Source of the DNA: Domibacillus indicus
GTDB taxonomy: Bacteria > Bacillota > Bacilli > Bacillales > Domibacillaceae
Direction: 5' to 3'
Assembly (NCBI RefSeq): GCF_000970685.1
Contig: NZ_LAJB01000010.1
Location: forward strand, 1 to 64,000
DNA: 64,000 nt
Translations under genes and position numbers: made by a program
Notes under the pieces: generated by a model
Seen by the model: the letters and a program-made list of their open reading frames with translations, nothing else
Told to the model about the DNA's origin: nothing
Databases searched by the model: none
Part shown: positions 1 through 64,000 of the stretch, one piece after another
How the letters are laid out: every line of letters starts with the position of its first letter
How positions within the stretch are numbered: position 1 is the stretch's first letter

Positions 1-438
1 TTTCACTTGACGGTTACAGATATGATTTATTTATCATGTTTAAATGATGAAATAGTATTTTATAATATAAAATAAAAGTTTATTTCGTAAAGAAAATAAG
101 ACTGTGCTCTCCGTTTTAATAGTTGACTTCGGAGCTGAAAATTATTGTTTTTTTACTTAAATTGAAAATAAAGCGATTTCATGGTTCTTGTAAGCGGTAA
201 AAATGGGAAAGCAATGAAGGATGAAGTTGATAATAAAAGAGTTGCAAACTCCAGCAGGCTTAAATGGAGATTAATAGAGTATGAGCACCTTTCCAAGTAA
301 GTTGAAAAAATCGATGAAGTTTATATTCAAATGATGAAAAAGTGCAATATGTGGCATTTCTAGTTATTGTACTGGACAACCTGCCGATAAGATTTTCACC
401 TGGAAGATTAGAGAAAGGAAAAGGATTTTTCCTCACCA
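1..438. other. AT-rich leader region without a convincing gene
   Basis: No reading frame with a good ribosome-binding site and typical codon use was found here. Short open stretches (for example from 181) are interrupted by stops. The segment may hold the tail or remnant of an upstream gene, but nothing could be recognised. Confidence 0.4.
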
Positions 439-465
439 CTTAGTTTGTTAAATGAATAAACTAAG
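439..465. promoter_or_regulatory. XylR-type operator
   Basis: An inverted repeat with 11-base arms (CTTAGTTTGTT at 439-449 and AATAAACTAAG at 455-465, one mismatch) around a 5-base spacer. This matches the known Bacillus xylose operator pattern TTAGTTTGTT-N-AACAAACTAA. It lies 150 bp upstream of the beta-xylosidase gene, so xylose-dependent derepression of that gene is the natural inference. No xylR gene is in the window. Confidence 0.75.
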
Positions 466-617
466 GTGTTAAACAGTAATTGTTTTCGATACAATCTCTG
501 TCGAGGACCGGATTTCAAGGAAATACTGAATTACTACAGTTCAAATCTATATGCAGCTGGTAAAAAAAGAACATAAACGAATTCTTTCTGTATTAAAAAC
601 GAGAGGATGATGATCAG

Positions 618-2222
618 ATGAAAATTCAAAATCCAGTATTAAGAGGTTTTAACCCGGACCCGAGCATCTGCCGGGTGGGGGATGATTATTATATCGCCGT
701 ATCTACCTTTGAATGGTTTCCCGGGGTTCAAATCCATCATTCAAAGGATCTGGTGAATTGGCGCCTTATATCACGTCCATTAAATCGGGTTTCCCTGATC
801 GATATGAAAGGAAATCCCAATTCCGGGGGGGTGTGGGCTCCATGCTTAACTTACGCCGACGGAAAGTTCTGGCTTATTTATTCGGATGTCAAAATGCATG
901 CGGGAGCATGGAAGGATACACACAATTACTTGACCACCTGTGACACCATTGATGGTGAGTGGAGCGACCCAATCTATTTGAACAGTTCTGGCTTCGATCC
1001 TTCCTTATTCCATGATGCGGACGGAAGAAAATATATCATTAATATGCTTTGGGACCAAAGAACGTATAAACACTCTTTTGGAGGAATCGTTTTACAAGAG
1101 TACTCCCATGAGGAAAGACGTTTGATTGGAAAGCCAAAAGTGGTTTTTGAAGGAACAGATATTAGGCTGACAGAGGGACCTCATTTATATCAGATCAACG
1201 GCTATTATTATCTGCTGACAGCGGAAGGCGGAACAAGATATGCTCATGCTGCCACTCTGGCAAGATCGAAAAATATTGAGGGACCTTATGAATTGCATCC
1301 CGATAATCCTTTGCTCACTTCCTGGCACGACCCTCGAAATCCATTGCAAAAATGCGGACATGCCTCTATCGTTCACACCCATACAGATGAATGGTATTTA
1401 GCGCACTTAACTGGCAGACCATTGCCTCACGAAGACAAACCGGTACTGGATTATCGTGGTTTTTGTCCGCTGGGAAGAGAGACTGCCATTCAAAAACTTG
1501 AATGGAGAGACGGCTGGCCATATGTTGTTGACGGGAAACAGGGGTCTGTTGAAGTAGAGGCGCCTAAAATGGAAAAAGTGAAATGGGAGCGGGATTATGA
1601 CGAGGTTGACCATTTTGACAGCACAGCCTTGAACCATCATTATCAGACATTACGTATTCCCTTAACCGGGGACATTATGTCTTTGACTGACAGGCCGGGG
1701 AATTTGCGCCTTTATGGGAAAGAGTCACTAACATCTTGTTTTACCCAGGCATTGGTCGCGCGCCGCTGGCAGTCATTACACTTTGATGCTGGCACAGCCG
1801 TTGCTTTCCAGCCAAATACATTCCAACAGGCTGCAGGCCTGGTATGCTATTACAATACCGAGAATTGGACATCTGTTCAAATTACCTGGAATGAAGAAAA
1901 GGGCAGGATGATTGACATTGTAAGCTGTGATAACTTTGCTTTTTCACAGCCGCTGCAGGGTTCAGAAATCCAGGTTCCGGAATCGGCCGAATATGTTCAT
2001 TTAAAAGTGAAGGTCAGGGCACATACTTATCAATTTGCTTATTCTTTTGATAACGAAACCTGGACTGATATTCCGGTAACTTTTGAATCTCATAAGCTGT
2101 CGGATGACTATGTCCGGTTAAACGGATTTACCGGGGCGTTTGTTGGCATGCATTGTCAGGATACTAGTGGAACGGGTCAACCTGCTGATTTTGACTATTT
2201 TACCTATAAAGAACTAAAGTGA
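618..2222 (+). CDS. xynB: Glycoside hydrolase family 43 beta-xylosidase
   Basis: Hydrolyses xylo-oligosaccharides to xylose, probably in the cytoplasm because there is no signal peptide. The 534-residue length is usual for the GH43 subfamily 11 XynB type. The five-bladed propeller starts with [12 protein letters not shown]. The catalytic residues expected for this family are present at the expected numbers: Asp14 (base, in FNPDPS), Asp127 (SSGFDPSL) and Glu186 (acid, LTEGPHL). The C-terminal ~200 residues form the beta-sandwich typical of this subfamily. The start ATG follows GAGAGGATGATCAG. A XylR-type operator upstream supports xylose regulation. Alpha-arabinofuranosidase side activity is common in the family. 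Confidence 0.93.
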
Positions 2223-2329
2223 TTTTCATTTGAAAGGAAGGACTCTTTAAAATCAGTTTTCTCTTTTACGTCTATATTCATAAAAAGCTTTTTATCGTAA
2301 ATTTAAATTTTTTTGGGGATATAATCTGG

Positions 2330-2373
2330 AAGCACAATCATTATTTTTGTGCTTTCCTTTGTTTTTTTAGAAA
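2330..2373 (+). terminator. Probable terminator after xynB
   Basis: Hairpin AAGCACAA (2330-2337) with TTGTGCTT (2347-2354), followed by a T-rich tail containing T7. It is separated from the stop codon by about 100 bp, so readthrough regulation cannot be excluded. Confidence 0.5.
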
Positions 2374-2606
2374 AGGTTTATTTACTGGTGAAACTACGTT
2401 TCGCGTTTTTCGCACGTTTTGCCCGGTGCATTTTAAAAGGATAGAATAAAGAAATAAGCAAAGAAGAAAGCTTCTCCATGATTATCCGGAAAAAAACTTC
2501 TGGAGAAAGGCTTTATAAAGGAAAACTGCTATATAATAGGAGCAGGTATTTTTTTATGATAATTGGCCGGCATAAATCTAGGAGATTTCTAGTATGGAGG
2601 GATTAG
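2374..2606. other. Intergenic region upstream of the YesL-like gene
   Basis: The segment contains an imperfect hairpin (AAGCTTCTCC near 2468 pairing with GGAGAAAGGCTT near 2505-2516) of unknown role and the ribosome-binding site GGAGGGATTAG just before the ATG at 2607. No other gene is seen. Confidence 0.35.
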
Positions 2607-3230
2607 ATGAATAATGCAGCAAATCGAGCCTACGCTGCTACGGAATGGATCGCAAAATTTGCATACATTAACTTATTATGGATTGGTTTTTCTTTGATAG
2701 GTCTGATTGTCCTTGGGTTTTTCCCGGCGACGATTTCAATGTTTACGATCATTCGCAAATGGCTGATGGGAGACACCGGCATTCCGATTTTTCGAACCTT
2801 TTGGGCTACCTATAAATCGGAGTTTATAAGAAGCAACGGTTTAGGATTACTCATAGTGATTGTAGCGGGACTTATTGTACTTGACTTGGTTTTTATGAAG
2901 AATTTGGAGCACAGTTTTATAAGCGTTATTCAAATTCCTTTATATATAATGATGTTTGCAGCAGTCCTGACTATGTTCTATCTGTTCCCGGTCTATGTTC
3001 ATTATGAGTTAAAACTGGGGCAAATGATCAAAAATTCATTCTTAATGATGCTTATTAACCCGCTTGAAAACCTTACGATAATTGCTGGAATTGTTGCCGT
3101 GTTCTTTGTAGTGAGGTTCCTTCCAGGCCTGGGCTTTTTTTTCGGGGGCAGCCTAACAGCAGCTATTATAATGGCTGCATGCTATTCTGTTTTTGAAAAA
3201 ATGGAAAAAAAGCGGCAGACCCATTCTTAG
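2607..3230 (+). CDS. YesL-like DUF624 membrane protein
   Basis: A 207-residue polytopic membrane protein with about five hydrophobic segments, beginning with a WIAKFAYINLLWI motif typical of the DUF624/YesL family. Members are commonly found next to CUT1 sugar ABC transporters and YesMN-type sensor systems in Firmicutes, as here, but their biochemical role is not established. The ATG follows GGAGGG. It is transcribed towards the ABC transporter genes and separated from them by a bidirectional terminator. Confidence 0.8.
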   Translation: MNNAANRAYAATEWIAKFAYINLLWIGFSLIGLIVLGFFPATISMFTIIRKWLMGDTGIPIFRTFWATYKSEFIRSNGLGLLIVIVAGLIVLDLVFMKNLEHSFISVIQIPLYIMMFAAVLTMFYLFPVYVHYELKLGQMIKNSFLMMLINPLENLTIIAGIVAVFFVVRFLPGLGFFFGGSLTAAIIMAACYSVFEKMEKKRQTHS

Positions 3231-3308
3231 GCAAAGTTTTTTAAATAAATTCGTCTTAAATAAAATGAATCCCATTTTAGCAGTCTTATGAATAGAAGGG
3301 ATAACAAA

Positions 3309-3360
3309 AAAGACAGAAAGGGAAGTTTCGCTTTGAAAAGGAAACTTCCTTTCTGTCTTT
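3309..3360. terminator. Bidirectional terminator between convergent genes
   Basis: A long hairpin, GACAGAAAGGGAAGTTTC (3312-3329) with GAAACTTCCTTTCTGTC (3341-3357) and one bulged base, flanked by an A-run on one side and TTT on the other. It can end both the YesL-like transcript and the convergent ABC transporter transcript. Confidence 0.8.
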
Positions 3361-3401
3361 GACCTGTGTCCCGCTAATCGGCGAGTTTTCTTTCAATCGA
3401 A

Positions 3402-4298
3402 TTAACCTTTTACAGAACCAGCTGCCATTCCCTCAACAATCTTATTGCTTAGGAATAAGAAGGTGAGAAGAATCGGGACAATACTGATGACTAAAGTGGC
3501 GCCAATCGCACCCCAGTCTGTTAAATATTGACCAACGAAGTTGTTAATTCCAACGGTCAATGTTTTCCACTGGTCAGAACTGATGAATGTATTAACAAAT
3601 ACGAATTCATTCCAGTTGTAAATCATGTTAATGATCGCTGTTGTTGAAAGAACCGGTATGGTCATTGGGAGCGTAACCTGGAAGAAAATCCGGTGTACCG
3701 AGCATCCATCCATAACAGCCGCTTCTTCAATTTCACGAGGAAAAGCTTTATAAAAACCTAATAAAATCATAATAGTTAACGGTAAATTAAAGGTTGTTTG
3801 AGATAAAATAATCGATAATGGATTATCAATTAAACCTACAGTGTTATAGAAATTAAACAATGGAATTAAGGTTGAATGGAGCGGAATCATATATCCTACC
3901 ATGAATAATCCAAGAACAAGTCCACTTAATTTCCAGTGCATCCGAGTAATGGCAAATGTAACAAAGCTAGCCAAAATAACTGTTAGGAATACAGATAAAA
4001 CCGTCATCCATACACTATTAAAGAAGTAAACTCCAATGTTTCCTTGAGTCCATACTTTCACATAGTTTCCCCATTGCGGGTCCTGAGGCAAAGAGAAAGG
4101 GGACATGCCAAATACTTCTTGATTGTTTTTTAATGAAAAGAAAACCAGCCAAATCAATGGGTAAATCTGGATAACAGCGAAGATACTTAAGATTAAGTAA
4201 AGAAGACCATATCCTAATTTACTCCAATAAGATTTTTTTGATCCTTCGCCCGCAGAAAGGTTCGGTGTTGTTCGTCTGTCTGTCGCAAGCTCGCTCAT
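3402..4298 (-). CDS. CUT1 sugar ABC transporter permease (MalG type)
   Basis: One of two integral membrane subunits of a carbohydrate importer. 298 residues with six predicted membrane helices and the EAA loop (EEAAVMDGCSVHRIFFQVTLP) that docks the ATPase. I chose the ATG at 4298 because GGGGAGGAATTAAG precedes it; the longer frame would overlap the upstream permease gene. It is the last gene of a binding protein-permease-permease operon. No ATPase gene is nearby, so a shared MsmX-type ATPase elsewhere is likely. Confidence 0.92.
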   Translation of the reverse strand: MSELATDRRTTPNLSAGEGSKKSYWSKLGYGLLYLILSIFAVIQIYPLIWLVFFSLKNNQEVFGMSPFSLPQDPQWGNYVKVWTQGNIGVYFFNSVWMTVLSVFLTVILASFVTFAITRMHWKLSGLVLGLFMVGYMIPLHSTLIPLFNFYNTVGLIDNPLSIILSQTTFNLPLTIMILLGFYKAFPREIEEAAVMDGCSVHRIFFQVTLPMTIPVLSTTAIINMIYNWNEFVFVNTFISSDQWKTLTVGINNFVGQYLTDWGAIGATLVISIVPILLTFLFLSNKIVEGMAAGSVKG

Positions 4299-4314
4299 CT
4301 TAATTCCTCCCCTT

Positions 4315-5193
4315 TTAGTATTGAACATTGTCATTAGATTTCGTTAATCTTGAAGTCAACCATGTCATTGCAAGACAAATGACCAATAAACCAAAGCCAA
4401 CTGCACTTGCATAACCAAAATTGTTAAGTTCAAACGCTTCTTTGTACATATAAGAAGCCATTACTTCACTCGCACCGTTTGGACCTCCGCCAGTCATTAC
4501 ATAAATTAAATCAAAATACTTTAAGGAACCGACGAGGGAAAGCATAATCGTAACTTTAAATACAGCCGAGATCATAGGCAATTTAATTTTTAATGCGATT
4601 TGAAGTGGGGTAGCTCCATCAATTCTTGCAGCTTCGATAATTTCCTCCGGGACATTTTTCAAGGCTGCGTAATAAATAAGAATGTAAAAACCTGCATACT
4701 GCCAAACAATTGGAACGAAAATAGCATATAAAGCAGTGTTTGGATCTGCCAGCCAAACTGGCGTATTTTCTACTCCAAACATCTCAAGCAATTTATTTAA
4801 CATCCCATTCGAAGGGTCAAAAATTTTCAGCCAAAGCTGGGCAATGGCAACAGATGACAATAGCATGGGAATTAAATAAATCTTTCTGAAGAAGTCTGAA
4901 CCTTTTATTTTACTAACTAAAACGAGTGAAACTGCTAAATAAAGCAGCAGGCTAAGCACGGAGAAAATCCCTAACAAGAAAGAGTGGCCTGCACTGGCCC
5001 AGAACTTTTCATCTTTCATCAAGTTTGCATAGTTTTCCAACCCGATAAACTGCATTTGGCCTATTCCGGTCCAATCCATTAAACCGTAATATCCTGATAA
5101 AGCAATAGGGACATAAATCAGAACAAGAAGAAGAAGTAAAGCCGGGAGTGTATAAAGGGTAATAATGTATTTATTGGACATAACGCTTCTCAT
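4315..5193 (-). CDS. CUT1 sugar ABC transporter permease (MalF type)
   Basis: Partner permease of the downstream MalG-type protein. 292 residues with six membrane helices; the EAA loop reads EEIIEAARIDGATPLQIALK near residues 190-210. It lies 68 bp after the solute-binding protein gene in the same operon. An ATG at 5181 is an alternative start; the ribosome-binding site (AAAGGTAG) is somewhat distant from either. The sugar cannot be named from sequence alone; a xylo-oligosaccharide or related plant sugar fits the neighbouring xylosidase. Confidence 0.92.
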   Translation of the reverse strand: MRSVMSNKYIITLYTLPALLLLLVLIYVPIALSGYYGLMDWTGIGQMQFIGLENYANLMKDEKFWASAGHSFLLGIFSVLSLLLYLAVSLVLVSKIKGSDFFRKIYLIPMLLSSVAIAQLWLKIFDPSNGMLNKLLEMFGVENTPVWLADPNTALYAIFVPIVWQYAGFYILIYYAALKNVPEEIIEAARIDGATPLQIALKIKLPMISAVFKVTIMLSLVGSLKYFDLIYVMTGGGPNGASEVMASYMYKEAFELNNFGYASAVGFGLLVICLAMTWLTSRLTKSNDNVQY

Positions 5194-5261
5194 GTTTTAT
5201 TTCACTACCTTTCTATGAAGAAGAGGGCATATTCAGCAATATGCCCTCTCTATTACAAATT

Positions 5262-6584
5262 CTATTTCTCTTCAGCAGCAAGAGCTTCTTCTTGAGCTTT
5301 AACAAATTCTTTAGGGGATATCTCGCCGCCATATAATGCCTGAATCTGATTCAAGTGAACATCCGCTACCCTGGCAGACATTTGAACATCTGCGTATAAT
5401 GTAATATTTGAAGCATTTCCTAGATCATTCAGAATATCAATGTACATTTGAGCAAGTTCTGTATTGGCAGTATCCACTTTTGTAGCTGGAATAACACCGG
5501 CTTCTGTTACGGAGCGCTTGCCCCATTCGTCAACTAAGTATGAAACAAACTCTTTTGTTTCATCTTTCACTTTAGAAGCTTCAGATACAAACAACCCAAC
5601 TCCAGGTCCGCCAACAAAGCTGTCGATATTTCCTTTTCCGCCTTCATATGCAGGGAATTTGAAGTAACCAACTTTATCTTTAAATTCCTGTGCAACATCA
5701 GGGCTTGTTGTATAGTTTGGCAATTCCCAGGTGCCCATCATATACATAGCTGCCTGTTCATTCATAAAGTAGCCTTTTGCTTCATCATTTGAAAATCCGT
5801 TATACCCTTTAACAAATGCATCCATGTCAACCAGTTTTTTGAGTTCCTCGCCAGCTTTCACCAGAGCTGGATCTTCAAAGCTGCCTGTACGGTTAATTGC
5901 ATTATTTAATGTTTCAGGTCCGCCAATACGATCGGCAAGATACATATACCACATAGAACCTGTCCAGCGGTCTTTGTTTCCTACTGTAATTGGAGTAACG
6001 TCGTTATCCTTAAGAGTCTTAACTACGTTTAAAAACTCATCGTATGTTTTTGGCACTTCAAGGTTATGCTTTTTAAAGATTTCCTTATTGTAATAAATAG
6101 GTGCGATGTTCAGTTCAAGAGGTAATCCGTAAGTCTTGCTATCCGTTTGGAAAGCTTCGAGAGTACCTGGAACAAATTGCTCCTTAAGCCCGCCGTCAAG
6201 AACATCATCTAATGGTGCAAACATATTACCTTCTACGAATGGCTGCATGTAACCAGCTGCCCAGGTGATCCCAAGGTCTGGAAGTTCATTTGATGCTGAC
6301 AAAACCTTGATTTTTTCTTTATATTGTTCATTTGCTAAAATTTCTGTTTGGATATCTATATCAGGATTTTCTTTTTCATAAGTCTCGATGATATCATTCA
6401 CAATAGTATACTGTGCCTTTGCACTTCCTTCAGGCCATAAATGCATCATTTTGACAACTGTTTTGTCACCGCCAGAACCATTTCCCTCTGATGTAGATGT
6501 ATCAGAGGATGAAGAACAACCTCCTAAAACCAACCCGCTTAATAATGCTAAAGACGCCGCAGCAGTAAACGCTTTCTTCTTCAT
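5262..6584 (-). CDS. Sugar ABC transporter solute-binding lipoprotein
   Basis: Extracellular family 1 solute-binding protein of 440 residues. The signal peptide ends in the lipobox LVLGGC, so Cys23 would be lipidated and anchor it to the outer face of the membrane. The mature part has the usual two-lobed layout with motifs such as GTLEAFQTDSKTYGLPLE and the C-terminal region typical of CUT1 binding proteins. First gene of the importer operon and directly downstream of the two-component system that probably controls it. Confidence 0.93.
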   Translation of the reverse strand: MKKKAFTAAASLALLSGLVLGGCSSSSDTSTSEGNGSGGDKTVVKMMHLWPEGSAKAQYTIVNDIIETYEKENPDIDIQTEILANEQYKEKIKVLSASNELPDLGITWAAGYMQPFVEGNMFAPLDDVLDGGLKEQFVPGTLEAFQTDSKTYGLPLELNIAPIYYNKEIFKKHNLEVPKTYDEFLNVVKTLKDNDVTPITVGNKDRWTGSMWYMYLADRIGGPETLNNAINRTGSFEDPALVKAGEELKKLVDMDAFVKGYNGFSNDEAKGYFMNEQAAMYMMGTWELPNYTTSPDVAQEFKDKVGYFKFPAYEGGKGNIDSFVGGPGVGLFVSEASKVKDETKEFVSYLVDEWGKRSVTEAGVIPATKVDTANTELAQMYIDILNDLGNASNITLYADVQMSARVADVHLNQIQALYGGEISPKEFVKAQEEALAAEEK

Positions 6585-6688
6585 TTAGCAAAGCCCCCTT
6601 AATTTGTGTTTGTCTATCCTTACAACTAAGTCTACCATCGAGGGCATAATAAAAAAAGGAACTGTGATTAGGTAAAATACTATTATTT

Positions 6689-7474
6689 TTAGAAAGCCCT
6701 TTCATTATTCGCTTTTCGATATGCGCTTGGTGTCATTCCCTCAATTTCCTTAAAGATTTTAATAAAGTATTTAGATGTCTTATAGCCGGCTTCTTCAGCA
6801 ATTTCATTTATCGGAAGATTGGTTGTAATCACTAATTCCTTTGCACGCTGAATCCTGCGTCTTGTAACATATTCACTAAAATTCATGTTCACTTGCTCCT
6901 TGAACAACACGCTAAAATAACTTGAATTTAAATGCACATGAGCAGCAACGTCTTTTAGGGTGAATTCATCCTTTAAATGCTGGTCAATATAGCTAATGGC
7001 CTTGCGAATGGTATCTTTGGCTGAATCCACTTTGGTGTTGGCATCGACTATTTTTTCATCCACTACTTTTTCGATCATCCCAGCCCGTACTTGCTTTTCC
7101 ATAATCTTAACGGCTTCTTCAACCGCTTCAATCAGCTTCTTTTTTCCGATCGGCTTTAAAAGATAATTCACCACACCGAGTCTTAACGCTTCCTGAGCAT
7201 ACTCAAACTCGGAGTAAGCGGAAATAATAATGACCACTGGAGACATTCCTTTTTCTTTTAACGTTTTTAATAGTTGTAAACCAGTCATTTCGGGCATCCG
7301 GATATCGGAAAGCAAAATATGAATCTTTTTTTCCTCTGCAATCCGGAGGACATCCTCACCGCTTTCCGCAGTAAGGATGGTAAAGTCACCGTTATTCCAA
7401 CTTTCCAGTGTTCTTTGTAAACCTTGTCTTGTTCTTGGTTCATCATCAACGATTACGATATTTTTAGAATACAT
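6689..7474 (-). CDS. YesN-type response regulator with AraC output domain
   Basis: A DNA-binding response regulator of 261 residues. The receiver domain has Asp10/Asp11, phospho-acceptor Asp57 (LLSDIRMPEM) and Lys107 (LLKPIG). A linker leads to a C-terminal AraC/XylS double helix-turn-helix with the typical ending GYKTSKYFIKIFKEIEGMTP. I chose the ATG at 7474 because GGAGGGGAATAAA precedes it and it follows the histidine kinase stop by a single base. The neighbouring sugar importer operon is its likely target. Confidence 0.93.
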   Translation of the reverse strand: MYSKNIVIVDDEPRTRQGLQRTLESWNNGDFTILTAESGEDVLRIAEEKKIHILLSDIRMPEMTGLQLLKTLKEKGMSPVVIIISAYSEFEYAQEALRLGVVNYLLKPIGKKKLIEAVEEAVKIMEKQVRAGMIEKVVDEKIVDANTKVDSAKDTIRKAISYIDQHLKDEFTLKDVAAHVHLNSSYFSVLFKEQVNMNFSEYVTRRRIQRAKELVITTNLPINEIAEEAGYKTSKYFIKIFKEIEGMTPSAYRKANNERAF

Positions 7475-7475
7475 T

Positions 7476-9218
7476 TTATTCCCCTCCATCAATTGGCAGT
7501 TCAAATGAAATCCTTGTCCCCTCGTTGACTTTACTCTCAATCAAAAGGTCTGAATGTGAAATTCCTTTGTAATATAGCTGCAGGCGCTTATAGACATTCG
7601 AAATAGCCATTCCTTTCCCGTTTACGGAGGATGTCCCGCCAGTTTTCATGGCTTGAATGATCCATTCAAGCCGCTCTTTATCCATCCCGGAACCATCATC
7701 CTGTACAGAGATGCGAATTCGTTCTTTACCTTCTCGTTTAACCGGTTCAACTGTCACAGAAATTTGGCATTTTCCAGCTTTTTTTCCGGCTCCATGCAAG
7801 GCTGCATTTTCTACCAAAGGCTGTATGATCAATTTTGGTATTCGTACAAACTCATATTTTGCAGGAACAGAGATATGCCATTGTAACCTTTCATCAAAGC
7901 GCATTTTCATAATTTCCATATAGTCACCGATATGCTTGATTTCGTCTTTCAAGAACACCCAGTCGTCATCGGTTTCTTTTGTAATGGTATAACGGAATAA
8001 ATCAGACATGGCTATAACAAGCTCAGCCAGTTCCTCCTCCTCCTTTTCTTCAAGTGACCAATGAAGCGCATCCAATGTATTAAAAAGAAAGTGCGGATTT
8101 ATTTGTGATTGAAGCGCTTTCAACTCACTTTGGCTGCGTAAAATCTCTTTTTGATAAACCATCTGGATCAAATGATTGGTTTCTTTTACAAGCTGATTAT
8201 ACGTGCTGTTCAATTCAGTAATTTCATTTACCGAAGAAATATCAGGATTCAGTGTTAATGAACCTTCTCCGGCACGCTGCATGGTTTTCGTTAATCTTAT
8301 TATCGGTCTTGTAATGATCGTTGAAAGGAAAAAAGAGCTAATGGTAAAAATGAATACGCCAACAACTCCCGAAAAAATAATTCCTGTTCGGATCCCTGAC
8401 ATTCCTTCCGTTAGTTCACTTACGGGGGTTAAAATAAGAACGGTCCAGCCTGTCAGGCCGGAAGATTGCTTTGTCACCATATAATCCTGCTGATTTAATT
8501 CAATAATGCTTTCATTGTTTTCAATAATGCTTGTTATATCTCCCGTGAAATTCTGGATAATCGGCTTTTCGTATTGATCTAACAGAATGGAGTATTGATC
8601 GTATCCATACTTTTCATTCGCAAAGTTAAAATGATCGCGGTTAATACTAATTAAAAGATAACCGCCATTGCTGTACTGCCGTTCTATTAAATTGACTCTG
8701 CGGATGGCCAGAAAGTGGTTTTTATCGTATGGATCTTCACCGATCCAAACCATTCGTCCTCTTGCTTGATTCGCTTCTTCAATCCACCTGTCACCAATTC
8801 GGTTTTGTAACTTGTCTTCACCAAGAGGAAGAACACGTTGATGCTTTCCGGAAAAGAGTTGAAAGGAGAAGATTCCATCTGTATTCCCCATAATTCTGTC
8901 AATATATCTCGTTAATTTTTGACGGTCATTAAAGGTTACTTGTTTTCCTTCATAGACATTCGTTAAAACACGCTGGACCTCTTCATTGGTAGTTACAAGC
9001 TTTGAATTTATATTGATTTGCTCGTAAAGGGATTCAATTCGTCCGTTTCCTTCAATAGCTACCTGCTGAATTTGCTTTTCCGCATTATTTTTCAACAAAG
9101 AGGAAACTTGTCCCAGTGTAAGAAGACTGACAATCAATAAAACTATGATCATAACAAGTAAAAAAATAAACAAAATCTGGTTGCGTAATGTATTCCATTT
9201 TTTTAGCTGCTTCCGCAT
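7476..9218 (-). CDS. YesM-type sensor histidine kinase
   Basis: A membrane sensor kinase of 580 residues: transmembrane helix at about 12-35, extracellular sensor domain (40-275), second helix (279-301), HAMP linker, then a His_kinase domain with the motif INPHFLFNTLDALHWS (His376 as phospho-acceptor) and an ATP-binding domain with N-box (LIIQPLVENAALHG) and G-box (DDGSGM). This arrangement is standard for YesM/LytS-like kinases controlling sugar uptake. Translationally adjacent to the response regulator. Confidence 0.94.
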   Translation of the reverse strand: MRKQLKKWNTLRNQILFIFLLVMIIVLLIVSLLTLGQVSSLLKNNAEKQIQQVAIEGNGRIESLYEQININSKLVTTNEEVQRVLTNVYEGKQVTFNDRQKLTRYIDRIMGNTDGIFSFQLFSGKHQRVLPLGEDKLQNRIGDRWIEEANQARGRMVWIGEDPYDKNHFLAIRRVNLIERQYSNGGYLLISINRDHFNFANEKYGYDQYSILLDQYEKPIIQNFTGDITSIIENNESIIELNQQDYMVTKQSSGLTGWTVLILTPVSELTEGMSGIRTGIIFSGVVGVFIFTISSFFLSTIITRPIIRLTKTMQRAGEGSLTLNPDISSVNEITELNSTYNQLVKETNHLIQMVYQKEILRSQSELKALQSQINPHFLFNTLDALHWSLEEKEEEELAELVIAMSDLFRYTITKETDDDWVFLKDEIKHIGDYMEIMKMRFDERLQWHISVPAKYEFVRIPKLIIQPLVENAALHGAGKKAGKCQISVTVEPVKREGKERIRISVQDDGSGMDKERLEWIIQAMKTGGTSSVNGKGMAISNVYKRLQLYYKGISHSDLLIESKVNEGTRISFELPIDGGE

Positions 9219-9713
9219 TGATTGTTCGCCTTTCTAAAGTGAAATAATATCCATTTTTTGTTAGTGTTAAAAAAGAACAGAGGCTTAGACTAGTACTATT
9301 TTATCTTATTTTCGGAAGTATTTATATACTCTTGTGTGTAAAACGCCAGAACCTTACTAATACGTTAATAAAGTTTTAAAGAAAAAAATTGAGCGGGCTA
9401 TTGGAATTAATAACTTTTCCTGTTATTACAAAAAAGGAGCTGCCTTCATAACTTGGTGATAGTTACTATAAATTTTATATTAGATAACCTGTTTATTACT
9501 GTATTAAAAATAATTCAGTACTTTAAATGAATTATTTTACTATTTATACTGAATAACAACTTGGTTGCTTTGAAATCCTATAAAGCAATAAAAAGCGAAA
9601 GGACTACTTAAATATTATTTGTTCAACTTATATAATAACTTTTTAGTTATTCATTTCTTCCCTGAGAACAATATTTGAGAAAACAAACAAAATTCACAAT
9701 AGGAGTGTTTAAA
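9219..9713. other. AT-rich divergent intergenic region
   Basis: Nearly 500 bp between the kinase gene (leftward) and the first aldo/keto reductase (rightward). Very AT-rich; no gene, convincing operator or strong terminator was found. Promoters for both directions must lie here, but several AT-rich candidates are equally plausible. Confidence 0.35.
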
Positions 9714-10688
9714 ATGAAATATCGTCGTTTGGGCAGCAGCGGATTAAAAGTTAGTGAAATTGGACTTGGGAGCTGGCTGACTTATGGAGAAACGGTAGGA
9801 AATCAAAACGCCATTGACTGTATCCACCAGGCTTATGAGCTTGGTATTAACTTTTTCGATACTGCAAACGCATACAATCAGGGCGAAGCCGAAAAAGTGG
9901 TTGGTGAAGCTTTAAAATCATTTTCCAGATCAAGCTATGTACTTGCAACAAAAGTATTTTTTCCTATGGGAGATGGGCCAAACGAGCGAGGCCTTTCACG
10001 GAAACATATCATTGAGCAATGCGATGCGAGTTTAAAGCGGTTAGGTGTTGATTATCTGGATCTTTATCAATGTCACCGATTTGATGAAGAAACGCCAACG
10101 GAAGAAACATTACGTACATTGGATGATTTAGTTCAGCAGGGAAAAATCTTATATTACGGTGTTAGTGAATGGACTGCAGCCCAGATTATTGATGCTGTTC
10201 ATATAACAAAAGAAAAAAATCTCCGGCCGCTTGTTTCAAATCAACCGATCTATAACATGCTTGTACGCTATATCGAAAAAGAAGTTTTACCGGTTTCTGA
10301 AAAAGAAGGAATTGGGCAAGTTGTTTTTTCTCCCCTCGCACAAGGGATTCTTACAGGCAAATATAAACCGGGACAGGAGATCCCTTCTAATACCCGTGCA
10401 GCAAATGAAAACATTAACCGCTGGATTAAAAGCTACTTAAATGATGATGTTTTAAACCGAGTTGCCCGCCTGGAAGGAATTGCGAATGATCTGGGTATTA
10501 CATTATCCCAATTAGCTGTTGCCTGGATCTTAAGACAGCCCGGTGTTAGTTCTGCAATTGTCGGAGCAAGCCGTCCGGAACAGGTAACAGAAAATGTGAA
10601 AGCTTCTGAAGTTAATCTTTCTAATGATGTATTAGCTGAAACTGAATCTATTTTAAAAGAAATTGATGAATTTGTACCTATCTGGTAA
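9714..10688 (+). CDS. Aldo/keto reductase (YrpG / Kv-beta-like)
   Basis: An NADPH-dependent oxidoreductase of 324 residues with a TIM barrel. The catalytic tetrad is visible: Asp and Tyr in FFDTANAYNQG, Lys in LATKVFFP, His in YQCHRFD. The C-terminal cofactor-binding region contains SSAIVGASRPEQ. I chose the ATG at 9714 because AGGAGTGTTTAAA precedes it; the upstream in-frame TTG has no ribosome-binding site. Tandem with a related reductase. Substrate unknown; sugar aldehydes are possible given the context. Confidence 0.9.
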   Translation: MKYRRLGSSGLKVSEIGLGSWLTYGETVGNQNAIDCIHQAYELGINFFDTANAYNQGEAEKVVGEALKSFSRSSYVLATKVFFPMGDGPNERGLSRKHIIEQCDASLKRLGVDYLDLYQCHRFDEETPTEETLRTLDDLVQQGKILYYGVSEWTAAQIIDAVHITKEKNLRPLVSNQPIYNMLVRYIEKEVLPVSEKEGIGQVVFSPLAQGILTGKYKPGQEIPSNTRAANENINRWIKSYLNDDVLNRVARLEGIANDLGITLSQLAVAWILRQPGVSSAIVGASRPEQVTENVKASEVNLSNDVLAETESILKEIDEFVPIW

Positions 10689-10771
10689 AAGGGTGAACGG
10701 ACTGGCATTGCTTCTAGTCCGCGTCCTCTTTTCAGGTTTAAATAAAATACTATATCAGGAGGCTGGAATAA

Positions 10772-11788
10772 ATGGAATATCGTTATCTAGGGAAAACGGG
10801 TTTACGGGTAAGTGAGCTTTGTCTTGGAACAATGACATTAGGCCGTGAAACGAGTGAAAAGGACAGCTTCAGTATTTTGAACCGTTATGTTGAAGCAGGA
10901 GGAAATTTTATTGACACGGCCGACGTCTACACTCGGGGTGTTTCTGAAGAAATTGTCGGTAAATGGTTAAAGAATCAGAATCGTGATGACTACGTTGTTG
11001 CAACAAAGGTTCGTTTCCCGATGGGGGAAGGGCCAAATGATGCCGGTCTGAGCAGAAAACATATTATCTCCGGTGTTAAAGAAAGCCTGCACCGCCTTGG
11101 AACTGATTATATCGATCTTTATCAGGTTCATGCGTGGGATCAACGAACACCTTTAGAAGAAACGTTAAGCACGTTAAATGATCTTGTTCGTGAAGGACTT
11201 GTACGTTACATTGGAGCAAGTAACTTTAAAGGCTGGCAGCTTCAAAAAGCAGTAGATTTAAGTAAACAAAAAGGATGGGAACAATTTGTCTGCCTGCAGC
11301 CTCAATATAATTTGCTGTGTCGCGCGACTGAATACGAATTAATGGATGTTTGTGAGAATGAAGGGTTAGGAGTTATCCCATGGAGTCCGCTTCGCGGAGG
11401 GTGGTTAAGCGGGAAGTTTACACGTGACATGGTTAAGCCGCCGGAAGATTCTCGTATATCTGTTGCTGAAGAAAAAGGCTATAGTGAGACATGGGACAAA
11501 TATAACAATGATTTTACCTGGAATTTGTTAGATACGTTATATAGTGTTGCAGAAGAAGCGGGCAAGACCCCAGCCCAGGCGGCAATCAACTGGCTTCTAA
11601 ACAGGCGCGGTGTTACGGCTCCGATTATCGGTGCGCGCACAATGGATCAGCTTGAAGCTAACCTGGGTTCTGCTGGATGGTCTTTAACAAATGATCAACT
11701 GGAACGCTTAACTCAAGCGAGTGAATTGTTTATAAGCTATCCTTATGATATCGATGCAATCAATCAGCGCAATAGAGGCAGAGAGTAA
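10772..11788 (+). CDS. Aldo/keto reductase
   Basis: A second NADPH-dependent aldo/keto reductase (338 residues) downstream of its paralogue, with its own ribosome-binding site (CAGGAGGCTGGAATAA). Catalytic residues: [11 protein letters not shown] (Asp, Tyr), VATKVRFP (Lys), YQVHAWD (His); the cofactor motif is [12 protein letters not shown]. The two copies are clearly diverged (shared motifs such as RFPMGEGPN versus FFPMGDGPN), indicating an old duplication. Probably one operon, ended by the hairpin at 11918. Confidence 0.9.
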
Positions 11789-11917
11789 AAGGACGCAGGG
11801 ACAGGTTTCCTGTCTTAAAACAAATGTAAGGGATAGAATTATTCTAAACCCTTGATATATAAAGATTTATTAGCAAATTGAAAAAAATTTGCTGACAGTA
11901 AGAATAATTAACATAGG

Positions 11918-11957
11918 CTTCTCATAAGTTGAACAAACTTATGGGAAGTTTTTTTAT
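11918..11957 (+). terminator. Rho-independent terminator
   Basis: Stem CTTCTCATAAGTT (11918-11930) with AACTTATGGGAAG (11936-11948), one wobble pair, followed by T7. Ends the aldo/keto reductase operon. Confidence 0.85.
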
Positions 11958-12077
11958 TTCTTAGGCTTTGTTATACAGTACTCTTGATTTTCGCTTTAGG
12001 TATTCTCTTTCTTTTTATGCACAGTGACAGGATTGTTGGCGGCCCATGCAGAAAAAAACGTATATTTTTATTTATAT

Positions 12078-12134
12078 TTGACAATGATAATCATTATCAA
12101 ATATAATGATAACTACAAGTGATAATAATTCTCA
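12078..12134 (+). promoter_or_regulatory. SigA promoter with two Fur boxes
   Basis: A consensus -35 TTGACA (12078-12083) and -10 TATAAT (12102-12107) with an 18-base spacer. A perfect 7-1-7 Fur box (TGATAAT-C-ATTATCA, 12085-12099) fills the spacer. A second one (TGATAAT-A-ATTCTCA, 12120-12134, one mismatch) lies just after the expected transcription start. This is a textbook iron-repressed promoter pointing right. Confidence 0.88.
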
Positions 12135-12286
12135 TTTGCTTCTTGCAAACAGAACTTGGTATCCCCCCTCTTTTATCGAGTTCAAGCGGCTGTTTCTTAT
12201 TACTTCTTTTATCGAAGTAGTAAGAAGCGTGCTTTAAGAAAATGCACGCTAAACAGGATAGATGTTAGAAAGGCAGGAGAGGAACA
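12135..12286 (+). ncRNA. Structured C-rich leader or small RNA of the Fur-controlled transcript
   Basis: The predicted transcript carries TATCCCCCCTCTTTTATC (from about 12160) inside a possible GAACT/AGTTC hairpin loop, then a 13-bp stem (TTCTTATTACTTC with GAAGTAGTAAGAA, 12196-12230) and a 7-bp stem AGCGTGC/GCACGCT. No T-tail follows either stem, so it may be a leader for the next gene rather than a terminated RNA. The C-rich loop recalls iron-sparing small RNAs such as FsrA, but identity was not shown. Confidence 0.4.
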
Positions 12287-12419
12287 GTGGAATTTATTGT
12301 TTGCCAGTGGTGTTTTTTATATCTATGCACAAGAACTGGCTGAAGGTGAGTATGCTGTTAATGAGGGCTGCTGTCCTTGTTGCGGTTTGGGGGAGCTTGA
12401 AAACCAATTCCTGCTTTAA
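12287..12419 (+). pseudogene. SR1P-like two-CxxC peptide gene, apparently frameshifted
   Basis: A GTG start (12287) has an excellent ribosome-binding site (GGAGAGGAACA) and encodes VEFIVCQWC, but the frame stops after 18 codons. Removing one T from the T6 run at about 12314 restores a 43-residue peptide that continues FYIYAQELAEGEYAVNEG and CCPCCG and ends at 12419. The restored peptide matches my recollection of the GapA-binding peptide SR1P: xxIVCQxC, exactly 18 residues, then CCxxC. It would bind one metal ion. Whether the shift is real, programmed or a sequencing error cannot be told. It lies under the Fur promoter. Confidence 0.5.
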
Positions 12420-12484
12420 ATGAAAATGAACTTGGAAATGAATGGATCACACAATAAAAATTACTTCTAAGGGGAGGGCAATAT

Positions 12485-12892
12485 ATGCCTAATTACTATA
12501 TTGCAGTGCAATCATTTCTTCATCAAATTGATTGCTCTTGTCCGGATAAAGAACATTCAGATACAGTAAAAATCGATCAGGGAGATATCATTAGTGTTTA
12601 TTATGAGCGCACACATACCACGGTAGACGGATGGTTTGTCCTGATCGAAGTGAACCAGCGCCGTTTTTACATATCTATAAATGATTTAGAGCGATATTAT
12701 TCACAGGGCTTCCTATTTTCAGGATTGGACATAGAGCTTCAATTGAATTATCTCAAATTTCATATAGATGAGTCGCTTGACCATGCTGATGAAGGAAAAT
12801 TCAAAGAGACGTCAAAGAAATGGACAGAAGCAAAAATGTATAACGAGAAGCTGGAAGCAGCGGCGAAAAGCAGTATGGAAGTTTCTTTGTAA
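12485..12892 (+). CDS. IDEAL domain protein
   Basis: A 135-residue soluble protein. The C-terminal part (LDIELQLNYLKFHIDESLDHADEGKFKETSKKW, given in pieces: LNYLKFHIDESLDHADEGKF) looks like the IDEAL domain found in several small Bacillaceae proteins, including ComK-binding partners of the competence machinery; the N-terminal part is not recognised. Strong ribosome-binding site GGGGAGGGCAATAT. It follows the Fur-controlled peptide gene by 65 bp and could be co-transcribed, so iron regulation is possible. Function unknown. Confidence 0.7.
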   Translation: MPNYYIAVQSFLHQIDCSCPDKEHSDTVKIDQGDIISVYYERTHTTVDGWFVLIEVNQRRFYISINDLERYYSQGFLFSGLDIELQLNYLKFHIDESLDHADEGKFKETSKKWTEAKMYNEKLEAAAKSSMEVSL

Positions 12893-12959
12893 TCATCGTA
12901 AGTCTGCAGTCTTTGACTTTATCAAAAGGTAAATGAACACACAGTATGGAAATGGAATG

Positions 12960-12985
12960 GCCGTTCTCTTAAGCCAGAGAACGGC
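12960..12985 (+). terminator. Probable terminator after the IDEAL gene
   Basis: Perfect 10-bp stem GCCGTTCTCT (12960-12969) with AGAGAACGGC (12976-12985), then TTTACTATTAC. The T-tail is short. Confidence 0.65.
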
Positions 12986-13102
12986 TTTACTATTACTTTA
13001 GAAGCGGATTTTGTGTTAAGGAAAGCTTTTCGTTTAAAATAACTTTCAATACTGCAAAGCAGCTTATTCTTTTAGCCTGGAACAGCAATGATTACACAAA
13101 GG

Positions 13103-13140
13103 ACGGGCCCTGGACTTTTTCTAAAAAATCCAGGGCCCGT
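13103..13140 (-). terminator. Terminator after the DUF4317 gene
   Basis: Perfect 12-bp stem ACGGGCCCTGGA (13103-13114) with TCCAGGGCCCGT (13129-13140), 24 bp beyond the stop of the leftward gene. On the minus strand CCTTTGTG follows the stem. Confidence 0.7.
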
Positions 13141-13164
13141 CCCGTATACCCGATGCCTTTTTAT

Positions 13165-14349
13165 TTATTGTTTATCCCAATCGCCGCTAAGAGCTTCCGG
13201 AATCATTGTAAAGCCTTCAATAACCGTATCTTCTTCCACTTCGATCATAAGGTAGCGCTTGCCGTTGAAAAGAATTTGTTTTACATAGCTCAAATCCTGA
13301 GGGCTGATCGAAATGTTCGCTGCTTTCGTGCTGATTTTGATTGATTTTGAGTTGTATTTCGGCAGGATGCTGGTGGCTTTGATTTCATATTTGTCATCAT
13401 CGATGATTTTCTGGTAAGCTGATTCAACCTTTTCCGAATTTACGTCTTCGAGGCCGCTCATTCTTAAAACACGTTCTACGTCTTTGGAATCCAATTTCGG
13501 CGGTTCTTCCTCTTCATTTTCCTCGATCATCCGGTGAATTTCTTCATACACATTGGAGAGTGAGGATGTGCTGAGCTGATCTCCTGTTACGTCTTTAATA
13601 ATTTCCTCGAAAACGATTTTATCGTCTTTTGCCGTCATCGCTTCTTCGCCATTTAATACTTCCTCTATAAACTGGTAATCGGGCTCATGAACCTTGCCTG
13701 CCGAATACAAAATGTGATTCACATCTGTGGCATTATCGGTGAAGCATGGAAACAGAAACCCTGAGAGGGGGGCATTAAGGTTGATAATGGGATCAACGAC
13801 AAAATGATATTTGAATTCTTTTTCGACATAGTCAAAAAGCAGTTCTTTTTTCGGCTCTTGTGTATTGTTGATGCTGCATACAATAAACGGGTGCGAATAC
13901 ACGGTATCCCGTTCGCTTTCCTCAGATTCTGCGCTTCGGCGTTTCATTGGCTTAAAATATTCTCCGCGAATAAATGTTATGACGATATCCTTCTCATATT
14001 GCCGGAGTGCCAGCATTTTGCCGACGATTTGAAGCATCCGTTCCTTCCAGCCCTCTGTATCACTGCTGAGCAGCCCCTGATGCAAAATGAGCTGGCTGCT
14101 GTTCTGGGCTTCCCGCTGAAAGGTTAACTCAAAAAGCTTCTCATCGAGCTGGCCGGAAAGCATTTTTTTGAAGTTGTTCATAAACAACTCCTGCTGATCC
14201 TGGTCCAGCATTTCAAAGGGCTGGCTTTGATGGTGATAAATATCACTCGATTCCTTCATAATATAAACGTTAAAAATGTCGGAAATCTTGAGCAAATCAT
14301 TGCCCGGTTTAAATTGTTTTCGAATATGTGCTATGTCTTTTTTATTCAT
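13165..14349 (-). CDS. DUF4317 family protein
   Basis: A soluble, acidic 394-residue protein that begins MNKKDIAHIRKQFKPGNDLL and contains DIFNVYIMKESSDIYHHQSQ, which I recognise as the DUF4317 family of Firmicutes. No catalytic motif or function is known. I chose the ATG at 14349 because AGGAG lies 10 bases upstream; an in-frame start 4 codons earlier is too close to that site. Single-gene transcript with its own terminator. Confidence 0.82.
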   Translation of the reverse strand: MNKKDIAHIRKQFKPGNDLLKISDIFNVYIMKESSDIYHHQSQPFEMLDQDQQELFMNNFKKMLSGQLDEKLFELTFQREAQNSSQLILHQGLLSSDTEGWKERMLQIVGKMLALRQYEKDIVITFIRGEYFKPMKRRSAESEESERDTVYSHPFIVCSINNTQEPKKELLFDYVEKEFKYHFVVDPIINLNAPLSGFLFPCFTDNATDVNHILYSAGKVHEPDYQFIEEVLNGEEAMTAKDDKIVFEEIIKDVTGDQLSTSSLSNVYEEIHRMIEENEEEEPPKLDSKDVERVLRMSGLEDVNSEKVESAYQKIIDDDKYEIKATSILPKYNSKSIKISTKAANISISPQDLSYVKQILFNGKRYLMIEVEEDTVIEGFTMIPEALSGDWDKQ

Positions 14350-14522
14350 GGTTACATCCACTCCTAATCCACCCTGATCTGGCTATGTACTAGAATAACA
14401 AATAACCTTTGCTTTTACATTATTGATTCAGCCATTCTCTATGTTCGGGCACATTTGTATGTTTAATTTTTTTCTGAGCGTGAAGAGAATATATATAAAA
14501 CAATTTAAAGGAGAGGATCAGC

Positions 14523-14858
14523 ATGGCAGTAGTTCAAGAGTATAACACGGTGAATGAAGCAGTACGGGCGGCGAACAGTTTATATACGCAGGGCATTGCA
14601 GAAGAAGAAGTGTATGTGCTGGCTCATGATGCAGAAACGACGAATGCAGTCGCTGACCAATCGAATGCCGAAAAGATCGGCATGGATGAAACAGGAGTTG
14701 GGGCAACGGTGAAAAATATGTTCCGCAGCAAAGGCGACCAGCTCCGCTCCAAAATGGAGGAAATCGGCCTGAGCGCTGCAGAAGCGGACACATATGAAGA
14801 ACGTCTGGACCAGGGCAAAATTTTATTAATCTCCAAAAATGATGGAGCTGCTTTTTAA
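14523..14858 (+). CDS. YflT-domain general stress protein
   Basis: A small soluble protein of 111 residues with the YflT/GSP17M-like domain: N-terminal AVVQEYNTVNEAVRAANSLY, then VYVLAHDAETT and a glycine-rich middle. In B. subtilis, relatives belong to the sigB general stress regulon. No clear sigB promoter was found upstream here (a GTTTAA lies at 14459 but without a matching GGGTAT). Ribosome-binding site AAAGGAGAGGATCAGC. Ended by a strong terminator at 14953. Confidence 0.85.
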   Translation: MAVVQEYNTVNEAVRAANSLYTQGIAEEEVYVLAHDAETTNAVADQSNAEKIGMDETGVGATVKNMFRSKGDQLRSKMEEIGLSAAEADTYEERLDQGKILLISKNDGAAF

Positions 14859-14952
14859 TCAGGTGAAAAAACGATTCTCAGTATAAACAGGAGCAGTTTA
14901 AAATACGCAGGATCTTGAAGCGGAAAGCTGCTTTTAGAAACTGAAACAAATA

Positions 14953-14990
14953 AAAACACCTTCAAGCTGAAAAACTTGAAGGTGTTTTTT
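14953..14990 (+). terminator. Strong rho-independent terminator
   Basis: Perfect 14-bp stem AAAACACCTTCAAG (14953-14966) with CTTGAAGGTGTTTT (14975-14988), continuing into a T-run. Confidence 0.92.
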
Positions 14991-15223
14991 ATGCTGAAAT
15001 AAAAAAGCTGCCGCACCGGAAATATTTGGGGTTTTGTTCAAAGCGGCAACGTGCGGTCCGTTGAAGCAATCGTTAAGAATTAATGAACAATAACAATGAG
15101 CTTAATACGGCCGCTCAATAGTAATAATCAGGAAGCCATATTCATATGCTAGGGCGAAAGAAAGAGCTGATCCGTTGCCGCATGTCCAGTATAAAAAAGC
15201 GGATAACTGTTAGGGGTGTGCCT

Positions 15224-16663
15224 ATGCCTGCGATAACTGGCAATGAATATGTTGAACGGATTGACAGGATGAAGACAAGAATCTGGGTAGACGGGACGCT
15301 TGTATCAGGCAGGATCTCTGAGCATCCAGTATTTAAAGGAGTCATGAAAAGCCAGGCAGCATTATATGATTTACAGCACAATAAATCAATTAAGACGGCT
15401 ATGACCTACGAGTCACCGTTAACGGGAAATAAAGTAGGACTGTCTTATTTACAGCCAAAAACAAAAGAGGATTTAATAAAAAGACGGGCAATGATCCAGG
15501 AATGGGCGCTTTCCAATAACGGGATGATGGGAAGAAGCCCGGATTATATGAATACAATGCTAATGGCCTTTGCCTCGTCTGCAGGGTTTTTAAAAGGAAA
15601 GGAAAACTGCTTTCCTGACAATATCATAAGCTTTTATGAATACGCCCGGGAAAAAGATATATCGATGACCCACACCTTTATTGATCCTCAGGTAAACCGG
15701 GCCAGATTTTATTTTGAAACAGCCGATGAGCCGATCGCCGCAAAAGTAGTGAAGAAAAACAAAGAGGGGATTGTTATAAAAGGTGCCCGCCTGCTGGCAA
15801 CACAGGGCGGGATAACGGATGAAATTGTTGTTTTCTCAGCAGGAGGCATTCAGGATAAAGCGAATGGGTTTGCTTTTTCGATACCGACTGACAGTAAAGG
15901 ACTGGCGTTTATTTGCAGAAGCTCTTTTGTTGAAGGAGATTCGTCTTTTAATTATCCGCTAAGCTCCCGGTTCGAGGAAATGGATACCCTGGTCGTTTTC
16001 GATAATGTACTGGTTCCGTGGGAGCGCGTTTTTTATTATGATAACCTGCAAGTATCAAACAGTTTCATGGCATCAAGCTCTGTATTGCCTTTTGCCCTGC
16101 ACCAGGCTGTTTCCAGGCAGATTATTAAAACAGAATTTCTTTTAGGTGTTGCCCAGTCTATTATTGAGGCTATTAACATTATGGAATACCAGCATGTTCA
16201 GGAAAAAGCCTCCGAAATGATTGCCTCCTTAGAAACAATGAAGGCGCTGATCATGAAATCAGAAGCAGAAGCAGAAGCAGATGAATGGGGATTTATGCGG
16301 CCCGGCCAGCTCCCTTTGCAAGCCGCCGTTCATTTTTATCCGCGGCTTTATCCGCGCTTTATTGAAATCATCCAGCTCTTAGGGGCAAGCGGATTGATCA
16401 TGATTCCGACAGAGAGCGCTTTTCAATCCAGTATAAGAAAAGAGCTGGATCGATATTTACAGGCCAAATCCGCAAATGCACAGGATCGTGTAGCGCTTTT
16501 CCGGCTGGCATGGGATATCACAATGAGTTCATTCGGCACGCGGGAAACGCTCTATGAACGGTTTTTCTTTGGAGATCCTGTTAAGCTTTCAAGCCAGCTT
16601 TATTTTGCGTGTGATAAGAAACCATATATAAGGCGGGTAAAGGATTTTTTACAAAAAGGGTAA
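15224..16663 (+). CDS. HpaB-family flavin-dependent 4-hydroxyphenylacetate 3-monooxygenase, large component
   Basis: Oxygenase component that uses reduced FAD to hydroxylate a phenolic substrate, classically 4-hydroxyphenylacetate. The 479 residues show the acyl-CoA-dehydrogenase-like fold; motifs include MGRSPDYMNTMLMAF, SMTHTFIDPQVNR, ARLLATQGGITDEIVVFSAGG and DNVLVPWERVFYY. I chose the ATG at 15224 (AGGGGTG 5 bases upstream) because the chain then begins MPAITGNEYVERI as in relatives; longer in-frame starts lack a ribosome-binding site. No reductase (HpaC) or catabolic genes are nearby, so substrate and pathway are uncertain. Confidence 0.87.
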   Translation: MPAITGNEYVERIDRMKTRIWVDGTLVSGRISEHPVFKGVMKSQAALYDLQHNKSIKTAMTYESPLTGNKVGLSYLQPKTKEDLIKRRAMIQEWALSNNGMMGRSPDYMNTMLMAFASSAGFLKGKENCFPDNIISFYEYAREKDISMTHTFIDPQVNRARFYFETADEPIAAKVVKKNKEGIVIKGARLLATQGGITDEIVVFSAGGIQDKANGFAFSIPTDSKGLAFICRSSFVEGDSSFNYPLSSRFEEMDTLVVFDNVLVPWERVFYYDNLQVSNSFMASSSVLPFALHQAVSRQIIKTEFLLGVAQSIIEAINIMEYQHVQEKASEMIASLETMKALIMKSEAEAEADEWGFMRPGQLPLQAAVHFYPRLYPRFIEIIQLLGASGLIMIPTESAFQSSIRKELDRYLQAKSANAQDRVALFRLAWDITMSSFGTRETLYERFFFGDPVKLSSQLYFACDKKPYIRRVKDFLQKG

Positions 16664-16848
16664 AGCGGACAAAAAAACAAAAAGCAAAAAGTGCCAGTTT
16701 CCCGCGGCCTTGATGCATAAAGCAACGGAATAAAAGAGATTGCAAAGCCAATACCTCTTAGTCTTTGGATTGAAACGGATACTTGTGCTTGGGATGCTGG
16801 AAGAATGAAAAGTATGCTTTTTCGTTACCTGGAAATGGGGGAGTTTAC

Positions 16849-16974
16849 ATGCATTGGCTGCGTTTTATTCCGGTTATTTTTTTCTCTTTATCCGCTGTAT
16901 CATTGCTGCTGTTTCAAGTTGAAGGGATTATCTACTCTATTCGGGAGTACATGGAGTTTTACAAGCAAAAATAA
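16849..16974 (+). CDS. Small membrane protein of 41 residues
   Basis: Encodes one hydrophobic helix (WLRFIPVIFFSLSAVSLLLF) followed by a short charged tail ending YMEFYKQK. The ATG has a very good ribosome-binding site (GGGGGAGTTTAC) and a terminator follows at 17028. Not recognised as any family. Confidence 0.5.
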   Translation: MHWLRFIPVIFFSLSAVSLLLFQVEGIIYSIREYMEFYKQK

Positions 16975-17027
16975 CGATGACATTCCCTGGAGGAGGTATA
17001 GAGAGTATCTTATTTTAACAGAATGAA

Positions 17028-17060
17028 AAAGACTGCTGAGATCAAGTCGGCGGTCTTTTT
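17028..17060 (+). terminator. Rho-independent terminator
   Basis: Stem AAAGACTGCTGA (17028-17039) with TCGGCGGTCTTT (17047-17058), two wobble pairs, with T5 tail. Confidence 0.8.
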
Positions 17061-17104
17061 ATAAGTGGTGTGAAAGATAAAGCTTATCTTAGCCCGTGAT
17101 GTAG

Positions 17105-17239
17105 TTAATCGTTATTGCGGGCTTCTCCGCCTTTTTCCCCGATCTTTTGATAAAATTCTTTATCATGATTTTCAGCTGTAGCTTCTCCGCCTTTGCGGCC
17201 CGCTTCTTCACGGCGCATTTTATCGTTATTGTTAGCCAT
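17105..17239 (-). CDS. KGG-motif general stress protein (GsiB-like)
   Basis: A 44-residue hydrophilic protein beginning MANNNDKMRREEAGRKGGEA with two copies of the KGGEA motif (residues 17-21 and 36-40), typical of GsiB-like stress proteins that resemble plant LEA proteins. Ribosome-binding site GAAGGAGGAATTAGTT. It is preceded by a good sigB promoter (17290-17313), matching the known regulation of this family. Confidence 0.85.
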   Translation of the reverse strand: MANNNDKMRREEAGRKGGEATAENHDKEFYQKIGEKGGEARNND

Positions 17240-17289
17240 AACTAATTCCTCCTTCAAAAGACTATCCTGGTGTGGCTGCGGTATTCATA

Positions 17290-17313
17290 TTACCCGGCCA
17301 TTTTATTTAAAAC
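17290..17313 (-). promoter_or_regulatory. SigB promoter of the KGG stress gene
   Basis: On the minus strand, GTTTTA (17313-17308) and GGGTAA (17295-17290) are separated by 12 bases, close to the sigB consensus GTTTAA-N12-15-GGGTAT. The gene starts 51 bp downstream. Confidence 0.75.
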
Positions 17314-17379
17314 AGCTTTATTGGAATTGAACCGAAAGAACCATTATTATATTTCGAAAATAAAAAAGAGAAAAAAACG

Positions 17380-17624
17380 GATTTATTTGCGTTTATTCCG
17401 GGTATAAAACATATGAAGTAATAAAAGAATATAATCGAAACCCGGGCAGGATGGCAAGAGTGGCCGTCAACGTATCTGGCGTAGGTGGGGCCAATACACA
17501 ATATAGAAAGAGTGAATTATATTTTTTTATTACTTAACAAATAATTTTATAATCACTGGCTTGTCCAGTATGTAAAAATAATAAACGAGCCCCTGTCTTC
17601 CATGAAGCCGGGGGCTCGCTTTTA
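17380..17624 (+). ncRNA. Possible small transcript with sigB-like promoter and terminator
   Basis: A perfect sigB -10 (GGGTAT, 17400-17405) lies 14 bases after GATTTA. A hairpin CGAGCCCC (17586-17593) with GGGGCTCG (17611-17618) followed by CTTTTA could end the transcript about 200 nt later. The only reading frame inside (28 codons from 17451) lacks a properly spaced ribosome-binding site, so a noncoding RNA is as likely as a peptide. Confidence 0.35.
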
Positions 17625-17760
17625 TATGTTACTGGGAAAATGATAGAGCTTCTTTTCAGGAAAGAAGCGTCCATTCTAAAGAAGGGTATATAAAAAGAAC
17701 TAATGATTTTGAATGCGTTTTCTAATTGAATGGACTTCATAAAAGAAGCGAAAAAATCAT

Positions 17761-17785
17761 GTTTACTCTTCTGGAAAGTGGGAAC
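17761..17785 (+). promoter_or_regulatory. Possible sigB promoter of the 47-residue gene
   Basis: GTTTAC (17761-17766) and GGGAAC (17780-17785) with a 13-base spacer resemble a sigB promoter. The leader before the ribosome-binding site would be very short. Confidence 0.4.
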
Positions 17786-17809
17786 AAAATTGACAAAGGA
17801 GGGATTTTT

Positions 17810-17953
17810 ATGGACCATCCAAAAGAAATTGACAACAAAGCAAAGGAAAACATGAAAGAAATCCGAAAACAGGAAGAGCAGAAAGCAGCAGATAAAAATC
17901 GAATTCCTGATAACCAAAACAGACTGAAAGACACTGAAACCCGGCTTCCGTAA
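17810..17953 (+). CDS. Hydrophilic 47-residue protein
   Basis: Highly charged and probably unstructured, beginning MDHPKEIDNKAKENMKEIRK and rich in Lys, Glu, Gln and Asn. A strong ribosome-binding site (AAAGGAGGGATTTTT) and a sigB-like promoter support it. Such small charged proteins are common in the Bacillus stress and spore proteomes, but no family is recognised. Confidence 0.6.
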   Translation: MDHPKEIDNKAKENMKEIRKQEEQKAADKNRIPDNQNRLKDTETRLP

Positions 17954-18062
17954 ATACGGAATAAGCCAGCATAACAAAGTGATTTGGCGCGGCATTTGAT
18001 AAAGTAATTGCTTCTGGCTTTGAAACATAAAGTTATTGAAGCGTTCGTACCGGCCAAAAAAC

Positions 18063-18086
18063 CAGCCGTTTTTTAACGGCTGTTTA
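18063..18086 (+). terminator. Terminator after the 47-residue gene
   Basis: Perfect 8-bp stem CAGCCGTT (18063-18070) with AACGGCTG (18075-18082), then TTTA. Confidence 0.65.
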
Positions 18087-18093
18087 AATAAAG

Positions 18094-18125
18094 GAACGGC
18101 CTCAAAAATTTGAGGCCGTTCTTTT
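18094..18125. terminator. Bidirectional terminator
   Basis: Perfect stem GAACGGCCTCAAA with TTTGAGGCCGTTC followed by TTTTA; on the minus strand the tail reads CCTTTATTT. It can end the small leftward membrane-peptide gene and rightward readthrough. Confidence 0.75.
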
Positions 18126-18145
18126 ATGCGTTTTGCCATTTTTAT

Positions 18146-18232
18146 TTAGAAGAAAAGCATATTCAATACAATCGTAAGAACAATGGAAATAATAATAGAA
18201 AAAAGAATGCTGCCCAGACAAGAAATACGCAT
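18146..18232 (-). CDS. Tiny membrane peptide of 28 residues
   Basis: Encodes MRISCLGSILFSIIISIVLT followed by IVLNMLFF: a single transmembrane helix with almost no soluble part. The ATG has a possible ribosome-binding site (AAAGGCGGGATTGGT), and a bidirectional terminator lies 20 bp beyond the stop. Very small hydrophobic peptides of this kind are frequent in Bacillus genomes; no function is assigned. Confidence 0.45.
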   Translation of the reverse strand: MRISCLGSILFSIIISIVLTIVLNMLFF

Positions 18233-18325
18233 ACCAATCCCGCCTTTTTAAGAGATAATGTACCTTACCCTGTTCAGCAGTACGGCTAAACAGACTGGCT
18301 AAAGTCATTTGCTCAGCTTATACAG

Positions 18326-18376
18326 TTGATCAACCAATAAAAAGTATGTAAAATAGTTAAGTGAAGTTAACTATTT
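18326..18376 (+). promoter_or_regulatory. Promoter and palindromic operator of the MarR gene
   Basis: A promoter TTGATC (18326-18331), 17 bases, TAAAAT (18349-18354) overlaps a perfect inverted repeat AAATAGTTAA (18351-18360) / TTAACTATTT (18367-18376) with a 6-base spacer. Position over the -10 and start region suggests autorepression by the MarR protein encoded directly downstream. Confidence 0.75.
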
Positions 18377-18419
18377 AAAAAAATAAACTTTTAATCATTA
18401 TAAAAAAAGTGGTGTAAAA

Positions 18420-18860
18420 ATGGACCTTATGAATATTCTCACAGAAACGAATCGTTATTCGGAAGAGATTAAATCTGTTTTTATCAAAGAATATAAAAAA
18501 ATACTCGATGAACACGATTTATCAGCCAAGCAGTCGCTGCTGTTAAGCCTTTTGGAGAAAAAAAAGAAAATGAATATGAATGAAGCCGCTGAAGCACTTA
18601 ACGGAACACGAAGCGCTGCCAGCCAGTTTATTCGAAAGCTGGAAAATAAACGATATGTAAAAAGAGAGACCAATAAAGAAAACAGAAGAGAAGTGTTTGT
18701 TTTATTGGATTCAAACGGCGAGAAACTTTTTAACGAAATGAATGCTGTTGATGAAATGGTGCTGGAGAAGTATTTTATGAAATTGCCCCGGGAGGATATT
18801 TTAAAATACCATGAAATCTTGAAAAAGCTTCACAACATTGTCGTACAGGAAGGACTGTAA
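18420..18860 (+). CDS. MarR family transcriptional regulator
   Basis: A winged-helix regulator of 146 residues. Dimer helices flank the DNA-binding part (MNMNEAAEALNGTRSAASQF as the helix-turn-helix, followed by a wing containing KRETNKENRREVFVLL). The upstream perfect palindrome is its likely operator. It is followed 73 bp later by a CPBP-family protease gene with its own ribosome-binding site; co-regulation is plausible. The ligand is unknown. Confidence 0.88.
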   Translation: MDLMNILTETNRYSEEIKSVFIKEYKKILDEHDLSAKQSLLLSLLEKKKKMNMNEAAEALNGTRSAASQFIRKLENKRYVKRETNKENRREVFVLLDSNGEKLFNEMNAVDEMVLEKYFMKLPREDILKYHEILKKLHNIVVQEGL

Positions 18861-18933
18861 CGTTAAGGCAGCAGGATTTATTGGCCGGATAACTAAAAAC
18901 GATCCTATACCGCTTTAGCAGGAGGGAAACAAA

Positions 18934-19671
18934 ATGGAGATCTGGTATTGGCTGGTGCTTGTTTTTCTTTTAACCTATGAACCCGTTTACGGCTTCTTTG
19001 ATTATCAAAAATTCAAACACAGAGTGCAGAGGAATCCAGGAGAACGGGTTACATACTATAAAAAAGTAATGGCTGGTCTCTGGCTGCCTGCTTTATTTAT
19101 ATTGGGGCTGGCTGCTATAGGTCCGCCTTCGCTGGAGGATATAGGGCTAAAAGGCGTTTCACTCGATACACAAACACTGGGAAAGTGGCCCGTATATATT
19201 TCGCTCAGCCTGGCGGCTTTGTATATTGTGAGCCTCATTTATTATTTGATTGGCTCGAAAATAAGTGGAAAAATGAAAAATGAGATAGTGAAAGTGAAGC
19301 AGAGTGAATTAGAAAAAAGCAAATTCGCCGATATTCTGCCTGTTACAAAAAAGGATAAAACCGTATGGACCTATGTTTCATGGACGGCTGGAATTACGGA
19401 AGAAATTATTTACCGCGGATTTTTAATTTTTGCGCTGCCTCTTTTGTTTCCATCCTTATCGACATGGGCTGTCCTGCTCGTTTCAGCTGTTTTATTCGGC
19501 CTTGCCCATACATATCAGGGGGCAGCCAATGTAGTGAAAACCGCTATTTTCGGCCTGTTTTTTGCTGTTTTGTATATAGGGCTGGATTCTGTTATTCCGC
19601 TTATTCTCCTTCATTTTTTTATTGATTATATAGGGAAAATTGGAGATGAAGGCAATGAAAATCAGGTGTGA
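18934..19671 (+). CDS. CPBP family intramembrane metalloprotease
   Basis: A membrane protein of 245 residues with about six helices and the CPBP/CAAX-protease motifs: EEIIYRG (Glu156, Glu157, Arg161), His192 in GLAHTYQG, and HFFID (His227, Asp231), which form the glutamate/histidine metal site. Family members cleave prenylated or other membrane substrates; in Gram-positives many belong to bacteriocin immunity. Strong ribosome-binding site CAGGAGGGAAACAAA. No bacteriocin gene is near. Confidence 0.87.
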   Translation: MEIWYWLVLVFLLTYEPVYGFFDYQKFKHRVQRNPGERVTYYKKVMAGLWLPALFILGLAAIGPPSLEDIGLKGVSLDTQTLGKWPVYISLSLAALYIVSLIYYLIGSKISGKMKNEIVKVKQSELEKSKFADILPVTKKDKTVWTYVSWTAGITEEIIYRGFLIFALPLLFPSLSTWAVLLVSAVLFGLAHTYQGAANVVKTAIFGLFFAVLYIGLDSVIPLILLHFFIDYIGKIGDEGNENQV

Positions 19672-19781
19672 TTTTCTTCTGGAAAATTAAAAGCACGTAA
19701 AATAAAAAAGAATGACCTTTAAAGTGTTTTCAAGTTGAGGGGCTTCTCCGGTCATCCTTTTTGGAAATGGCGGGGATATAA

Positions 19782-20234
19782 CTAAAATTGATTTTCCCGC
19801 ATAGCGCCCAGGACAATATTGTACCCATCAGGGTCCTTTACACAAACGTTTTTAAACTCCCAGCCTCCATGAGTTTCGGTAAACGGATCGACGGCAACAT
19901 GACCGCCATTTTCTCTTATTTGTTCGATAATGAAGTCAAGGTCTTCCCAGGCAACATGAATAAATGTATCCCATCCGTAGTCCGGGCCTTCCCAGTCAGT
20001 TGGGTAGTCCCGGCGCTTTTGCGAGGCAGGGTTTGGCCGAATGTCATCTGTCGAAGCGGCCTGCTGCAGAATAACGCACATTTCATCCCGTTCTGCATGT
20101 CCCCAGCCATCCACTTTGCATCCCAGCACATCGCGGTAATAATCCTGTGATTTTTTTAAGTCTGAAACTAATCGGACCTGGATCGTCTGGCCCAGCTTTC
20201 CTTTTTTTCGTGTCTGGCCTGCTTGTTCGCTCAT
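19782..20234 (-). CDS. VOC superfamily (glyoxalase-like) protein
   Basis: A 150-residue single-domain vicinal-oxygen-chelate protein. It begins with the beta-alpha-beta unit TIQVRLVSDLKKSQDYYRDV and ends KNVCVKDPDGYNIVLGAM, both diagnostic. Possible metal ligands are a His in DTFIHVAWED and a Glu/His from other strands. I chose the ATG at 20234 (AGGAGG 6 bases upstream) rather than the ATG two codons earlier. Could be a dioxygenase, lyase or antibiotic-resistance-type binder; not resolved. Confidence 0.82.
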   Translation of the reverse strand: MSEQAGQTRKKGKLGQTIQVRLVSDLKKSQDYYRDVLGCKVDGWGHAERDEMCVILQQAASTDDIRPNPASQKRRDYPTDWEGPDYGWDTFIHVAWEDLDFIIEQIRENGGHVAVDPFTETHGGWEFKNVCVKDPDGYNIVLGAMRENQF

Positions 20235-20393
20235 TTTCATCCTCCTTTGAGATTTGTTTTAAAAGAAAGTACCTTATGAGTCATTCGACAGCCTGAAGGT
20301 ATATTCCTATTTTTATTTAACTTGTTTTACTATAATATCCAGCAGCCACTTTAACATAAAGTCATTGATTAATTTGGAAAGAGGTATGTGAAT

Positions 20394-21083
20394 ATGGACC
20401 GGATTTATTTTTTGGACAACCCCTGGCCTCAGGGACACAGAATTATTGATTTTAAATGGAATGCCCATTTTAAATATGAGGAAGAGATAAGTGAAAAAAA
20501 TGGCCTGTATTTTGATTTCCATTTAGAAACTGCTGATTATTACGAAGAGGATGCAGACGAGGAAGACATGGAGGAAGGGGAGGAGGAGAGTGACTGGAAA
20601 GCAAAAATTGTTTGGAACAATTATCATAGCTGTACTTTATCATCAGAGGAATGGAGCTATAAAGGCTTTTTAGCAGGGAATGATAAGGCGCCTTTTAACC
20701 TCGAAGAACTGGATGGAAAGAAATACAAGGTTGATTTTTTATCGGAGGAGGAGCAGGAAGAGTGGGATCCCGAGCTGACCGCATTTGATGTTTATTTGCT
20801 TGGCCACGATGCGGCAGCTTTTCACACCATCAGGTTTACCAAAAACGAGAATGGGGCATACCGGGTTGATTGGAAGGGGAAACTGGCGCTTGCTTATGTA
20901 GGTGATTATGAGTTTAAATACGATTTTCAGGCCTTTGTTTCCTCTGTGTCATTTAGAGGTATTGCGGTTCCTGATGAATTAACAGACCAGGAGGCCTGCG
21001 GGCTTTTAAAGCGCTTTGTCCGCGATCCGGCTTTGTTTGAACTGCAAAATCAAAACGGGCAGAGACGGTTTGTTCTTAAATGA
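20394..21083 (+). CDS. Conserved acidic protein of unknown function
   Basis: A soluble, acidic 229-residue protein beginning MDRIYFLDNPWPQGHRI, with an acidic loop EEDADEEDMEEGEEESD (about residues 47-63) and many aromatic residues suggesting a beta-rich fold. The ATG at 20394 is preceded by AAAGAGG at 9 bases; a GTG two codons earlier is too near the site. No domain is recognised. A hairpin GCGAGAGGG / CCCTCTCGC follows at 21122. Confidence 0.65.
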   Translation: MDRIYFLDNPWPQGHRIIDFKWNAHFKYEEEISEKNGLYFDFHLETADYYEEDADEEDMEEGEEESDWKAKIVWNNYHSCTLSSEEWSYKGFLAGNDKAPFNLEELDGKKYKVDFLSEEEQEEWDPELTAFDVYLLGHDAAAFHTIRFTKNENGAYRVDWKGKLALAYVGDYEFKYDFQAFVSSVSFRGIAVPDELTDQEACGLLKRFVRDPALFELQNQNGQRRFVLK

Positions 21084-21121
21084 TTATAGCCAGGGAGGGG
21101 GCTCCAGGTAAAATGAAGAAT

Positions 21122-21143
21122 GCGAGAGGGCGGTCCCTCTCGC
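21122..21143 (+). terminator. Hairpin after the acidic protein gene
   Basis: Perfect 9-bp stem GCGAGAGGG (21122-21130) with CCCTCTCGC (21135-21143); followed by TGGATTAATTT rather than a pure T-run. Confidence 0.55.
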
Positions 21144-21255
21144 TGGATTAATTTCTTTAGAGAGTTATTTATCCAAACTCTGCCCTGTCTTTTCATTGAA
21201 GAAAGGCAGACAGATGTATCGAAAAGGAGTCCGCCGGCTTAAGCTGGAAAAGCGG

Positions 21256-21681
21256 TTAAAGAATATCCAGCTTGGCTACGACAGCTAGAAGAATTTGAAG
21301 TAATGCCTGGATGTTAACAGCCAGATCAATGTCTGTCGTTGTTACTTTTACATGCTTGGACCCTTCAATGACTGTTTTTTGAGTGTTTCGCTGTTTTGTC
21401 TTCATAAACTGTTTAAGATCCTGGACAACTGCCTTGCTCTGGTCGTTGTCACCAAGCGTAAGACTGATAACCACCGCAATGGCTACCTGGATTCCGACCT
21501 GTAATGAAACAGCTGCCTGTGTATCCGTTGTCTGGACTTCCACGTCTTCGGAATCTTTTACAATAATCCATTCAAACGAATCTTGCTTTGTAACAGCCTC
21601 TTGATCACCTTCCTGTAAAACCTCTGCATCCTGCTTCTCAGTATCACAATGATCAAGTGCTCTCCATTTTTTTTCACTCAT
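21256..21681 (-). CDS. Spore coat protein CotX/CotV family
   Basis: A 141-residue outer spore coat protein. It carries the duplicated CotX unit: VEVQTTDTQAAVSLQVGIQV in the first half and VKVTTTDIDLAVNIQALLQI in the second. In B. subtilis such proteins form the insoluble crust fraction with CotW, CotY and CotZ. I chose the ATG at 21681 (AAGGGGTG upstream). It follows its paralogue by 39 bp and is probably co-transcribed from the SigK-like promoter near 22250. Confidence 0.88.
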   Translation of the reverse strand: MSEKKWRALDHCDTEKQDAEVLQEGDQEAVTKQDSFEWIIVKDSEDVEVQTTDTQAAVSLQVGIQVAIAVVISLTLGDNDQSKAVVQDLKQFMKTKQRNTQKTVIEGSKHVKVTTTDIDLAVNIQALLQILLAVVAKLDIL

Positions 21682-21720
21682 GTTATTCACCCCTTTCGCT
21701 TTTAAGTAAAGAGTGTCAGG

Positions 21721-22212
21721 TTACAGCACATCTAATCTAACAACCAGTGCAACCAGAACTTCAAGAAGTGCCTGGATATTGACAGACAGGTCCGTATCCG
21801 TTGTTGTGACAGTTACATCTTTGGAGTTGTCAATCAGAATTCTCTGTTTGTTTGTTTGATCTGCATCAAGATACTGGAAGAGATCCTGGGCAACCGTCTG
21901 ACCTTCATCTGAATCACCGATAGTAATGCTGATGACTAACGCAATCGCCAGCTGCAGGCCTACTTGAAGAGAAACAGCCGCTTGTGTATCTGTTGACTGA
22001 ACGTCAATGTTGCAAGAATCTTTGATCCATACAAGTTCGTCAGATTCCTGATCGATAATGGAAGCCTGAGTGCCGGGCTGCAGAACCTCTGCATCATCCC
22101 GCATATCTTCCAAAACCCGCATTTCCTCTGCATCCTGTACATCCTGGCGGCTTTTGCGCTCACACTTTTTGCACTGGCATTTATGCTTATGCTCATCAGA
22201 GTATTTTGCCAT
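21721..22212 (-). CDS. cotX: Spore coat protein CotX family
   Basis: A 163-residue paralogue of the next gene with the same two-fold repeat (VQSTDTQAAVSLQVGLQLAI and VTTTDTDLSVNIQALLEVLV). It has an extra N-terminal Cys/His/Lys-rich segment (KHKCQCKKCERK) that may take part in cross-linking. Ribosome-binding site AAAGGAGGGTTAGAACT. A SigK-type promoter precedes it, as expected for late mother-cell coat genes. Confidence 0.9.
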   Translation of the reverse strand: MAKYSDEHKHKCQCKKCERKSRQDVQDAEEMRVLEDMRDDAEVLQPGTQASIIDQESDELVWIKDSCNIDVQSTDTQAAVSLQVGLQLAIALVISITIGDSDEGQTVAQDLFQYLDADQTNKQRILIDNSKDVTVTTTDTDLSVNIQALLEVLVALVVRLDVL

Positions 22213-22243
22213 AGTTCTAACCCTCCTTTTCTACGTTATACAA

Positions 22244-22275
22244 TACTTTATGAGGTTCTTAGTCTCTGGGTAACG
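22244..22275 (-). promoter_or_regulatory. SigK-type promoter of the cotX genes
   Basis: On the minus strand CATAAAGTA (22252-22244) fits the SigK -10 CATAnnnTA exactly, and an AC dinucleotide lies 17 bases upstream, as in SigK -35 elements. Confidence 0.6.
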
Positions 22276-22341
22276 GCGTATGTAACTATTTTCAGAAATA
22301 AAAAAAACGTCTGTTTATAGACGCTTTAAAGAGAAAAATTG

Positions 22342-22560
22342 TTATTTTGGCTTTTTCTGCTGGGAAGGCTGCTCTTTAACAAAAGAATTCACCTGGCTGG
22401 TCAAGTCTGTCACTAAATCTTTAAGCATCTGCTTCTGTTCGTCAGATAATTTTTGTTTTGCTTTCTCTACATTGACGCCATTTTTTTGAAAAGTATTACT
22501 GACAAGCAGGTCAATGATTTTATCGGATAATACTTTTGGATTTTTTTGAGAATCACTCAT
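22342..22560 (-). CDS. cotW: Spore coat protein CotW
   Basis: A 72-residue charged protein that resembles the core of B. subtilis CotW: LLVSNTFQKNGVNVEKAKQK then LSDEQKQMLKDLVTDL. It is shorter than the B. subtilis protein (about 105 residues), lacking the charged C-terminal tail. CotW acts with CotX and CotV in the spore crust, which fits its position just upstream of two cotX-type genes on the same strand. Ribosome-binding site AAGGAGCAAACGGCATA. Confidence 0.75.
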   Translation of the reverse strand: MSDSQKNPKVLSDKIIDLLVSNTFQKNGVNVEKAKQKLSDEQKQMLKDLVTDLTSQVNSFVKEQPSQQKKPK

Positions 22561-22672
22561 TATGCCGTTTGCTCCTTTTCGTAAAGTTCATTCTTCATAC
22601 CAGCATATGCAGGTGCCGGCGGGAAGGAAACTGGAGCAATGGCGGGACGATTCATTTTATTTTATATAAATT

Positions 22673-22881
22673 GAATGAATAAGTTTACATACTGCTTCTC
22701 AGAAAAGCGTATAAAAACAGCGCTTAGTCCAGGTAAGTGAAGCGGCATTCGCGGGGCTCCGCGTTCCATGGGGCAGGCGTTGAGCTCGTTTCCGCCTGCC
22801 TGCTCCACCGATCTCAGCTGCCCTGCAGGAAAGCGAAGCCGCCAGCCCGCAGCCCACTATACTGTTTTTCAAAAGAATTCT
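22673..22881. repeat. Intergenic repeat element, complete copy
   Basis: A ~210-bp GC-rich element in an otherwise AT-rich gap. Its left end (GAATGAATAAGTTTACAT... to about 22708) and right end (ACTGTTTTTCAAAAGAATTC..., 22861-22881) recur elsewhere in the window (45192, 45252 and 32189). The core contains an inverted repeat GGCAGGCG / CGCCTGCC near 22777-22800. No coding function is seen. The 442-bp gap 22561-23002 holds nothing else recognisable. Confidence 0.55.
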
Positions 22882-23002
22882 AACAGGACAGTAAACTGAC
22901 AATGTAAAAAGCTGCATTCAACTTATATACATAAAAACTACGAAAATAAATAAAAAATATCTGGCAGCTTTGTATATGCTGCAATAAGAACTGTATTTTT
23001 TC

Positions 23003-23674
23003 TTATTTTTTCCGCGAGAAAAAGTCGAATGTTACGAGGTTCCTAGGAAGATACATATTGTATAGCCAGGTAATCACTCTAGTAGAAAGCCACTGGCAGA
23101 TAACAGCCTGAACAACAATTTCCCATACGATAACATAAGCCGTTATTAAAAAAATAACGCCATTAATCCAGAACAGAGGAGTGCCGGGATTAACATTTTT
23201 GTATTTGGAAATAATTAAAGCGATAATGCCCATTCCACCGTTTGAAACTCCCTGTCTGAGAAGAACCGAAACGCCTGTCCCAAAAAAAAGAGAACCTAAT
23301 AATAAATCAATCCAAACATTTGAAAAGGGCGAGTTCAAGTATGTGTCAAAGATATTAACTGAAACAGAAGTGATCGTGATGCCGAGGAGAGTGCCGAGAG
23401 CACTAATGCCCCCTAAATAGTGAACAGCAAATAAAAGCATAGACGAGTTCACAATCCATAAAGCAATACTCAGCGGAATATGAAACCAATAATTCAGCAG
23501 TACAGTAAGGCCGGCTCCTCCCCCGGAAGGAATGAAATTAGGAAATAAAAACACACCCATAGCAAATCCCTGTATGACTGCTCCAAACGTGACAAGAGAA
23601 TACTTCCTGAATAAACCGCGATAGGCCGGCGCCGGCGCGGCATATTGGTTTCCGCTGATTTTCAAATAAATCAT
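23003..23674 (-). CDS. YitT family membrane protein (short form)
   Basis: An integral membrane protein of 223 residues with five to six helices and YitT (DUF161) motifs: IPSGGGAGLTVLLNYWF and GVSNGGMGIIALIISKY. It lacks the cytoplasmic DUF2179 domain found in full-length YitT proteins. Function in the family is unknown. The start is uncertain: AAGG abuts the ATG at 23674, while an in-frame TTG three codons on is better spaced. Confidence 0.8.
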   Translation of the reverse strand: MIYLKISGNQYAAPAPAYRGLFRKYSLVTFGAVIQGFAMGVFLFPNFIPSGGGAGLTVLLNYWFHIPLSIALWIVNSSMLLFAVHYLGGISALGTLLGITITSVSVNIFDTYLNSPFSNVWIDLLLGSLFFGTGVSVLLRQGVSNGGMGIIALIISKYKNVNPGTPLFWINGVIFLITAYVIVWEIVVQAVICQWLSTRVITWLYNMYLPRNLVTFDFFSRKK

Positions 23675-23803
23675 CCTTAATTAAGTATGGAGTGGCGTGC
23701 TGGTCCCGCCTTATAGTGTATGCTTTGTTGCATAAAAACAATACATCAGGAAACCATACATTTAATGAACGAAAACAGATCAAGTGATAATTGAGGTGCT
23801 GAT

Positions 23804-25018
23804 GTGGGAAAAAGTGCAGCAAAAGTAAGCAGATGGTGCGTTCTTAGTATGGCATCGATTCCTCTTGTTATGACGCTGGGGAACTCTATGCTGATTCCGG
23901 TGCTTCCAATACTGGAAAAAAAAGTAGGGATTTCTCCCTTTCAGTCAAGTATGGTCATTACAAGCTATTCCGTTTCCGCTGTTTTTCTTATTCCAATAGC
24001 AGGATACTTATCAGACCGGCTGGGGCGAAAAAAAGTCATTATACCGAGTTTAATTCTGGCGTTAATAGGGGGGCTAATTGCCGGATTTGCTTCCTGGAAA
24101 ATAGATGATCCGTACACATGGATTATTATCGGGAGGATTTTGCAGGGGATCGGGGCATCAGGAGCAATGCCAATTATTTTGCCGCTGGTAGGGGACCTTT
24201 ACAAAAATGACGATGAACAAGCAAGTACCTGTCTGGGAACCATTGAAACATCAAACACATTTGGGAAAGCATTAAGCCCTATTCTTGGTTCTGTATTTGC
24301 CGCTTTCTTATGGTTTCTTCCGTTTTTTGCGATTTCCGTTTTTAGTTTAATTTCTATTGCCATGATTTTTTTCCTGGTGAAGGAACCAGAAAGAGAAGAT
24401 CCTGTGAAGTTTAAAGTATTTTTGAAAAACACAATGAAAACACTTAAAAAAGAAGGGAAATGGCTGTTTACTCTGTTTACTCTTGGCTTTTTTACGATGC
24501 TTGTTCTATTCAGTGTTTTATTTTATTTATCCGATATTCTTGAAAAAATTCATGATATTAACGGCATCAAAAAAGGCTTTGTGTTAGCTATTCCACTTAC
24601 TGTGCTTTGTATCGTTGCTTATATAACCGGCCGGAAAATCAAAGGAAATCTGCCAACGATGAGAAAAATCATCATCGTATGCTTAATTGTTTGGGCTATC
24701 AGTGTTGTTTTTGTCGGCTTTGTGAGCAAGCAGCTTATTCTTCTTCTTATTGTGACCAGTATTTTGGGAATGGCAATGGGAGCAATCATGCCGGTGCTTG
24801 ATGCCATTATTACCGAAAACACGAAAAAAGAAGAACGGGGAACCATTACCTCCTTTTACAGCGCGGCGCGGTTTGCCGGAGTCGCAGCAGGTCCGCCATT
24901 AATGTCGCTTCTTATGAAAAAATACCTTAACACGGGTTACATTACAGCAGGTGTACTGGCACTGCTCCTTTTATTTGTTGTTATCAAATTTATCAACGTC
25001 AAGGAAATTGAAAATTAA
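23804..25018 (+). CDS. Major facilitator superfamily transporter
   Basis: A 404-residue, roughly 12-helix proton-coupled transporter. Motif A reads GYLSDRLGRKKVI after helix 2, and helix 5 carries the GATAIGSIS-like motif typical of drug exporters in diverged form. Begins at a GTG with GAGGTGCTGAT upstream. Relatives include multidrug efflux pumps of the Bmr type; the substrate cannot be told. Ended by a bidirectional terminator shared with the convergent transporter gene. Confidence 0.87.
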   Translation: MGKSAAKVSRWCVLSMASIPLVMTLGNSMLIPVLPILEKKVGISPFQSSMVITSYSVSAVFLIPIAGYLSDRLGRKKVIIPSLILALIGGLIAGFASWKIDDPYTWIIIGRILQGIGASGAMPIILPLVGDLYKNDDEQASTCLGTIETSNTFGKALSPILGSVFAAFLWFLPFFAISVFSLISIAMIFFLVKEPEREDPVKFKVFLKNTMKTLKKEGKWLFTLFTLGFFTMLVLFSVLFYLSDILEKIHDINGIKKGFVLAIPLTVLCIVAYITGRKIKGNLPTMRKIIIVCLIVWAISVVFVGFVSKQLILLLIVTSILGMAMGAIMPVLDAIITENTKKEERGTITSFYSAARFAGVAAGPPLMSLLMKKYLNTGYITAGVLALLLLFVVIKFINVKEIEN

Positions 25019-25036
25019 TCGAAGCCCTTCTTAACA

Positions 25037-25077
25037 AAAAGGACCAGACAGCAGCTTTGCTGAACAGGTCCTTTTTT
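25037..25077. terminator. Bidirectional terminator
   Basis: AAAAAGGACC pairs with GGTCCTTTTTT around an inner AGCA/TGCT stem; it serves the MFS gene and the convergent PiT-family gene. Confidence 0.85.
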
Positions 25078-25079
25078 AG

Positions 25080-26159
25080 TTATTTTGCTTTGTTTCCTTC
25101 CTTAAACAAAACAGGTTTTGTAAGGCCGATGGGCTTAATCAGGCTGATTGATCCGATGGTAGCGATAAAAACGGATACACCGACAACGACTGCATAAATA
25201 TCAAAGTCCAAAAACAATTTGACAAGATTATATGAAATAACCAGGGAAAAAAGCGGTGATACGAGCCATACCTTCAGCAGCCGGCTGATAATGCCTTTTT
25301 CAAAAATTTGAAATCCTTTATCGGAAAAGCCGATTCCAAGAATACTGCAGGTGGTAACCTGCGTTTGAGGGACGGGGATACCGAAAAGAGAAGCAATAAT
25401 AACCAGTGTAGCACCCAGGCCCGAAACGGCACTGCCTTGAAGCAGGCTCAGCTCTGTAATCTTTTTTCCATTTGTTTCAATTACCCTGCTGCCGAGCAAG
25501 ACAGCGCCTATGGCTACAAACAGTCCGCCAATAACAATTCCGTTTTGAATAGAAATGAGCCCGGATGCGGCAAGCGGACCGATAGAGTTGGCCACATTGT
25601 TCATGCCAGCTGAAAAGGCTTCAAGAAACCCGGTGAAAATCACTAAAATAGACAAGATTTTTATCCATCGCGCTTCTTTTAAAAACAGGAAGCGGGATTC
25701 CGCGTATTTTACAGCCCTGTTTAAAGCCAGGGTAAGAAAAAAAGCGATAACCGGAATCAGGATCCAATAGGTCATGATCGATAATAATGTGCCAACGAAT
25801 ATCTTTTTATACGCAATACCAACGCCGACGATCGCTCCTACGGTTACTTCACTTGTTGAAAGTGGGATACCGGAAATATTTGCAATAAAAAGGGAAAGAG
25901 CGGCAGAGCTGAGAATAATAAGCGAAATATTGATGCTGATTAATTCCTGGGGAATGAGCCCTGATCCGAGTGTTTTCGCCACTTCGCCTCCACCCAATGC
26001 AGCCCCCAGCAGAACACCGGCTGCACAAATCAATAAAGCGATCCGTCTCGTTTTCACCGCGCCGGAACCATAGGCAATGCCCATAGAAGCAGCGGCCCCG
26101 CTTGCCCCGATATTCATCGCGAAGAAAAAAGACACAGTGAAAGCCAATAAAATAATCAT
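25080..26159 (-). CDS. PiT-family permease, probably CysP-like sulfate transporter
   Basis: A 359-residue membrane protein with about ten helices and the twin PiT repeats: FAMNIGASGAAASMGIAYGS and the second-half copy AGMNNVANSIGPLAASGL. The family carries phosphate or, for the B. subtilis member CysP, sulfate. The N-terminal repeat reads GASGAAAS like CysP rather than GANDxANA as in phosphate permeases. Its divergent neighbours make sulfolactate, which also supports sulfate. Assignment to sulfate is inference. Confidence 0.82.
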   Translation of the reverse strand: MIILLAFTVSFFFAMNIGASGAAASMGIAYGSGAVKTRRIALLICAAGVLLGAALGGGEVAKTLGSGLIPQELISINISLIILSSAALSLFIANISGIPLSTSEVTVGAIVGVGIAYKKIFVGTLLSIMTYWILIPVIAFFLTLALNRAVKYAESRFLFLKEARWIKILSILVIFTGFLEAFSAGMNNVANSIGPLAASGLISIQNGIVIGGLFVAIGAVLLGSRVIETNGKKITELSLLQGSAVSGLGATLVIIASLFGIPVPQTQVTTCSILGIGFSDKGFQIFEKGIISRLLKVWLVSPLFSLVISYNLVKLFLDFDIYAVVVGVSVFIATIGSISLIKPIGLTKPVLFKEGNKAK

Positions 26160-26512
26160 ACTAGTCTCCAGCTCCTATCAATCCGAGTGAGGCCCAAATC
26201 TATCCGTTGACCATGTAATCAGCTTACCTGTCCGCATCCAAGCGGCCTCATGAAATTGGAAAAGAAGTGCTGCACTTTTTCCCGCTCCATACATAAGAAA
26301 GTGAAAATAGGTAAAGTCCTAAAGGCAGTTTATTCAGTTCCAGAAAAATAGTTCAAGGAAAAGGATTCCTGTACGCAGGATAAAAAAATCAAGAACCATC
26401 CCAAAAGTGGGAGAATAAATTGGGTATATGCTGATAAAGCGAGATGGGGGGACGTTCTTATCTAGATTTAAAGAGAAAATGGATGAATATGTAAACAAGA
26501 AAGGAGCACATG
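26160..26512. other. Divergent intergenic region
   Basis: Separates the CysP-like permease from comB. It should contain both promoters. No clear SigE, SigG or SigK consensus and no S-box or T-box riboswitch was found. Confidence 0.35.
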
Positions 26513-27199
26513 ATGGCAGTTGAAATTTATCAGGGCCATTCTCATCAGTTAACCCGTGCTGATGTGAATATTGTCATTGATGTGATACGTGCTTTTACTT
26601 TTGCCCATTATGCGTTCATAAAGGGAGCAAAAGAAATTTTGCTTGCAGAAACAATTGAATCAGCTTTTGAATTGAAAAAAAATTATCCGGAGTACATGCT
26701 CGCAGGTGAAGAAAAAGGGCTGCATATCCCCGGATTCGATTTTGATAATTCTCCTATGAGCCTCCTTGAAGCGGATCTGGCAGGAAGGGTGCTTGTCCAG
26801 AAAACAACCAACGGGGTAAGAGCGGCATTAAACGCGTTAAATGCGGGCCATGTATATGTAACGGGTTTTTCCAATGCAAAAACCACTGCACAATACATTC
26901 AAAAAACATTTGGACCCGGTCAAAAAATCCAGATTATTGCTTCGCATCCAACAGGAGATGATGACCTGGCCTGTGCGGAATATATGAAGAGTATTATTGA
27001 GGGCTGCGGCTCTGAGTCTGCAGGCAGCACAGAGCTGCGAATAACAGGATCAGAGGCTGCACAGAAATTTTTTGACAGCAGCCGGCCGGAATTTAAAGCC
27101 GGGGATATAGCTGTTTGTGTGAAGGAGCTGGAATCGGATTTTGTCATGGAAGTGAACCAGGAGCATAGCCTGCCAAAAATCGTGGAGGTGCAAATATGA
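26513..27199 (+). CDS. comB: 2-phosphosulfolactate phosphatase (ComB / YitC type)
   Basis: Removes phosphate from (2R)-phosphosulfolactate to give 3-sulfolactate, with Mg2+. 228 residues; family motifs are VNIVIDVIRAFTFAHYAF, AGEEKGLHIPGFDFDNSP and VQKTTNGVRAAL. I chose the ATG at 26513 (AAGGAG 6 bases upstream); an ATG directly before it is also possible. Overlaps comA by 4 bases (ATGA). In B. subtilis the homologue sits in the yit locus and sulfolactate is a major small molecule of spores. Confidence 0.88.
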   Translation: MAVEIYQGHSHQLTRADVNIVIDVIRAFTFAHYAFIKGAKEILLAETIESAFELKKNYPEYMLAGEEKGLHIPGFDFDNSPMSLLEADLAGRVLVQKTTNGVRAALNALNAGHVYVTGFSNAKTTAQYIQKTFGPGQKIQIIASHPTGDDDLACAEYMKSIIEGCGSESAGSTELRITGSEAAQKFFDSSRPEFKAGDIAVCVKELESDFVMEVNQEHSLPKIVEVQI

Positions 27200-27993
27200 T
27201 TTACACTGGGCTCAATTTGCCGGAAAGAACGAGCAAACCAAGAATGGACGGCATTACCGTGCTGATTGACAATGGGGTTCCATTACATTTTTTTGAAGAT
27301 ACCCTTAACAGCTCAGGGCAGTATATTGACTTTGTTAAATTTGGCTGGGGCACATCGGTGGTAACAAAGCATTTAGAGAAGAAAATTGCCTGTCTTCATG
27401 AAAACGACGTCAATTTCTTTTTTGGCGGAACATTATTTGAGAAATTCGTAAGCCAGGATAAAGTAAGTGACTATGAAAAGCTGCTTCGGAAATTTGACTG
27501 CAGGTATATGGAAATATCCAATGGCACGATAGATATGACTAATAAAGAAAAAGCTTTATACATTAAAAGGTTTTCCAAGGATTTTATTGTGTTCAGTGAA
27601 GTAGGAGCCAAAGACAGTATAAAAGCAATGCGCCAGAATGCATCTGAATGGGTTGAATGGATTTTAGAGGATCTGGATGCAGGTTCCGCAAAGGTTATCA
27701 CAGAAGCAAGAGAAAGCGGCACAAGTGGAATTTGCCGGGGGAATGGAGAAATCCGCCCGGAAATTATTGATAAAATCATTGAAGCCGGCATCGATATGAA
27801 AAAAATTATTTTTGAAGCGCCATCCAAGCAAATGCAGACGACTTTTATCAATATTGCCGGACCTAATGTCAACCTTGCTAATATTTCTTTCACTGACCCG
27901 ATTCCACTGGAAACGCTGAGACTGGGGCTGAGATCCGATACGTTTTACCTGGGGAAAGAACATGTCGCAACTAAAACATATGAAGTGAAATAG
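27196..27993 (+). CDS. comA: Phosphosulfolactate synthase (ComA / YitD type)
   Basis: Adds sulfite to phosphoenolpyruvate to form (2R)-phosphosulfolactate. The 265-residue TIM-barrel protein shows family motifs VKFGWGTSVV, FFFGGTLFEKFV, MEISNGTIDM and a substrate-binding ITEARESGTSGI. Translationally coupled to comB. Coenzyme M itself is not made by Bacillus; the two enzymes together explain sulfolactate accumulation in spores. A terminator lies at 28064. Confidence 0.9.
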   Translation: MIYTGLNLPERTSKPRMDGITVLIDNGVPLHFFEDTLNSSGQYIDFVKFGWGTSVVTKHLEKKIACLHENDVNFFFGGTLFEKFVSQDKVSDYEKLLRKFDCRYMEISNGTIDMTNKEKALYIKRFSKDFIVFSEVGAKDSIKAMRQNASEWVEWILEDLDAGSAKVITEARESGTSGICRGNGEIRPEIIDKIIEAGIDMKKIIFEAPSKQMQTTFINIAGPNVNLANISFTDPIPLETLRLGLRSDTFYLGKEHVATKTYEVK

Positions 27994-28063
27994 GGAGGGA
28001 CTGCAGCACATTCCCTTCTGCGAAGTGAGGCAGGTTTGTTTATGATATTAAATCGAACAGCGG

Positions 28064-28085
28064 GCCGGAGATTTCCGGCTTTTTG
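28064..28085 (+). terminator. Terminator of the comBA operon
   Basis: Stem GCCGGA (28064-28069) with TCCGGC (28074-28079), tail TTTTTGC. Confidence 0.75.
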
Positions 28086-28295
28086 CTTTTCCGGAAGGCT
28101 TTGCGCAAAGTAGCGAAGTAAAAGATACGGATTGAGGTCTGAATGGTTATGTGGAAGCGGGCATTTTTTAGTTGAAAGTATAATAGTTTTAAGGAAGGTA
28201 TTGTTTCTGTCAGGTATTGTAGGAATTTGATGAACGATTGATGTAGGTTTATCCTTTTTCATCTAGAAATATGTAGGGGAAAAGGGGGGAATCAA

Positions 28296-28697
28296 ATGGA
28301 AGAATGGAAATCATTGTTGGTGGAGCGGGTAAGCAACATTATTACAAGCAAAAGAACGACGAACTTTGAAGAAGCTGTTTTGCTGTTTGAAATGCGGTTT
28401 AATATGTTAACCAGGGAAATCGTAGAAAAAGATGCTTCCGTTGTAAAGATTAATAGATATGATGGAAAAAAGGCGTTTTTCTCAATCCTCAATTATCAGT
28501 TGGATTTGCTGAAAAAGGAGAAGGCAATTGAGGTCAGAACCGGTACGGAAAGCAAGCTGGAATTGATAGGTGAAATAAAATTTGAGAATGGCTTTGCTGT
28601 TATTGAGGTAAACTCTGTCAACAAGAAGCATTATTTAAGCGAGAAAAGCATTGATGCCCTGTTTAAAAAAGCTTTCTCGGCACTGGCCAAAGAATAA
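28296..28697 (+). CDS. Protein of unknown function, 133 residues
   Basis: A soluble, mixed-charge protein starting MEEWKSLLVERVSNIITSKR. The N-terminal half looks helical and the C-terminal half (EIKFENGFAVIEVNSVNKKH) looks like beta strands. Ribosome-binding site GGGGGGAATCAA. A hairpin follows directly. No domain is recognised. Confidence 0.6.
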   Translation: MEEWKSLLVERVSNIITSKRTTNFEEAVLLFEMRFNMLTREIVEKDASVVKINRYDGKKAFFSILNYQLDLLKKEKAIEVRTGTESKLELIGEIKFENGFAVIEVNSVNKKHYLSEKSIDALFKKAFSALAKE

Positions 28698-28726
28698 AAG
28701 CACCCTTGCTTTTAATAAGGGTGCTT
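28698..28726 (+). terminator. Terminator-like hairpin
   Basis: Perfect 10-bp stem AAGCACCCTT (28698-28707) with AAGGGTGCTT (28717-28726) immediately after the stop; the tail CCACATT is poor in T. Confidence 0.6.
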
Positions 28727-28830
28727 CCACATTACTGAAAAACAGATCTATCAAGAAGATATTCGTTTTTGGACTGTTTTTTTCTTATCAGCATCCAAAA
28801 TAAGCTGTTTTCTTCTAAAGTCAGGATCCG

Positions 28831-28950
28831 TGGCTGCAGTCTGCCGGCTGCGCTTTTCTGTGGGGCGAACAGTGAACCAGCGCCACTGCGTGCCGTCTGT
28901 TTCACCTGTCCGCTCGTCCCACGGAAGTCTCCGCCGTCAGCCCTCCGCCC
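28831..28950. repeat. GC-rich intergenic sequence resembling a common Bacillaceae repeat
   Basis: A GC-rich stretch in an AT-rich gap, with CTGCGCTTTTCTGTGGGGCG, GTGAACCAGCGCCACTGCG and ACGGAAGTCTCCGCCGTCAG. It resembles the degenerate intergenic repeat seen in many Bacillaceae genomes. The gap 28727-29218 holds no gene. Confidence 0.4.
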
Positions 28951-29218
28951 GTTGTGTTTCTGAAAAAGCGGGCGTGAAAGCTTTTTGTCTATCCATGTCT
29001 TATAGGTAAAAGAAAATCAATCGGTTGTTTCTAGCTCAATTCCCCTACCCACATCCATATATGGAGAAAGCACAGTGATCCATATATGCACCGGGGTCCC
29101 GAACACTCTTAGATGCTTTCGATTTAGCCTGGAAAGTATTTCTTTTTTTTACAGAATGATAAGAGCATACCTAATAAGAATGCTTCAGTGTAAGCCAGAG
29201 CTGCTTACAGCTTTCAGA

Positions 29219-30409
29219 TTAGTTATCCTGCTTCACCTTTTTGGCGCAGTCCATCAAGTAGCGTACAAAGGCTTCATCTCGGACCAGCCATGCGGCATGG
29301 GTGCGCTTTAGAAAGGTTTCTCCTTCCTGGAAGCTTGCAAAGGTTTCGGGAAGGGAAGCCTGATTATGTTCAATTTTCCACTCCTGTTCACTCACTGGAG
29401 AGAGAAGAAAGAATTCTCCCTGGCGGTTTTCGTACAAAGTGCCAAACGAGCTGCTTTTTGTATTATACCGGTTCCGCTTTGCATCCTCTTTTAATGGCTC
29501 CAATTCAAATGTCTCGGTAACAAACCGCCGGAAAGCGTCGGCAGTCAGCGGAGAGCCAGCTGCCTTCGCATGGCCGCCGCCGCCAAAAAAGCCTGCCGTT
29601 TCTGAAACATCGACTGAATCATGGATCGTTCGAAAGCTGATTCTCCGGCTGCCGGCATTAATAATAGCAATGTAATCCAGGTGAGGGCAGTCCTTGCTCA
29701 ACTCATTTCCAAGCTCAGAATGATATGACTCAGCAAATACGATGCCGGCAAACTGATTTTCAACAGGCGCCTGGATAAGCTCACGTCTTTTTCGCCGAAT
29801 ATATCTCTCTGTTTTTCTTTCCTCCATATCGAGTATTTTTTCTTCCAGCTCGTCAAAGAAAAAGTGATCGCTTGTTTTGAGCCGGTTTATCATTTTTTCT
29901 TCAAATTCATCAATGGAAATTAAAAAGAAAAGAGCATTCAGCCTCTGGGCCTGCCGGTTTCCATGCTTTTCCCACTCCCAAGTATCGTATTGCCGGACGA
30001 GTTCTACAAATTCATCAGCTGCGGGAGAAGGAGTTAAATATTCGTACGTAATTAAATAGTTGTACAGCAAAGAAGCAGCCGAGGCTAAGCGGCCTTCTTC
30101 CTCTTCTATAACGACATGCCCCCAGTCATAGTTGTTTAAATGAAGGGCGGTTTTATGATGGTCAAGCAGCTGGACCTTTCCGCCTGACTGATAAAAATCA
30201 TTAAGCTTTTGTTCGTTTTCTTCATTCACAGATAAATCCGTAATAAAAAGAAAGGTGCCTGGATCGCCATTTTCCAGGAACCATTGGACTTCCTGGTTTA
30301 AGCCGGAAATGGAGTTGTAGCGGACAGCAGCGTCCGATCCAAAAGCAAGCTTTGCCAAAATTCCACAGGAAACACCATCCAAATCGTTATGAGACAATAA
30401 TTTGTACAT
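29219..30409 (-). CDS. nrnB: DHH-family oligoribonuclease NrnB
   Basis: Degrades short RNAs and linear dinucleotides; in B. subtilis NrnB (YngD) is one of the nanoRNases. 396 residues: the DHH domain carries SHNDLDGVSCGI, FITDLSVNE and the name motif LLDHHKT; the DHHA1 domain carries FFGGGGHAKAAG. These are the Mn2+ and substrate-binding sites. I chose the ATG at 30409 (GAGGTG 6 bases upstream), giving the standard start MYKLLSHNDLDG. Divergent from uvsE. Confidence 0.88.
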   Translation of the reverse strand: MYKLLSHNDLDGVSCGILAKLAFGSDAAVRYNSISGLNQEVQWFLENGDPGTFLFITDLSVNEENEQKLNDFYQSGGKVQLLDHHKTALHLNNYDWGHVVIEEEEGRLASAASLLYNYLITYEYLTPSPAADEFVELVRQYDTWEWEKHGNRQAQRLNALFFLISIDEFEEKMINRLKTSDHFFFDELEEKILDMEERKTERYIRRKRRELIQAPVENQFAGIVFAESYHSELGNELSKDCPHLDYIAIINAGSRRISFRTIHDSVDVSETAGFFGGGGHAKAAGSPLTADAFRRFVTETFELEPLKEDAKRNRYNTKSSSFGTLYENRQGEFFLLSPVSEQEWKIEHNQASLPETFASFQEGETFLKRTHAAWLVRDEAFVRYLMDCAKKVKQDN

Positions 30410-30530
30410 GCTTTTCACCTCAAAATGTAGTATGAGGACAAAGAGCGAAAAATATTGAAGTGCAGCTCCTCTTTCCACGCAGTATGCCGCTTTTTATTCT
30501 GGGCAAAATAGAAAGAAAAGGAGTGAAGAG

Positions 30531-31502
30531 ATGACTTTAGTCCGTCTTGGCTATGCCGCTATGAGCATGAACGTAAAAAACGGTTCTCCGTCGCAGACAA
30601 TGACACATGCCCAGTTTTCAAAAATCAAGGACAGGGAAGCAGCCATTCATAAATTAGAACGTATTGCTATATCCAATATAACCAACTGTCTTCGCCTGCT
30701 CCGCCACAATGCGGCACATGATATCAATTTCTTTCGGCTGAGCTCTAAAATTATCCCAATGGCCCATCACCCCGATCTTCCTGACTGGAACTATATGCCG
30801 CCTCTTAAGGAAAGCCTCGGTAATATTCGTTCTTATTTAAAGGAACACCCGGAAATGAGGGTTGATTTTCATCCGGATCATTTTGTGGTGTTAAACACAC
30901 CAAAAACAGATATTTTAAAAACAGCCGTCCGAACGCTTCATATGCATAAACTGCTTTTAAAAGAAATGGGCATTGAGCCGGAACAGCGGTGCGTCATTCA
31001 TGTAGGCGGTGCTTATAACAACAAGGAGAAGGCATTAGAGCAGTTTTTAACCAATTGGGGCCGGATTTCTGTTTCCCTACAGAAAATGATTATGCTTGAA
31101 AATGATGATAAAACATTTACGCTCAGTGATGTGCTGTATCTTTGTGAAAAAATCGGCCTGCCGCTTGTTTTTGATTATCATCATTACCGGGCAAACCATG
31201 AAGAAGGAGAAAATTGGGAAGAAAAGTGGGAGCGTGTTACAAAAACATGGAGTTCTTCAAAACTGCCTGTGAAAATGCATATATCGAGCCCGAAATCCGA
31301 AACGGATTTCAGGGCACATGCAGATTTTATTGATGCAAAAGAGTTTCTGGATTTTCTTCAGCGCATAAAGGGGAGTGTACCGCAAATTGATGTAATGATT
31401 GAAGCAAAGCAAAAAGATAATGCGCTTTTCGCGTTAATGCGGGAAGTGAAAAAAGCCGGAGTGGAGCAGGCAGACGGCGCCAGTTTTTATATAAAGGGGT
31501 AA
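30531..31502 (+). CDS. uvsE: UV-damage endonuclease UvsE (UvdE)
   Basis: Nicks DNA 5' to UV photoproducts, starting an excision pathway separate from UvrABC. 323 residues with a TIM-barrel and metal-binding residues in MRVDFHPDHFVVLN, CVIHVGGAYNNKEKAL, MLENDDKTFT and LVFDYHHYRANHE, all characteristic. Widespread in Bacillus and relevant to spore UV resistance. Ribosome-binding site AAAAGGAGTGAAGAG. Confidence 0.92.
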   Translation: MTLVRLGYAAMSMNVKNGSPSQTMTHAQFSKIKDREAAIHKLERIAISNITNCLRLLRHNAAHDINFFRLSSKIIPMAHHPDLPDWNYMPPLKESLGNIRSYLKEHPEMRVDFHPDHFVVLNTPKTDILKTAVRTLHMHKLLLKEMGIEPEQRCVIHVGGAYNNKEKALEQFLTNWGRISVSLQKMIMLENDDKTFTLSDVLYLCEKIGLPLVFDYHHYRANHEEGENWEEKWERVTKTWSSSKLPVKMHISSPKSETDFRAHADFIDAKEFLDFLQRIKGSVPQIDVMIEAKQKDNALFALMREVKKAGVEQADGASFYIKG

Positions 31503-31572
31503 GTCAAATGAATGACAGCATAAATCCGTATTTATGCTGCTTCAGCGTGTATCCGTGGAGCCGCCTTTCCAT

Positions 31573-31603
31573 CTGGCAGGCGATAGGCCCGCTTGCCTGC
31601 CAG
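31573..31603. repeat. Perfect inverted repeat in GC-rich spacer
   Basis: CTGGCAGGC (31573-31581) and GCCTGCCAG (31595-31603). The flanking sequence TTTCCATCTGGCAGGCG resembles the core of the repeat at 22673-22881 (TTCCATGGGGCAGGCG). Confidence 0.45.
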
Positions 31604-31620
31604 AAGCTTTCATAAAAAAA

Positions 31621-31645
31621 AGGCTGGCGACTTTGTCGGCAGCCT
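31621..31645 (-). terminator. Terminator of the OsmC gene
   Basis: AGGCTGGCGAC and GTCGGCAGCCT pair around TTT with one mismatch; on the minus strand the stem is followed by T8. Confidence 0.8.
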
Positions 31646-31658
31646 CAAGCAAAAGCAA

Positions 31659-32105
31659 TTATCCTTTTGTCCAGTCGATTTCCAGTTCAATTCCGGCTGC
31701 TCTCATCATTGTCAACACAGGGCAGCGGGCATCTGTTTTTTCTTTTAATTCAGCGATTCGTTCATCCGATTCAGTCGTGTTGACGATTACTTTAAACCAC
31801 ACTTTTTCAAAAAAAACACGCGCTCCTGTTTCTCCTCGCATACCTTTCGGGTCTAACTGGCCTTTGACATCAAATTGTAAAGATTGCAGGTCAAAATCCA
31901 TCTCCTGTGCCACCATAACAGCAATAATGTTTTCACAGCCTGCCAGTGAAGCGAGAAGGTAGGAAAGTGGATCGGGACCTGCATCGCTGCCGCCGATCTC
32001 TTTCGGTTCATCCAAAATAATTTCATGCTGCTTTGATTTTATGGTTGTTTTAAACTTTTCTGAGGCTCCGGACACATGAAAAGTCATTTTATCCGTTAAA
32101 TTCAT
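31659..32105 (-). CDS. OsmC/Ohr-family protein (YhfA type)
   Basis: A 148-residue dimer-forming peroxidase-like protein with both conserved cysteines: Cys57 in LASLAGCENII and Cys128 in DARCPVLTMM. The family reduces organic hydroperoxides or otherwise responds to thiol stress; the YhfA branch is less well characterised. Ribosome-binding site AGGAGGATATTGAA. Single gene with its own terminator. Confidence 0.86.
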   Translation of the reverse strand: MNLTDKMTFHVSGASEKFKTTIKSKQHEIILDEPKEIGGSDAGPDPLSYLLASLAGCENIIAVMVAQEMDFDLQSLQFDVKGQLDPKGMRGETGARVFFEKVWFKVIVNTTESDERIAELKEKTDARCPVLTMMRAAGIELEIDWTKG

Positions 32106-32188
32106 TTCAATATCCTCCTGTTCATGAGTATTGCTTATATAGCTTGCCGCAGTTATTAAAAATTAACCGTGTTAGATAAACAGCAGGT

Positions 32189-32230
32189 GCCAGCCCGCAG
32201 CTCACCACGCTGCGTTTTAAAAGAAATTCT
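32189..32230. repeat. Partial copy of the intergenic repeat
   Basis: GCCAGCCCGCAGCTCACCAC followed by a CTGCGTTTTAAAAGAAATTC-like end matches the right end of the element at 22841-22881 at most positions. Confidence 0.5.
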
Positions 32231-32350
32231 TATATATAGGAAACGGCGGAGGCAAAAAGCGTAATTCTACCCTTATCGCCGCAGCAATGACAGTGTTATT
32301 TATATCTTTACGGAGTTCTCTGGATAGGAAACTATTCCTAATGTGACAGA

Positions 32351-32381
32351 AAATCCAGTCCTTTCAGCGAGGACTGGATTT
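32351..32381 (-). terminator. Terminator of the DUF2512 gene
   Basis: Perfect stem AAATCCAGTCCT (32351-32362) with AGGACTGGATTT (32370-32381); TTTTCTGTC follows on the minus strand. Confidence 0.8.
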
Positions 32382-32412
32382 AATTAAGCATTCATTTGTT
32401 TTTATTGAAAAA

Positions 32413-33762
32413 TTATTTTCTTTTGCTTTTCTTTTGTTTTTCTTTTCCCTTTGTACCGGCAGGCTTTATCGTTATTTCTGAGCCGGCCTCTGTTTTATAC
32501 TGGTCAACAGCAATGTTTTTCTTCTTATTGGAGCCGTTAGAAGAGCCCTGGTCTTCGGTAATAAGGTCTTGAATAGCAGCCCTTATCGCCATATCGGCCG
32601 CAGCTTCTGTCTGGTATGGATCTGCCACGGAAATAGTGTTTTGTACATTTAACTGTCCTGCTTCGTTCTGTTCATCGGTTACAGGAGCCTTTTTGGCTGT
32701 GCGAGTACCTGCTATGTCAGCTCCAGCTTCTGCCAGGTACAGACCATCAACATTATTTTTTGTTTTTCCCGACTGCCCTGGCGAGCCCTGGCCGCCATTT
32801 GCATTGGAGCTTTTAGCAACAGGCTTGACTGACATATCAGACCCGGCTTCCGCCTGGTACGGATCACCAGCATTGTTTTGGGATTTACCGGACTGTCCCG
32901 CCGAGTACTGGCTGCCGTTTGTGTTGGAGCTTTTGGCTTCAGGCTTGACTGACATATCAGACCCGGCTTCTGCCTGGTATGAATTACTGGCATCGTTTTT
33001 TGTTTTGCCGGATCGGACCGGTGAGCCGAGGCCGCTGTTTATGCTGGTGTTTTTAACTGCTGGATTCACTGACATGTCAGAGCCGGCTTCTGCCCGGTAT
33101 GGATCACTGGCATTGTTTTTGGTTTTATTAGACTGTCCCGCTGAGACCTGGCTGCCGTTTGCATTGGTGTTTTTGGCAGGTTTAACCGCCATATCAGACC
33201 CGGCTTCTGTTTTATACTGGGTGACAGCAATATTTTTCCTCTTGTCCAGCTGGGCATTGGAGACTTGTTTGCCGTTTGCTTTAGCATTTTTGGTTACAGG
33301 CCGGACTGCCATGTCAGAGCCAGCTTCTGTCTGGTATTTAAAGGTGGACACAGTTTTAGAAGTATTCGCCTTATTATTAGCAGAACTTTTTTGTCCTTTT
33401 TGCAGTCCTTTTGTAAGTCCCTGCTTCTGCAGGTACATATGGAAAAAGAATTCGCCAGCCATAATGATAACAGCAGACAAAAAAGCAGCGGTTCCTAATG
33501 GAATGGGGCCTTCAAACAAAAGAGCTCCCAGTGCCCACACGACCAGCAGTGCTAAACCGAAATCCGCAAGTGTGGAAACGGTGTTTTTGAATCTGGGCAA
33601 AAGAAACAGATCTCCGATAAGGAAGCCCACACCGGTCAGCAGAACGCTGGTCGTCAGAATATCGCCAATAGAAACGTTATACAGTCCGCCCAAGACAATC
33701 CAAAGAACAAATGTGACCATTACAAATTTTATTAACAGAGCTGTTACATATTTTATTGTCAT
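32413..33762 (-). CDS. DUF2512 (YndM-like) membrane protein with long repeat tail
   Basis: Residues 1-118 form four membrane helices of the DUF2512/YndM family (FLIGDLFLLPRFKNTVSTLA is typical), whose members are usually 120-160 residues. Here a hydrophilic tail follows (to residue 449) made of eight units of 39-41 residues, each with the core YxTEAGSDMxVKP (Tyr at 143, 183, 222, 262, 302, 342, 383, 422). The linkers are rich in Lys, Asn, Gly, Ser and Gln. The end KGKEKQKKSKRK is very basic. The role is unknown; DUF2512 genes often belong to sporulation regulons. Ribosome-binding site GAAGGAGGAACGAAC. Confidence 0.8.
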   Translation of the reverse strand: MTIKYVTALLIKFVMVTFVLWIVLGGLYNVSIGDILTTSVLLTGVGFLIGDLFLLPRFKNTVSTLADFGLALLVVWALGALLFEGPIPLGTAAFLSAVIIMAGEFFFHMYLQKQGLTKGLQKGQKSSANNKANTSKTVSTFKYQTEAGSDMAVRPVTKNAKANGKQVSNAQLDKRKNIAVTQYKTEAGSDMAVKPAKNTNANGSQVSAGQSNKTKNNASDPYRAEAGSDMSVNPAVKNTSINSGLGSPVRSGKTKNDASNSYQAEAGSDMSVKPEAKSSNTNGSQYSAGQSGKSQNNAGDPYQAEAGSDMSVKPVAKSSNANGGQGSPGQSGKTKNNVDGLYLAEAGADIAGTRTAKKAPVTDEQNEAGQLNVQNTISVADPYQTEAAADMAIRAAIQDLITEDQGSSNGSNKKKNIAVDQYKTEAGSEITIKPAGTKGKEKQKKSKRK

Positions 33763-33971
33763 GTTCGTTCCTCCTTCGTCTTTAAAATCTTTGCAGAGCG
33801 CGTTTCACACAATATCTTCTCCCTTTTTCGATATTTAACCCGTGTAATGAACAAAATAATGGTCAGATGGTTTGCTGGACCGCGTAATGCTGCCTTGCTG
33901 TTGTTTTGTTTACAGGCAAAAGTACGGATTACTATGTTGTTTTTAACTGTTAAGCCGGTGAAACAAAAAAA

Positions 33972-34000
33972 GCCGGCTTCTTTGTGGAAAAGAAACCAGC
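33972..34000. terminator. Terminator with T-runs on both sides
   Basis: GCCGGCTTCTTT (33972-33983) pairs with AAAGAAACCAGC (33989-34000) with wobble pairs; T7 follows on the minus strand and ATTTTTT on the plus strand. It ends the MnxD-paralogue transcript coming from the right. Confidence 0.7.
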
Positions 34001-34089
34001 CATTTTTTATTTAGGAAAACATGTTTTTATTCAACAAAAACAGCCATATGGTAGATAATTAAGGAAAAGAGAAGGATTTTTCCAGCGCA

Positions 34090-34929
34090 TTAAAAGGCTG
34101 ATGAAATAATTGCCTGAACAGCAGAAAGGGGTATTATTATTTTCTGTTCTTTCTTTATGGAAATAACGGTTACGGCTTCCTGGTCTACTTCATGGATAAC
34201 GCCGGTAATAACCTGGCCAGGAAGAATTACTTTTACGTTTTTATGCAGATAGCCAAGCAAAAAAATGGGCAGTGTTATTTTGAAGAAAAGGTGAAGCAGC
34301 GCAGGGGAAGAAGCGACCGTTTCGCCGAATTGAAACATAAGTAACCGGCGGAGCGCAGGATCAATATTGAGCAGCGCCGGCTCTTTATCCAGTCCAGGAT
34401 GGCGTGTAAAGGATTTTACCACCTGTATTTTTAAAAATGGAATGATAATTTCCTGTTCTTTTTTCTTTAAAAGCACGAAATCACGTCCAGCGACTTCAAC
34501 ACGTCCAGACTGCTTATAAAAAAGGGCAGTGCTTTTTCGTGCAGCTTTTTGACTCAGCTTTTTTCGGCGGATATTTGCTTTTGGAGAAACGGCACGGCTT
34601 TTCGCTGTTTGTCGGACTGCCAGGTTTTTTTTTAGTAAAATACTTTTTCTGATATTGGATTTTGTAGCTTGATCTCCTGTTTCTTCAGCAGCTGCCATGT
34701 CTTTTTCCGCTTCACGTATAAGAATGACTTCTGCCCACTGGCCGATTAAGCCCTCAAATGAAACTCTTCTTCCTTCTTCCGACTGCTCGTTTGATAACGC
34801 AAGATTCAGCAGCAGATCATTGGCTTCCTCAATCTTAGCCTCGAGTTCTTCCTGTTCTTCTTCGGGAAGACAGGAGGACGGAGAAGGAAAAGCCGGCTTT
34901 TTTATATCATTCAAATGGTTTTCCTCCAT
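34090..34929 (-). CDS. Paralogue of the MnxD-like protein
   Basis: A 279-residue soluble protein that clearly aligns with the protein at 40373-41137: GRVEVAGRDFVLL / GRVNAIGRDFVML, then IIIPF / MWIPF, LLMFQFGETVA / LLSNFGETVA, and a C-terminal VITGVIHEVDQEAV / AVTGKIEETRKKI. Each looks like two small beta-barrels joined by a helical part. This copy has a basic linker (SPKANIRRKKLSQKAARK, ~110-127) and an acidic N-terminus. I chose the ATG at 34929 (AAAGGAAG upstream). Function unknown; its position at the mnx locus suggests a spore-surface role. Confidence 0.65.
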   Translation of the reverse strand: MEENHLNDIKKPAFPSPSSCLPEEEQEELEAKIEEANDLLLNLALSNEQSEEGRRVSFEGLIGQWAEVILIREAEKDMAAAEETGDQATKSNIRKSILLKKNLAVRQTAKSRAVSPKANIRRKKLSQKAARKSTALFYKQSGRVEVAGRDFVLLKKKEQEIIIPFLKIQVVKSFTRHPGLDKEPALLNIDPALRRLLMFQFGETVASSPALLHLFFKITLPIFLLGYLHKNVKVILPGQVITGVIHEVDQEAVTVISIKKEQKIIIPLSAVQAIISSAF

Positions 34930-35205
34930 ATGGATACTTCCTTTCCAAATCAAACGTAGTATTTTTGCCGTGATTGGAAAACGGTCTTGGTTTTTCTTCA
35001 TATTGTATGTGAATGGTTTTTACTTGTGATTTAAAAGAAAAAATTCCATTTTTTCACGGAAAAGGGCAAGGGGTTTATTCGTATCTAGCAGTCAAGCATA
35101 AAATAATAGCAAGCTGTAAGAAGCAAAACAAAATCGCCACGCAGCTTTTCTGTATGCTTTTTCGGTGGATTGGCGTTCATTTTAAAGAAAAAGGAGGAAA
35201 GAAAA

Positions 35206-35706
35206 ATGAGTACACTAAACTGCCATTGTCATGATTTCCGAGAACATCATGATTTCTGCAGCTGCAAGGACCGATACCGCCATAGCGATTCCAATCGGCA
35301 TGCCCGCCACTCGTATTTGGACGATTATCGTTTTGGCCGGCATCATAATAGATGCAGCCGTTGTTTTCGCAGCCGCCTTTCCTATCATGATGGGTACAGC
35401 CATGATTCACATGGACGATTTCATTACTTCGCAGACAGCTGTTTATGCGATGACAATTTCCGCGTCCGCCTAAGCGGATTAAGAAGCGGCATGGCGTTTC
35501 GCCTGCGGCAGCTGATAGATTGCCGTGTGAGAATGGTTCTTGAAGAAAACGTTAGAGTGCATGGGAAAATTACCTTTATAGGAAGCGATTTTGTTGAAAT
35601 TGTCAGCGCAGTGAAAAAAGACAAAAACAAGCACGAGTTTACGAAAAAAGTGCTGCTTGTTCAATTCGATCAAATCAAGATGGTCGAACATGTAGACAAA
35701 ATGTAA
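35206..35706 (+). CDS. His/Cys-rich protein with C-terminal small-barrel domain
   Basis: A 166-residue protein. The first ~85 residues contain 13 His and 8 Cys (LNCHCHDFREHHDFCSC, HHNRCSRC, SCLC), suggesting metal binding or coat cross-linking. Residues ~95-166 form a small beta-barrel (RVRMVLEENVRVHGKITFIG then SDFVEIV, and VLLVQFDQIKMVE) similar in pattern to the barrels of the mnx-locus proteins. Strong ribosome-binding site AAAGGAGGAAAGAAAA. Convergent with mnxG. Probably a spore coat protein; not a recognised family. Confidence 0.65.
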   Translation: MSTLNCHCHDFREHHDFCSCKDRYRHSDSNRHARHSYLDDYRFGRHHNRCSRCFRSRLSYHDGYSHDSHGRFHYFADSCLCDDNFRVRLSGLRSGMAFRLRQLIDCRVRMVLEENVRVHGKITFIGSDFVEIVSAVKKDKNKHEFTKKVLLVQFDQIKMVEHVDKM

Positions 35707-35730
35707 TTTTTTAGTCGAAAGCGGTTCGGA

Positions 35731-35763
35731 AAAATCGGTGCTCCGGTGCAGAGCACCGATTTT
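35731..35763. terminator. Bidirectional terminator between the His/Cys-rich gene and mnxG
   Basis: Perfect 13-bp stem AAAATCGGTGCTC (35731-35743) with GAGCACCGATTTT (35751-35763), centred in the 76-bp gap between the convergent genes. Confidence 0.85.
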
Positions 35764-35782
35764 CAGCTTGACCTGTTTTGTG

Positions 35783-38700
35783 TCAATAGTCCAGAGGAGG
35801 CAAATGAGGCTGTGGTTTGCTGTGAACGCGGATAATGCCCCACATGCCCTGCTCAATATCCCAGCGAATGTTGCCCGAACGGTACATATAGTCACCTGGA
35901 TAATTGAAAGTGCCTCCTGCACCGCCCAGCAAATACAAATCGTGTGCTTCACCCGCAACCATGTGGCCGACAACTGAAACATCACTGGAATCCAGCTCTC
36001 TTGGATCCTGTTTCCAGTTATGGCCGTGTAAATGAAACGTGTGGGTTCTTCTCCGTTCTGATGGATTGGTGAGCCGGATGATAACAGGATCACCGGCGTA
36101 TGCTTCAAAAACAGGAGTGGCCGGATCGCCGTGTACCGTTGAACTGAACAAATCGCCTAAAACCGGATGCTTTTTAAAGCGGTTGATCAGCCGCTCCGTT
36201 CGGTAATTAAAGCCGCGCGAGCCGAAATCATACGTGTCGACTTCGTCATCGGGGTCGGATTCCAAAAGGACGCCGTCAACCGGATCAATAATGACTTTGC
36301 CCTGCTGATCTTCCAGGCGGACACCATCATGCATAATCAAAACGAATTCTCTGGATGAACCGGCAAGCGGATTTTTAAGCACTACATCTGTGCCGGTGAC
36401 CACGGGCTCCATCGTACGAGGATCATGGTACGTTGTGAAACGGGGTTCCGCAATGAAAGCGCCGAACGTTCCAAATGAGCGGTGGTTCCGCAGGTCAGCC
36501 ATATCCCACATGGCACAGGTCCCCAGTGCTGACTGCACATGCCAGCGGTACGTAATTGTTTCACCAGGGCCCACTGTCTGGTCCGGGTTAAAGCCGACGG
36601 TGTCCCCACTCGAAGTTGTTACGTCATAATCAAGCAGGCTGGCGTGCAGGGAAATTCGCAGAGAAGGCGGATAAAAGCCCTGCTCCTTCACTGGAGGGTA
36701 TGGGTGAACGCCGTCTGTAAATGGAAACAAATCCAATTGCAGCCGGCTTGTTAATGTCACTTCCACAAGATCTCCAATATTGCCTCGAAGCACAAGAGGC
36801 TCAGGATTTTTTTTGCCCGATAAAATGTCCTCTACATTTTCTTCCAAAGCAAACACGATGCCGTACGGATCATGGTCGCCAAATGAGTTATATAAAATCG
36901 GCGTTTGAAACGCGACTACGCTGTATTGCCGGACGGGCGGATCATGCGCCAATTCTGGCGGCAGCGTGCACTGCGGATCGGCAGGCGCCGGCGGTTTTCC
37001 GGTTACTTCCGGCAGCGGTCTTGTTCTCGGTTCGGGCAGCGGCTGGTCAGCCAATGGAATTAAGTGCTCCACTTCCTGATCATAGGCCCGGATCAGTCCC
37101 CATGTGCCATTCCACACATCTTCTTCTGTTTCAAAAGCCCATAAATAGTCTCCGGATTTTGGAATATACATTTCAAATGTAAAGGATTCTGAAATACCGA
37201 TATGCTGCTGCGAACGAAGCTCGGAATCTTCGCTCGGACGATCCTGCGGCCACCTTAATCCATGAACGTTAAAGCTGTGGGATTCTTCATGGGCACCCTG
37301 CAGCAGTCGAATCCGGATCGGGTCTCCTTCATAAGCGTATAAGATGGGGGTAACCGGGTCGCCGTTCACATAAGAGCTGAATGAATATGCCGGATCACAG
37401 TTCTTGCCGAGCCGGAATTGCAGCGGCTCATTTTTAAAATTAACCGCAAAAATGCCGGGGTCATCCAGAGAACCGGGGTACTGCGGCGGCTGGATCGGAC
37501 AGCCGTCTTTATCAAACAAATAAACGAAATCCTGGACGAACAGGGAAAAATCACGGTAGTCAGGGATAAGCGGGTTATGGACAGTAATCTGGGCACCGCA
37601 TTCTGTTTCTTCACCGGTTTCAGAATCAAGGAACCTGGAAAAGCGGGGCTGAACGACAATCGCTCCGAAAACACCGTGCTGCTGATGCGAAAGAGCAAAT
37701 AAATGATCATGAACGAAAAAAGCTTTTAATTCGGTATCAGCAAAATATTCATAGCGGATTGTTTCATTCGGCAGAACAGAGCTGTCATAATTCCAGCCAA
37801 CATTGGAACCATCGGCAACCAGAACATCAAATTTGACAAAATGAACATGAAAAGCCGACTCATAAGTGCGGGTGACCAGCTGGAATGCATCACCATCAAG
37901 TATATGGGGCAGCCGATTGGTAAAATTTAAACGAATACAGGTATTAGCCGGCACATGCAACACAAGCGGCTCGGGCTCTTTTTTGCCAGACAGCACATCA
38001 TCCACTTCTTCATCGAGCACATATATTCTTCCTTTTGGGTCATACCAGCTCTGCTTGTTATAAACAATGGGCAATTCGATAAGAGATACATTAAATTCTA
38101 CGACAAACGGATTACCCAGGCTCGTATCAACAAAAACAGCGCCCGGCCTGGCATCTGGTATGGCCGCATTTTTTTCAAGTTCGGTCATTTCCCGGCCGCC
38201 GACAATACCGAGAGGAGGCCTTGGCGCCTTGCAGCCCACTTTTCCCGGAATAAAATTGGGGAACCCCGGCTGTTCTTTTGTTGGAAGCGGAGGAAGGGGG
38301 CGGTCCGGCAGAGGCTGGAGCGGCGCAATCGGCCTGCCGTTCGGGTAGCACTGGCTTCCATCCTGGAGTTTATCGAAAATACGGTTCATTCCCCACATTC
38401 CTACTTCAAAGTGAGGATATAAATGACAGTGAATGATAACATCGCCAATGGAACCGGGCAGGCTGCCAAGCCCGTATAGTGGCTGGACATTGTAGTGCGT
38501 CTGCGGGCTGATTGACTGGGCATCAATAATTTCTGACTGCACATTCCCCGGATCCCTGAGCCACTGATGTGCATGGTAGTGGAATACATGCGTTTCTTTG
38601 GCAGCTCCATGAATAAGGCGGATAATAGCCGGATCATCCCGGTAGCCGCGCAGAATAGGAGTGGCGGGATCACCAAATGTCCAGGAATCATGATGAACTT

Positions 38701-39430
38701 CCTCGCCTTCCACTTCAGGTGACACGACTCCTTCCTCCACCAGCCTCAGGCGGTTCTCAAGAGGTTCATAGCGGTAGTTTACACCGTGAAATGATTCGGC
38801 TTCCTGGTTTGTGACGGGATTAAGCGGGCGGTTGCCAGTTAAATCATTGACTTCCATTTCATCATGGAAAAACCATGCAAACTCGCGGAAAGAGGGAAGA
38901 AAAGGGTTATGGATATCCGCGTAAACGCCGCTGCTCAGTGGTCCGCCCGTTACAGGATCAGTCCACCAGGAGCCTCTTTTTTCAACGAGCAATGTACCGA
39001 AAAGGCCCTGAATGCTGGAGCCTTCTTCACTGCTCGATACGTTGCCGACATCCGTGAAAAAACAAATTCCTTCATGAGTAGTCTGTAAGCGGTACAGAAG
39101 GCTTTCCCCGCATTCTGCCAGGGAGGGCGGATTGTACCCGACATTGGCACCATCTGACGTCAGCACGTTATAATCGAGATCTTGAAAGTGCATGCCGGCT
39201 GCAAAGGGAAGCTGGTTTTCAAAGAGAATCTCAACTGTGTCTCCCTCGTTGGCCCTGATCGTCAGCGGCTGGACAAGATCCACCGGAGTAAACGGGTTTT
39301 TTCGTACCAGTTCTTTTACGGCTTCTTCATTTTCTTTCAGTACGTACATTCTTCCGTCTGGGTTGTGGTCGCCAAAATTGTTGACCACAATCCGGATTGG
39401 AACCGCCACTACATGATAACGCCGTATCAT
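35783..39430 (-). CDS. mnxG: MnxG-type multicopper oxidase (manganese oxidase)
   Basis: A giant 1215-residue multicopper oxidase with three large repeats of paired cupredoxin domains (each starting like YHVVAVPIRIVVNNFGDHNP; repeats near 1, 430 and 830). The length matches MnxG of Mn(II)-oxidising Bacillus spores (about 138 kDa). Copper ligands: HVFHYHAHQW (His281-His288) and IHCHLYPHFEVGM (His334, Cys335, His336, His340, Met345) in the first third; HVH 528-530, HDH 574-576 and H718/H723 in the second; FHLHGH (1133-1137) in the third. No signal peptide, as expected for a mother-cell-made outer spore layer. Last gene of a mnxD-E-F-G-like operon; ribosome-binding site GGGAGGGAAAACG. Confidence 0.9.
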   Translation of the reverse strand: MIRRYHVVAVPIRIVVNNFGDHNPDGRMYVLKENEEAVKELVRKNPFTPVDLVQPLTIRANEGDTVEILFENQLPFAAGMHFQDLDYNVLTSDGANVGYNPPSLAECGESLLYRLQTTHEGICFFTDVGNVSSSEEGSSIQGLFGTLLVEKRGSWWTDPVTGGPLSSGVYADIHNPFLPSFREFAWFFHDEMEVNDLTGNRPLNPVTNQEAESFHGVNYRYEPLENRLRLVEEGVVSPEVEGEEVHHDSWTFGDPATPILRGYRDDPAIIRLIHGAAKETHVFHYHAHQWLRDPGNVQSEIIDAQSISPQTHYNVQPLYGLGSLPGSIGDVIIHCHLYPHFEVGMWGMNRIFDKLQDGSQCYPNGRPIAPLQPLPDRPLPPLPTKEQPGFPNFIPGKVGCKAPRPPLGIVGGREMTELEKNAAIPDARPGAVFVDTSLGNPFVVEFNVSLIELPIVYNKQSWYDPKGRIYVLDEEVDDVLSGKKEPEPLVLHVPANTCIRLNFTNRLPHILDGDAFQLVTRTYESAFHVHFVKFDVLVADGSNVGWNYDSSVLPNETIRYEYFADTELKAFFVHDHLFALSHQQHGVFGAIVVQPRFSRFLDSETGEETECGAQITVHNPLIPDYRDFSLFVQDFVYLFDKDGCPIQPPQYPGSLDDPGIFAVNFKNEPLQFRLGKNCDPAYSFSSYVNGDPVTPILYAYEGDPIRIRLLQGAHEESHSFNVHGLRWPQDRPSEDSELRSQQHIGISESFTFEMYIPKSGDYLWAFETEEDVWNGTWGLIRAYDQEVEHLIPLADQPLPEPRTRPLPEVTGKPPAPADPQCTLPPELAHDPPVRQYSVVAFQTPILYNSFGDHDPYGIVFALEENVEDILSGKKNPEPLVLRGNIGDLVEVTLTSRLQLDLFPFTDGVHPYPPVKEQGFYPPSLRISLHASLLDYDVTTSSGDTVGFNPDQTVGPGETITYRWHVQSALGTCAMWDMADLRNHRSFGTFGAFIAEPRFTTYHDPRTMEPVVTGTDVVLKNPLAGSSREFVLIMHDGVRLEDQQGKVIIDPVDGVLLESDPDDEVDTYDFGSRGFNYRTERLINRFKKHPVLGDLFSSTVHGDPATPVFEAYAGDPVIIRLTNPSERRRTHTFHLHGHNWKQDPRELDSSDVSVVGHMVAGEAHDLYLLGGAGGTFNYPGDYMYRSGNIRWDIEQGMWGIIRVHSKPQPHLPPLDY

Positions 39431-39446
39431 CGTTTTCCCTCCCTTG

Positions 39447-39743
39447 TTACACCATGTCGTTTAACTCTGGAATCCGCGGTTCACCGGGAAACTCAATATA
39501 AAATACTTCAATATGAGGGATATGAATGAGCCAGATCCGCTTTTCTAATGCAGCAAAATGGGTTGTTTCTACAAATAACTCCACATTGTTTTCTTTTAAA
39601 GAAATAATTTTACCGATAAACAGAAAAGGATAGGAGGGTGTCAGGATAAAGATTTTATGGCCAATCGCTCCCTTAAACTGGTCGATAAGCGCCTGTTCTT
39701 CTGCTGTACTAGAGTGAGGAAAACTGGATGAATTAAGTGTCAT
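39447..39743 (-). CDS. mnxF: MnxF-like small subunit of the manganese oxidase complex
   Basis: A 98-residue protein immediately upstream of mnxG (16-bp gap) with one small beta-barrel: IGHKIFILTPSYPFLFIGKI, NNVELFVETTHFAAL, RIWLIHIPHIEVFYIEF. Position and size (about 11 kDa) match MnxF, which with MnxE forms a small hexamer bound to MnxG and binds extra copper. Family membership is inferred from context and remembered sequence. Ribosome-binding site GGAAAGGAAGGTTAAAAA. Confidence 0.72.
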   Translation of the reverse strand: MTLNSSSFPHSSTAEEQALIDQFKGAIGHKIFILTPSYPFLFIGKIISLKENNVELFVETTHFAALEKRIWLIHIPHIEVFYIEFPGEPRIPELNDMV

Positions 39744-39766
39744 TTTTTAACCTTCCTTTCCTGTTT

Positions 39767-40345
39767 TTAAACGAGCGGGAACCGGGCATCGCAATCAAAG
39801 CAAGGAGTCAGGTGAGATATTTTTCCCAAAGGAAAGGACAGCGGCGTTGGAAACTGAAAGAATGGGGCGTTTAAAATTTTAATTGTAACTGGATCAATTG
39901 TCAGGTGGCCTTTGCCGACCTCAACAATAGGTCCGCAAAAAATAGGCCTGAACGTCTGGCCGAGTAAATTTAATTGAGGTGACTCTGTAACAAGAAGCAC
40001 ACTTTCTCCTAATAAAACATTCAGTTCCTTAAAGAAGCTGTCGGCTTTCCTGTCATCGTCCTCATCTTCCTCTTCATCATCGTAGTCCTCTTCATCCCCT
40101 TCATAATCATCATCATAGTCCTCAACTTCATCACTGTTAATATTCTTATCGTCCTTACTCTCATCAATATTGTGAGAAGTTTCGTTCTCACCCTGGTTTG
40201 TAATGGTTTGTTCTTTTATTTCCATTTCCGTATTTGTAATTTCGTTTTCATCGCTAACCGTTTCGCCGATGCCGGCTTTTCCTTCATGCTCTCCGGCTAT
40301 TGTTTCTTCTCGCTGTTCGTTTTTTTTGTTTTGTGCTTCGCTCAT
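39767..40345 (-). CDS. mnxE: MnxE-like subunit with acidic N-terminal extension
   Basis: A 192-residue protein. Residues ~104-192 (FFKELNVLLGESVLLVTESP, LGQTFRPIFCGPIVEVGKGH, IKILNAPFFQFPTPLSFPLG, DARFPLV end) fit what I recall of MnxE, a ~110-residue subunit of the MnxEFG complex. Unusually, a ~100-residue hydrophilic extension precedes it, ending in a tract at 72-98 with 22 Asp/Glu of 27. That tract could bind Mn2+ or Ca2+. It lies 23 bp upstream of mnxF and 27 bp downstream of the mnxD-like gene. Ribosome-binding site AAAGGAGAGTTAAA. Confidence 0.75.
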   Translation of the reverse strand: MSEAQNKKNEQREETIAGEHEGKAGIGETVSDENEITNTEMEIKEQTITNQGENETSHNIDESKDDKNINSDEVEDYDDDYEGDEEDYDDEEEDEDDDRKADSFFKELNVLLGESVLLVTESPQLNLLGQTFRPIFCGPIVEVGKGHLTIDPVTIKILNAPFFQFPTPLSFPLGKISHLTPCFDCDARFPLV

Positions 40346-40372
40346 TTTAACTCTCCTTTACTGATTGAGTAA

Positions 40373-41137
40373 TTACCAGTCAAGCTTTTTAATTATTCGT
40401 CGGCCAATTAATGGAAGGAGACTCAAGTAAGGTATGCTCCGGATCAGAACAATATGAGCCAGATCAATATCGTTTTTTTCGTTAAAAAAAGAAACATAGA
40501 GAATTTTTTTTCTGGTTTCTTCAATCTTTCCGGTGACCGCGTTTTTTTCTGTTTCAACCCGCACCCATGATGACTTCCAGGAATTCAAGCTGCTAGCAAG
40601 CGTTTCTTCATAAAACTGCTGAATTAATGTCTCGCGTCGGGCAACTGTTTCACCAAAGTTCGAAAGAAGGCGCTCTTTTAGCTGATTGTCATAAATAATA
40701 TTCTGGTGTGTTGTAGAGTAGAGAGGCACACCAGAGGGAATGTTCGCCGATTCAATTGCGTGAAAAGGAATCCACATTCGTTCCTTTGGAGTGGTAAGCA
40801 TGACAAAATCACGGCCAATAGCGTTTACCCTGCCCGTTGTTTTAACAACTTCATTGCCGTTCTGCAAAAAAATGATCACCTGCTGGTTTCGCCGCATTTT
40901 CAGAAACTTTTTTAGCATTAAAACCTTTCTTTTTTCGGGAGCAGCTTTTGCAATCTGCAGCAGATTTGCCTGCTCCTTATATTCGGCAAACAGCCGTATT
41001 TCTTCTGTCGGTACCGGCCCAGCGGGGGAGCTGAAGCCTTCCTTTGCTTCAGGAAACTTATCTTTATTTCGTGGTTCACGTTGTCTTTTTTCAAGCAACA
41101 AGGAAATATATTCATCCAGTCTTATACCGGTTTTCAT
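40373..41137 (-). CDS. MnxD-like protein, first gene of the mnxDEFG operon
   Basis: A 254-residue soluble protein with two predicted small barrels (VNAIGRDFVMLTTPKERMWI and a C-terminal RVETEKNAVTGKIEE unit) around a helical part with NFGETVARRETLIQQF. It is a paralogue of the protein at 34090-34929. Position ahead of mnxE-F-G matches mnxD of other Mn-oxidising Bacillus, but I cannot confirm that by sequence recall. I chose the ATG at 41137 because AGGGGGAAGCAG precedes it. Confidence 0.68.
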   Translation of the reverse strand: MKTGIRLDEYISLLLEKRQREPRNKDKFPEAKEGFSSPAGPVPTEEIRLFAEYKEQANLLQIAKAAPEKRKVLMLKKFLKMRRNQQVIIFLQNGNEVVKTTGRVNAIGRDFVMLTTPKERMWIPFHAIESANIPSGVPLYSTTHQNIIYDNQLKERLLSNFGETVARRETLIQQFYEETLASSLNSWKSSWVRVETEKNAVTGKIEETRKKILYVSFFNEKNDIDLAHIVLIRSIPYLSLLPLIGRRIIKKLDW

Positions 41138-41472
41138 CTGCTTCCCCCTCACTCAGAACTACAGGAAATTTATATGTGGGGGAATTTTGATTATTCTTTC
41201 AGAAAAGCTGAAGGCTTGATTGCTTTGTGAGGTTAAGTGTTGAAGGAGAAATTGCTGCCAGCAAACTTAGCAAAATTAGTTAGACGCATTATACGGGCCC
41301 GGGCACATCTTCATACGATATAAAACCGGGTGAAAACTTGAGATCAAAAAGAAGGAGCTGAACGGGCGAATAACTCATCGGGAATACGAGCAGTGCAGCA
41401 CTGAAAAGAACTGATACGCAAAAAATTTCCTGAATGAACAATTCGGATCACAATGGAAAGGAGGAGAAGAAG
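41138..41472. other. Divergent control region of the mnx locus
   Basis: A 335-bp region between the leftward mnxD-like gene and the rightward acidic-protein gene. The rightward SigK-like promoter is listed separately. Leftward, CATATAAAT (minus strand, 41176-41168) is a near match to a SigE/SigK -10 without a clear -35. No other gene is seen. Confidence 0.4.
41293..41320 (+). promoter_or_regulatory. SigK-type promoter
   Basis: CATACGATA (41312-41320) fits CATAnnnTA exactly and an AC (41293-41294) lies 17 bases upstream, as in SigK promoters. It would drive the plus-strand mnx genes late in sporulation. Confidence 0.6.
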
Positions 41473-42069
41473 GTGAACTTCAAAAAAAGAAAGGTTAAAA
41501 AATTATATACGTCAGGACCTGTGATAAATGCCACAAATGCTCAAGCGGCGCAAGAGCTGTGGGTATCGGTTATGAATTTTGATCATTCTGAAGTTAAAGT
41601 AGAAGTAGAAGTATTGAATTGGGGCGATCCCGCTGTTTCTTCTGGCCTTGTCACAACACCGGCTGGTATGGCCATACCGATGAAAGCGATGGCTGTACCA
41701 GTTATGCCGGCAGAACAAGTAAAAGTTCCTGCCTGGCAGACACAGCACTTTTTTGCGGATTTATTAACAGGAGCCCCTTTAGCAGGGCCTGTTCTTTCAT
41801 TTGAAATTCGCGTAACAGTCATTACTGATGACCCTCAGGCGAATGTGGTCTTTAACGCAGCCATCCTTGCTGCAGAAGCAGAAGAACTTCCAGAAGCTGA
41901 AGAGGCTGATGAAGATGAAGCAGAAGCTGCTGAGCTGACTGAGCTTGTGGCAGAGGAAGAAGAGGAAGAGGCTGAGGATGAAGCAGAAGCCGAAGCAGCT
42001 GCTTCTGTTACAGCTGCTTTTGTGCCGTTTAAAGATTTTGTTTTATTAGAACTGAAGAAGCTGAAGTAA
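41473..42069 (+). CDS. Acidic probable spore-surface protein
   Basis: A 198-residue protein. The N-terminal ~130 residues look like a beta-sandwich (LWVSVMNFDHSEVKVEVEVL, LSFEIRVTVITDDPQANVVF), a layout seen in Bacillus exosporium and coat-associated proteins. The C-terminal ~60 residues are almost pure Glu/Ala/Asp (for example EEEEEEAEDEAEAEAA) before a final hydrophobic VPFKDFVLLELKKLK. I chose the GTG at 41473 because AAAGGAGGAGAAGAAG precedes it; an upstream ATG at 41434 lacks a site. First gene behind the SigK-like promoter. Confidence 0.65.
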   Translation: MNFKKRKVKKLYTSGPVINATNAQAAQELWVSVMNFDHSEVKVEVEVLNWGDPAVSSGLVTTPAGMAIPMKAMAVPVMPAEQVKVPAWQTQHFFADLLTGAPLAGPVLSFEIRVTVITDDPQANVVFNAAILAAEAEELPEAEEADEDEAEAAELTELVAEEEEEEAEDEAEAEAAASVTAAFVPFKDFVLLELKKLK

Positions 42070-42104
42070 AAGCGGCTGTGCCTGTGCCGCTCAGAGAAGG
42101 TTTC

Positions 42105-42434
42105 ATGTCGGGTAATAAAGTAAAGCAGAAGATGTTTTTTGAAAAGGCTCCCGGCCAGCCCGAGGGGCTTTTTCATTCTGTTGAAATAAGAGAGAAGCTG
42201 TCTCGCGCTTCTGCAGGTTCAGTTCAGCCTGTTTGCGATCTTTTGAAAGAAACTAGCGCATTTCTGGCTGATAGAAGAAATATTGGCTCAAAGAACTGCA
42301 TATTGATAACAGCGAAAAAGCAGCCGCTTCTTTGGCTGATAAAAGTGAGGTGCCAGGAAGGTTATGCCTGCGCTGTTTTATCTGTTAACAATAGACGTAT
42401 TATTCTATATAGGCGCTTTTGTATATGCGTTTAA
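42105..42434 (+). CDS. Doubtful or broken small gene
   Basis: A frame starting MSGNKVKQKMFFEKAPGQPE with AGAAGG 5 bases upstream looks coding for ~60 codons (to about 42290) and then turns into low-quality sequence that overlaps the next gene by 71 bp. A different frame between about 42275 and 42350 (KKYWLKELHIDNSEKAAASL) also looks coding, so a frameshift near 42275 is possible. No family recognised. Confidence 0.3.
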   Translation: MSGNKVKQKMFFEKAPGQPEGLFHSVEIREKLSRASAGSVQPVCDLLKETSAFLADRRNIGSKNCILITAKKQPLLWLIKVRCQEGYACAVLSVNNRRIILYRRFCICV

Positions 42435-42777
42435 TAAGAAAAAGCTTATCGGCATTCAACTCGGCATGAATATCAGCCAGATAATGGGCGGAACCGCGGC
42501 ACTGCTTTCGGGGATCGTGCTTATCTCAGAGTTCCCCTTTCATTTTACAGTGGTCACCTTTATTTCCGCAGTAATCGGCATTCTGGCAGGAACGCTGTTT
42601 GGGCTGCTTTTTGATTATCAAACCGCCTTAACAGGAGTAACGAATGGCTTTATGATGGGGCTTATGTCTCCGATGCTGGGATCAATCATAAACACATCCA
42701 GCCTGGTTATCTGGTTTGTTCACGTCGTCTTTTTTTCTTGCCTGCTTTTCATTATGATTTCTATTCAAAGGTCGTGA
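42364..42777 (+). CDS. Small polytopic membrane protein of the mnx locus
   Basis: A 137-residue membrane protein with four hydrophobic segments and glycine-rich helices (MNISQIMGGTAALLSGIVLI, SAVIGILAGTLFGLLFDYQ, GVTNGFMMGLMSPMLGSI). It is translationally coupled (GTGA overlap) to a second membrane protein gene that shares the LYNGAAGALTGTMLG-like pattern, suggesting duplication. Position beside an SCO1/MnxC-like gene makes it a candidate MnxA/MnxB equivalent, but I cannot confirm that. Possibly metal transport or anchoring. Confidence 0.6.
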   Translation: MPALFYLLTIDVLFYIGAFVYAFNKKKLIGIQLGMNISQIMGGTAALLSGIVLISEFPFHFTVVTFISAVIGILAGTLFGLLFDYQTALTGVTNGFMMGLMSPMLGSIINTSSLVIWFVHVVFFSCLLFIMISIQRS

Positions 42778-43226
42778 AACCATTGCTCTTAATTATACTG
42801 TTAAGCAGCTGGAATGGCGTGGGCGGATACAGGCTTTACCGTGTATTTAAGAAGAAACAGGTGCTTTTTGATGATCATTTTACTCTGGCCGCCTGCATGG
42901 CTGTTACAATGCTTACATCGTTTTTGGCCGGATTGTATCTCATTTTACTTTTTCCTGATTTTTATATAATCCCGCTGCTTTCAGGTTTATGGATCGGCTG
43001 GAGGTTTGGTGCTGTTTTAAGGAGCCCGGCTCTTTTAAGCGGACTTTATAACGGGGCAGCCGGGGCGCTTACGGGGACAATGCTCGGTGCGGTCCTGCAA
43101 AATCCCGCTTTATGCAGGCTTCCTGCTGAAGCCGCCGGCATGGCGGATCTTTACAGCATTCCAGTGGCTGCCGCCTGCTTTTACATGTGTATTTTAGCCT
43201 CATTGCGTTATTCTTTACGAATGTAG
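42774..43226 (+). CDS. Second small membrane protein of the mnx locus
   Basis: A 150-residue protein with four membrane segments. The GTG start overlaps the previous stop (GTGA), implying coupled translation. The segment ALLSGLYNGAAGALTGTMLG parallels TALTGVTNGFMMGLMSPMLG of the neighbour, so the two are probably diverged copies forming a pair. A lone Cys-rich patch (NPALCRLPAEAAGM) lies near residue 110. It precedes the SCO1-like gene by 15 bp. Confidence 0.6.
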   Translation: MKPLLLIILLSSWNGVGGYRLYRVFKKKQVLFDDHFTLAACMAVTMLTSFLAGLYLILLFPDFYIIPLLSGLWIGWRFGAVLRSPALLSGLYNGAAGALTGTMLGAVLQNPALCRLPAEAAGMADLYSIPVAAACFYMCILASLRYSLRM

Positions 43227-43241
43227 GAAGGAGAGTGGCAG

Positions 43242-43820
43242 ATGAAGAAAGCTGGAGCTGCTGTTCTGGCCGGTGCGGCGTTATTACTTCTTTATTTTGC
43301 TGTTGTCTCTTTATCAGACCTTCCCAAGCTCGGAAAAGTAAAAGAAGCTTCTTTAAAAGAAGTAAGCGGAAATACATTTTCAACAGAGGGCAAGCCGGTG
43401 CTAGTCACTTTTTTTTATACGAAATGCCCCGATGTTTGCCCGCTTACAACGCAGGACTTAAAAAAGCTTCAGAATGTCTTAAAGGAAAAAGGAATATCGG
43501 AGAATCAGTATGCGATCCTGTATGTTACGCTTGATCCTGAGTACGATACCGTTCAAACGATATTAAAGTATAAAGAAGCATTTGATATTTCTTCACCTAA
43601 CTGGCTGTTTATGCGGGGTTCTGAAAAAGAAACAAAAAAATATGCAGAGCAGTTTAACATGGTGTATGAAAAAGAGGAGGAGGGCTTTATTACTCACTCA
43701 ACCTCCATGTATATACTGGATGCCAGCCGGAATATAAGAGCTGTTCATGATATGGCAGCAGGGAACAAAAGGGTGAATATTGAAGAAACAGCCGGGCATC
43801 TCATGGAATTAATCAAGTAA
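43242..43820 (+). CDS. SCO1/SenC-family copper and thiol protein (MnxC-like)
   Basis: A membrane-anchored thioredoxin-fold protein of 192 residues: an N-terminal helix (AAVLAGAALLLLYFAVVSLS) leads to an outward-facing domain with TKCPDVCP (Cys62, Cys66) and a distal His152 in FITHSTSMYILD, together the known Cu-binding triad of SCO proteins. In Mn-oxidising Bacillus the mnx operon contains MnxC with a thioredoxin-like motif, so this is the likely equivalent, supplying copper or redox control to MnxG. Ribosome-binding site AGGAAGGAGAGTGGCAG. Confidence 0.82.
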   Translation: MKKAGAAVLAGAALLLLYFAVVSLSDLPKLGKVKEASLKEVSGNTFSTEGKPVLVTFFYTKCPDVCPLTTQDLKKLQNVLKEKGISENQYAILYVTLDPEYDTVQTILKYKEAFDISSPNWLFMRGSEKETKKYAEQFNMVYEKEEEGFITHSTSMYILDASRNIRAVHDMAAGNKRVNIEETAGHLMELIK

Positions 43821-43859
43821 ATAATACGGGCGGCAGGCATAAAACGAGAAGAACGCCGC

Positions 43860-44783
43860 TCAGGTCAATCCTTTATCCCAGTTTTCCGCGGCGAAATCGC
43901 CATTTATTTTCACGGCCGCTTCATATCCCTGGCTTGCAGCGCCGATTAAGCTGGTAAACGTATTTTTGGCATCGCCAATAATAAATAAACCGTTAATATT
44001 TGTTTGTCCATGGCTGCCGGTTTCGTATTCATTTCTGTCATTTACCGGGACGCCAAGACGGGCAGGAATGGCAGAGCCCTGTCTTTCACCTGTTGAAGCC
44101 AGAAACCCGCCTGTCCGATTAAAAGTCTCTCCGGTTTCTAAAAGAACCTTCTCCAGCTTTCCGTCGGTTGACTGCAGTCCGGAAACCGGGGTTTCAACCA
44201 GCTGGATCCCGTGCTGGTCCAGCTGTTGTTTTTCTTCTGTGCCAATATGGGCAGGTCCGTTTGTGAAAACGATTAAATCCTTGCTCCAGTTAAAAATAAG
44301 TTTTACAAAAGGCAAAAGGGCTGCTCCGCTGCCAAACAGCGCGAGCGGCTCGTTTTTTCTTTCCCATCCATCGCAGTAAGGGCAGTGAAAAACCGTTTTT
44401 CCATAAACTAGGTCTAAGCCCGGAATGGCCGGTAAATGATCTTTCATGCCGGTAGCAAAAATCATTTTTTGGCTTTTTACGATTTTTCCATTTTTTGTTT
44501 TAGTAATAAAAAAACCGTTGTGCCGCTCGACATCTTCTACCACATCTTTTACTACTGTCACGCTTTTGTATGTTTTTAGCTCTTCGTGTGCAATTTGCCG
44601 GAGAGCAGTAGGGCTTATTCCATCTCTCGTTAAAAAGCCGTGTGATTTAATCGTTACCTCATTTCGGGGATGGGCCTCATCAATTACCATTACTTTTTTT
44701 AACGACCTCCCTAACACAAGCGCTGCATTCAGTCCGCCGGGCCCGCCGCCTGCAATAACAACATCCAACAAATCCGTATCCAT
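43860..44783 (-). CDS. Thioredoxin-reductase-like FAD-dependent oxidoreductase
   Basis: A 307-residue flavoprotein with an N-terminal FAD site (VVIAGGGPGGLNAALVLGRS), an internal redox pair Cys134-Cys137 (HCPYCDGW) and a second nucleotide-binding site (LALFGSGAALLPFV), ending GLFIIGDAKN. Related to YcgT/TrxB-type NAD(P)H reductases; the electron acceptor is not known. Convergent with the SCO1-like gene, which raises but does not prove a redox link. Confidence 0.85.
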   Translation of the reverse strand: MDTDLLDVVIAGGGPGGLNAALVLGRSLKKVMVIDEAHPRNEVTIKSHGFLTRDGISPTALRQIAHEELKTYKSVTVVKDVVEDVERHNGFFITKTKNGKIVKSQKMIFATGMKDHLPAIPGLDLVYGKTVFHCPYCDGWERKNEPLALFGSGAALLPFVKLIFNWSKDLIVFTNGPAHIGTEEKQQLDQHGIQLVETPVSGLQSTDGKLEKVLLETGETFNRTGGFLASTGERQGSAIPARLGVPVNDRNEYETGSHGQTNINGLFIIGDAKNTFTSLIGAASQGYEAAVKINGDFAAENWDKGLT

Positions 44784-44911
44784 TTTTGCATGCCCCCATA
44801 ATCAAGTTGTCGTTTCGCTTCTTCCCCCAACGCTTCAGAGTCAAACGTTTAAAATGGAAAGTATTATTCGTGTTCCGCCTGCTCATAATAAAGCGGAGGA
44901 GGTGGGAGGCA

Positions 44912-45067
44912 ATGGCGAAGGATGTTCTTTGTGAAGTGAACAACTGCAAATACTGGAGCCCGGGGAATAAGTGCAGAGCAGAGGCTATTTATGTCGTCAG
45001 CCATAAAGGAAAACAGGCATCCAGAAGCGAAGAAACGGATTGTAAAACATTTGTACCGGAATTATAA
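44912..45067 (+). CDS. DUF1540 small Cys-rich protein
   Basis: A 51-residue protein with four conserved cysteines (Cys7, Cys12, Cys21, Cys44) in the DUF1540 pattern VLCEVNNCKYWSPGNKCRA, probably binding one metal ion. Start chosen at 44912 with GGAGGAGGTGGGAGGC upstream. Members are common in spore-forming Firmicutes; function unknown. Confidence 0.85.
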   Translation: MAKDVLCEVNNCKYWSPGNKCRAEAIYVVSHKGKQASRSEETDCKTFVPEL

Positions 45068-45076
45068 CTTTTGTAT

Positions 45077-45104
45077 GACGGCCATTTCTTTTTGGCCGTC
45101 TTTT
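45077..45104 (+). terminator. Terminator of the DUF1540 gene
   Basis: Stem GACGGCCA (45077-45084) with TGGCCGTC (45093-45100), tail TTTTCTA. Confidence 0.8.
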
Positions 45105-45191
45105 CTAGGGCTGCGTGCAATGCAGCCAGCTCTCGATCAGTAGTATGGATAATGTTTTCATTTTTATGCGTATTACGGAATTACATAAGCT

Positions 45192-45273
45192 GAATAAATG
45201 GGTTTACAGGCTGCTTTTCGGAAAAGAATGAGAGCAGCTTTTATTCCATTACACTGCTTTTTTAAAAGATTAT
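45192..45273. repeat. Short copy of the intergenic repeat
   Basis: GAATAAATGGGTTTACAGGC...GAAAAG (45192-45226) and ACTGCTTTTTTAAAAGATTA (from 45252) match the two ends of the element at 22673-22881, but the ~150-bp GC-rich core is missing. The gap 45105-45378 holds no other feature apart from the nadE promoter region. Confidence 0.5.
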
Positions 45274-45378
45274 GCTTTTTAAGCAGGGCATTGAGCTTTT
45301 GTGCTTTTGTTGGTTCATTCACATACAGAAGTGGTATGATACAAGAAAGAAACAGAATGAAAGGAGAATTCTTGTATC

Positions 45379-46206
45379 ATGCGTGAACTACAAAAAGAAA
45401 TTATTGAAGAACTGCAGGTGCAGCCGCAAATTGATCCGCAAAAAGAAATTCGCCGCAGTATTGATTTTCTCAAAGACTATCTCCAGCACCATTCATTTTT
45501 AAAAGGATTTGTACTCGGTATTTCCGGTGGACAAGACTCAACGCTTGCCGGCCGCCTCGCCCAGCTGGCAGTAGAAGAGCTTCGGAAAGAAACAGGCAGA
45601 GACTATCGATTTTATGCAGTGCGCCTTCCTTATGGGGTACAAAAAGATGAGCAGGATGCCCAGGATGCAATGAACTTTATCGGGGCGGATGAGCAGCTCA
45701 CTGTCAATATTAAAGGAGCTGTCGATGCAAGCGAGCAGGCGTTGGAATCTGCAGGGATCAACATATCTGATTTTATCAAAGGAAATGACAAAGCGCGTGA
45801 GCGGATGAAGGTCCAATATGCGGTTGCCGCAGCCAAAAGTGCTGTTGTGATTGGCACCGATCACGCGGCTGAAGCGGTGACTGGGTTTTACACAAAATAT
45901 GGAGATGGAGCGGCGGATGTAGTGCCATTATTCCGTTTAAACAAACGCCAGGGCCGGTCTATGCTGAAAGAACTTGGAGCGCCCGAGCATTTATACTTGA
46001 AGGTGCCGACAGCCGATCTGGAAGACAACAAACCACTGATTCCAGATGAAGCTGCATTGGGTGTTTCCTATGAGTATATTGATGATTATTTAGAAGGAAA
46101 AGAAGTTCCGGCTGAAGCCGCTGAGAAAATTGAAAGCCACTTTACCAAAACACGTCATAAACGTCACTTGCCTATAAGTGTATTTGATGATTTCTGGAAA
46201 AACTAA
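45379..46206 (+). CDS. nadE: NAD synthetase
   Basis: Ammonia-dependent NAD+ synthetase: converts nicotinic acid adenine dinucleotide, ATP and NH3 to NAD+. 275 residues; P-loop [40 protein letters not shown] and the C-terminal [12 protein letters not shown] tail are all standard. Length is normal for the single-domain NadE of Bacillus. Ribosome-binding site AAAGGAGAATTCTTGTATC. Ended by a hairpin at 46208. Confidence 0.95.
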
Positions 46207-46207
46207 C

Positions 46208-46237
46208 GCTTTCCGGCGCAAGCCGGGAAGCTTTTTT
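46208..46237 (+). terminator. Terminator of nadE
   Basis: Stem GCTTTCCGGC with GCCGGGAAGC around GCAA, tail TTTTTT. Confidence 0.88.
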
Positions 46238-46394
46238 GATAAGCAGGGAATGTTTAAAGGAATACAGTTGCTCCTATCATAAACCAGGCGGGCTTAAAGC
46301 CCTTTAAAGAAATGAAGCGCTTCAACTGATGACCGCCGCCAAAGAACAAGCTGTTTGAATTATTATTTGAATTTTCAATAAAAAAGGCAACGCC

Positions 46395-46423
46395 TTGACC
46401 GTCTCCGGTGAACCATATAAAAT
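46395..46423 (+). promoter_or_regulatory. SigA promoter of guaA
   Basis: TTGACC (46395-46400), 17 bases, TAAAAT (46418-46423). No PurBox or riboswitch was found upstream of guaA. Confidence 0.6.
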
Positions 46424-46502
46424 GAGGTCAAAATGTGTGAAGACGAACAAAAATAGACAAAGGTTTCCGATAATACGGAATTGAAGGGAAGAGAGTAAAA
46501 AC

Positions 46503-48056
46503 ATGACAGGGAAATCAGAATTGCAACACCAGGAAATGATTCTTGTACTTGACTTTGGAAGCCAGTACAACCAGTTAATTACACGCCGTATCCGTGAGTT
46601 TGGCGTCTATAGCGAACTTCATCCCCATACAATCACGGCAGAAGAAATCAAAGAGATAAACCCGAAAGGAATTATTTTTTCGGGAGGCCCAAACAGTGTG
46701 TATGCAGATGATGCCTTTCATTGTGACGAACGTATTTTCGACCTGGATGTGCCGATCTTTGGCATTTGCTACGGCATGCAGCTGATGACAAAACACTTTG
46801 GCGGTACGGTTTCAAAAGCATCACACCGGGAATACGGCAAAGCGGCTATCAACGTCCAAAATGAATCTGCCCTGTTTACAGATCTTCCAAATGAGCAGGT
46901 AGTCTGGATGAGCCACAGTGATCTTGTGACAGAAGCGCCGGCTGGATTTACTATTGATGCTGTCAGCCCATCCTGCCCGATTGCGGCTATGAGCAATAAA
47001 GCGGAAAACCTGTATGCTGTTCAATTCCATCCGGAAGTAAAGCATTCTGTATACGGAAACGAACTTTTGAAAAACTTTGTGTTTGGCGTATGCGAGTGTA
47101 CAGGCGACTGGTCAATGGAAAACTATGTAGAAATCGAAGTGGAGAAAATCCGCCAGATCGTCGGAGACAAAAAGGTACTTTGCGCTATGTCGGGCGGCGT
47201 GGATTCATCAGTAGTTGCTGTATTGATTCATAAAGCAATCGGCGACCAATTAACGTGTATTTTTGTGGATCACGGCCTTCTTCGCAAAGGCGAAGCGGAA
47301 CAGGTAATGGATACCTTCGCAAATGGCTTTAATATTAATATCATTAAAGTAGATGCAAAAGACCGGTTTATGAATAAACTGGCCGGTGTATCGGATCCGG
47401 AGCAAAAGCGGAAAATCATCGGCAACGAGTTTATTTATGTATTTGATGATGAAGCATCCAAACTGGAAGGCATCGAATTTTTGGCTCAGGGAACGCTATA
47501 CACGGATATCATTGAAAGCGGCACAGCAACTGCCCAAACAATTAAGTCCCATCATAACGTGGGCGGGCTGCCGGAAGATATGCAGTTTAAATTGATTGAG
47601 CCGCTCAACACGCTATTTAAAGACGAAGTTCGTGCGCTTGGCACAGAGCTCGGCATTCCAGATCATATCGTTTGGCGCCAGCCGTTCCCGGGACCGGGTC
47701 TTGGCATCCGTGTACTTGGAGAAATTTCAGAAGAAAAGCTGGAAATCGTTCGTGAATCAGATGCCATTTTACGTGAAGAAGTGGCGAATCACGGCCTGGA
47801 ACGCGAAATTTGGCAGTATTTCACAGTTCTTCCCGACATCCGCAGCGTCGGTGTAATGGGAGATGCACGTACGTATGATTACACGGTCGGCATCCGTGCC
47901 GTTACGTCAATAGACGGTATGACTTCTGACTGGGCCCGTATTCCATGGGATGTGCTCGAAGTGATTTCAACACGGATTGTAAATGAAGTCGCTCATGTAA
48001 ACCGCGTGGTGTATGATATTACAAGCAAGCCGCCTGCAACTATTGAATGGGAATAA
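46503..48056 (+). CDS. guaA: GMP synthase (glutamine-hydrolysing)
   Basis: Converts XMP to GMP with glutamine and ATP. 517 residues: N-terminal class I glutaminase ([10 protein letters not shown] with Cys89; QFHPEVKHS with catalytic His/Glu), then the ATP pyrophosphatase domain ([16 protein letters not shown]) and the C-terminal dimerisation domain ending [11 protein letters not shown]. Both halves are complete. Position before pbuG and the pur operon is the conserved Bacillus order. Confidence 0.97.
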
Positions 48057-48130
48057 AACGAACGAAATGAAATAAATGAAACATTTTGTTCGTGTTTTAT
48101 ATTGACGTATCAATAATATATCGCTAAAAT
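48053..48130 (+). promoter_or_regulatory. Paired PurBoxes and promoter of pbuG
   Basis: CGAAC (48059-48063) and inverted GTTCG (48088-48092), 24 bases apart, lie just upstream of TTGACG (48102-48107), 17 bases, TAAAAT (48125-48130). The flanks (AATAAAACGAACGAAAT, ATTTTGTTCGTGTTTT) fit PurBoxes bound by PurR. The same palindrome could also act as the guaA terminator. Confidence 0.7.
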
Positions 48131-48156
48131 GAAAGAGAACTTTATTACTTTTACAT

Positions 48157-48228
48157 GCATCGTATATCGTCGAGAATAAGGCTTGACAGTTTCTACCGGA
48201 CTGCCGTAAATGGTCCGACTACGAATGA
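48157..48228 (+). ncRNA. Purine riboswitch (guanine class) of pbuG
   Basis: Aptamer with P2 GTCGAG/CTTGAC, junction AGTTTCTACCGGACTGCCGT and P3, closing with GTCCGACTACG. The pyrimidine that pairs with the ligand is C (GACTACG), which marks guanine/hypoxanthine rather than adenine. A terminator hairpin follows (48271-48300), giving transcription control of the permease. Confidence 0.88.
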
Positions 48229-48270
48229 ATGGAAGGAGATAAGCCTCTTTCTAAATTCTTTTGTTAGTCG

Positions 48271-48302
48271 TACCCGGAGCATCCCTGCTCCGGGTATTTT
48301 TC
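48271..48302 (+). terminator. Riboswitch-controlled terminator of pbuG
   Basis: Perfect stem TACCCGGAGCA (48271-48281) with TGCTCCGGGTA (48286-48296), then TTTTT. Expected to form when guanine is bound. Confidence 0.88.
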
Positions 48303-48334
48303 GTTCGAATATAAGATCGAAGGGAGAAAAAAGA

Positions 48335-49669
48335 ATGAAAAAGTTTTTCCGTATGGATGAACTCGGAACTACGTACAGCCGTGAGTTTATTGGCGGCCTG
48401 ACAACATTTTTGTCAATGGCATATATTCTGGTTGTCAATCCGCTTACCTTGTCACTGGAGTCCGTACCAGATTTGCCCGATGCAATGCGGATGGATTACG
48501 GAGCGGTCTTTACAGCAACGGCGCTTGCCGCGGCGATCGGCTCGATTATCATGGGGCTTCTGGCGAAATATCCAATCGGGCTTGCCCCGGGTATGGGATT
48601 AAATGCCTTTTTCGCTTATACAGTTATTTTAACATACGGTATTCCGTGGCAGACGGCGCTGACAGGGGTTTTATTCTCCGGGCTTATCTTCATTATATTG
48701 ACATTGACCGGGCTGCGCGAAACAATTATTAACGCGATTCCAGCTGAATTAAAGTACGCAGTCAGCGCCGGGATTGGCCTGTTTATTACCTTTGTCGGCT
48801 TTCAAAATGCCGGTATTATTGTTAATGATGATGCGGTGCTTGTCGGTCTTGGAGACTTAAGCGCCGGTCCGACGCTGCTGGCGATTTTTGGTTTAATCGT
48901 TACTGTTATCATGATGGCGAAAGGGATCAGCGGCGGAATTTTTTACGGTATGCTGGTTACAGCAGTAGTGGGCATGATCTTTGGACTGGTTGCTCTTCCG
49001 GAAAAAATCGTTTCAGGGGTTCCAAGCGTGGCCCCAACTTTTGGGGTAGCACTTGAAAATATTTTTCAAACGCCGGGTGAAGTGTTTACGCTGCAGATGC
49101 TTGTAATTGTATTAACATTTTTGTTTGTAGACTTCTTTGATACAGCAGGTACGCTTGTAGGCGTCGCAAACCAGGCGGGCTTGATGAAGGATAATAAGCT
49201 TCCGCGGGCAGGAAAAGCGCTATTCGCCGATTCATGTGCAACTGTGGCAGGCGCTCTTCTTGGGACATCCACCACCACTTCTTACGTTGAATCATCAGCA
49301 GGAGTGGCCGCCGGAGCCCGAACAGGACTTGCGGCGGTTGTAACGGGAATTTTCTTCCTGCTGTCGCTGTTTTTCTTCCCGTTATTGTCGGTTATCACTT
49401 CGCATGTAACAGCTCCGGCAATCATTATTGTGGGAGTGCTCATGGTGTCATCGCTTGGTAAAATTGACTGGTCGAAATTTGAAATTGCCGTTCCTGCCTT
49501 CCTGACCATTATTACAATGCCGTTAGCTTACAGCATTGCAACAGGAATTGCGATGGGCTTTATTTTCTACCCTATTACGATGATCGTAAAAGGCCGTTCG
49601 AAAGAAATTCACCCAATTATGTATCTTTTATTTGTTGTATTCGTTCTGTACTTTATTTTCTTAAAATAG
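48335..49669 (+). CDS. pbuG: Guanine/hypoxanthine permease
   Basis: A proton-coupled NCS2/AzgA-type purine permease of 444 residues with about 12 to 14 helices; motifs GLAPGMGLNAFFAYTVILTY and TTSYVESSAGVAAGARTGL are typical. I chose the ATG at 48335 (AGGGAGAAAAAAGA upstream); an apparent longer frame would run through the riboswitch and terminator. Controlled by PurBoxes and a guanine riboswitch, as for pbuG in B. subtilis. Confidence 0.94.
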   Translation: MKKFFRMDELGTTYSREFIGGLTTFLSMAYILVVNPLTLSLESVPDLPDAMRMDYGAVFTATALAAAIGSIIMGLLAKYPIGLAPGMGLNAFFAYTVILTYGIPWQTALTGVLFSGLIFIILTLTGLRETIINAIPAELKYAVSAGIGLFITFVGFQNAGIIVNDDAVLVGLGDLSAGPTLLAIFGLIVTVIMMAKGISGGIFYGMLVTAVVGMIFGLVALPEKIVSGVPSVAPTFGVALENIFQTPGEVFTLQMLVIVLTFLFVDFFDTAGTLVGVANQAGLMKDNKLPRAGKALFADSCATVAGALLGTSTTTSYVESSAGVAAGARTGLAAVVTGIFFLLSLFFFPLLSVITSHVTAPAIIIVGVLMVSSLGKIDWSKFEIAVPAFLTIITMPLAYSIATGIAMGFIFYPITMIVKGRSKEIHPIMYLLFVVFVLYFIFLK

Positions 49670-49674
49670 TGAGT

Positions 49675-49711
49675 AACACCTCTCTGCAAAACAGAGAGGT
49701 GTTTTTTTTAT
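49675..49711 (+). terminator. Terminator of pbuG
   Basis: Perfect stem AACACCTCTCTG with CAGAGAGGTGTT, then T8. Confidence 0.92.
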
Positions 49712-49757
49712 CGGGCATCATGCTATACTGTTAAAAAAAGAACAACGAGGATGTGCT

Positions 49758-50600
49758 ATGGAGAAATTTTTTGTGAGAAAAGTACTAAATAATAATGTGC
49801 TTATCGCGGCCACGCAGGACGAGACAGAAGTGGTCCTGATCGGAAGGGGAATTGGTTTTGGCCGCCAGAAAGGGGACAGCATTATCCGCAGTTCCGTTGA
49901 GAAGCTGTTTGTTTTAACCGATCGGAGCGAGCAGGAGCAATACAAAAAATTGCTGCCGCAGTTAGATGACGAAACGCTGAAAGTCATTATTGCGGCTGTT
50001 GAATTGATCCGCGAACGAGTGGGGGAAACGTTGAACGAGCACATTCACGTCGGCTTAACGGATCACTTATTATTTGCAGTAAACCGGATGATGCGCGGCA
50101 TGGGAATCAGTAATCCATTTTTATTAGAAACGAAAGCGCTCTATCCGTTTGAATATGAAATCGCAGTTGAAGTAACAAAATTGATCAACAGCAAGCTGAC
50201 AATCAGCCTGCCGGAAGGAGAAACCGGATTTATTGCTCTTCATATTCACAGCGCCATCGCGAATAAAAATGTCCGGGACTTAAGCCGCCATTCAGAATTA
50301 ATAGCAAAGCTGATTAGAATGATTGAATCTCAGCTCGAGGTAGAGCTTGATAAAGAAAGTATTGATTATATGCGGCTTGTGCGTCATATCCGCTACACAA
50401 TTGAACGGGTAGTGCGGGGAGAAAAAGTCGAAGAACCAGAAAAAATCGCAAATCTGTTGAAAACGGAATATCCCGTATGCTATAATTTGTCGTGGAAGCT
50501 GATCAAGATAATGCAGCAGACATTAAAACATCCAGTGTACGATGCGGAAGCGGTTTATTTAACGATGCATTTGCAACGGATTCAGACAAAAATGAAATAA
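49758..50600 (+). CDS. glcT: BglG-family transcription antiterminator GlcT
   Basis: RNA-binding antiterminator controlling the glucose PTS gene ptsG. 280 residues: N-terminal RNA-binding CAT domain (about 1-58, with VVLIGRGIGFGRQKGD), then two PRD domains holding phosphorylatable histidines (LNEHIHVGLTDHL; FIALHIHSA) that respond to PTS activity. Immediately upstream of the RAT site and ptsG, the standard Bacillus arrangement. Confidence 0.94.
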   Translation: MEKFFVRKVLNNNVLIAATQDETEVVLIGRGIGFGRQKGDSIIRSSVEKLFVLTDRSEQEQYKKLLPQLDDETLKVIIAAVELIRERVGETLNEHIHVGLTDHLLFAVNRMMRGMGISNPFLLETKALYPFEYEIAVEVTKLINSKLTISLPEGETGFIALHIHSAIANKNVRDLSRHSELIAKLIRMIESQLEVELDKESIDYMRLVRHIRYTIERVVRGEKVEEPEKIANLLKTEYPVCYNLSWKLIKIMQQTLKHPVYDAEAVYLTMHLQRIQTKMK

Positions 50601-50612
50601 TTACATTGTTCT

Positions 50613-50646
50613 TTACGTGTTACTGATACGATCAGGCATGAGTAAA
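50613..50646 (+). promoter_or_regulatory. GlcT RNA antiterminator target (RAT) of ptsG
   Basis: TTACGTGTTACTGATACGAT (from 50613) followed by CAGGCATGAGT matches the ptsG RAT stem-loop closely and overlaps the 5' arm of the terminator at 50634, so GlcT binding should prevent termination. Confidence 0.85.
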
Positions 50647-50716
50647 GGAGATACAGAGAAAATAGGGGTTTTTAGGACTTCTGTTTTCTGATGTCTTCTT
50701 TTCTCATGCCTTTTTT
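50634..50716 (+). terminator. GlcT-controlled terminator in the ptsG leader
   Basis: A long stem with arms AGGCATGAG (50634-50642) and CTCATGCC (50703-50710), extended inwards by AAAGGAGA/TCTTCTTT, with T6 tail. It is about 70 bp before the ptsG start. Confidence 0.85.
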
Positions 50717-50781
50717 CGTTTATGTCTGGCTGATTCATCTTTGAGATGCACATACTATCCTTAAATAGAGGAGGAAAACAC

Positions 50782-52848
50782 ATGTTTAAAAAGCTTTTCG
50801 GTGTGCTTCAAAAAATCGGTAAAGCGCTTATGCTGCCGGTTGCGATCCTGCCGGCTGCCGGTCTTTTGCTTGCAATCGGCAACGCGCTTCAAAACCCGAC
50901 GCTGACTGATCTGGCACCGTTTTTAACAGCCGACTGGGTTGTTAATATTGCAGGGGTTATGGAAAACTCCGGTGATATTGTTTTCGGTAACCTGCCGATA
51001 CTTTTCGCAGTTGGGGTAGCCATAGGACTTGCAGGAGGGGACGGCGTTGCCGGTCTTGCTGCGATCGTTGGTTATTTAATTATGAATGCAGCTATGGGCA
51101 CAGCCCTTGGCCTGGAGAAAATTGCCGTTTTAGAAGGCGGCGATCCGGCTTATGCCTTGATTCTAGGTATTCCATCCCTGCAAACAGGTGTATTTGGCGG
51201 GATTATTATCGGGGCTGTAGCTGCTTACATGTACAATAAATTCTTTAACATCGAATTGCCGTCATATTTAGGTTTCTTTGCCGGTAAACGGTTTGTTCCA
51301 ATTGCAACGGCTGCTGCCGCTGTAGTAATCGGCTTATTGCTGATTGTGATTTGGCCGCCAATCCAAAACGGTTTGGACGCTTTCTCTCATGTATTATTAG
51401 GCGGAAACGTTGCTATTTCAGCGTTTATCTTTGGTGTAATTGAACGCAGCTTGATTCCATTTGGCCTTCATCACATTTTCTATTCACCATTCTGGTATGA
51501 ATTTGGCCAGTATACAACAGCTGCAGGCGAGCTTGTCCGTGGTGACCAGCCTATGTTTATGGCTCAAATTCGTGATGGAGTACAGGACTTGACAGCAGGT
51601 ACGTTTATGACAGGTAAATATCCATTTATGATGTTCGGCCTGCCGGCTGCCGCGCTTGCCATTTACCATGAAGCGCGTCCGGAGCGTAAAAAAGTTGTTG
51701 CCGGCCTTATGGGTTCTGCGGCATTAACTTCGTTCTTAACAGGTATTACAGAGCCGCTTGAGTTCTCGTTCCTGTTTGTTGCACCTATTCTGTTTGGAGT
51801 GCACGCAATCTTTGCGGGTCTTTCATTTATGACAATGCATCTTCTAGATGTAAAAATCGGTATGACGTTCTCTGGGGGTTTGATCGATTACACATTGTTT
51901 GGTCTTTTAAACCCGCAGACAAATGCGTGGATTGTTATACCAGTCGGCCTTGTATTCGCGGTTATTTACTATTTCGGTTTCCGCTTTGCGATTCGCAAGT
52001 TTAACCTGGCAACACCGGGACGCGAGCCGGAAGATACAGAAGATGACGATGCACCGGCAGTGGTTGCCGGAGATCTTCCGTATGAAATTCTGGAAGCAAT
52101 GGGCGGTAAAGAGAATATTTCCAATTTGGATGCGTGTATTACACGTCTTCGTGTATCCGTCAATGATATCGGCAATGTTGATAAAAAACGCTTAAAGCAG
52201 CTTGGAGCGGCGGGTGTCCTTGAAGTCGGAAACAATATCCAGGCCATCTTTGGACCTAAATCAGACGGCCTTCGCCATCAAATGGCGGATATTATGAAGG
52301 GCAAGTCACCACGTCCAGCAGCAGCCGTAAAAACGGATCAAGAAGTACAAAAAGAAGTGGAAAATGCCACACCGGCTGCAATCCGCAATGACGTGGAAAG
52401 CAAGTTTGTTGCTCCAATTTCTGGTGAAATTCTGCCAATCACAGAAGTGCCTGACCCTGTTTTCTCTGGAAAAATGATGGGTGATGGTTTTGCAATCAAG
52501 CCGAATGACGGCACAGTTGTATCTCCGGTAAACGGTAAAATCATCAATGTATTCCCGACGAAGCATGCGATTGGTATTACGGCAGATAACGGCCGTGAAA
52601 TACTGATTCACTTCGGTATTGATACAGTGAAATTAAACGGTGAAGGATTTGAAGCGCTTGTAGCGGAAGGCGACGAAGTAAAAGCAGGCCAGCCGCTCTT
52701 GAAAGTTGATTTAGATTATATTGCAAACAATGCAACATCAACGATCACGCCAATTATTTTCACAAACCTTGCAGAAGGACAATCGGTGACGGTTGAAAAG
52801 CCGGGCACAGTGAAAAATGGCGATGCAGACGTCATTACTATTAAATAG
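50782..52848 (+). CDS. ptsG: Glucose-specific PTS enzyme IICBA
   Basis: Imports and phosphorylates glucose. 688 residues: IIC membrane domain (1-~410, with [15 protein letters not shown]), IIB domain with phospho-Cys452 ([12 protein letters not shown]) and IIA domain with phospho-His610 ([13 protein letters not shown]). All three domains are complete. Start at 50782 with GAGGAGGAAAACAC upstream. Controlled by GlcT through the leader RAT/terminator. ptsH and ptsI do not follow within the window. Confidence 0.95.
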
Positions 52849-52858
52849 GAAACAATCC

Positions 52859-52890
52859 GCCTCAGCTGATTCGTCAGCTGAGGCTTTTTT
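52859..52890 (+). terminator. Terminator of ptsG
   Basis: Perfect stem GCCTCAGCTGA with TCAGCTGAGGC around TTCG, then T6. Confidence 0.93.
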
Positions 52891-52937
52891 AATTGCTGGC
52901 GGTATGATAAACTGCCGTCAAAGAGGGGTGAAAAATT

Positions 52938-53480
52938 TTGCTGGATAACGCTTTATTTATGGTTGTTATTATTTTGCTGATTAATATTGTGTATGTGTCG
53001 TTTTTTACGATCCGCATGATATTGACACTAAAGGGATACCGCTACACAGCGGCTTTTGTCAGCACTATCGAGGTAGTTATTTACGTAGTCGGCCTTGGGC
53101 TTGTGCTCGATAACTTAAATGAAATTCAAAATCTGATTGCGTATGCTGTCGGATACGGTCTTGGGGTTATCGTCGGCATGAAAATTGAGGAAAAGCTGGC
53201 TCTTGGTTATATTACAGTAAATGTGATTACGAAAGAATATGATAAAGATCTGCCGAAAACACTTCGTGAAGAAGGATACGGGGTAACGAGCTGGGCAGCG
53301 AACGGGCTTGAAGGCGAACGGATGGCGATGCAGATTTTAACGCCGCGCAAGTATGAGCTGAAGCTTTATGAAAGAATTAAAGAGCTTGATCCAAAAGCGT
53401 TTATTATTGCCTACGAACCGAAGTCGATTCACGGCGGCTTCTGGGTAAAACAAGTGAGAAAAGGAAAGTTAATGCGATGA
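52938..53480 (+). CDS. yebE: UPF0316 membrane protein YebE
   Basis: A 180-residue protein with three N-terminal membrane helices (1-~90) and a cytoplasmic DUF2179-like domain (from ~100, [18 protein letters not shown]...), typical of UPF0316. Function unknown. Starts at TTG (52938) with GAGGGGTGAAAAATT upstream. Overlaps yebG by 4 bases (ATGA), as in B. subtilis. Confidence 0.9.
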
Positions 53481-53671
53481 GCAAAAAGAGAAATTTTCGA
53501 GTGGAAGAAAATGAAACCATTGATGACTGCCTGGCACGAATGAAGCGGGAAGGCTATATGCCAGCCCGGCGTATCGAAAAACCGTTGTTTGAAGAACGGA
53601 AAGAGAATGGAGAGACAATTTATGTCCCGATCGGCCGTGAAATCGTCTTTGAAGGAAAAATAATGACGTAA
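53477..53671 (+). CDS. yebG: NETI-motif protein YebG
   Basis: A 64-residue protein with the signature [20 protein letters not shown] and a C-terminal [12 protein letters not shown] strand. It is present next to purE in many Bacillus; the function is not known. Translationally coupled to yebE. Confidence 0.88.
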
Positions 53672-53745
53672 ATACGAACATTAAAATATAAGTGATAAAC
53701 ATCGTTCGATTTTTTGTTGACAGCCCTTCTTTGGATTGTTAATAT
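53671..53745 (+). promoter_or_regulatory. Paired PurBoxes and promoter of the pur operon
   Basis: CGAAC (53675-53679) and inverted GTTCG (53704-53708) are 24 bases apart, exactly as at pbuG. The promoter TTGACA (53717-53722), 17 bases, TAATAT (53740-53745) follows. PurR repression relieved by PRPP is the known mechanism for such sites. Confidence 0.82.
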
Positions 53746-53763
53746 GTAGATGACAATAAAGCA

Positions 53764-53830
53764 CCTCATATAATAGCGGGAATATGGCCCGCGAGTTTCT
53801 ACCGGCTGCCGTAAACAGCCGACTATGGGG
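53764..53830 (+). ncRNA. Purine riboswitch (guanine class) of the pur operon
   Basis: P1 is CCTCATA (53764-53770) with TATGGGG (53824-53830); core AGTTTCTACCGGCTGCCGTA; the specificity base is C in GCCGACTATGG, so guanine/hypoxanthine. A long terminator follows. Confidence 0.92.
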
Positions 53831-53856
53831 AAAGCATTCGAAATCTCGAACGACTG

Positions 53857-53909
53857 CGGGCGGATCGCTTTCTCCTATTTACTAGAAGAAGCGGTCTGCC
53901 CGTTTTTTT
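53857..53909 (+). terminator. Riboswitch-controlled terminator of the pur operon
   Basis: CGGGCGGATCGCTT (from 53857) pairs with AAGCGGTCTGCCCG (53888-53902 region), followed by T7. Confidence 0.88.
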
Positions 53910-53942
53910 ATGTAAAATAATCTCACAAAATGGAGGATCAAG

Positions 53943-54431
53943 ATGGCGATTGAAGTAGGTGTTATTATGGGCAGCACATCTGACTGGGAAACGATGAAAC
54001 ACGCCTGTGACGTGCTTGACGAGCTTGAAATTGCATATGAAAAAAAAGTGGTTTCCGCCCACCGGACACCTGATTTAATGTTCGAATATGCGGAAACAGC
54101 CCGTGAGCGCGGGATTAAAGTAATTATTGCCGGAGCAGGCGGAGCGGCCCACTTACCGGGAATGACAGCGGCAAAAACAACGCTGCCGGTGATTGGTATT
54201 CCTGTTCAATCAAAAGCGTTAAACGGACTTGATTCTCTTCTGTCCATCGTTCAAATGCCTGGAGGCGTGCCAGTTGCAACAACAGCGATCGGCAAAGCCG
54301 GTGCTGTAAATGCAGGTTTGCTTGCAGCGCAAATTTTGTCGATTGCAAATGCTGACGTAGCAGAGCGATTAAACAAGCGCCGGAAGGAAACAGAAAAAAC
54401 AGTTCTAGAAAGCAGTGATCAGCTTGGCTAG
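53943..54431 (+). CDS. purE: N5-carboxyaminoimidazole ribonucleotide mutase
   Basis: Converts N5-CAIR to CAIR. 162 residues; class I PurE motifs [31 protein letters not shown] and [12 protein letters not shown]. First gene of the purine operon, after the riboswitch, with TGGAGGATCAAG as ribosome-binding site. Works with PurK. Confidence 0.97.
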
Positions 54432-55551
54432 AGAGATGATTAAACCGGGAAAGACCATTGGCATCATTGGCGGAGGACAGCTCGGCCGCATGATGGCAAT
54501 GGCCGCAAAAGAAGCGGGTTTCCGTATTGCCGTTTTGGAGCCGGCAGAAGGAGCGCCCTGCACGCAAACGGCCGATATTGTTATCCAGGCCCCTTATAAC
54601 GATAAAGAGGCATTAAAGCAGCTGGCTGATGTAAGTGATGTTATCACATACGAATTTGAAAATATTGATTACGAAGGCTTAAAAGAGCTGATGAATACAG
54701 CTTACATTCCACAGGGTGCGGAATTAATCCGTATTACGCAAAACCGGGTGCATGAAAAAGAAGCCCTGACAAAAGCAGGCGTTAAAGTAGCCCCATACCG
54801 AGTCATTCGTACGATGAAAGAGCTGAAGCAGGGGATAGAAGATCTAGGCCTGCCGGCTGTTTTAAAGACAGCAACCGGCGGCTATGATGGAAAAGGGCAG
54901 TTTGTGCTGCGGAATGCAGAAGAGGCGGATCAAGCAGCTGTCCTGCTTCAGCACGGCGAATGTGTACTCGAACAATGGCTTACCTTTGACAAAGAAATAT
55001 CCGTTATTGTGACACGCAATCCGGAAGGGGAAACAACATATTTCCCGGCGGCGGAAAACATTCATGTCGATAACATTCTTCATCAATCCATCGTGCCGGC
55101 GCGTATTTCAAAAGAAACAGAGGAAGCGGCAAAAGAGGCGGCAGAAAGAATTGCTTCTGCCCTGTCTCTTGTCGGCACGCTTGCTGTAGAAATGTTCGTT
55201 ACACCGGAAGGCGGCCTGTACATGAATGAAGTAGCACCGCGCCCTCATAATTCGGGACACTATACGATTGAAGCATGCGGCATTTCCCAGTTCGGACAGC
55301 ATATTCGTGCAGTGTGCAACTGGCCGCTGAAAAACACTTCGCTTTTAAAACCGGCCGTTATGGTCAATATCCTTGGCGAACATGTAGAAGGTGTGATCAG
55401 CGCTATTCCTGAAAAGCCAGAGTGGTCGATCCATTTGTACGGAAAAGATGAAGCGAAAGAAAAACGGAAAATGGGGCATGTTACCATTTTAACGGAGAAT
55501 CTCGAAGAAACACTTTCTGAAATTGATGAAAGCCGTATTTGGCAAAAATAA
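54415..55551 (+). CDS. purK: N5-carboxyaminoimidazole ribonucleotide synthase
   Basis: ATP-grasp enzyme making N5-CAIR from AIR, bicarbonate and ATP. 378 residues as written; motifs [34 protein letters not shown] and [17 protein letters not shown] are standard. The start is uncertain: GTG 54415, TTG 54424 (length then matches other PurK proteins best) or ATG 54436; all overlap or nearly overlap the end of purE. Confidence 0.95.
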
Positions 55552-55581
55552 ATTGATTGATTAATCGGAGGATGACAACTA

Positions 55582-56877
55582 ATGATCGAACGCTATACAC
55601 GACCTGAAATGGGCAGCATCTGGACGGAAGAAAACAAATTTAAAGCGTGGCTTGAAGTAGAAATTCTAGCCTGCGAGGCATGGTCAGAGCTTGGCGAAAT
55701 TCCAAAAGAGGATGTACAGAAACTTCGCGAGAACGCAAGCTTCGATATTAACCGCATCAACGAAATCGAGCTGGAAACACGCCATGACGTTGTTGCTTTT
55801 ACCCGCGCCGTATCCGAAACGCTTGGAGAAGAACGCAAATGGGTCCATTACGGATTAACGTCAACAGATGTTGTAGATACAGCCCTTTCTTATCTATTAA
55901 AGCAGGCGAACGACATTTTACGTAAAGACATCGAAAACTTTATTGACATCCTTCGTGATAAAGCCATTGAACATAAACACACGGTAATGATGGGCCGCAC
56001 ACACGGTGTTCATGCAGAGCCGACAACATTCGGCTTGAAGATGGCGCTCTGGTACGAAGAAATGAAACGGAACCTGGAACGCTTTAACGATGCCGCAGAT
56101 GGCGTCCAGTATGGGAAAATTTCCGGAGCGGTCGGTACTTATGCGAATATTGATCCTTTCGTTGAAAAATATGTGTGTGAAAAACTCGGCACAAAGCCGG
56201 CACCTGTTTCAACGCAGACTCTTCAGCGTGACCGTCATGCACACTATATGGCCACTCTTGCTCTTGTTGCTGCGTCGATTGAAAAATTCGCAACAGAAAT
56301 CCGCGGCCTGCAAAAGTCCGAGACACGCGAAGTAGAAGAAGCATTTGCAAAAGGACAAAAAGGCTCGTCTGCGATGCCGCATAAACGAAATCCAATCGGA
56401 TCTGAAAACATGGTTGGCCTTGCGCGTGTAATTCGCGGCCATATGGTCACAGCGTATGAAAATGTATCGCTCTGGCATGAGCGCGATATTTCCCATTCAT
56501 CTGCAGAGCGCGTAATTCTGCCGGATGCAACGATTGCTTTGAATTACATGCTGAACCGTTTCGGCAATATTGTGAAAAACCTGACGGTATTCCCTGAAAA
56601 TATGAAACGCAATATGGACCGTACGCTCGGCCTTATTTACTCACAGCGCATTCTTCTTGCCCTGATCGATAAAGGCATGGCGCGTGAAGCAGCTTATGAT
56701 ACTGTTCAGCCGCGGGCCATGGAAGCATGGGACAAGCAAGTTCAATTCCGTTCACTGGTAGAAGCGGATGAAACGATTACATCGAAGTTAACGCCGGAAG
56801 AGATTGCCGACTGCTTTGACTACAACTACCATATCAAGCATGTCGACACGATTTTTGACCGTATTGGCCTTAACTAA
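55582..56877 (+). CDS. purB: Adenylosuccinate lyase
   Basis: Cleaves SAICAR to AICAR plus fumarate and adenylosuccinate to AMP, so it serves both IMP and AMP synthesis. 431 residues; motifs [30 protein letters not shown] and the signature [16 protein letters not shown]. Ribosome-binding site CGGAGGATGACAACTA. Confidence 0.97.
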
Positions 56878-56902
56878 ACCGGAATCTGAGGGGGATCACA
56901 TC

Positions 56903-57616
56903 ATGCAAAAAGGCAAGCAGCTCTACGAAGGAAAAGCAAAACGCATTTATGCAACGGACCAGGAAGGCATTGTCTGGATTGAATATAAAAATTCGGCTAC
57001 CGCATTTAATGGAGAAAAAAAAGCTGAGATTGACGGAAAAGGCCGCTTAAACAATTTGATTACAGGGCTGTTATTCGAAAAGCTTGCTGAAAAAGGCATT
57101 GCCTCTCATTTTGTCAAGCAGCTGTCCGAAAACGAACAGCTTGTGAAGCATGTTGATATTATTCCGCTTGAAGTTGTTGTTCGCAATATTGCCGCAGGCA
57201 GTATTGCGAAGCGGCTTGGCTTTGAAGAAGGTGTCCGGTTTAGTGAGCCGATTGTTGAGTTTTATTTCAAAAATGATGACCTTGGTGATCCGCTTCTGAC
57301 GGAAGACCATATCCGCCTGCTGGGTGCAGCGGCACCTGAAGAAGTGCAAATTTTGAAAAAAGAAGCTCTTCGCGTCAATGAGGTGCTGATTCCGCTGTTC
57401 AGTGAAATGGGCGTTGATCTCGTTGACTTTAAAATTGAATTTGGCCGCCAAACGGATGGAAGCATTCTCCTGGCTGATGAAATTTCTCCGGATACATGCC
57501 GCCTATGGGAAAAAGGCACAAACCGCAAACTCGATAAAGACTTATTCCGCCGGGATCTTGGCGGACTGACAGAAGCATACACCGAAATCTACAATCGACT
57601 TGGAGGAACTCTATAA
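56903..57616 (+). CDS. purC: SAICAR synthetase
   Basis: Joins CAIR and aspartate to make SAICAR. 237 residues; [20 protein letters not shown] start, [17 protein letters not shown] and [13 protein letters not shown] motifs. I chose the ATG at 56903 (GAGGGGGATCACATC upstream); an upstream in-frame extension would overlap purB and lacks a site. Its stop overlaps the purS start by one base. Confidence 0.97.
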
Positions 57617-57870
57617 TGTATAAAGTAAAAGTTTATGTAACTCTTCGTGAAAGTGTACTAGACCCGCAAGGAAAAGCTGTGCAGCAATCCCTGTCAAGCC
57701 TTGGCTACCAGGGAGTAGAAGATGTGCGCATCGGCAAATACATGGAGCTTCAATTCGATGATTCTGTCCGTGACGTAGAGGGCACAGTCAAAGAAGTATG
57801 TGAAAAGCTTTTGTCAAACCCGGTTATTGAGGATTACCGATATGAAATCGAGGAAGGTGCAAAACAGTGA
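57616..57870 (+). CDS. purS: FGAM synthase subunit PurS
   Basis: The small 84-residue subunit of the three-part FGAM synthase (PurS-PurQ-PurL) found in Gram-positives; it bridges PurL and PurQ. Recognised by [20 protein letters not shown] and position. Overlaps purC by one base and purQ by four. Confidence 0.95.
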
Positions 57871-58550
57871 AATTTGCAGTCATCGTATTTCCAGGATCTA
57901 ACTGTGACGTGGACATGTACCATGCGGTAAAAGATGAACTAGGAGAGCAGGTTGATCTTGTCTGGCATGATGCCGATAACCTTGATGAGTATGACGGTAT
58001 TTTGCTTCCAGGCGGCTTTTCATATGGCGACTACCTGCGTTCGGGAGCAATCGCTCATATGTCAAAGGTGATGGCGGCCGTGAAAAAAGCGGCGGAAGCG
58101 GGCAAGCCGGTTTTAGGTGTTTGCAACGGCTTCCAAATCCTGCTTGAATCCGGTCTTCTTCCAGGCGCAATGCTTCGCAACAAAAACTTAAAGTTTATTT
58201 GCCGGACGGTAGAGCTGTCTGTTGAAAACAATGAAACAATGTTTACTTCTCTGTACAAAAAAGGAGAAAAAATCAGCATTCCAGTTGCGCATGGTGAAGG
58301 AAACTATTACTGCGACGAAGCAACACTGGCAAAATTGCAGGAAAACAATCAAATCGCTTTTACCTATGCAAGTGATGTAAACGGAAGTCTTTCCGATATC
58401 GCCGGCATTACCAATGAAAAAGGCAACGTACTCGGCATGATGCCGCATCCGGAGCGGGCAGTTGATGAACTTCTTGGCAGCGCAGACGGACTTAAACTTT
58501 TTCAATCAATCGTGAAACACTGGAGGGACTCTCATGTCGTTAATGCTTGA
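57867..58550 (+). CDS. purQ: FGAM synthase glutaminase subunit PurQ
   Basis: Class I glutamine amidotransferase that supplies ammonia to PurL. 227 residues with [20 protein letters not shown] (nucleophile Cys) and [15 protein letters not shown] (catalytic His/Glu). Overlaps its neighbours by 4 and 17 bases, giving coupled translation of the complex. Confidence 0.97.
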
Positions 58551-60768
58551 ACCGAATCCGCAGCAAATTAAAGACGAAAAACTATACAGCTCAATGGGCT
58601 TAACAGACGAAGAATTTGCTAAAGTAGAAGAAATTCTCGGGCGTCTGCCAAACTACGCAGAAACAGGTCTTTTCTCGGTGATGTGGTCTGAGCATTGCAG
58701 CTATAAAAATTCAAAGCCTGTCCTGAGCCGTTTCCCGACAAAAGGCGAGCACGTTTTGCAGGGGCCGGGTGAAGGAGCCGGTATCGTGGATATTGGTGAC
58801 AATCAGGCGGTTGTATTTAAAATTGAAAGTCATAACCATCCATCCGCTATTGAACCTTACCAGGGCGCAGCAACAGGTGTTGGCGGTATTATCCGTGACG
58901 TATTTTCCATGGGTGCCCGTCCAGTGGCGGTTTTAAATTCACTTCGTTTCGGTGAACTTGAAACATCACGCGTGAAATATTTATTTGAAGAAGTTGTTGC
59001 AGGCATCGCCGGTTACGGAAACTGTATCGGTATCCCGACAGTCGGCGGCGAAATTGCCTTCGATCCATCTTATGACGGCAACCCGCTTGTGAACGCAATG
59101 TGTGTCGGGTTAATTGATCATAAAGATATTCAAAAAGGCCAGGCAAAAGGCACTGGCAATACAGTAATGTATGTAGGTGCGAAAACAGGGCGCGATGGAA
59201 TTCACGGAGCGACATTCGCTTCAGAAGAACTAAGCGAGAGCTCAGACGAAAAACGCCCGGCGGTACAGGTTGGCGATCCGTTCATGGAAAAGCTGCTTCT
59301 TGAAGCATGCCTCGAGCTTATTTACAACCACCAGGACATTCTTGTCGGAATCCAGGATATGGGTGCAGCCGGCTTAACAAGCTCGTCAGCAGAAATGGCG
59401 TCAAAATCCGGATCAGGGATCGAGATGAATCTTGATTTAATTCCGCAGCGTGAAACAGGCATGACACCATATGAAATGATGCTGTCTGAATCACAGGAGC
59501 GCATGCTGATTGTTGTGAAAAAAGGACATGAAAAAGAAATCGAAGACCTTTTTGCGAAGTACGGCCTTGAAGCAGCGTCTGTTGGTGTGGTAACGGATGA
59601 CAAAATGCTTCGTTTAATCCATAAAGGTGAAGTGGCAGCAGAGGTGCCGGTCGATGCACTTGCCGAGGATGCGCCGGTTTACCATAAATCGTCTGCAGAA
59701 CCGGAATATTATCGTGAATTCCAGGCGATGGAGAACACAGCACCAGAGGTTACAGATTATAAAGAAACACTTGTGAAATTGCTTCAGCAGCCGACGATTG
59801 CAAGCAAAGAGTGGGTATATGACCAGTACGATTACCAGGTTCGCACAAACACGGTTGTGGCTCCAGGCTCTGACGCAGCGGTTATCCGCCTGCGCGGCAC
59901 GAACAAAGCGCTTGCCATGACAACAGACTGCAATGCACGCTACATTTATCTTGATCCGAAAACGGGCGGCAAAATTGCTGTGGCAGAAGCAGCACGGAAC
60001 ATTGTGGCGTCCGGTGCGCGCCCGCTTGCCATCACAGACGGATTGAACTATGGAAGCCCTGAAAATCCGGGTGTATTCTGGCAGCTTGAGCAATCGGCAG
60101 ACGGCATCAGTGAAGCATGCCTTGCGCTTCAGTCGCCGGTTATTGGCGGAAATGTATCTCTTTACAATGAAACAAACGGCACAGCGATTTATCCAACACC
60201 GATTATCGGGATGGTCGGCCTGGTTGAAGACATTAACCATATTACAACACAGGCGGCAAAGCAGGCCGGTGACCTTGTTTATGTGATTGGCGATGCTGCA
60301 AATGAGTTTGGCGGCAGTGAGCTGCAAAAAATGATGAACGGCGGCAAAATTTTCGGGAAATCTCCGGAAATTGATTTAACAGTAGAAAAAGCCCGACAGG
60401 ACGCTCTTCTTGGGGCAATTCAGTCTGGTCTTGTGCAGTCTGCTCATGACATTTCAGAAGGAGGATTTGCTGTAGCGCTTGTTGAGAAATTATTCGGCAC
60501 AGGTCTTGGCGCCCGTGTTTCTCTCCAGGGTGAAGCAGCAGCGGTTCTTTTTGCGGAAACACAGTCACGCTTCGTTGTTACAGTGAAGCCGGAACACAAA
60601 GAAGCATTTGAAGCAGCCGTGCAGGATGCGAAACAAATTGGTGAAGTAACAGCTCAGCCAGTGGCGGCAATTTCAATTAACGGAGAAGAAGTGGTACAGG
60701 CACCAGTTAGTGAACTGGAGGATGCCTGGAAAGGAGCTATTCCATGCTTGCTGAACTCAGAGGCTTAA
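58534..60768 (+). CDS. purL: FGAM synthase large subunit PurL
   Basis: Converts FGAR, ATP and ammonia to FGAM. 744 residues, the small (Gram-positive) PurL type. Motifs include [55 protein letters not shown] and [17 protein letters not shown]. Starts inside purQ and ends inside the purF reading frame (25-bp overlap). Confidence 0.97.
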
Positions 60769-62177
60769 ATGAAGAGTGTGGCGTCTTCGGGGTTTTCGGA
60801 CACGAAAATGCTTCGCAAATCACATATTACGGCCTGCAAAGCCTGCAGCACCGCGGACAGGAAGGCGCCGGTGTCGTGATGAGCGACGGCGAACGCCTCC
60901 GCGGCCATAAAGGTGAAGGGCTTGTCACAGAAATTTTCAATCAGGACATCGTCAACGGATTGACAGGATCAGCAGCTATCGGGCATGTACGTTACCAAAC
61001 AGCAGGAGGAGGCGGCTATCAAAACGTACAGCCGCTTCTGTTCCACTTTCAAACAGGCAGCCTTGCGCTTGCCCATAACGGCAACCTTGTAAACGCCACA
61101 TCGCTGAAGCGTGAGCTGGAAGCCCAGGGAAGCATTTTTCAGACAACGTCTGATACTGAAGTACTGGCACACTTAATCCGCCGCAGCACGTACGGCACGA
61201 TCAAAGACCGTCTGAAAACGGCTCTTTCTATGGTAAAAGGAGCTTATGCGTTTCTTGTCATGACGGAAAACGAAATGCATGTGGCGCTTGATCCGCAGGG
61301 ACTGCGCCCGCTTTCAATCGGAAAGCTTGGTGACGCTTATGTGGTTGCGTCTGAAACATGCGCCTTCGATATTATTGGTGCGGAATTTTTACGCGACGTG
61401 GAGCCGGGGGAATTGATTACCATTAATGAAGCCGGCCTTCATTCTGAACAGTTTGCCGCAGCAATCAGTGATGCTATGTGTACGATGGAGTATGTTTACT
61501 TCTCCCGCCCGGACAGTGATATTCATGGCGTAAATGTTCACAGTGCTCGCAAACGCCTCGGTAAAATGCTCGCGAAAGAAGTGGAGCCGGCAGTGCTCGA
61601 AGCCGATGTTGTCACAGGGGTTCCGGATTCGAGTATTTCTGCCGCTATTGGTTTTGCAGAAGCAACAGGCATTCCATATGAGCTCGGATTAATCAAAAAC
61701 CGTTATGTTGGCCGGACGTTCATTCAGCCGTCCCAGTCTCTTCGTGAGCAGGGAGTTAAAATGAAGCTTTCTCCTGTACGCGGCGTTGTTGAAGGGAAAA
61801 AGGTTGTTATGGTGGATGACTCGATTGTACGCGGCACAACAAGCCGGCGGATTGTTACCATGCTGAAAGAAGCGGGGGCAAAAGAAGTTCATGTTGTCAT
61901 CAGCTCACCAGCTATTAAGCATCCATGCTTTTATGGAATTGATACGTCTGAAAAAGGTGAATTGATTGCAGCTCACCATACAAACGAAGAATTACGTGAA
62001 TTGATCGGGGCAGATTCCCTGACTTATTTAAGCGTAGAAGGCACCATTGATGCAATCGGCCACCGCAAAAGCGCGCTTGGCGAATGCGGCCAGTGCATGG
62101 CCTGCTTTACAGGAGAGTATCCAACAGAAATTTTTCCGGATACACAGCATCCGCATGACAAAGAAATTATGTGTTAA
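60744..62177 (+). CDS. purF: Amidophosphoribosyltransferase
   Basis: First committed enzyme of purine synthesis (PRPP + Gln to phosphoribosylamine). 477 residues with an 11-residue propeptide ([11 protein letters not shown]) before nucleophile Cys12, a PRPP site [18 protein letters not shown], and C-terminal [11 protein letters not shown] cysteines for the oxygen-sensitive [4Fe-4S] cluster of the Bacillus type. Overlaps purL. Confidence 0.97.
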
Positions 62178-62191
62178 CAGGAGGAACGAAA

Positions 62192-63217
62192 ATGGCAAAA
62201 TCGTATGAAGCAGCCGGTGTTAACATCGAAGCAGGGTACGAAGCAGTAGAACGGATGAAAAAGCATGTAGAGCGGACAAAGCGCGCTGGTGTCATGGGAG
62301 CGCTGGGCAGCTTCGGCGGCATGTTTGACCTGTCTTCCCTGCAATTAAAAGAGCCGGTCCTTGTTTCAGGAACAGACGGGGTCGGCACAAAGCTGAAGCT
62401 TGCATTTATGATGGACAAGCACGACACAATTGGTATTGACTGTGTGGCAATGTGTGTAAACGACGTTGTTGTCCAGGGAGCGGAGCCGTTGTTTTTCCTT
62501 GATTATATTGCATGCGGCAAAGCGGTGCCGGAAAAAATCGAACAGATTGTCAAAGGTGTAGCAGATGGCTGCGAACAGGCCGGCTGCGCCCTAATCGGCG
62601 GTGAAACGGCTGAGATGCCGGGACTGTATGAGGAAGAAGAATACGACATGGCTGGATTTACGGTTGGCGCGGTTGAAAAAAGCGCGGCTGTAACAGGAAA
62701 CAATGTGAAAGAAGGCGACGTTTTGATCGGTCTTGCTTCAAGCGGAATCCACAGCAACGGCTATTCACTCGTCCGCAAGATCTTTTTCGAAAAGCACAGC
62801 CTGAGCGTAGATGCGCAAGTGGAAGGTCTTTCTGTACCGCTTGGCGAAGCATTGATCGAGCCAACGCGTATTTATGTAAAGCCGGTTCTCTCTGTGCTGG
62901 AAAAAACAAAAGTAAACGGCATGGCGCATATAACAGGCGGCGGATTTGTTGAAAATATTCCGCGTGCCCTGCCAGCGGGGCTCGGGGCGGCGATTAAAGC
63001 CGGTTCCTGGCCGGTGCCGGCAATTTTCAACGTACTTGAGACATATGGAGAGCTTGACCGCCAGGAGATGTATAATATCTTTAATATGGGGATCGGCTTT
63101 GTGCTTATCGTGTCAAAAGAAGAAGAAGCAATTGTAAAGGAAGCACTCAAAGAAGCCGGTGAAACAGCTTATACAATCGGGCGTGTTGTAAGCGGTGAAG
63201 GAGTCACAGTCCAATGA
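62192..63217 (+). CDS. purM: AIR synthetase (phosphoribosylformylglycinamidine cyclo-ligase)
   Basis: Closes the imidazole ring, FGAM to AIR. 341 residues; [28 protein letters not shown] and [16 protein letters not shown] motifs. I chose the ATG at 62192 because ACAGGAGGAACGAAA precedes it; an upstream GTG would lie inside purF. Overlaps purN by 4 bases. Confidence 0.97.
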
Positions 63218-63801
63218 CGAAAATTGCTCTGTTTGCATCCGGCAGCGGAAGCAATGTGCAGGCAATTGCCGAGGCGGTGGCAGCAGGGAAGGTTCCTGCT
63301 GAAATCGCCATGCTTGTCTGCGATAAACCGGGTGCGTATGTGTTAGAACGAGCAGAGGCTCTGGGCATTCCAGTATTCGCTTTCCAGCCGAGACAATATG
63401 AATCAAAAGAAGCATTCGAAACAGAAATTGTCGGCCGCCTGAAGAAAGCCGGCGTTGAATTCGTTTTTCTAGCCGGCTATATGCGCTTGATCGGCCCTGT
63501 TTTACTGAATGCATACCGGAACCGGATCGTAAACATTCATCCATCTCTTCTCCCCGCGTTTCCGGGGAAAGATGCAATCGGACAGGCATTTGATGCCGGA
63601 GTGAAAATTTCCGGCGTTACGGTTCATTTTGTCGATGAAGGTATGGATACCGGCCCAATTATTGACCAGGAATGTGTACGAATCGATTCTGGCATGACAC
63701 GCGGTGATGTACAAAAAGCGATCCAGCGAATTGAACACAATCTTTATCCGAACGTAATTACCAAACTTTTGAATGGATTTAGGGAGGAACAAACACAATG
63801 A
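63214..63801 (+). CDS. purN: GAR transformylase (formyltetrahydrofolate type)
   Basis: Formylates GAR with 10-formyl-THF. 195 residues; [20 protein letters not shown] start, [27 protein letters not shown] (catalytic Asn/His) and [14 protein letters not shown] (catalytic Asp). Overlaps purM and purH by 4 bases each. Confidence 0.97.
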
Positions 63802-64000
63802 CGAAACGCGCATTAATCAGTGTATCAGATAAAAGCGGCGTAACCGAGTTTGCCAGAGAAATTGCGGCGCTTGGCTATGAAATTGTTTCAACAGGCGGAA
63901 CAAAAAAGATGCTTGCAGAAGCAGGTGTACCGGTAAAGGGTGTAACGGATGTAACCGGGTTTCCGGAAATTTTAGAAGGCCGCGTTAAAACGCTGAACCC
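63798..64000 (+). CDS. purH: AICAR transformylase/IMP cyclohydrolase, N-terminal part
   Basis: Only the first ~67 codons lie in the window; the reading frame is still open at the edge. [37 protein letters not shown] and [14 protein letters not shown] are characteristic of the MGS-like IMP cyclohydrolase domain. It begins by ATGA overlap with purN. Confidence 0.96.

Follow-up and report, generated by a model that had tools for sequence, protein, structure and literature searches.

An intact mnx gene set with an acidic-tailed MnxE subunit in Domibacillus indicus

The window analysed here is a stretch of 64,000 nucleotides from Domibacillus indicus, within which a genuine, intact and complete mnx gene set is present. 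On the minus strand are mnxD (40373..41152; 259 aa, with two small beta-barrels and a GTG or nearby ATG start), mnxE (39767..40345; 192 aa, a ring subunit with an acidic N-terminal tail), mnxF (39447..39743; 98 aa, also a ring subunit) and mnxG (35783..39430; 1215 aa, the multicopper oxidase and catalytic subunit), in the order D-E-F-G with mnxE and mnxF directly before mnxG. A paralogue of MnxD, here called X (34090..35001; 303 aa, start codon uncertain), is encoded on the same strand. A protein with a His/Cys-rich N-terminus, H, is encoded on the plus strand (35206..35706); its frame of 178 aa opens at 35170, and the gene probably starts at the ATG at 35206 instead. Also on the plus strand are genes for an acidic protein (41434..42069; a 211 aa frame with an Asp/Glu tract), two small membrane proteins, MnxA-like (42364..42777; 137 aa, 51% to SG-1) and MnxB-like (42738..43226; 162 aa, 36% to SG-1), which are paralogues (hhalign 99.5), and MnxC (43242..43820), an SCO1-type copper chaperone with a CPDVCP motif that matches PF02630 (SCO1-SenC) at E=1e-25. 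These open frames lie where a previous sequence-only reading had placed them, with the starts of H and the acidic gene adjusted, and its MnxD-like and SCO1/MnxC-like assignments are upheld by 46% and 40% to the SG-1 counterparts.

A motif scan identified a sigma-K-like promoter site, AC-N17-CATACGATA, at 41293..41320 on the plus strand, preceding the acidic-mnxABC arm and matching 6/6 fixed -10 positions; shuffled sequence contains a mean of 0.014 such sites. The site occupies the same place in all seven loci compared (the window and six others with the acidic gene), with a 6/6 match in four of them. With the same strict scan there is no sigma-K-like site ahead of mnxD, X or H, and the site upstream of SG-1 mnxA scores 5/6 only. 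As a separate observation, a block before mnxD is conserved. We propose that the acidic-mnxABC arm would be transcribed late in sporulation from this sigma-K-type promoter.

The acidic gene is indeed a local addition to the mnx locus, as had been suspected, and is lineage-specific, being present at 6 of 74 related loci, all of them in Domibacillus. Its start is probably the GTG at 41473, behind AAGGAGG. In alignment, the window protein lacks the N-terminal Cys4 motif of its relatives and, because this motif is missing, the gene may be decaying here.

The 1215-residue protein is a Bacillus-type MnxG, as first proposed from its sequence, and matches PDB 9bxa_A end to end (about residues 1-1215) with 2162.9 bits; its identity to MnxG of Bacillus sp. 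SG-1 is 69.8%. We take 9bxa to be the Mnx complex of Bacillus sp. PL-12, and the homology comparison that had been suggested for all three genes finds its MnxG, MnxF and MnxE chains as the matches, with MnxF corresponding to 9bxa_E (E=4.8e-26) and MnxE residues 102-192 to 9bxa_B (E=2.4e-32), such that the MnxF- and MnxE-like identities are confirmed. All 12 copper-ligand positions are present in the window MnxG and are kept in 76 of 76 aligned MnxG rows; by the general multicopper-oxidase pattern, H281, C335, H340 and M345 are presumably the T1 ligands and the eight histidines at 284, 286, 334, 336, 528, 530, 574 and 576 those of the cluster. The NCBIfam MnxG model NF041487, presumably describing the Pseudomonas type and 1894 positions long, gives 300.6 bits and does not reach its cut-off of 3100. 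The general Cu-oxidase Pfam domains found in the protein, together with weak local matches to two-domain laccases, could point to a laccase or a bilirubin-oxidase/CotA-like enzyme that is no Mn oxidase, but the second-best solved match among those listed, a laccase, reaches just 36.6 bits over ~100 residues, and MnxE and MnxF partners are encoded at the same locus. Bilirubin oxidase or CotA as best hits had been named as the outcome that would count against MnxG, and neither name is among the 51 matches listed. A CotA or laccase identity is rejected, the best solved relative being MnxG over its whole length, and we regard an enzyme of this kind as extremely unlikely.

The unusual part of the locus is MnxE, which is a variant subunit with an acidic tail. 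The tail comprises the N-terminal 101 residues, with 41 Asp/Glu and 9 Lys/Arg. The solved MnxE (9bxa, 110 aa) is without an acidic tail and has 19 residues before the matched core, compared with an acidic stretch of about 100 residues in the window protein; SG-1 MnxE is also without the tail. Among 65 measured MnxE proteins net acidity is bimodal, with 11 at net 14 or more (eight from Domibacillus, the window included, and three from Mesobacillus) and 54 at 5 or less. In L015, L024 and L044 (D. tundrae), which were left out of the 65, the N-terminus of MnxE is short and carries no acidic tail. D. tundrae, which has a different mnx lineage, is thus a Domibacillus lacking the tail.

In the window, mnxA, mnxB and mnxC are divergent from mnxDEFG and there is not one co-directional mnxABCDEFG operon. 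The statement that the spore model has a co-directional operon is correct, as SG-1 (L040) has one mnxABCDEFG run, but the view that the split layout is notable is not supported: it is ordinary, with 22 of the 74 related loci divergent and 30 co-directional, and it is therefore dismissed as a novelty. The co-directional operon is thus not family-defining. In the midpoint-rooted tree, divergent loci fall on both sides of the root, and either layout may be ancestral.

Comparison with SG-1 shows that A, B, C, D, E, F and G are all present there with X and H adjoining, although H lies beyond X in the co-directional SG-1 locus, whereas in the window H lies between G and X, and mnxABC and the acidic gene run in the opposite direction to mnxDEFG. 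The loci of D. robiginosus (L014), D. indicus (L060) and Domibacillus sp. PGB-M46 (L002) share with the window a divergent layout, an acidic gene and a tailed MnxE as well as H and X, and their MnxG proteins are 86% to that of the window; their acidic proteins, however, keep the N-terminal Cys4 motif that the window protein lacks. Several mnxG copies are present in D. indicus and PGB-M46, and the copy number within Domibacillus ranges from 0 to 4. The PL-12 system resembles the window in having alignable MnxG, MnxE core and MnxF and the same mnxDEFG order; in those passages of PMC5622069 that deal with the complex, it is described as MnxG-E3F3, expressed as mnxDEFG, with mnxEFG required.

The X and H genes had been thought foreign to mnx loci, but X is assigned in 66 and H in 45 of the 74 related loci, SG-1 included in both, and with this recurrence near mnxG the view is rejected. 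Within the host's family, H is present in 8 of 9 mnxG-bearing genomes and X/D in 9 of 9, and H and X/D are found in none of the 15 genomes without mnxG. Profile comparisons and a structural model indicate that MnxD, X and H are a group of predicted small-beta-barrel (Sm/SH3-like) proteins related to GerQ and to DUF2642, a family with a spore role. X is a paralogue of MnxD, to which it aligns over its length (hhalign probability 100, E 1.4e-40), and H aligns to X (96.6), with the small beta-barrel at the H C-terminus; D against H directly gives 26-40. Alignment to DUF2642 gives 95 for X, 88 for H, 68 for D and 62 for E, and X scores 76 against GerQ, while the control profiles MnxC, acidic and MnxA do not exceed 1.4 with any of DUF2642, GerQ and Hfq. 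Matches to DUF150_C occur in 26 of 47 X family members, 6 of 41 MnxF members and 2 of 34 H members, with DUF2642 matched in 1 of 34 of the last; the 34-row H alignment has invariant C20 and C93. MnxD differs from the DUF2642/GerQ proteins in having two barrels. The five-stranded barrel was modelled for MnxD alone among the three proteins (AlphaFold2, pLDDT 81.8), in which residues 91-137 and 196-239 each form a barrel, and Foldseek matches the shape to Hfq chains and a GerQ filament. Kinship to Hfq by sequence finds no support, with hhalign values of 1.1 or less for all eight profiles, the resemblance of the MnxD model being one of shape. There is no DUF2642 in the window's genome at E<=0.001. 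As for the ring subunits, E against F gives 69 and F against DUF2642 gives 12, E and F against D give 2.7 or less, and F against X 8.3 or less; no barrel family is among the 25 matches listed for MnxE, and no 9bxa chain is among the 50 listed for the MnxD model.

With this gene content, the locus very probably encodes a complete and working spore Mn(II) oxidase, and from the same genes we infer both the spore location and the roles of the accessory parts; the spores are predicted to oxidise Mn(II), as in the earlier reading. At its type-1 copper, MnxG would oxidise first Mn(II) and then Mn(III), and the electrons would pass to O2 at the three-copper cluster; MnxE and MnxF would form a ring bound to MnxG. 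MnxC, together with MnxA and MnxB in the membrane, would most likely supply copper, and the barrel-type proteins MnxD, X and H most likely act in assembly or in anchoring to the spore coat. The acidic tail of MnxE, of which each complex would carry three copies should its ring also be E3F3, would probably bind Mn(II) or the growing oxide.

A different outcome, in which this is a real mnx homologue that in Domibacillus oxidises another metal or is mainly a coat protein, seems improbable. The copy number of mnxG in the genus suggests that its role may have diversified, and the partial loss of the acidic gene in the window points the same way, but the 12 copper-ligand positions are kept, as are the ring partners E and F in the same order, which favours the Mn(II) oxidase. 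The tail itself is less easily judged, and it is quite possible, if somewhat short of an even chance, that it has no function and is a simple-sequence codon repeat drifting neutrally. Consistent with drift, the tails are of low complexity and range in length from 54 to 111 residues; in 28 pairwise comparisons of 8 proteins, mean identity is 34% in the tail and 84% in the core. The tail is also missing in D. tundrae. Nonetheless, the tails of the same 8 proteins have all stayed acidic (41-65% Asp/Glu) while diverging, and a bimodal distribution among the 65 MnxE proteins argues against drift. A more elaborate proposal, which we offer tentatively and consider rather unlikely in full, is that in Domibacillus and some Mesobacillus, flexible poly-Asp/Glu tails on the MnxE ring collect Mn(II), start oxide formation at the opening of the MnxG-ring assembly, or do both, like acidic biomineralisation proteins, and that D, X and H, and probably E/F, were recruited from small-barrel proteins of the spore coat.

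Direct production of manganese oxide minerals with O2 is known from few enzymes. Neither MnxE nor MnxF has known homologues according to the portion of PMC5622069 concerned with these subunits. The occurrence of an acidic-tailed MnxE with close relatives that are tail-less makes the role of the MnxE subunit testable, the small-barrel kinship suggests an origin for the accessory proteins and a possible way of holding the complex in the coat, and X and H, being conserved, are candidate parts of the Mnx system. No paper pairing Domibacillus with mnxG was found among the non-subscription papers searched, and PMC3039467 yielded nothing useful on the operon; PMC12679158 mentions Domibacillus, manganese and multicopper oxidase, and the passages concerned give community abundances and no Domibacillus oxidase.

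The acidic protein is predicted to have a beta-sandwich core (mean pLDDT 65.9). A fold search with this model gave no match at E<=0.001, and the best matches were Thermotoga TM1070 and the Anabaena sensory rhodopsin transducer, which, because of E values of 4e-3 to 1e-2 and the pLDDT of the model, serve as a lead only.

The ten open reading frames that a sequence-only reading had assigned to the mnx locus are all present at its coordinates, and its naming of the minus strand genes at 35783-39430, 39447-39743 and 39767-40345 as mnxG, mnxF and mnxE is borne out by comparison with solved structures, in which the best matches are the MnxG, MnxF and MnxE chains of PDB entry 9bxa. The 1215-residue protein aligns with MnxG (9bxa_A) over residues 1-1214 with 2162.9 bits, and the second-best solved sequence, a two-domain laccase, scores 36.6 bits. 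The 98-residue protein matches MnxF (9bxa_E, E 4.8e-26), and residues 102-192 of the 192-residue protein match MnxE (9bxa_B, E 2.4e-32). A Pfam search identifies the plus strand product at 43242-43820 (MnxC) as SCO1/SenC; the remaining small proteins of the locus have no Pfam or NCBIfam match above curated cut-offs. The NCBIfam MnxG model describes a different protein, of 1894 positions, and the window MnxG scores 300.6 bits against its cut-off of 3100 bits. mnxG is single-copy in this genome, and its product is 69.8% identical to that of Bacillus sp. SG-1. The G+C content is 0.48-0.50 over mnxG and mnxF (36001-40000) and 0.42 in the flanking 2-kb blocks on both sides.

When the window MnxG was aligned with 75 others, each of at least 1100 residues, the type 1 copper positions (H281, C335, H340 and M345) and the cluster positions (H284, H286, H334, H336, H528, H530, H574 and H576) were invariant in 76 of 76 rows, with the copper roles of these 12 residues presumed from the general multicopper oxidase pattern. 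The 9bxa MnxG chain has alanine at the position of H340, histidine in all 76 rows; the substitution would be explained if, as is presumed, the structure was solved from a point mutant. The composition of the Bacillus sp. PL-12 Mnx complex is given as MnxG-E3F3 in PMC5622069. Genes, ligand positions, neighbours and a promoter-like site are directly observed at the window locus, which most likely would specify a MnxG-E3F3 complex on the spore, where Mn(II) would be oxidised to oxide with O2, both activity and location being predicted. The locus is a known system with one clear variant feature.

The window MnxE has a tail of 101 residues, with 41 Asp/Glu and 9 Lys/Arg. Of 66 MnxE proteins surveyed, 65 are separable into tail and core, and a net acidic tail of at least 14 is present in 11 of the 65 (eight from Domibacillus, including the window, and three from Mesobacillus), with the other 54 at 5 or below; three MnxE outside the 65 are tail-less, including that of D. 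tundrae, a species with an mnx locus from a different lineage. The D. iocasae tail contains a 43-residue acidic run. Among the eight Domibacillus proteins, mean identity is 34% for the tails versus 84% for the cores, and the tails are 41-65% acidic throughout, a combination compatible with selection on charge and also with drift of the repeats. Placing the tail trait on a tree built from the 64 MnxG rows that have MnxE next to them requires three changes.

A scan of named genomes yielded 74 distinct loci from the best 80 of 92 confirmed stretches, a query-biased set with several loci from some genomes. Across these 74 loci, identity to the window is 58-86% in the best segment and the closest loci are from Domibacillus; on the tree the window groups inside a Domibacillus set (SH-aLRT 99), in keeping with a Domibacillus origin. 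The window genes were mapped onto the 74 loci, with co-directional defined as mnxA before mnxD on one strand: 30 are co-directional, 22 divergent and 17 without mnxD nearby, four have mnxA elsewhere, and one has mnxD but no mnxA found. The SG-1 locus is co-directional (A-B-C-D-E-F-G, then the MnxD paralogue gene X, then the His/Cys-rich protein gene H on the opposite strand), as the sequence-only reading had it for the spore model, but the split layout of the window, thought notable on first reading, is a common one, and is also found in Lysinibacillus, Ureibacillus, Peribacillus, Mesobacillus and Halalkalibacterium. Layouts are clustered on the tree, with 5 changes for the co-directional label versus 23.9 in shuffles.

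Within the window's family, mnxG is present at E<=1e-100 in 9 of 24 genomes, all nine among the 13 of its genus, with one to four copies each. Multiple copies per genome were seen at compared loci L006, L008, L012 and L017 and in family genomes G011, G012, G013 and G016, some of these copies being tandem (two in a stretch of about 11 kb), with a maximum of four in one genome of the genus. The D. tundrae MnxG is sister to a Sporosarcina-Paenisporosarcina group and its locus is co-directional, yet it is flanked by uvsE, osmC, trxR, DUF1540 and nadE (named by eye), the neighbours that mnx also has in the window. Finding a distinct mnx operon in a shared chromosomal setting suggests replacement.

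X (34090-35001, minus strand) and H (probable start 35206, end 35706, plus strand) had been listed as not known from mnx operons, but they were assigned in 66 and 45 of the 74 loci, respectively, and both lie beside the SG-1 mnx genes. H is present in 8/9 family genomes with mnxG and 0/15 without, and X/D matches in 9/9 and 0/15, although these are related genomes and the counts are not a statistical test. In one of the nine (G018) H is absent and the single X/D match is weaker (E 3.1e-32), like MnxD elsewhere. The acidic gene (41434-42069) is found in 6 of 74 loci and in 8 of the 9 mnxG-bearing family genomes; it is also partly matched in three family genomes without mnxG (two by short N-terminal matches), and is therefore not tied to mnx. 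The N-terminal Cys4 motif of its relatives is missing from the window copy, and their start codon is gone from the aligned upstream stretch. The beta-sandwich core predicted for its product bears a weak resemblance (E 4e-3 to 1e-2) to Thermotoga TM1070 and to the Anabaena sensory rhodopsin transducer.

The acidic-mnxABC arm is preceded, at 41293-41320, by AC-N17-CATACGATA, which matches the sigma-K pattern perfectly; shuffled versions of the region contain a mean of 0.014 such sites. At the equivalent place it is present in 6/6 relatives compared, with 6/6 positions in three and 5/6 in three, and the same scan upstream of mnxD, X and H found no sigma-K-like site. The SG-1 mnx genes are under sigma-K control, and there the scan gives only a 5/6 site.

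MnxA, MnxB, MnxC, MnxD, X, H, the MnxE tail and the acidic protein have predicted roles only. Profile alignment shows full-length paralogy between MnxD and X (probability 100), one barrel in common between X and H (96.6), and paralogy between MnxA and MnxB (99.5). Members of X (n=47) match the RimP SH3 domain (DUF150_C, 26), DUF2642 (8), LSM (3) and Hfq (1), at E up to 1; those of D (n=49) match DUF150_C (10) and DUF2642 (3), and those of H (n=34) only in 2 and 1 cases, most of these matches being below curated cut-offs or without one shown. MnxD as modelled with AlphaFold2 (mean pLDDT 81.8) has two five-stranded barrels (91-137 and 196-239). The sole Foldseek match of this model at E<=0.001 is an archaeal-virus protein (2x4j, E 1.3e-4); tandem Tudor domains come next, along with Hfq chains at E about 0.02 (TM by target about 0.7-0.8) and GerQ filaments (8zra) at E 0.033; 9bxa chains are absent from the best 50 of 1079 matches. 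In profile comparison with families gathered across 61 genomes of the class, scores against DUF2642 are 95 (X), 88 (H), 68 (D), 62 (E) and 12 (F); against GerQ, 76 (X) and 34 (D), with all others at most 6.3; and against Hfq at most 1.1. For the controls (MnxC, acidic protein, MnxA) the highest score is 1.4 with DUF2642, GerQ or Hfq and 3.2 overall. The direct D-H alignment scores only 26-40. The paralogy, member matches, MnxD model and profile scores relative to controls make MnxD, X and H small-barrel proteins with kinship to DUF2642/GerQ. Such a relationship is only suggested for MnxE and MnxF: they align with each other at 69 and with D at no more than 2.7, DUF150_C is matched by 6 of 41 MnxF members, and no small-barrel family is among the matches listed for MnxE.

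Elsewhere in the window, 32413-33762 encodes a YndM-like protein, and within the gene about 4 tandem copies of a 120-bp repeat (32726-33209, 73% matches) specify EAGSDM-type repeats. Two purine riboswitches lie on the plus strand at 48141-48241, directly after a guaA-like gene (named by eye), and at 53746-53845.
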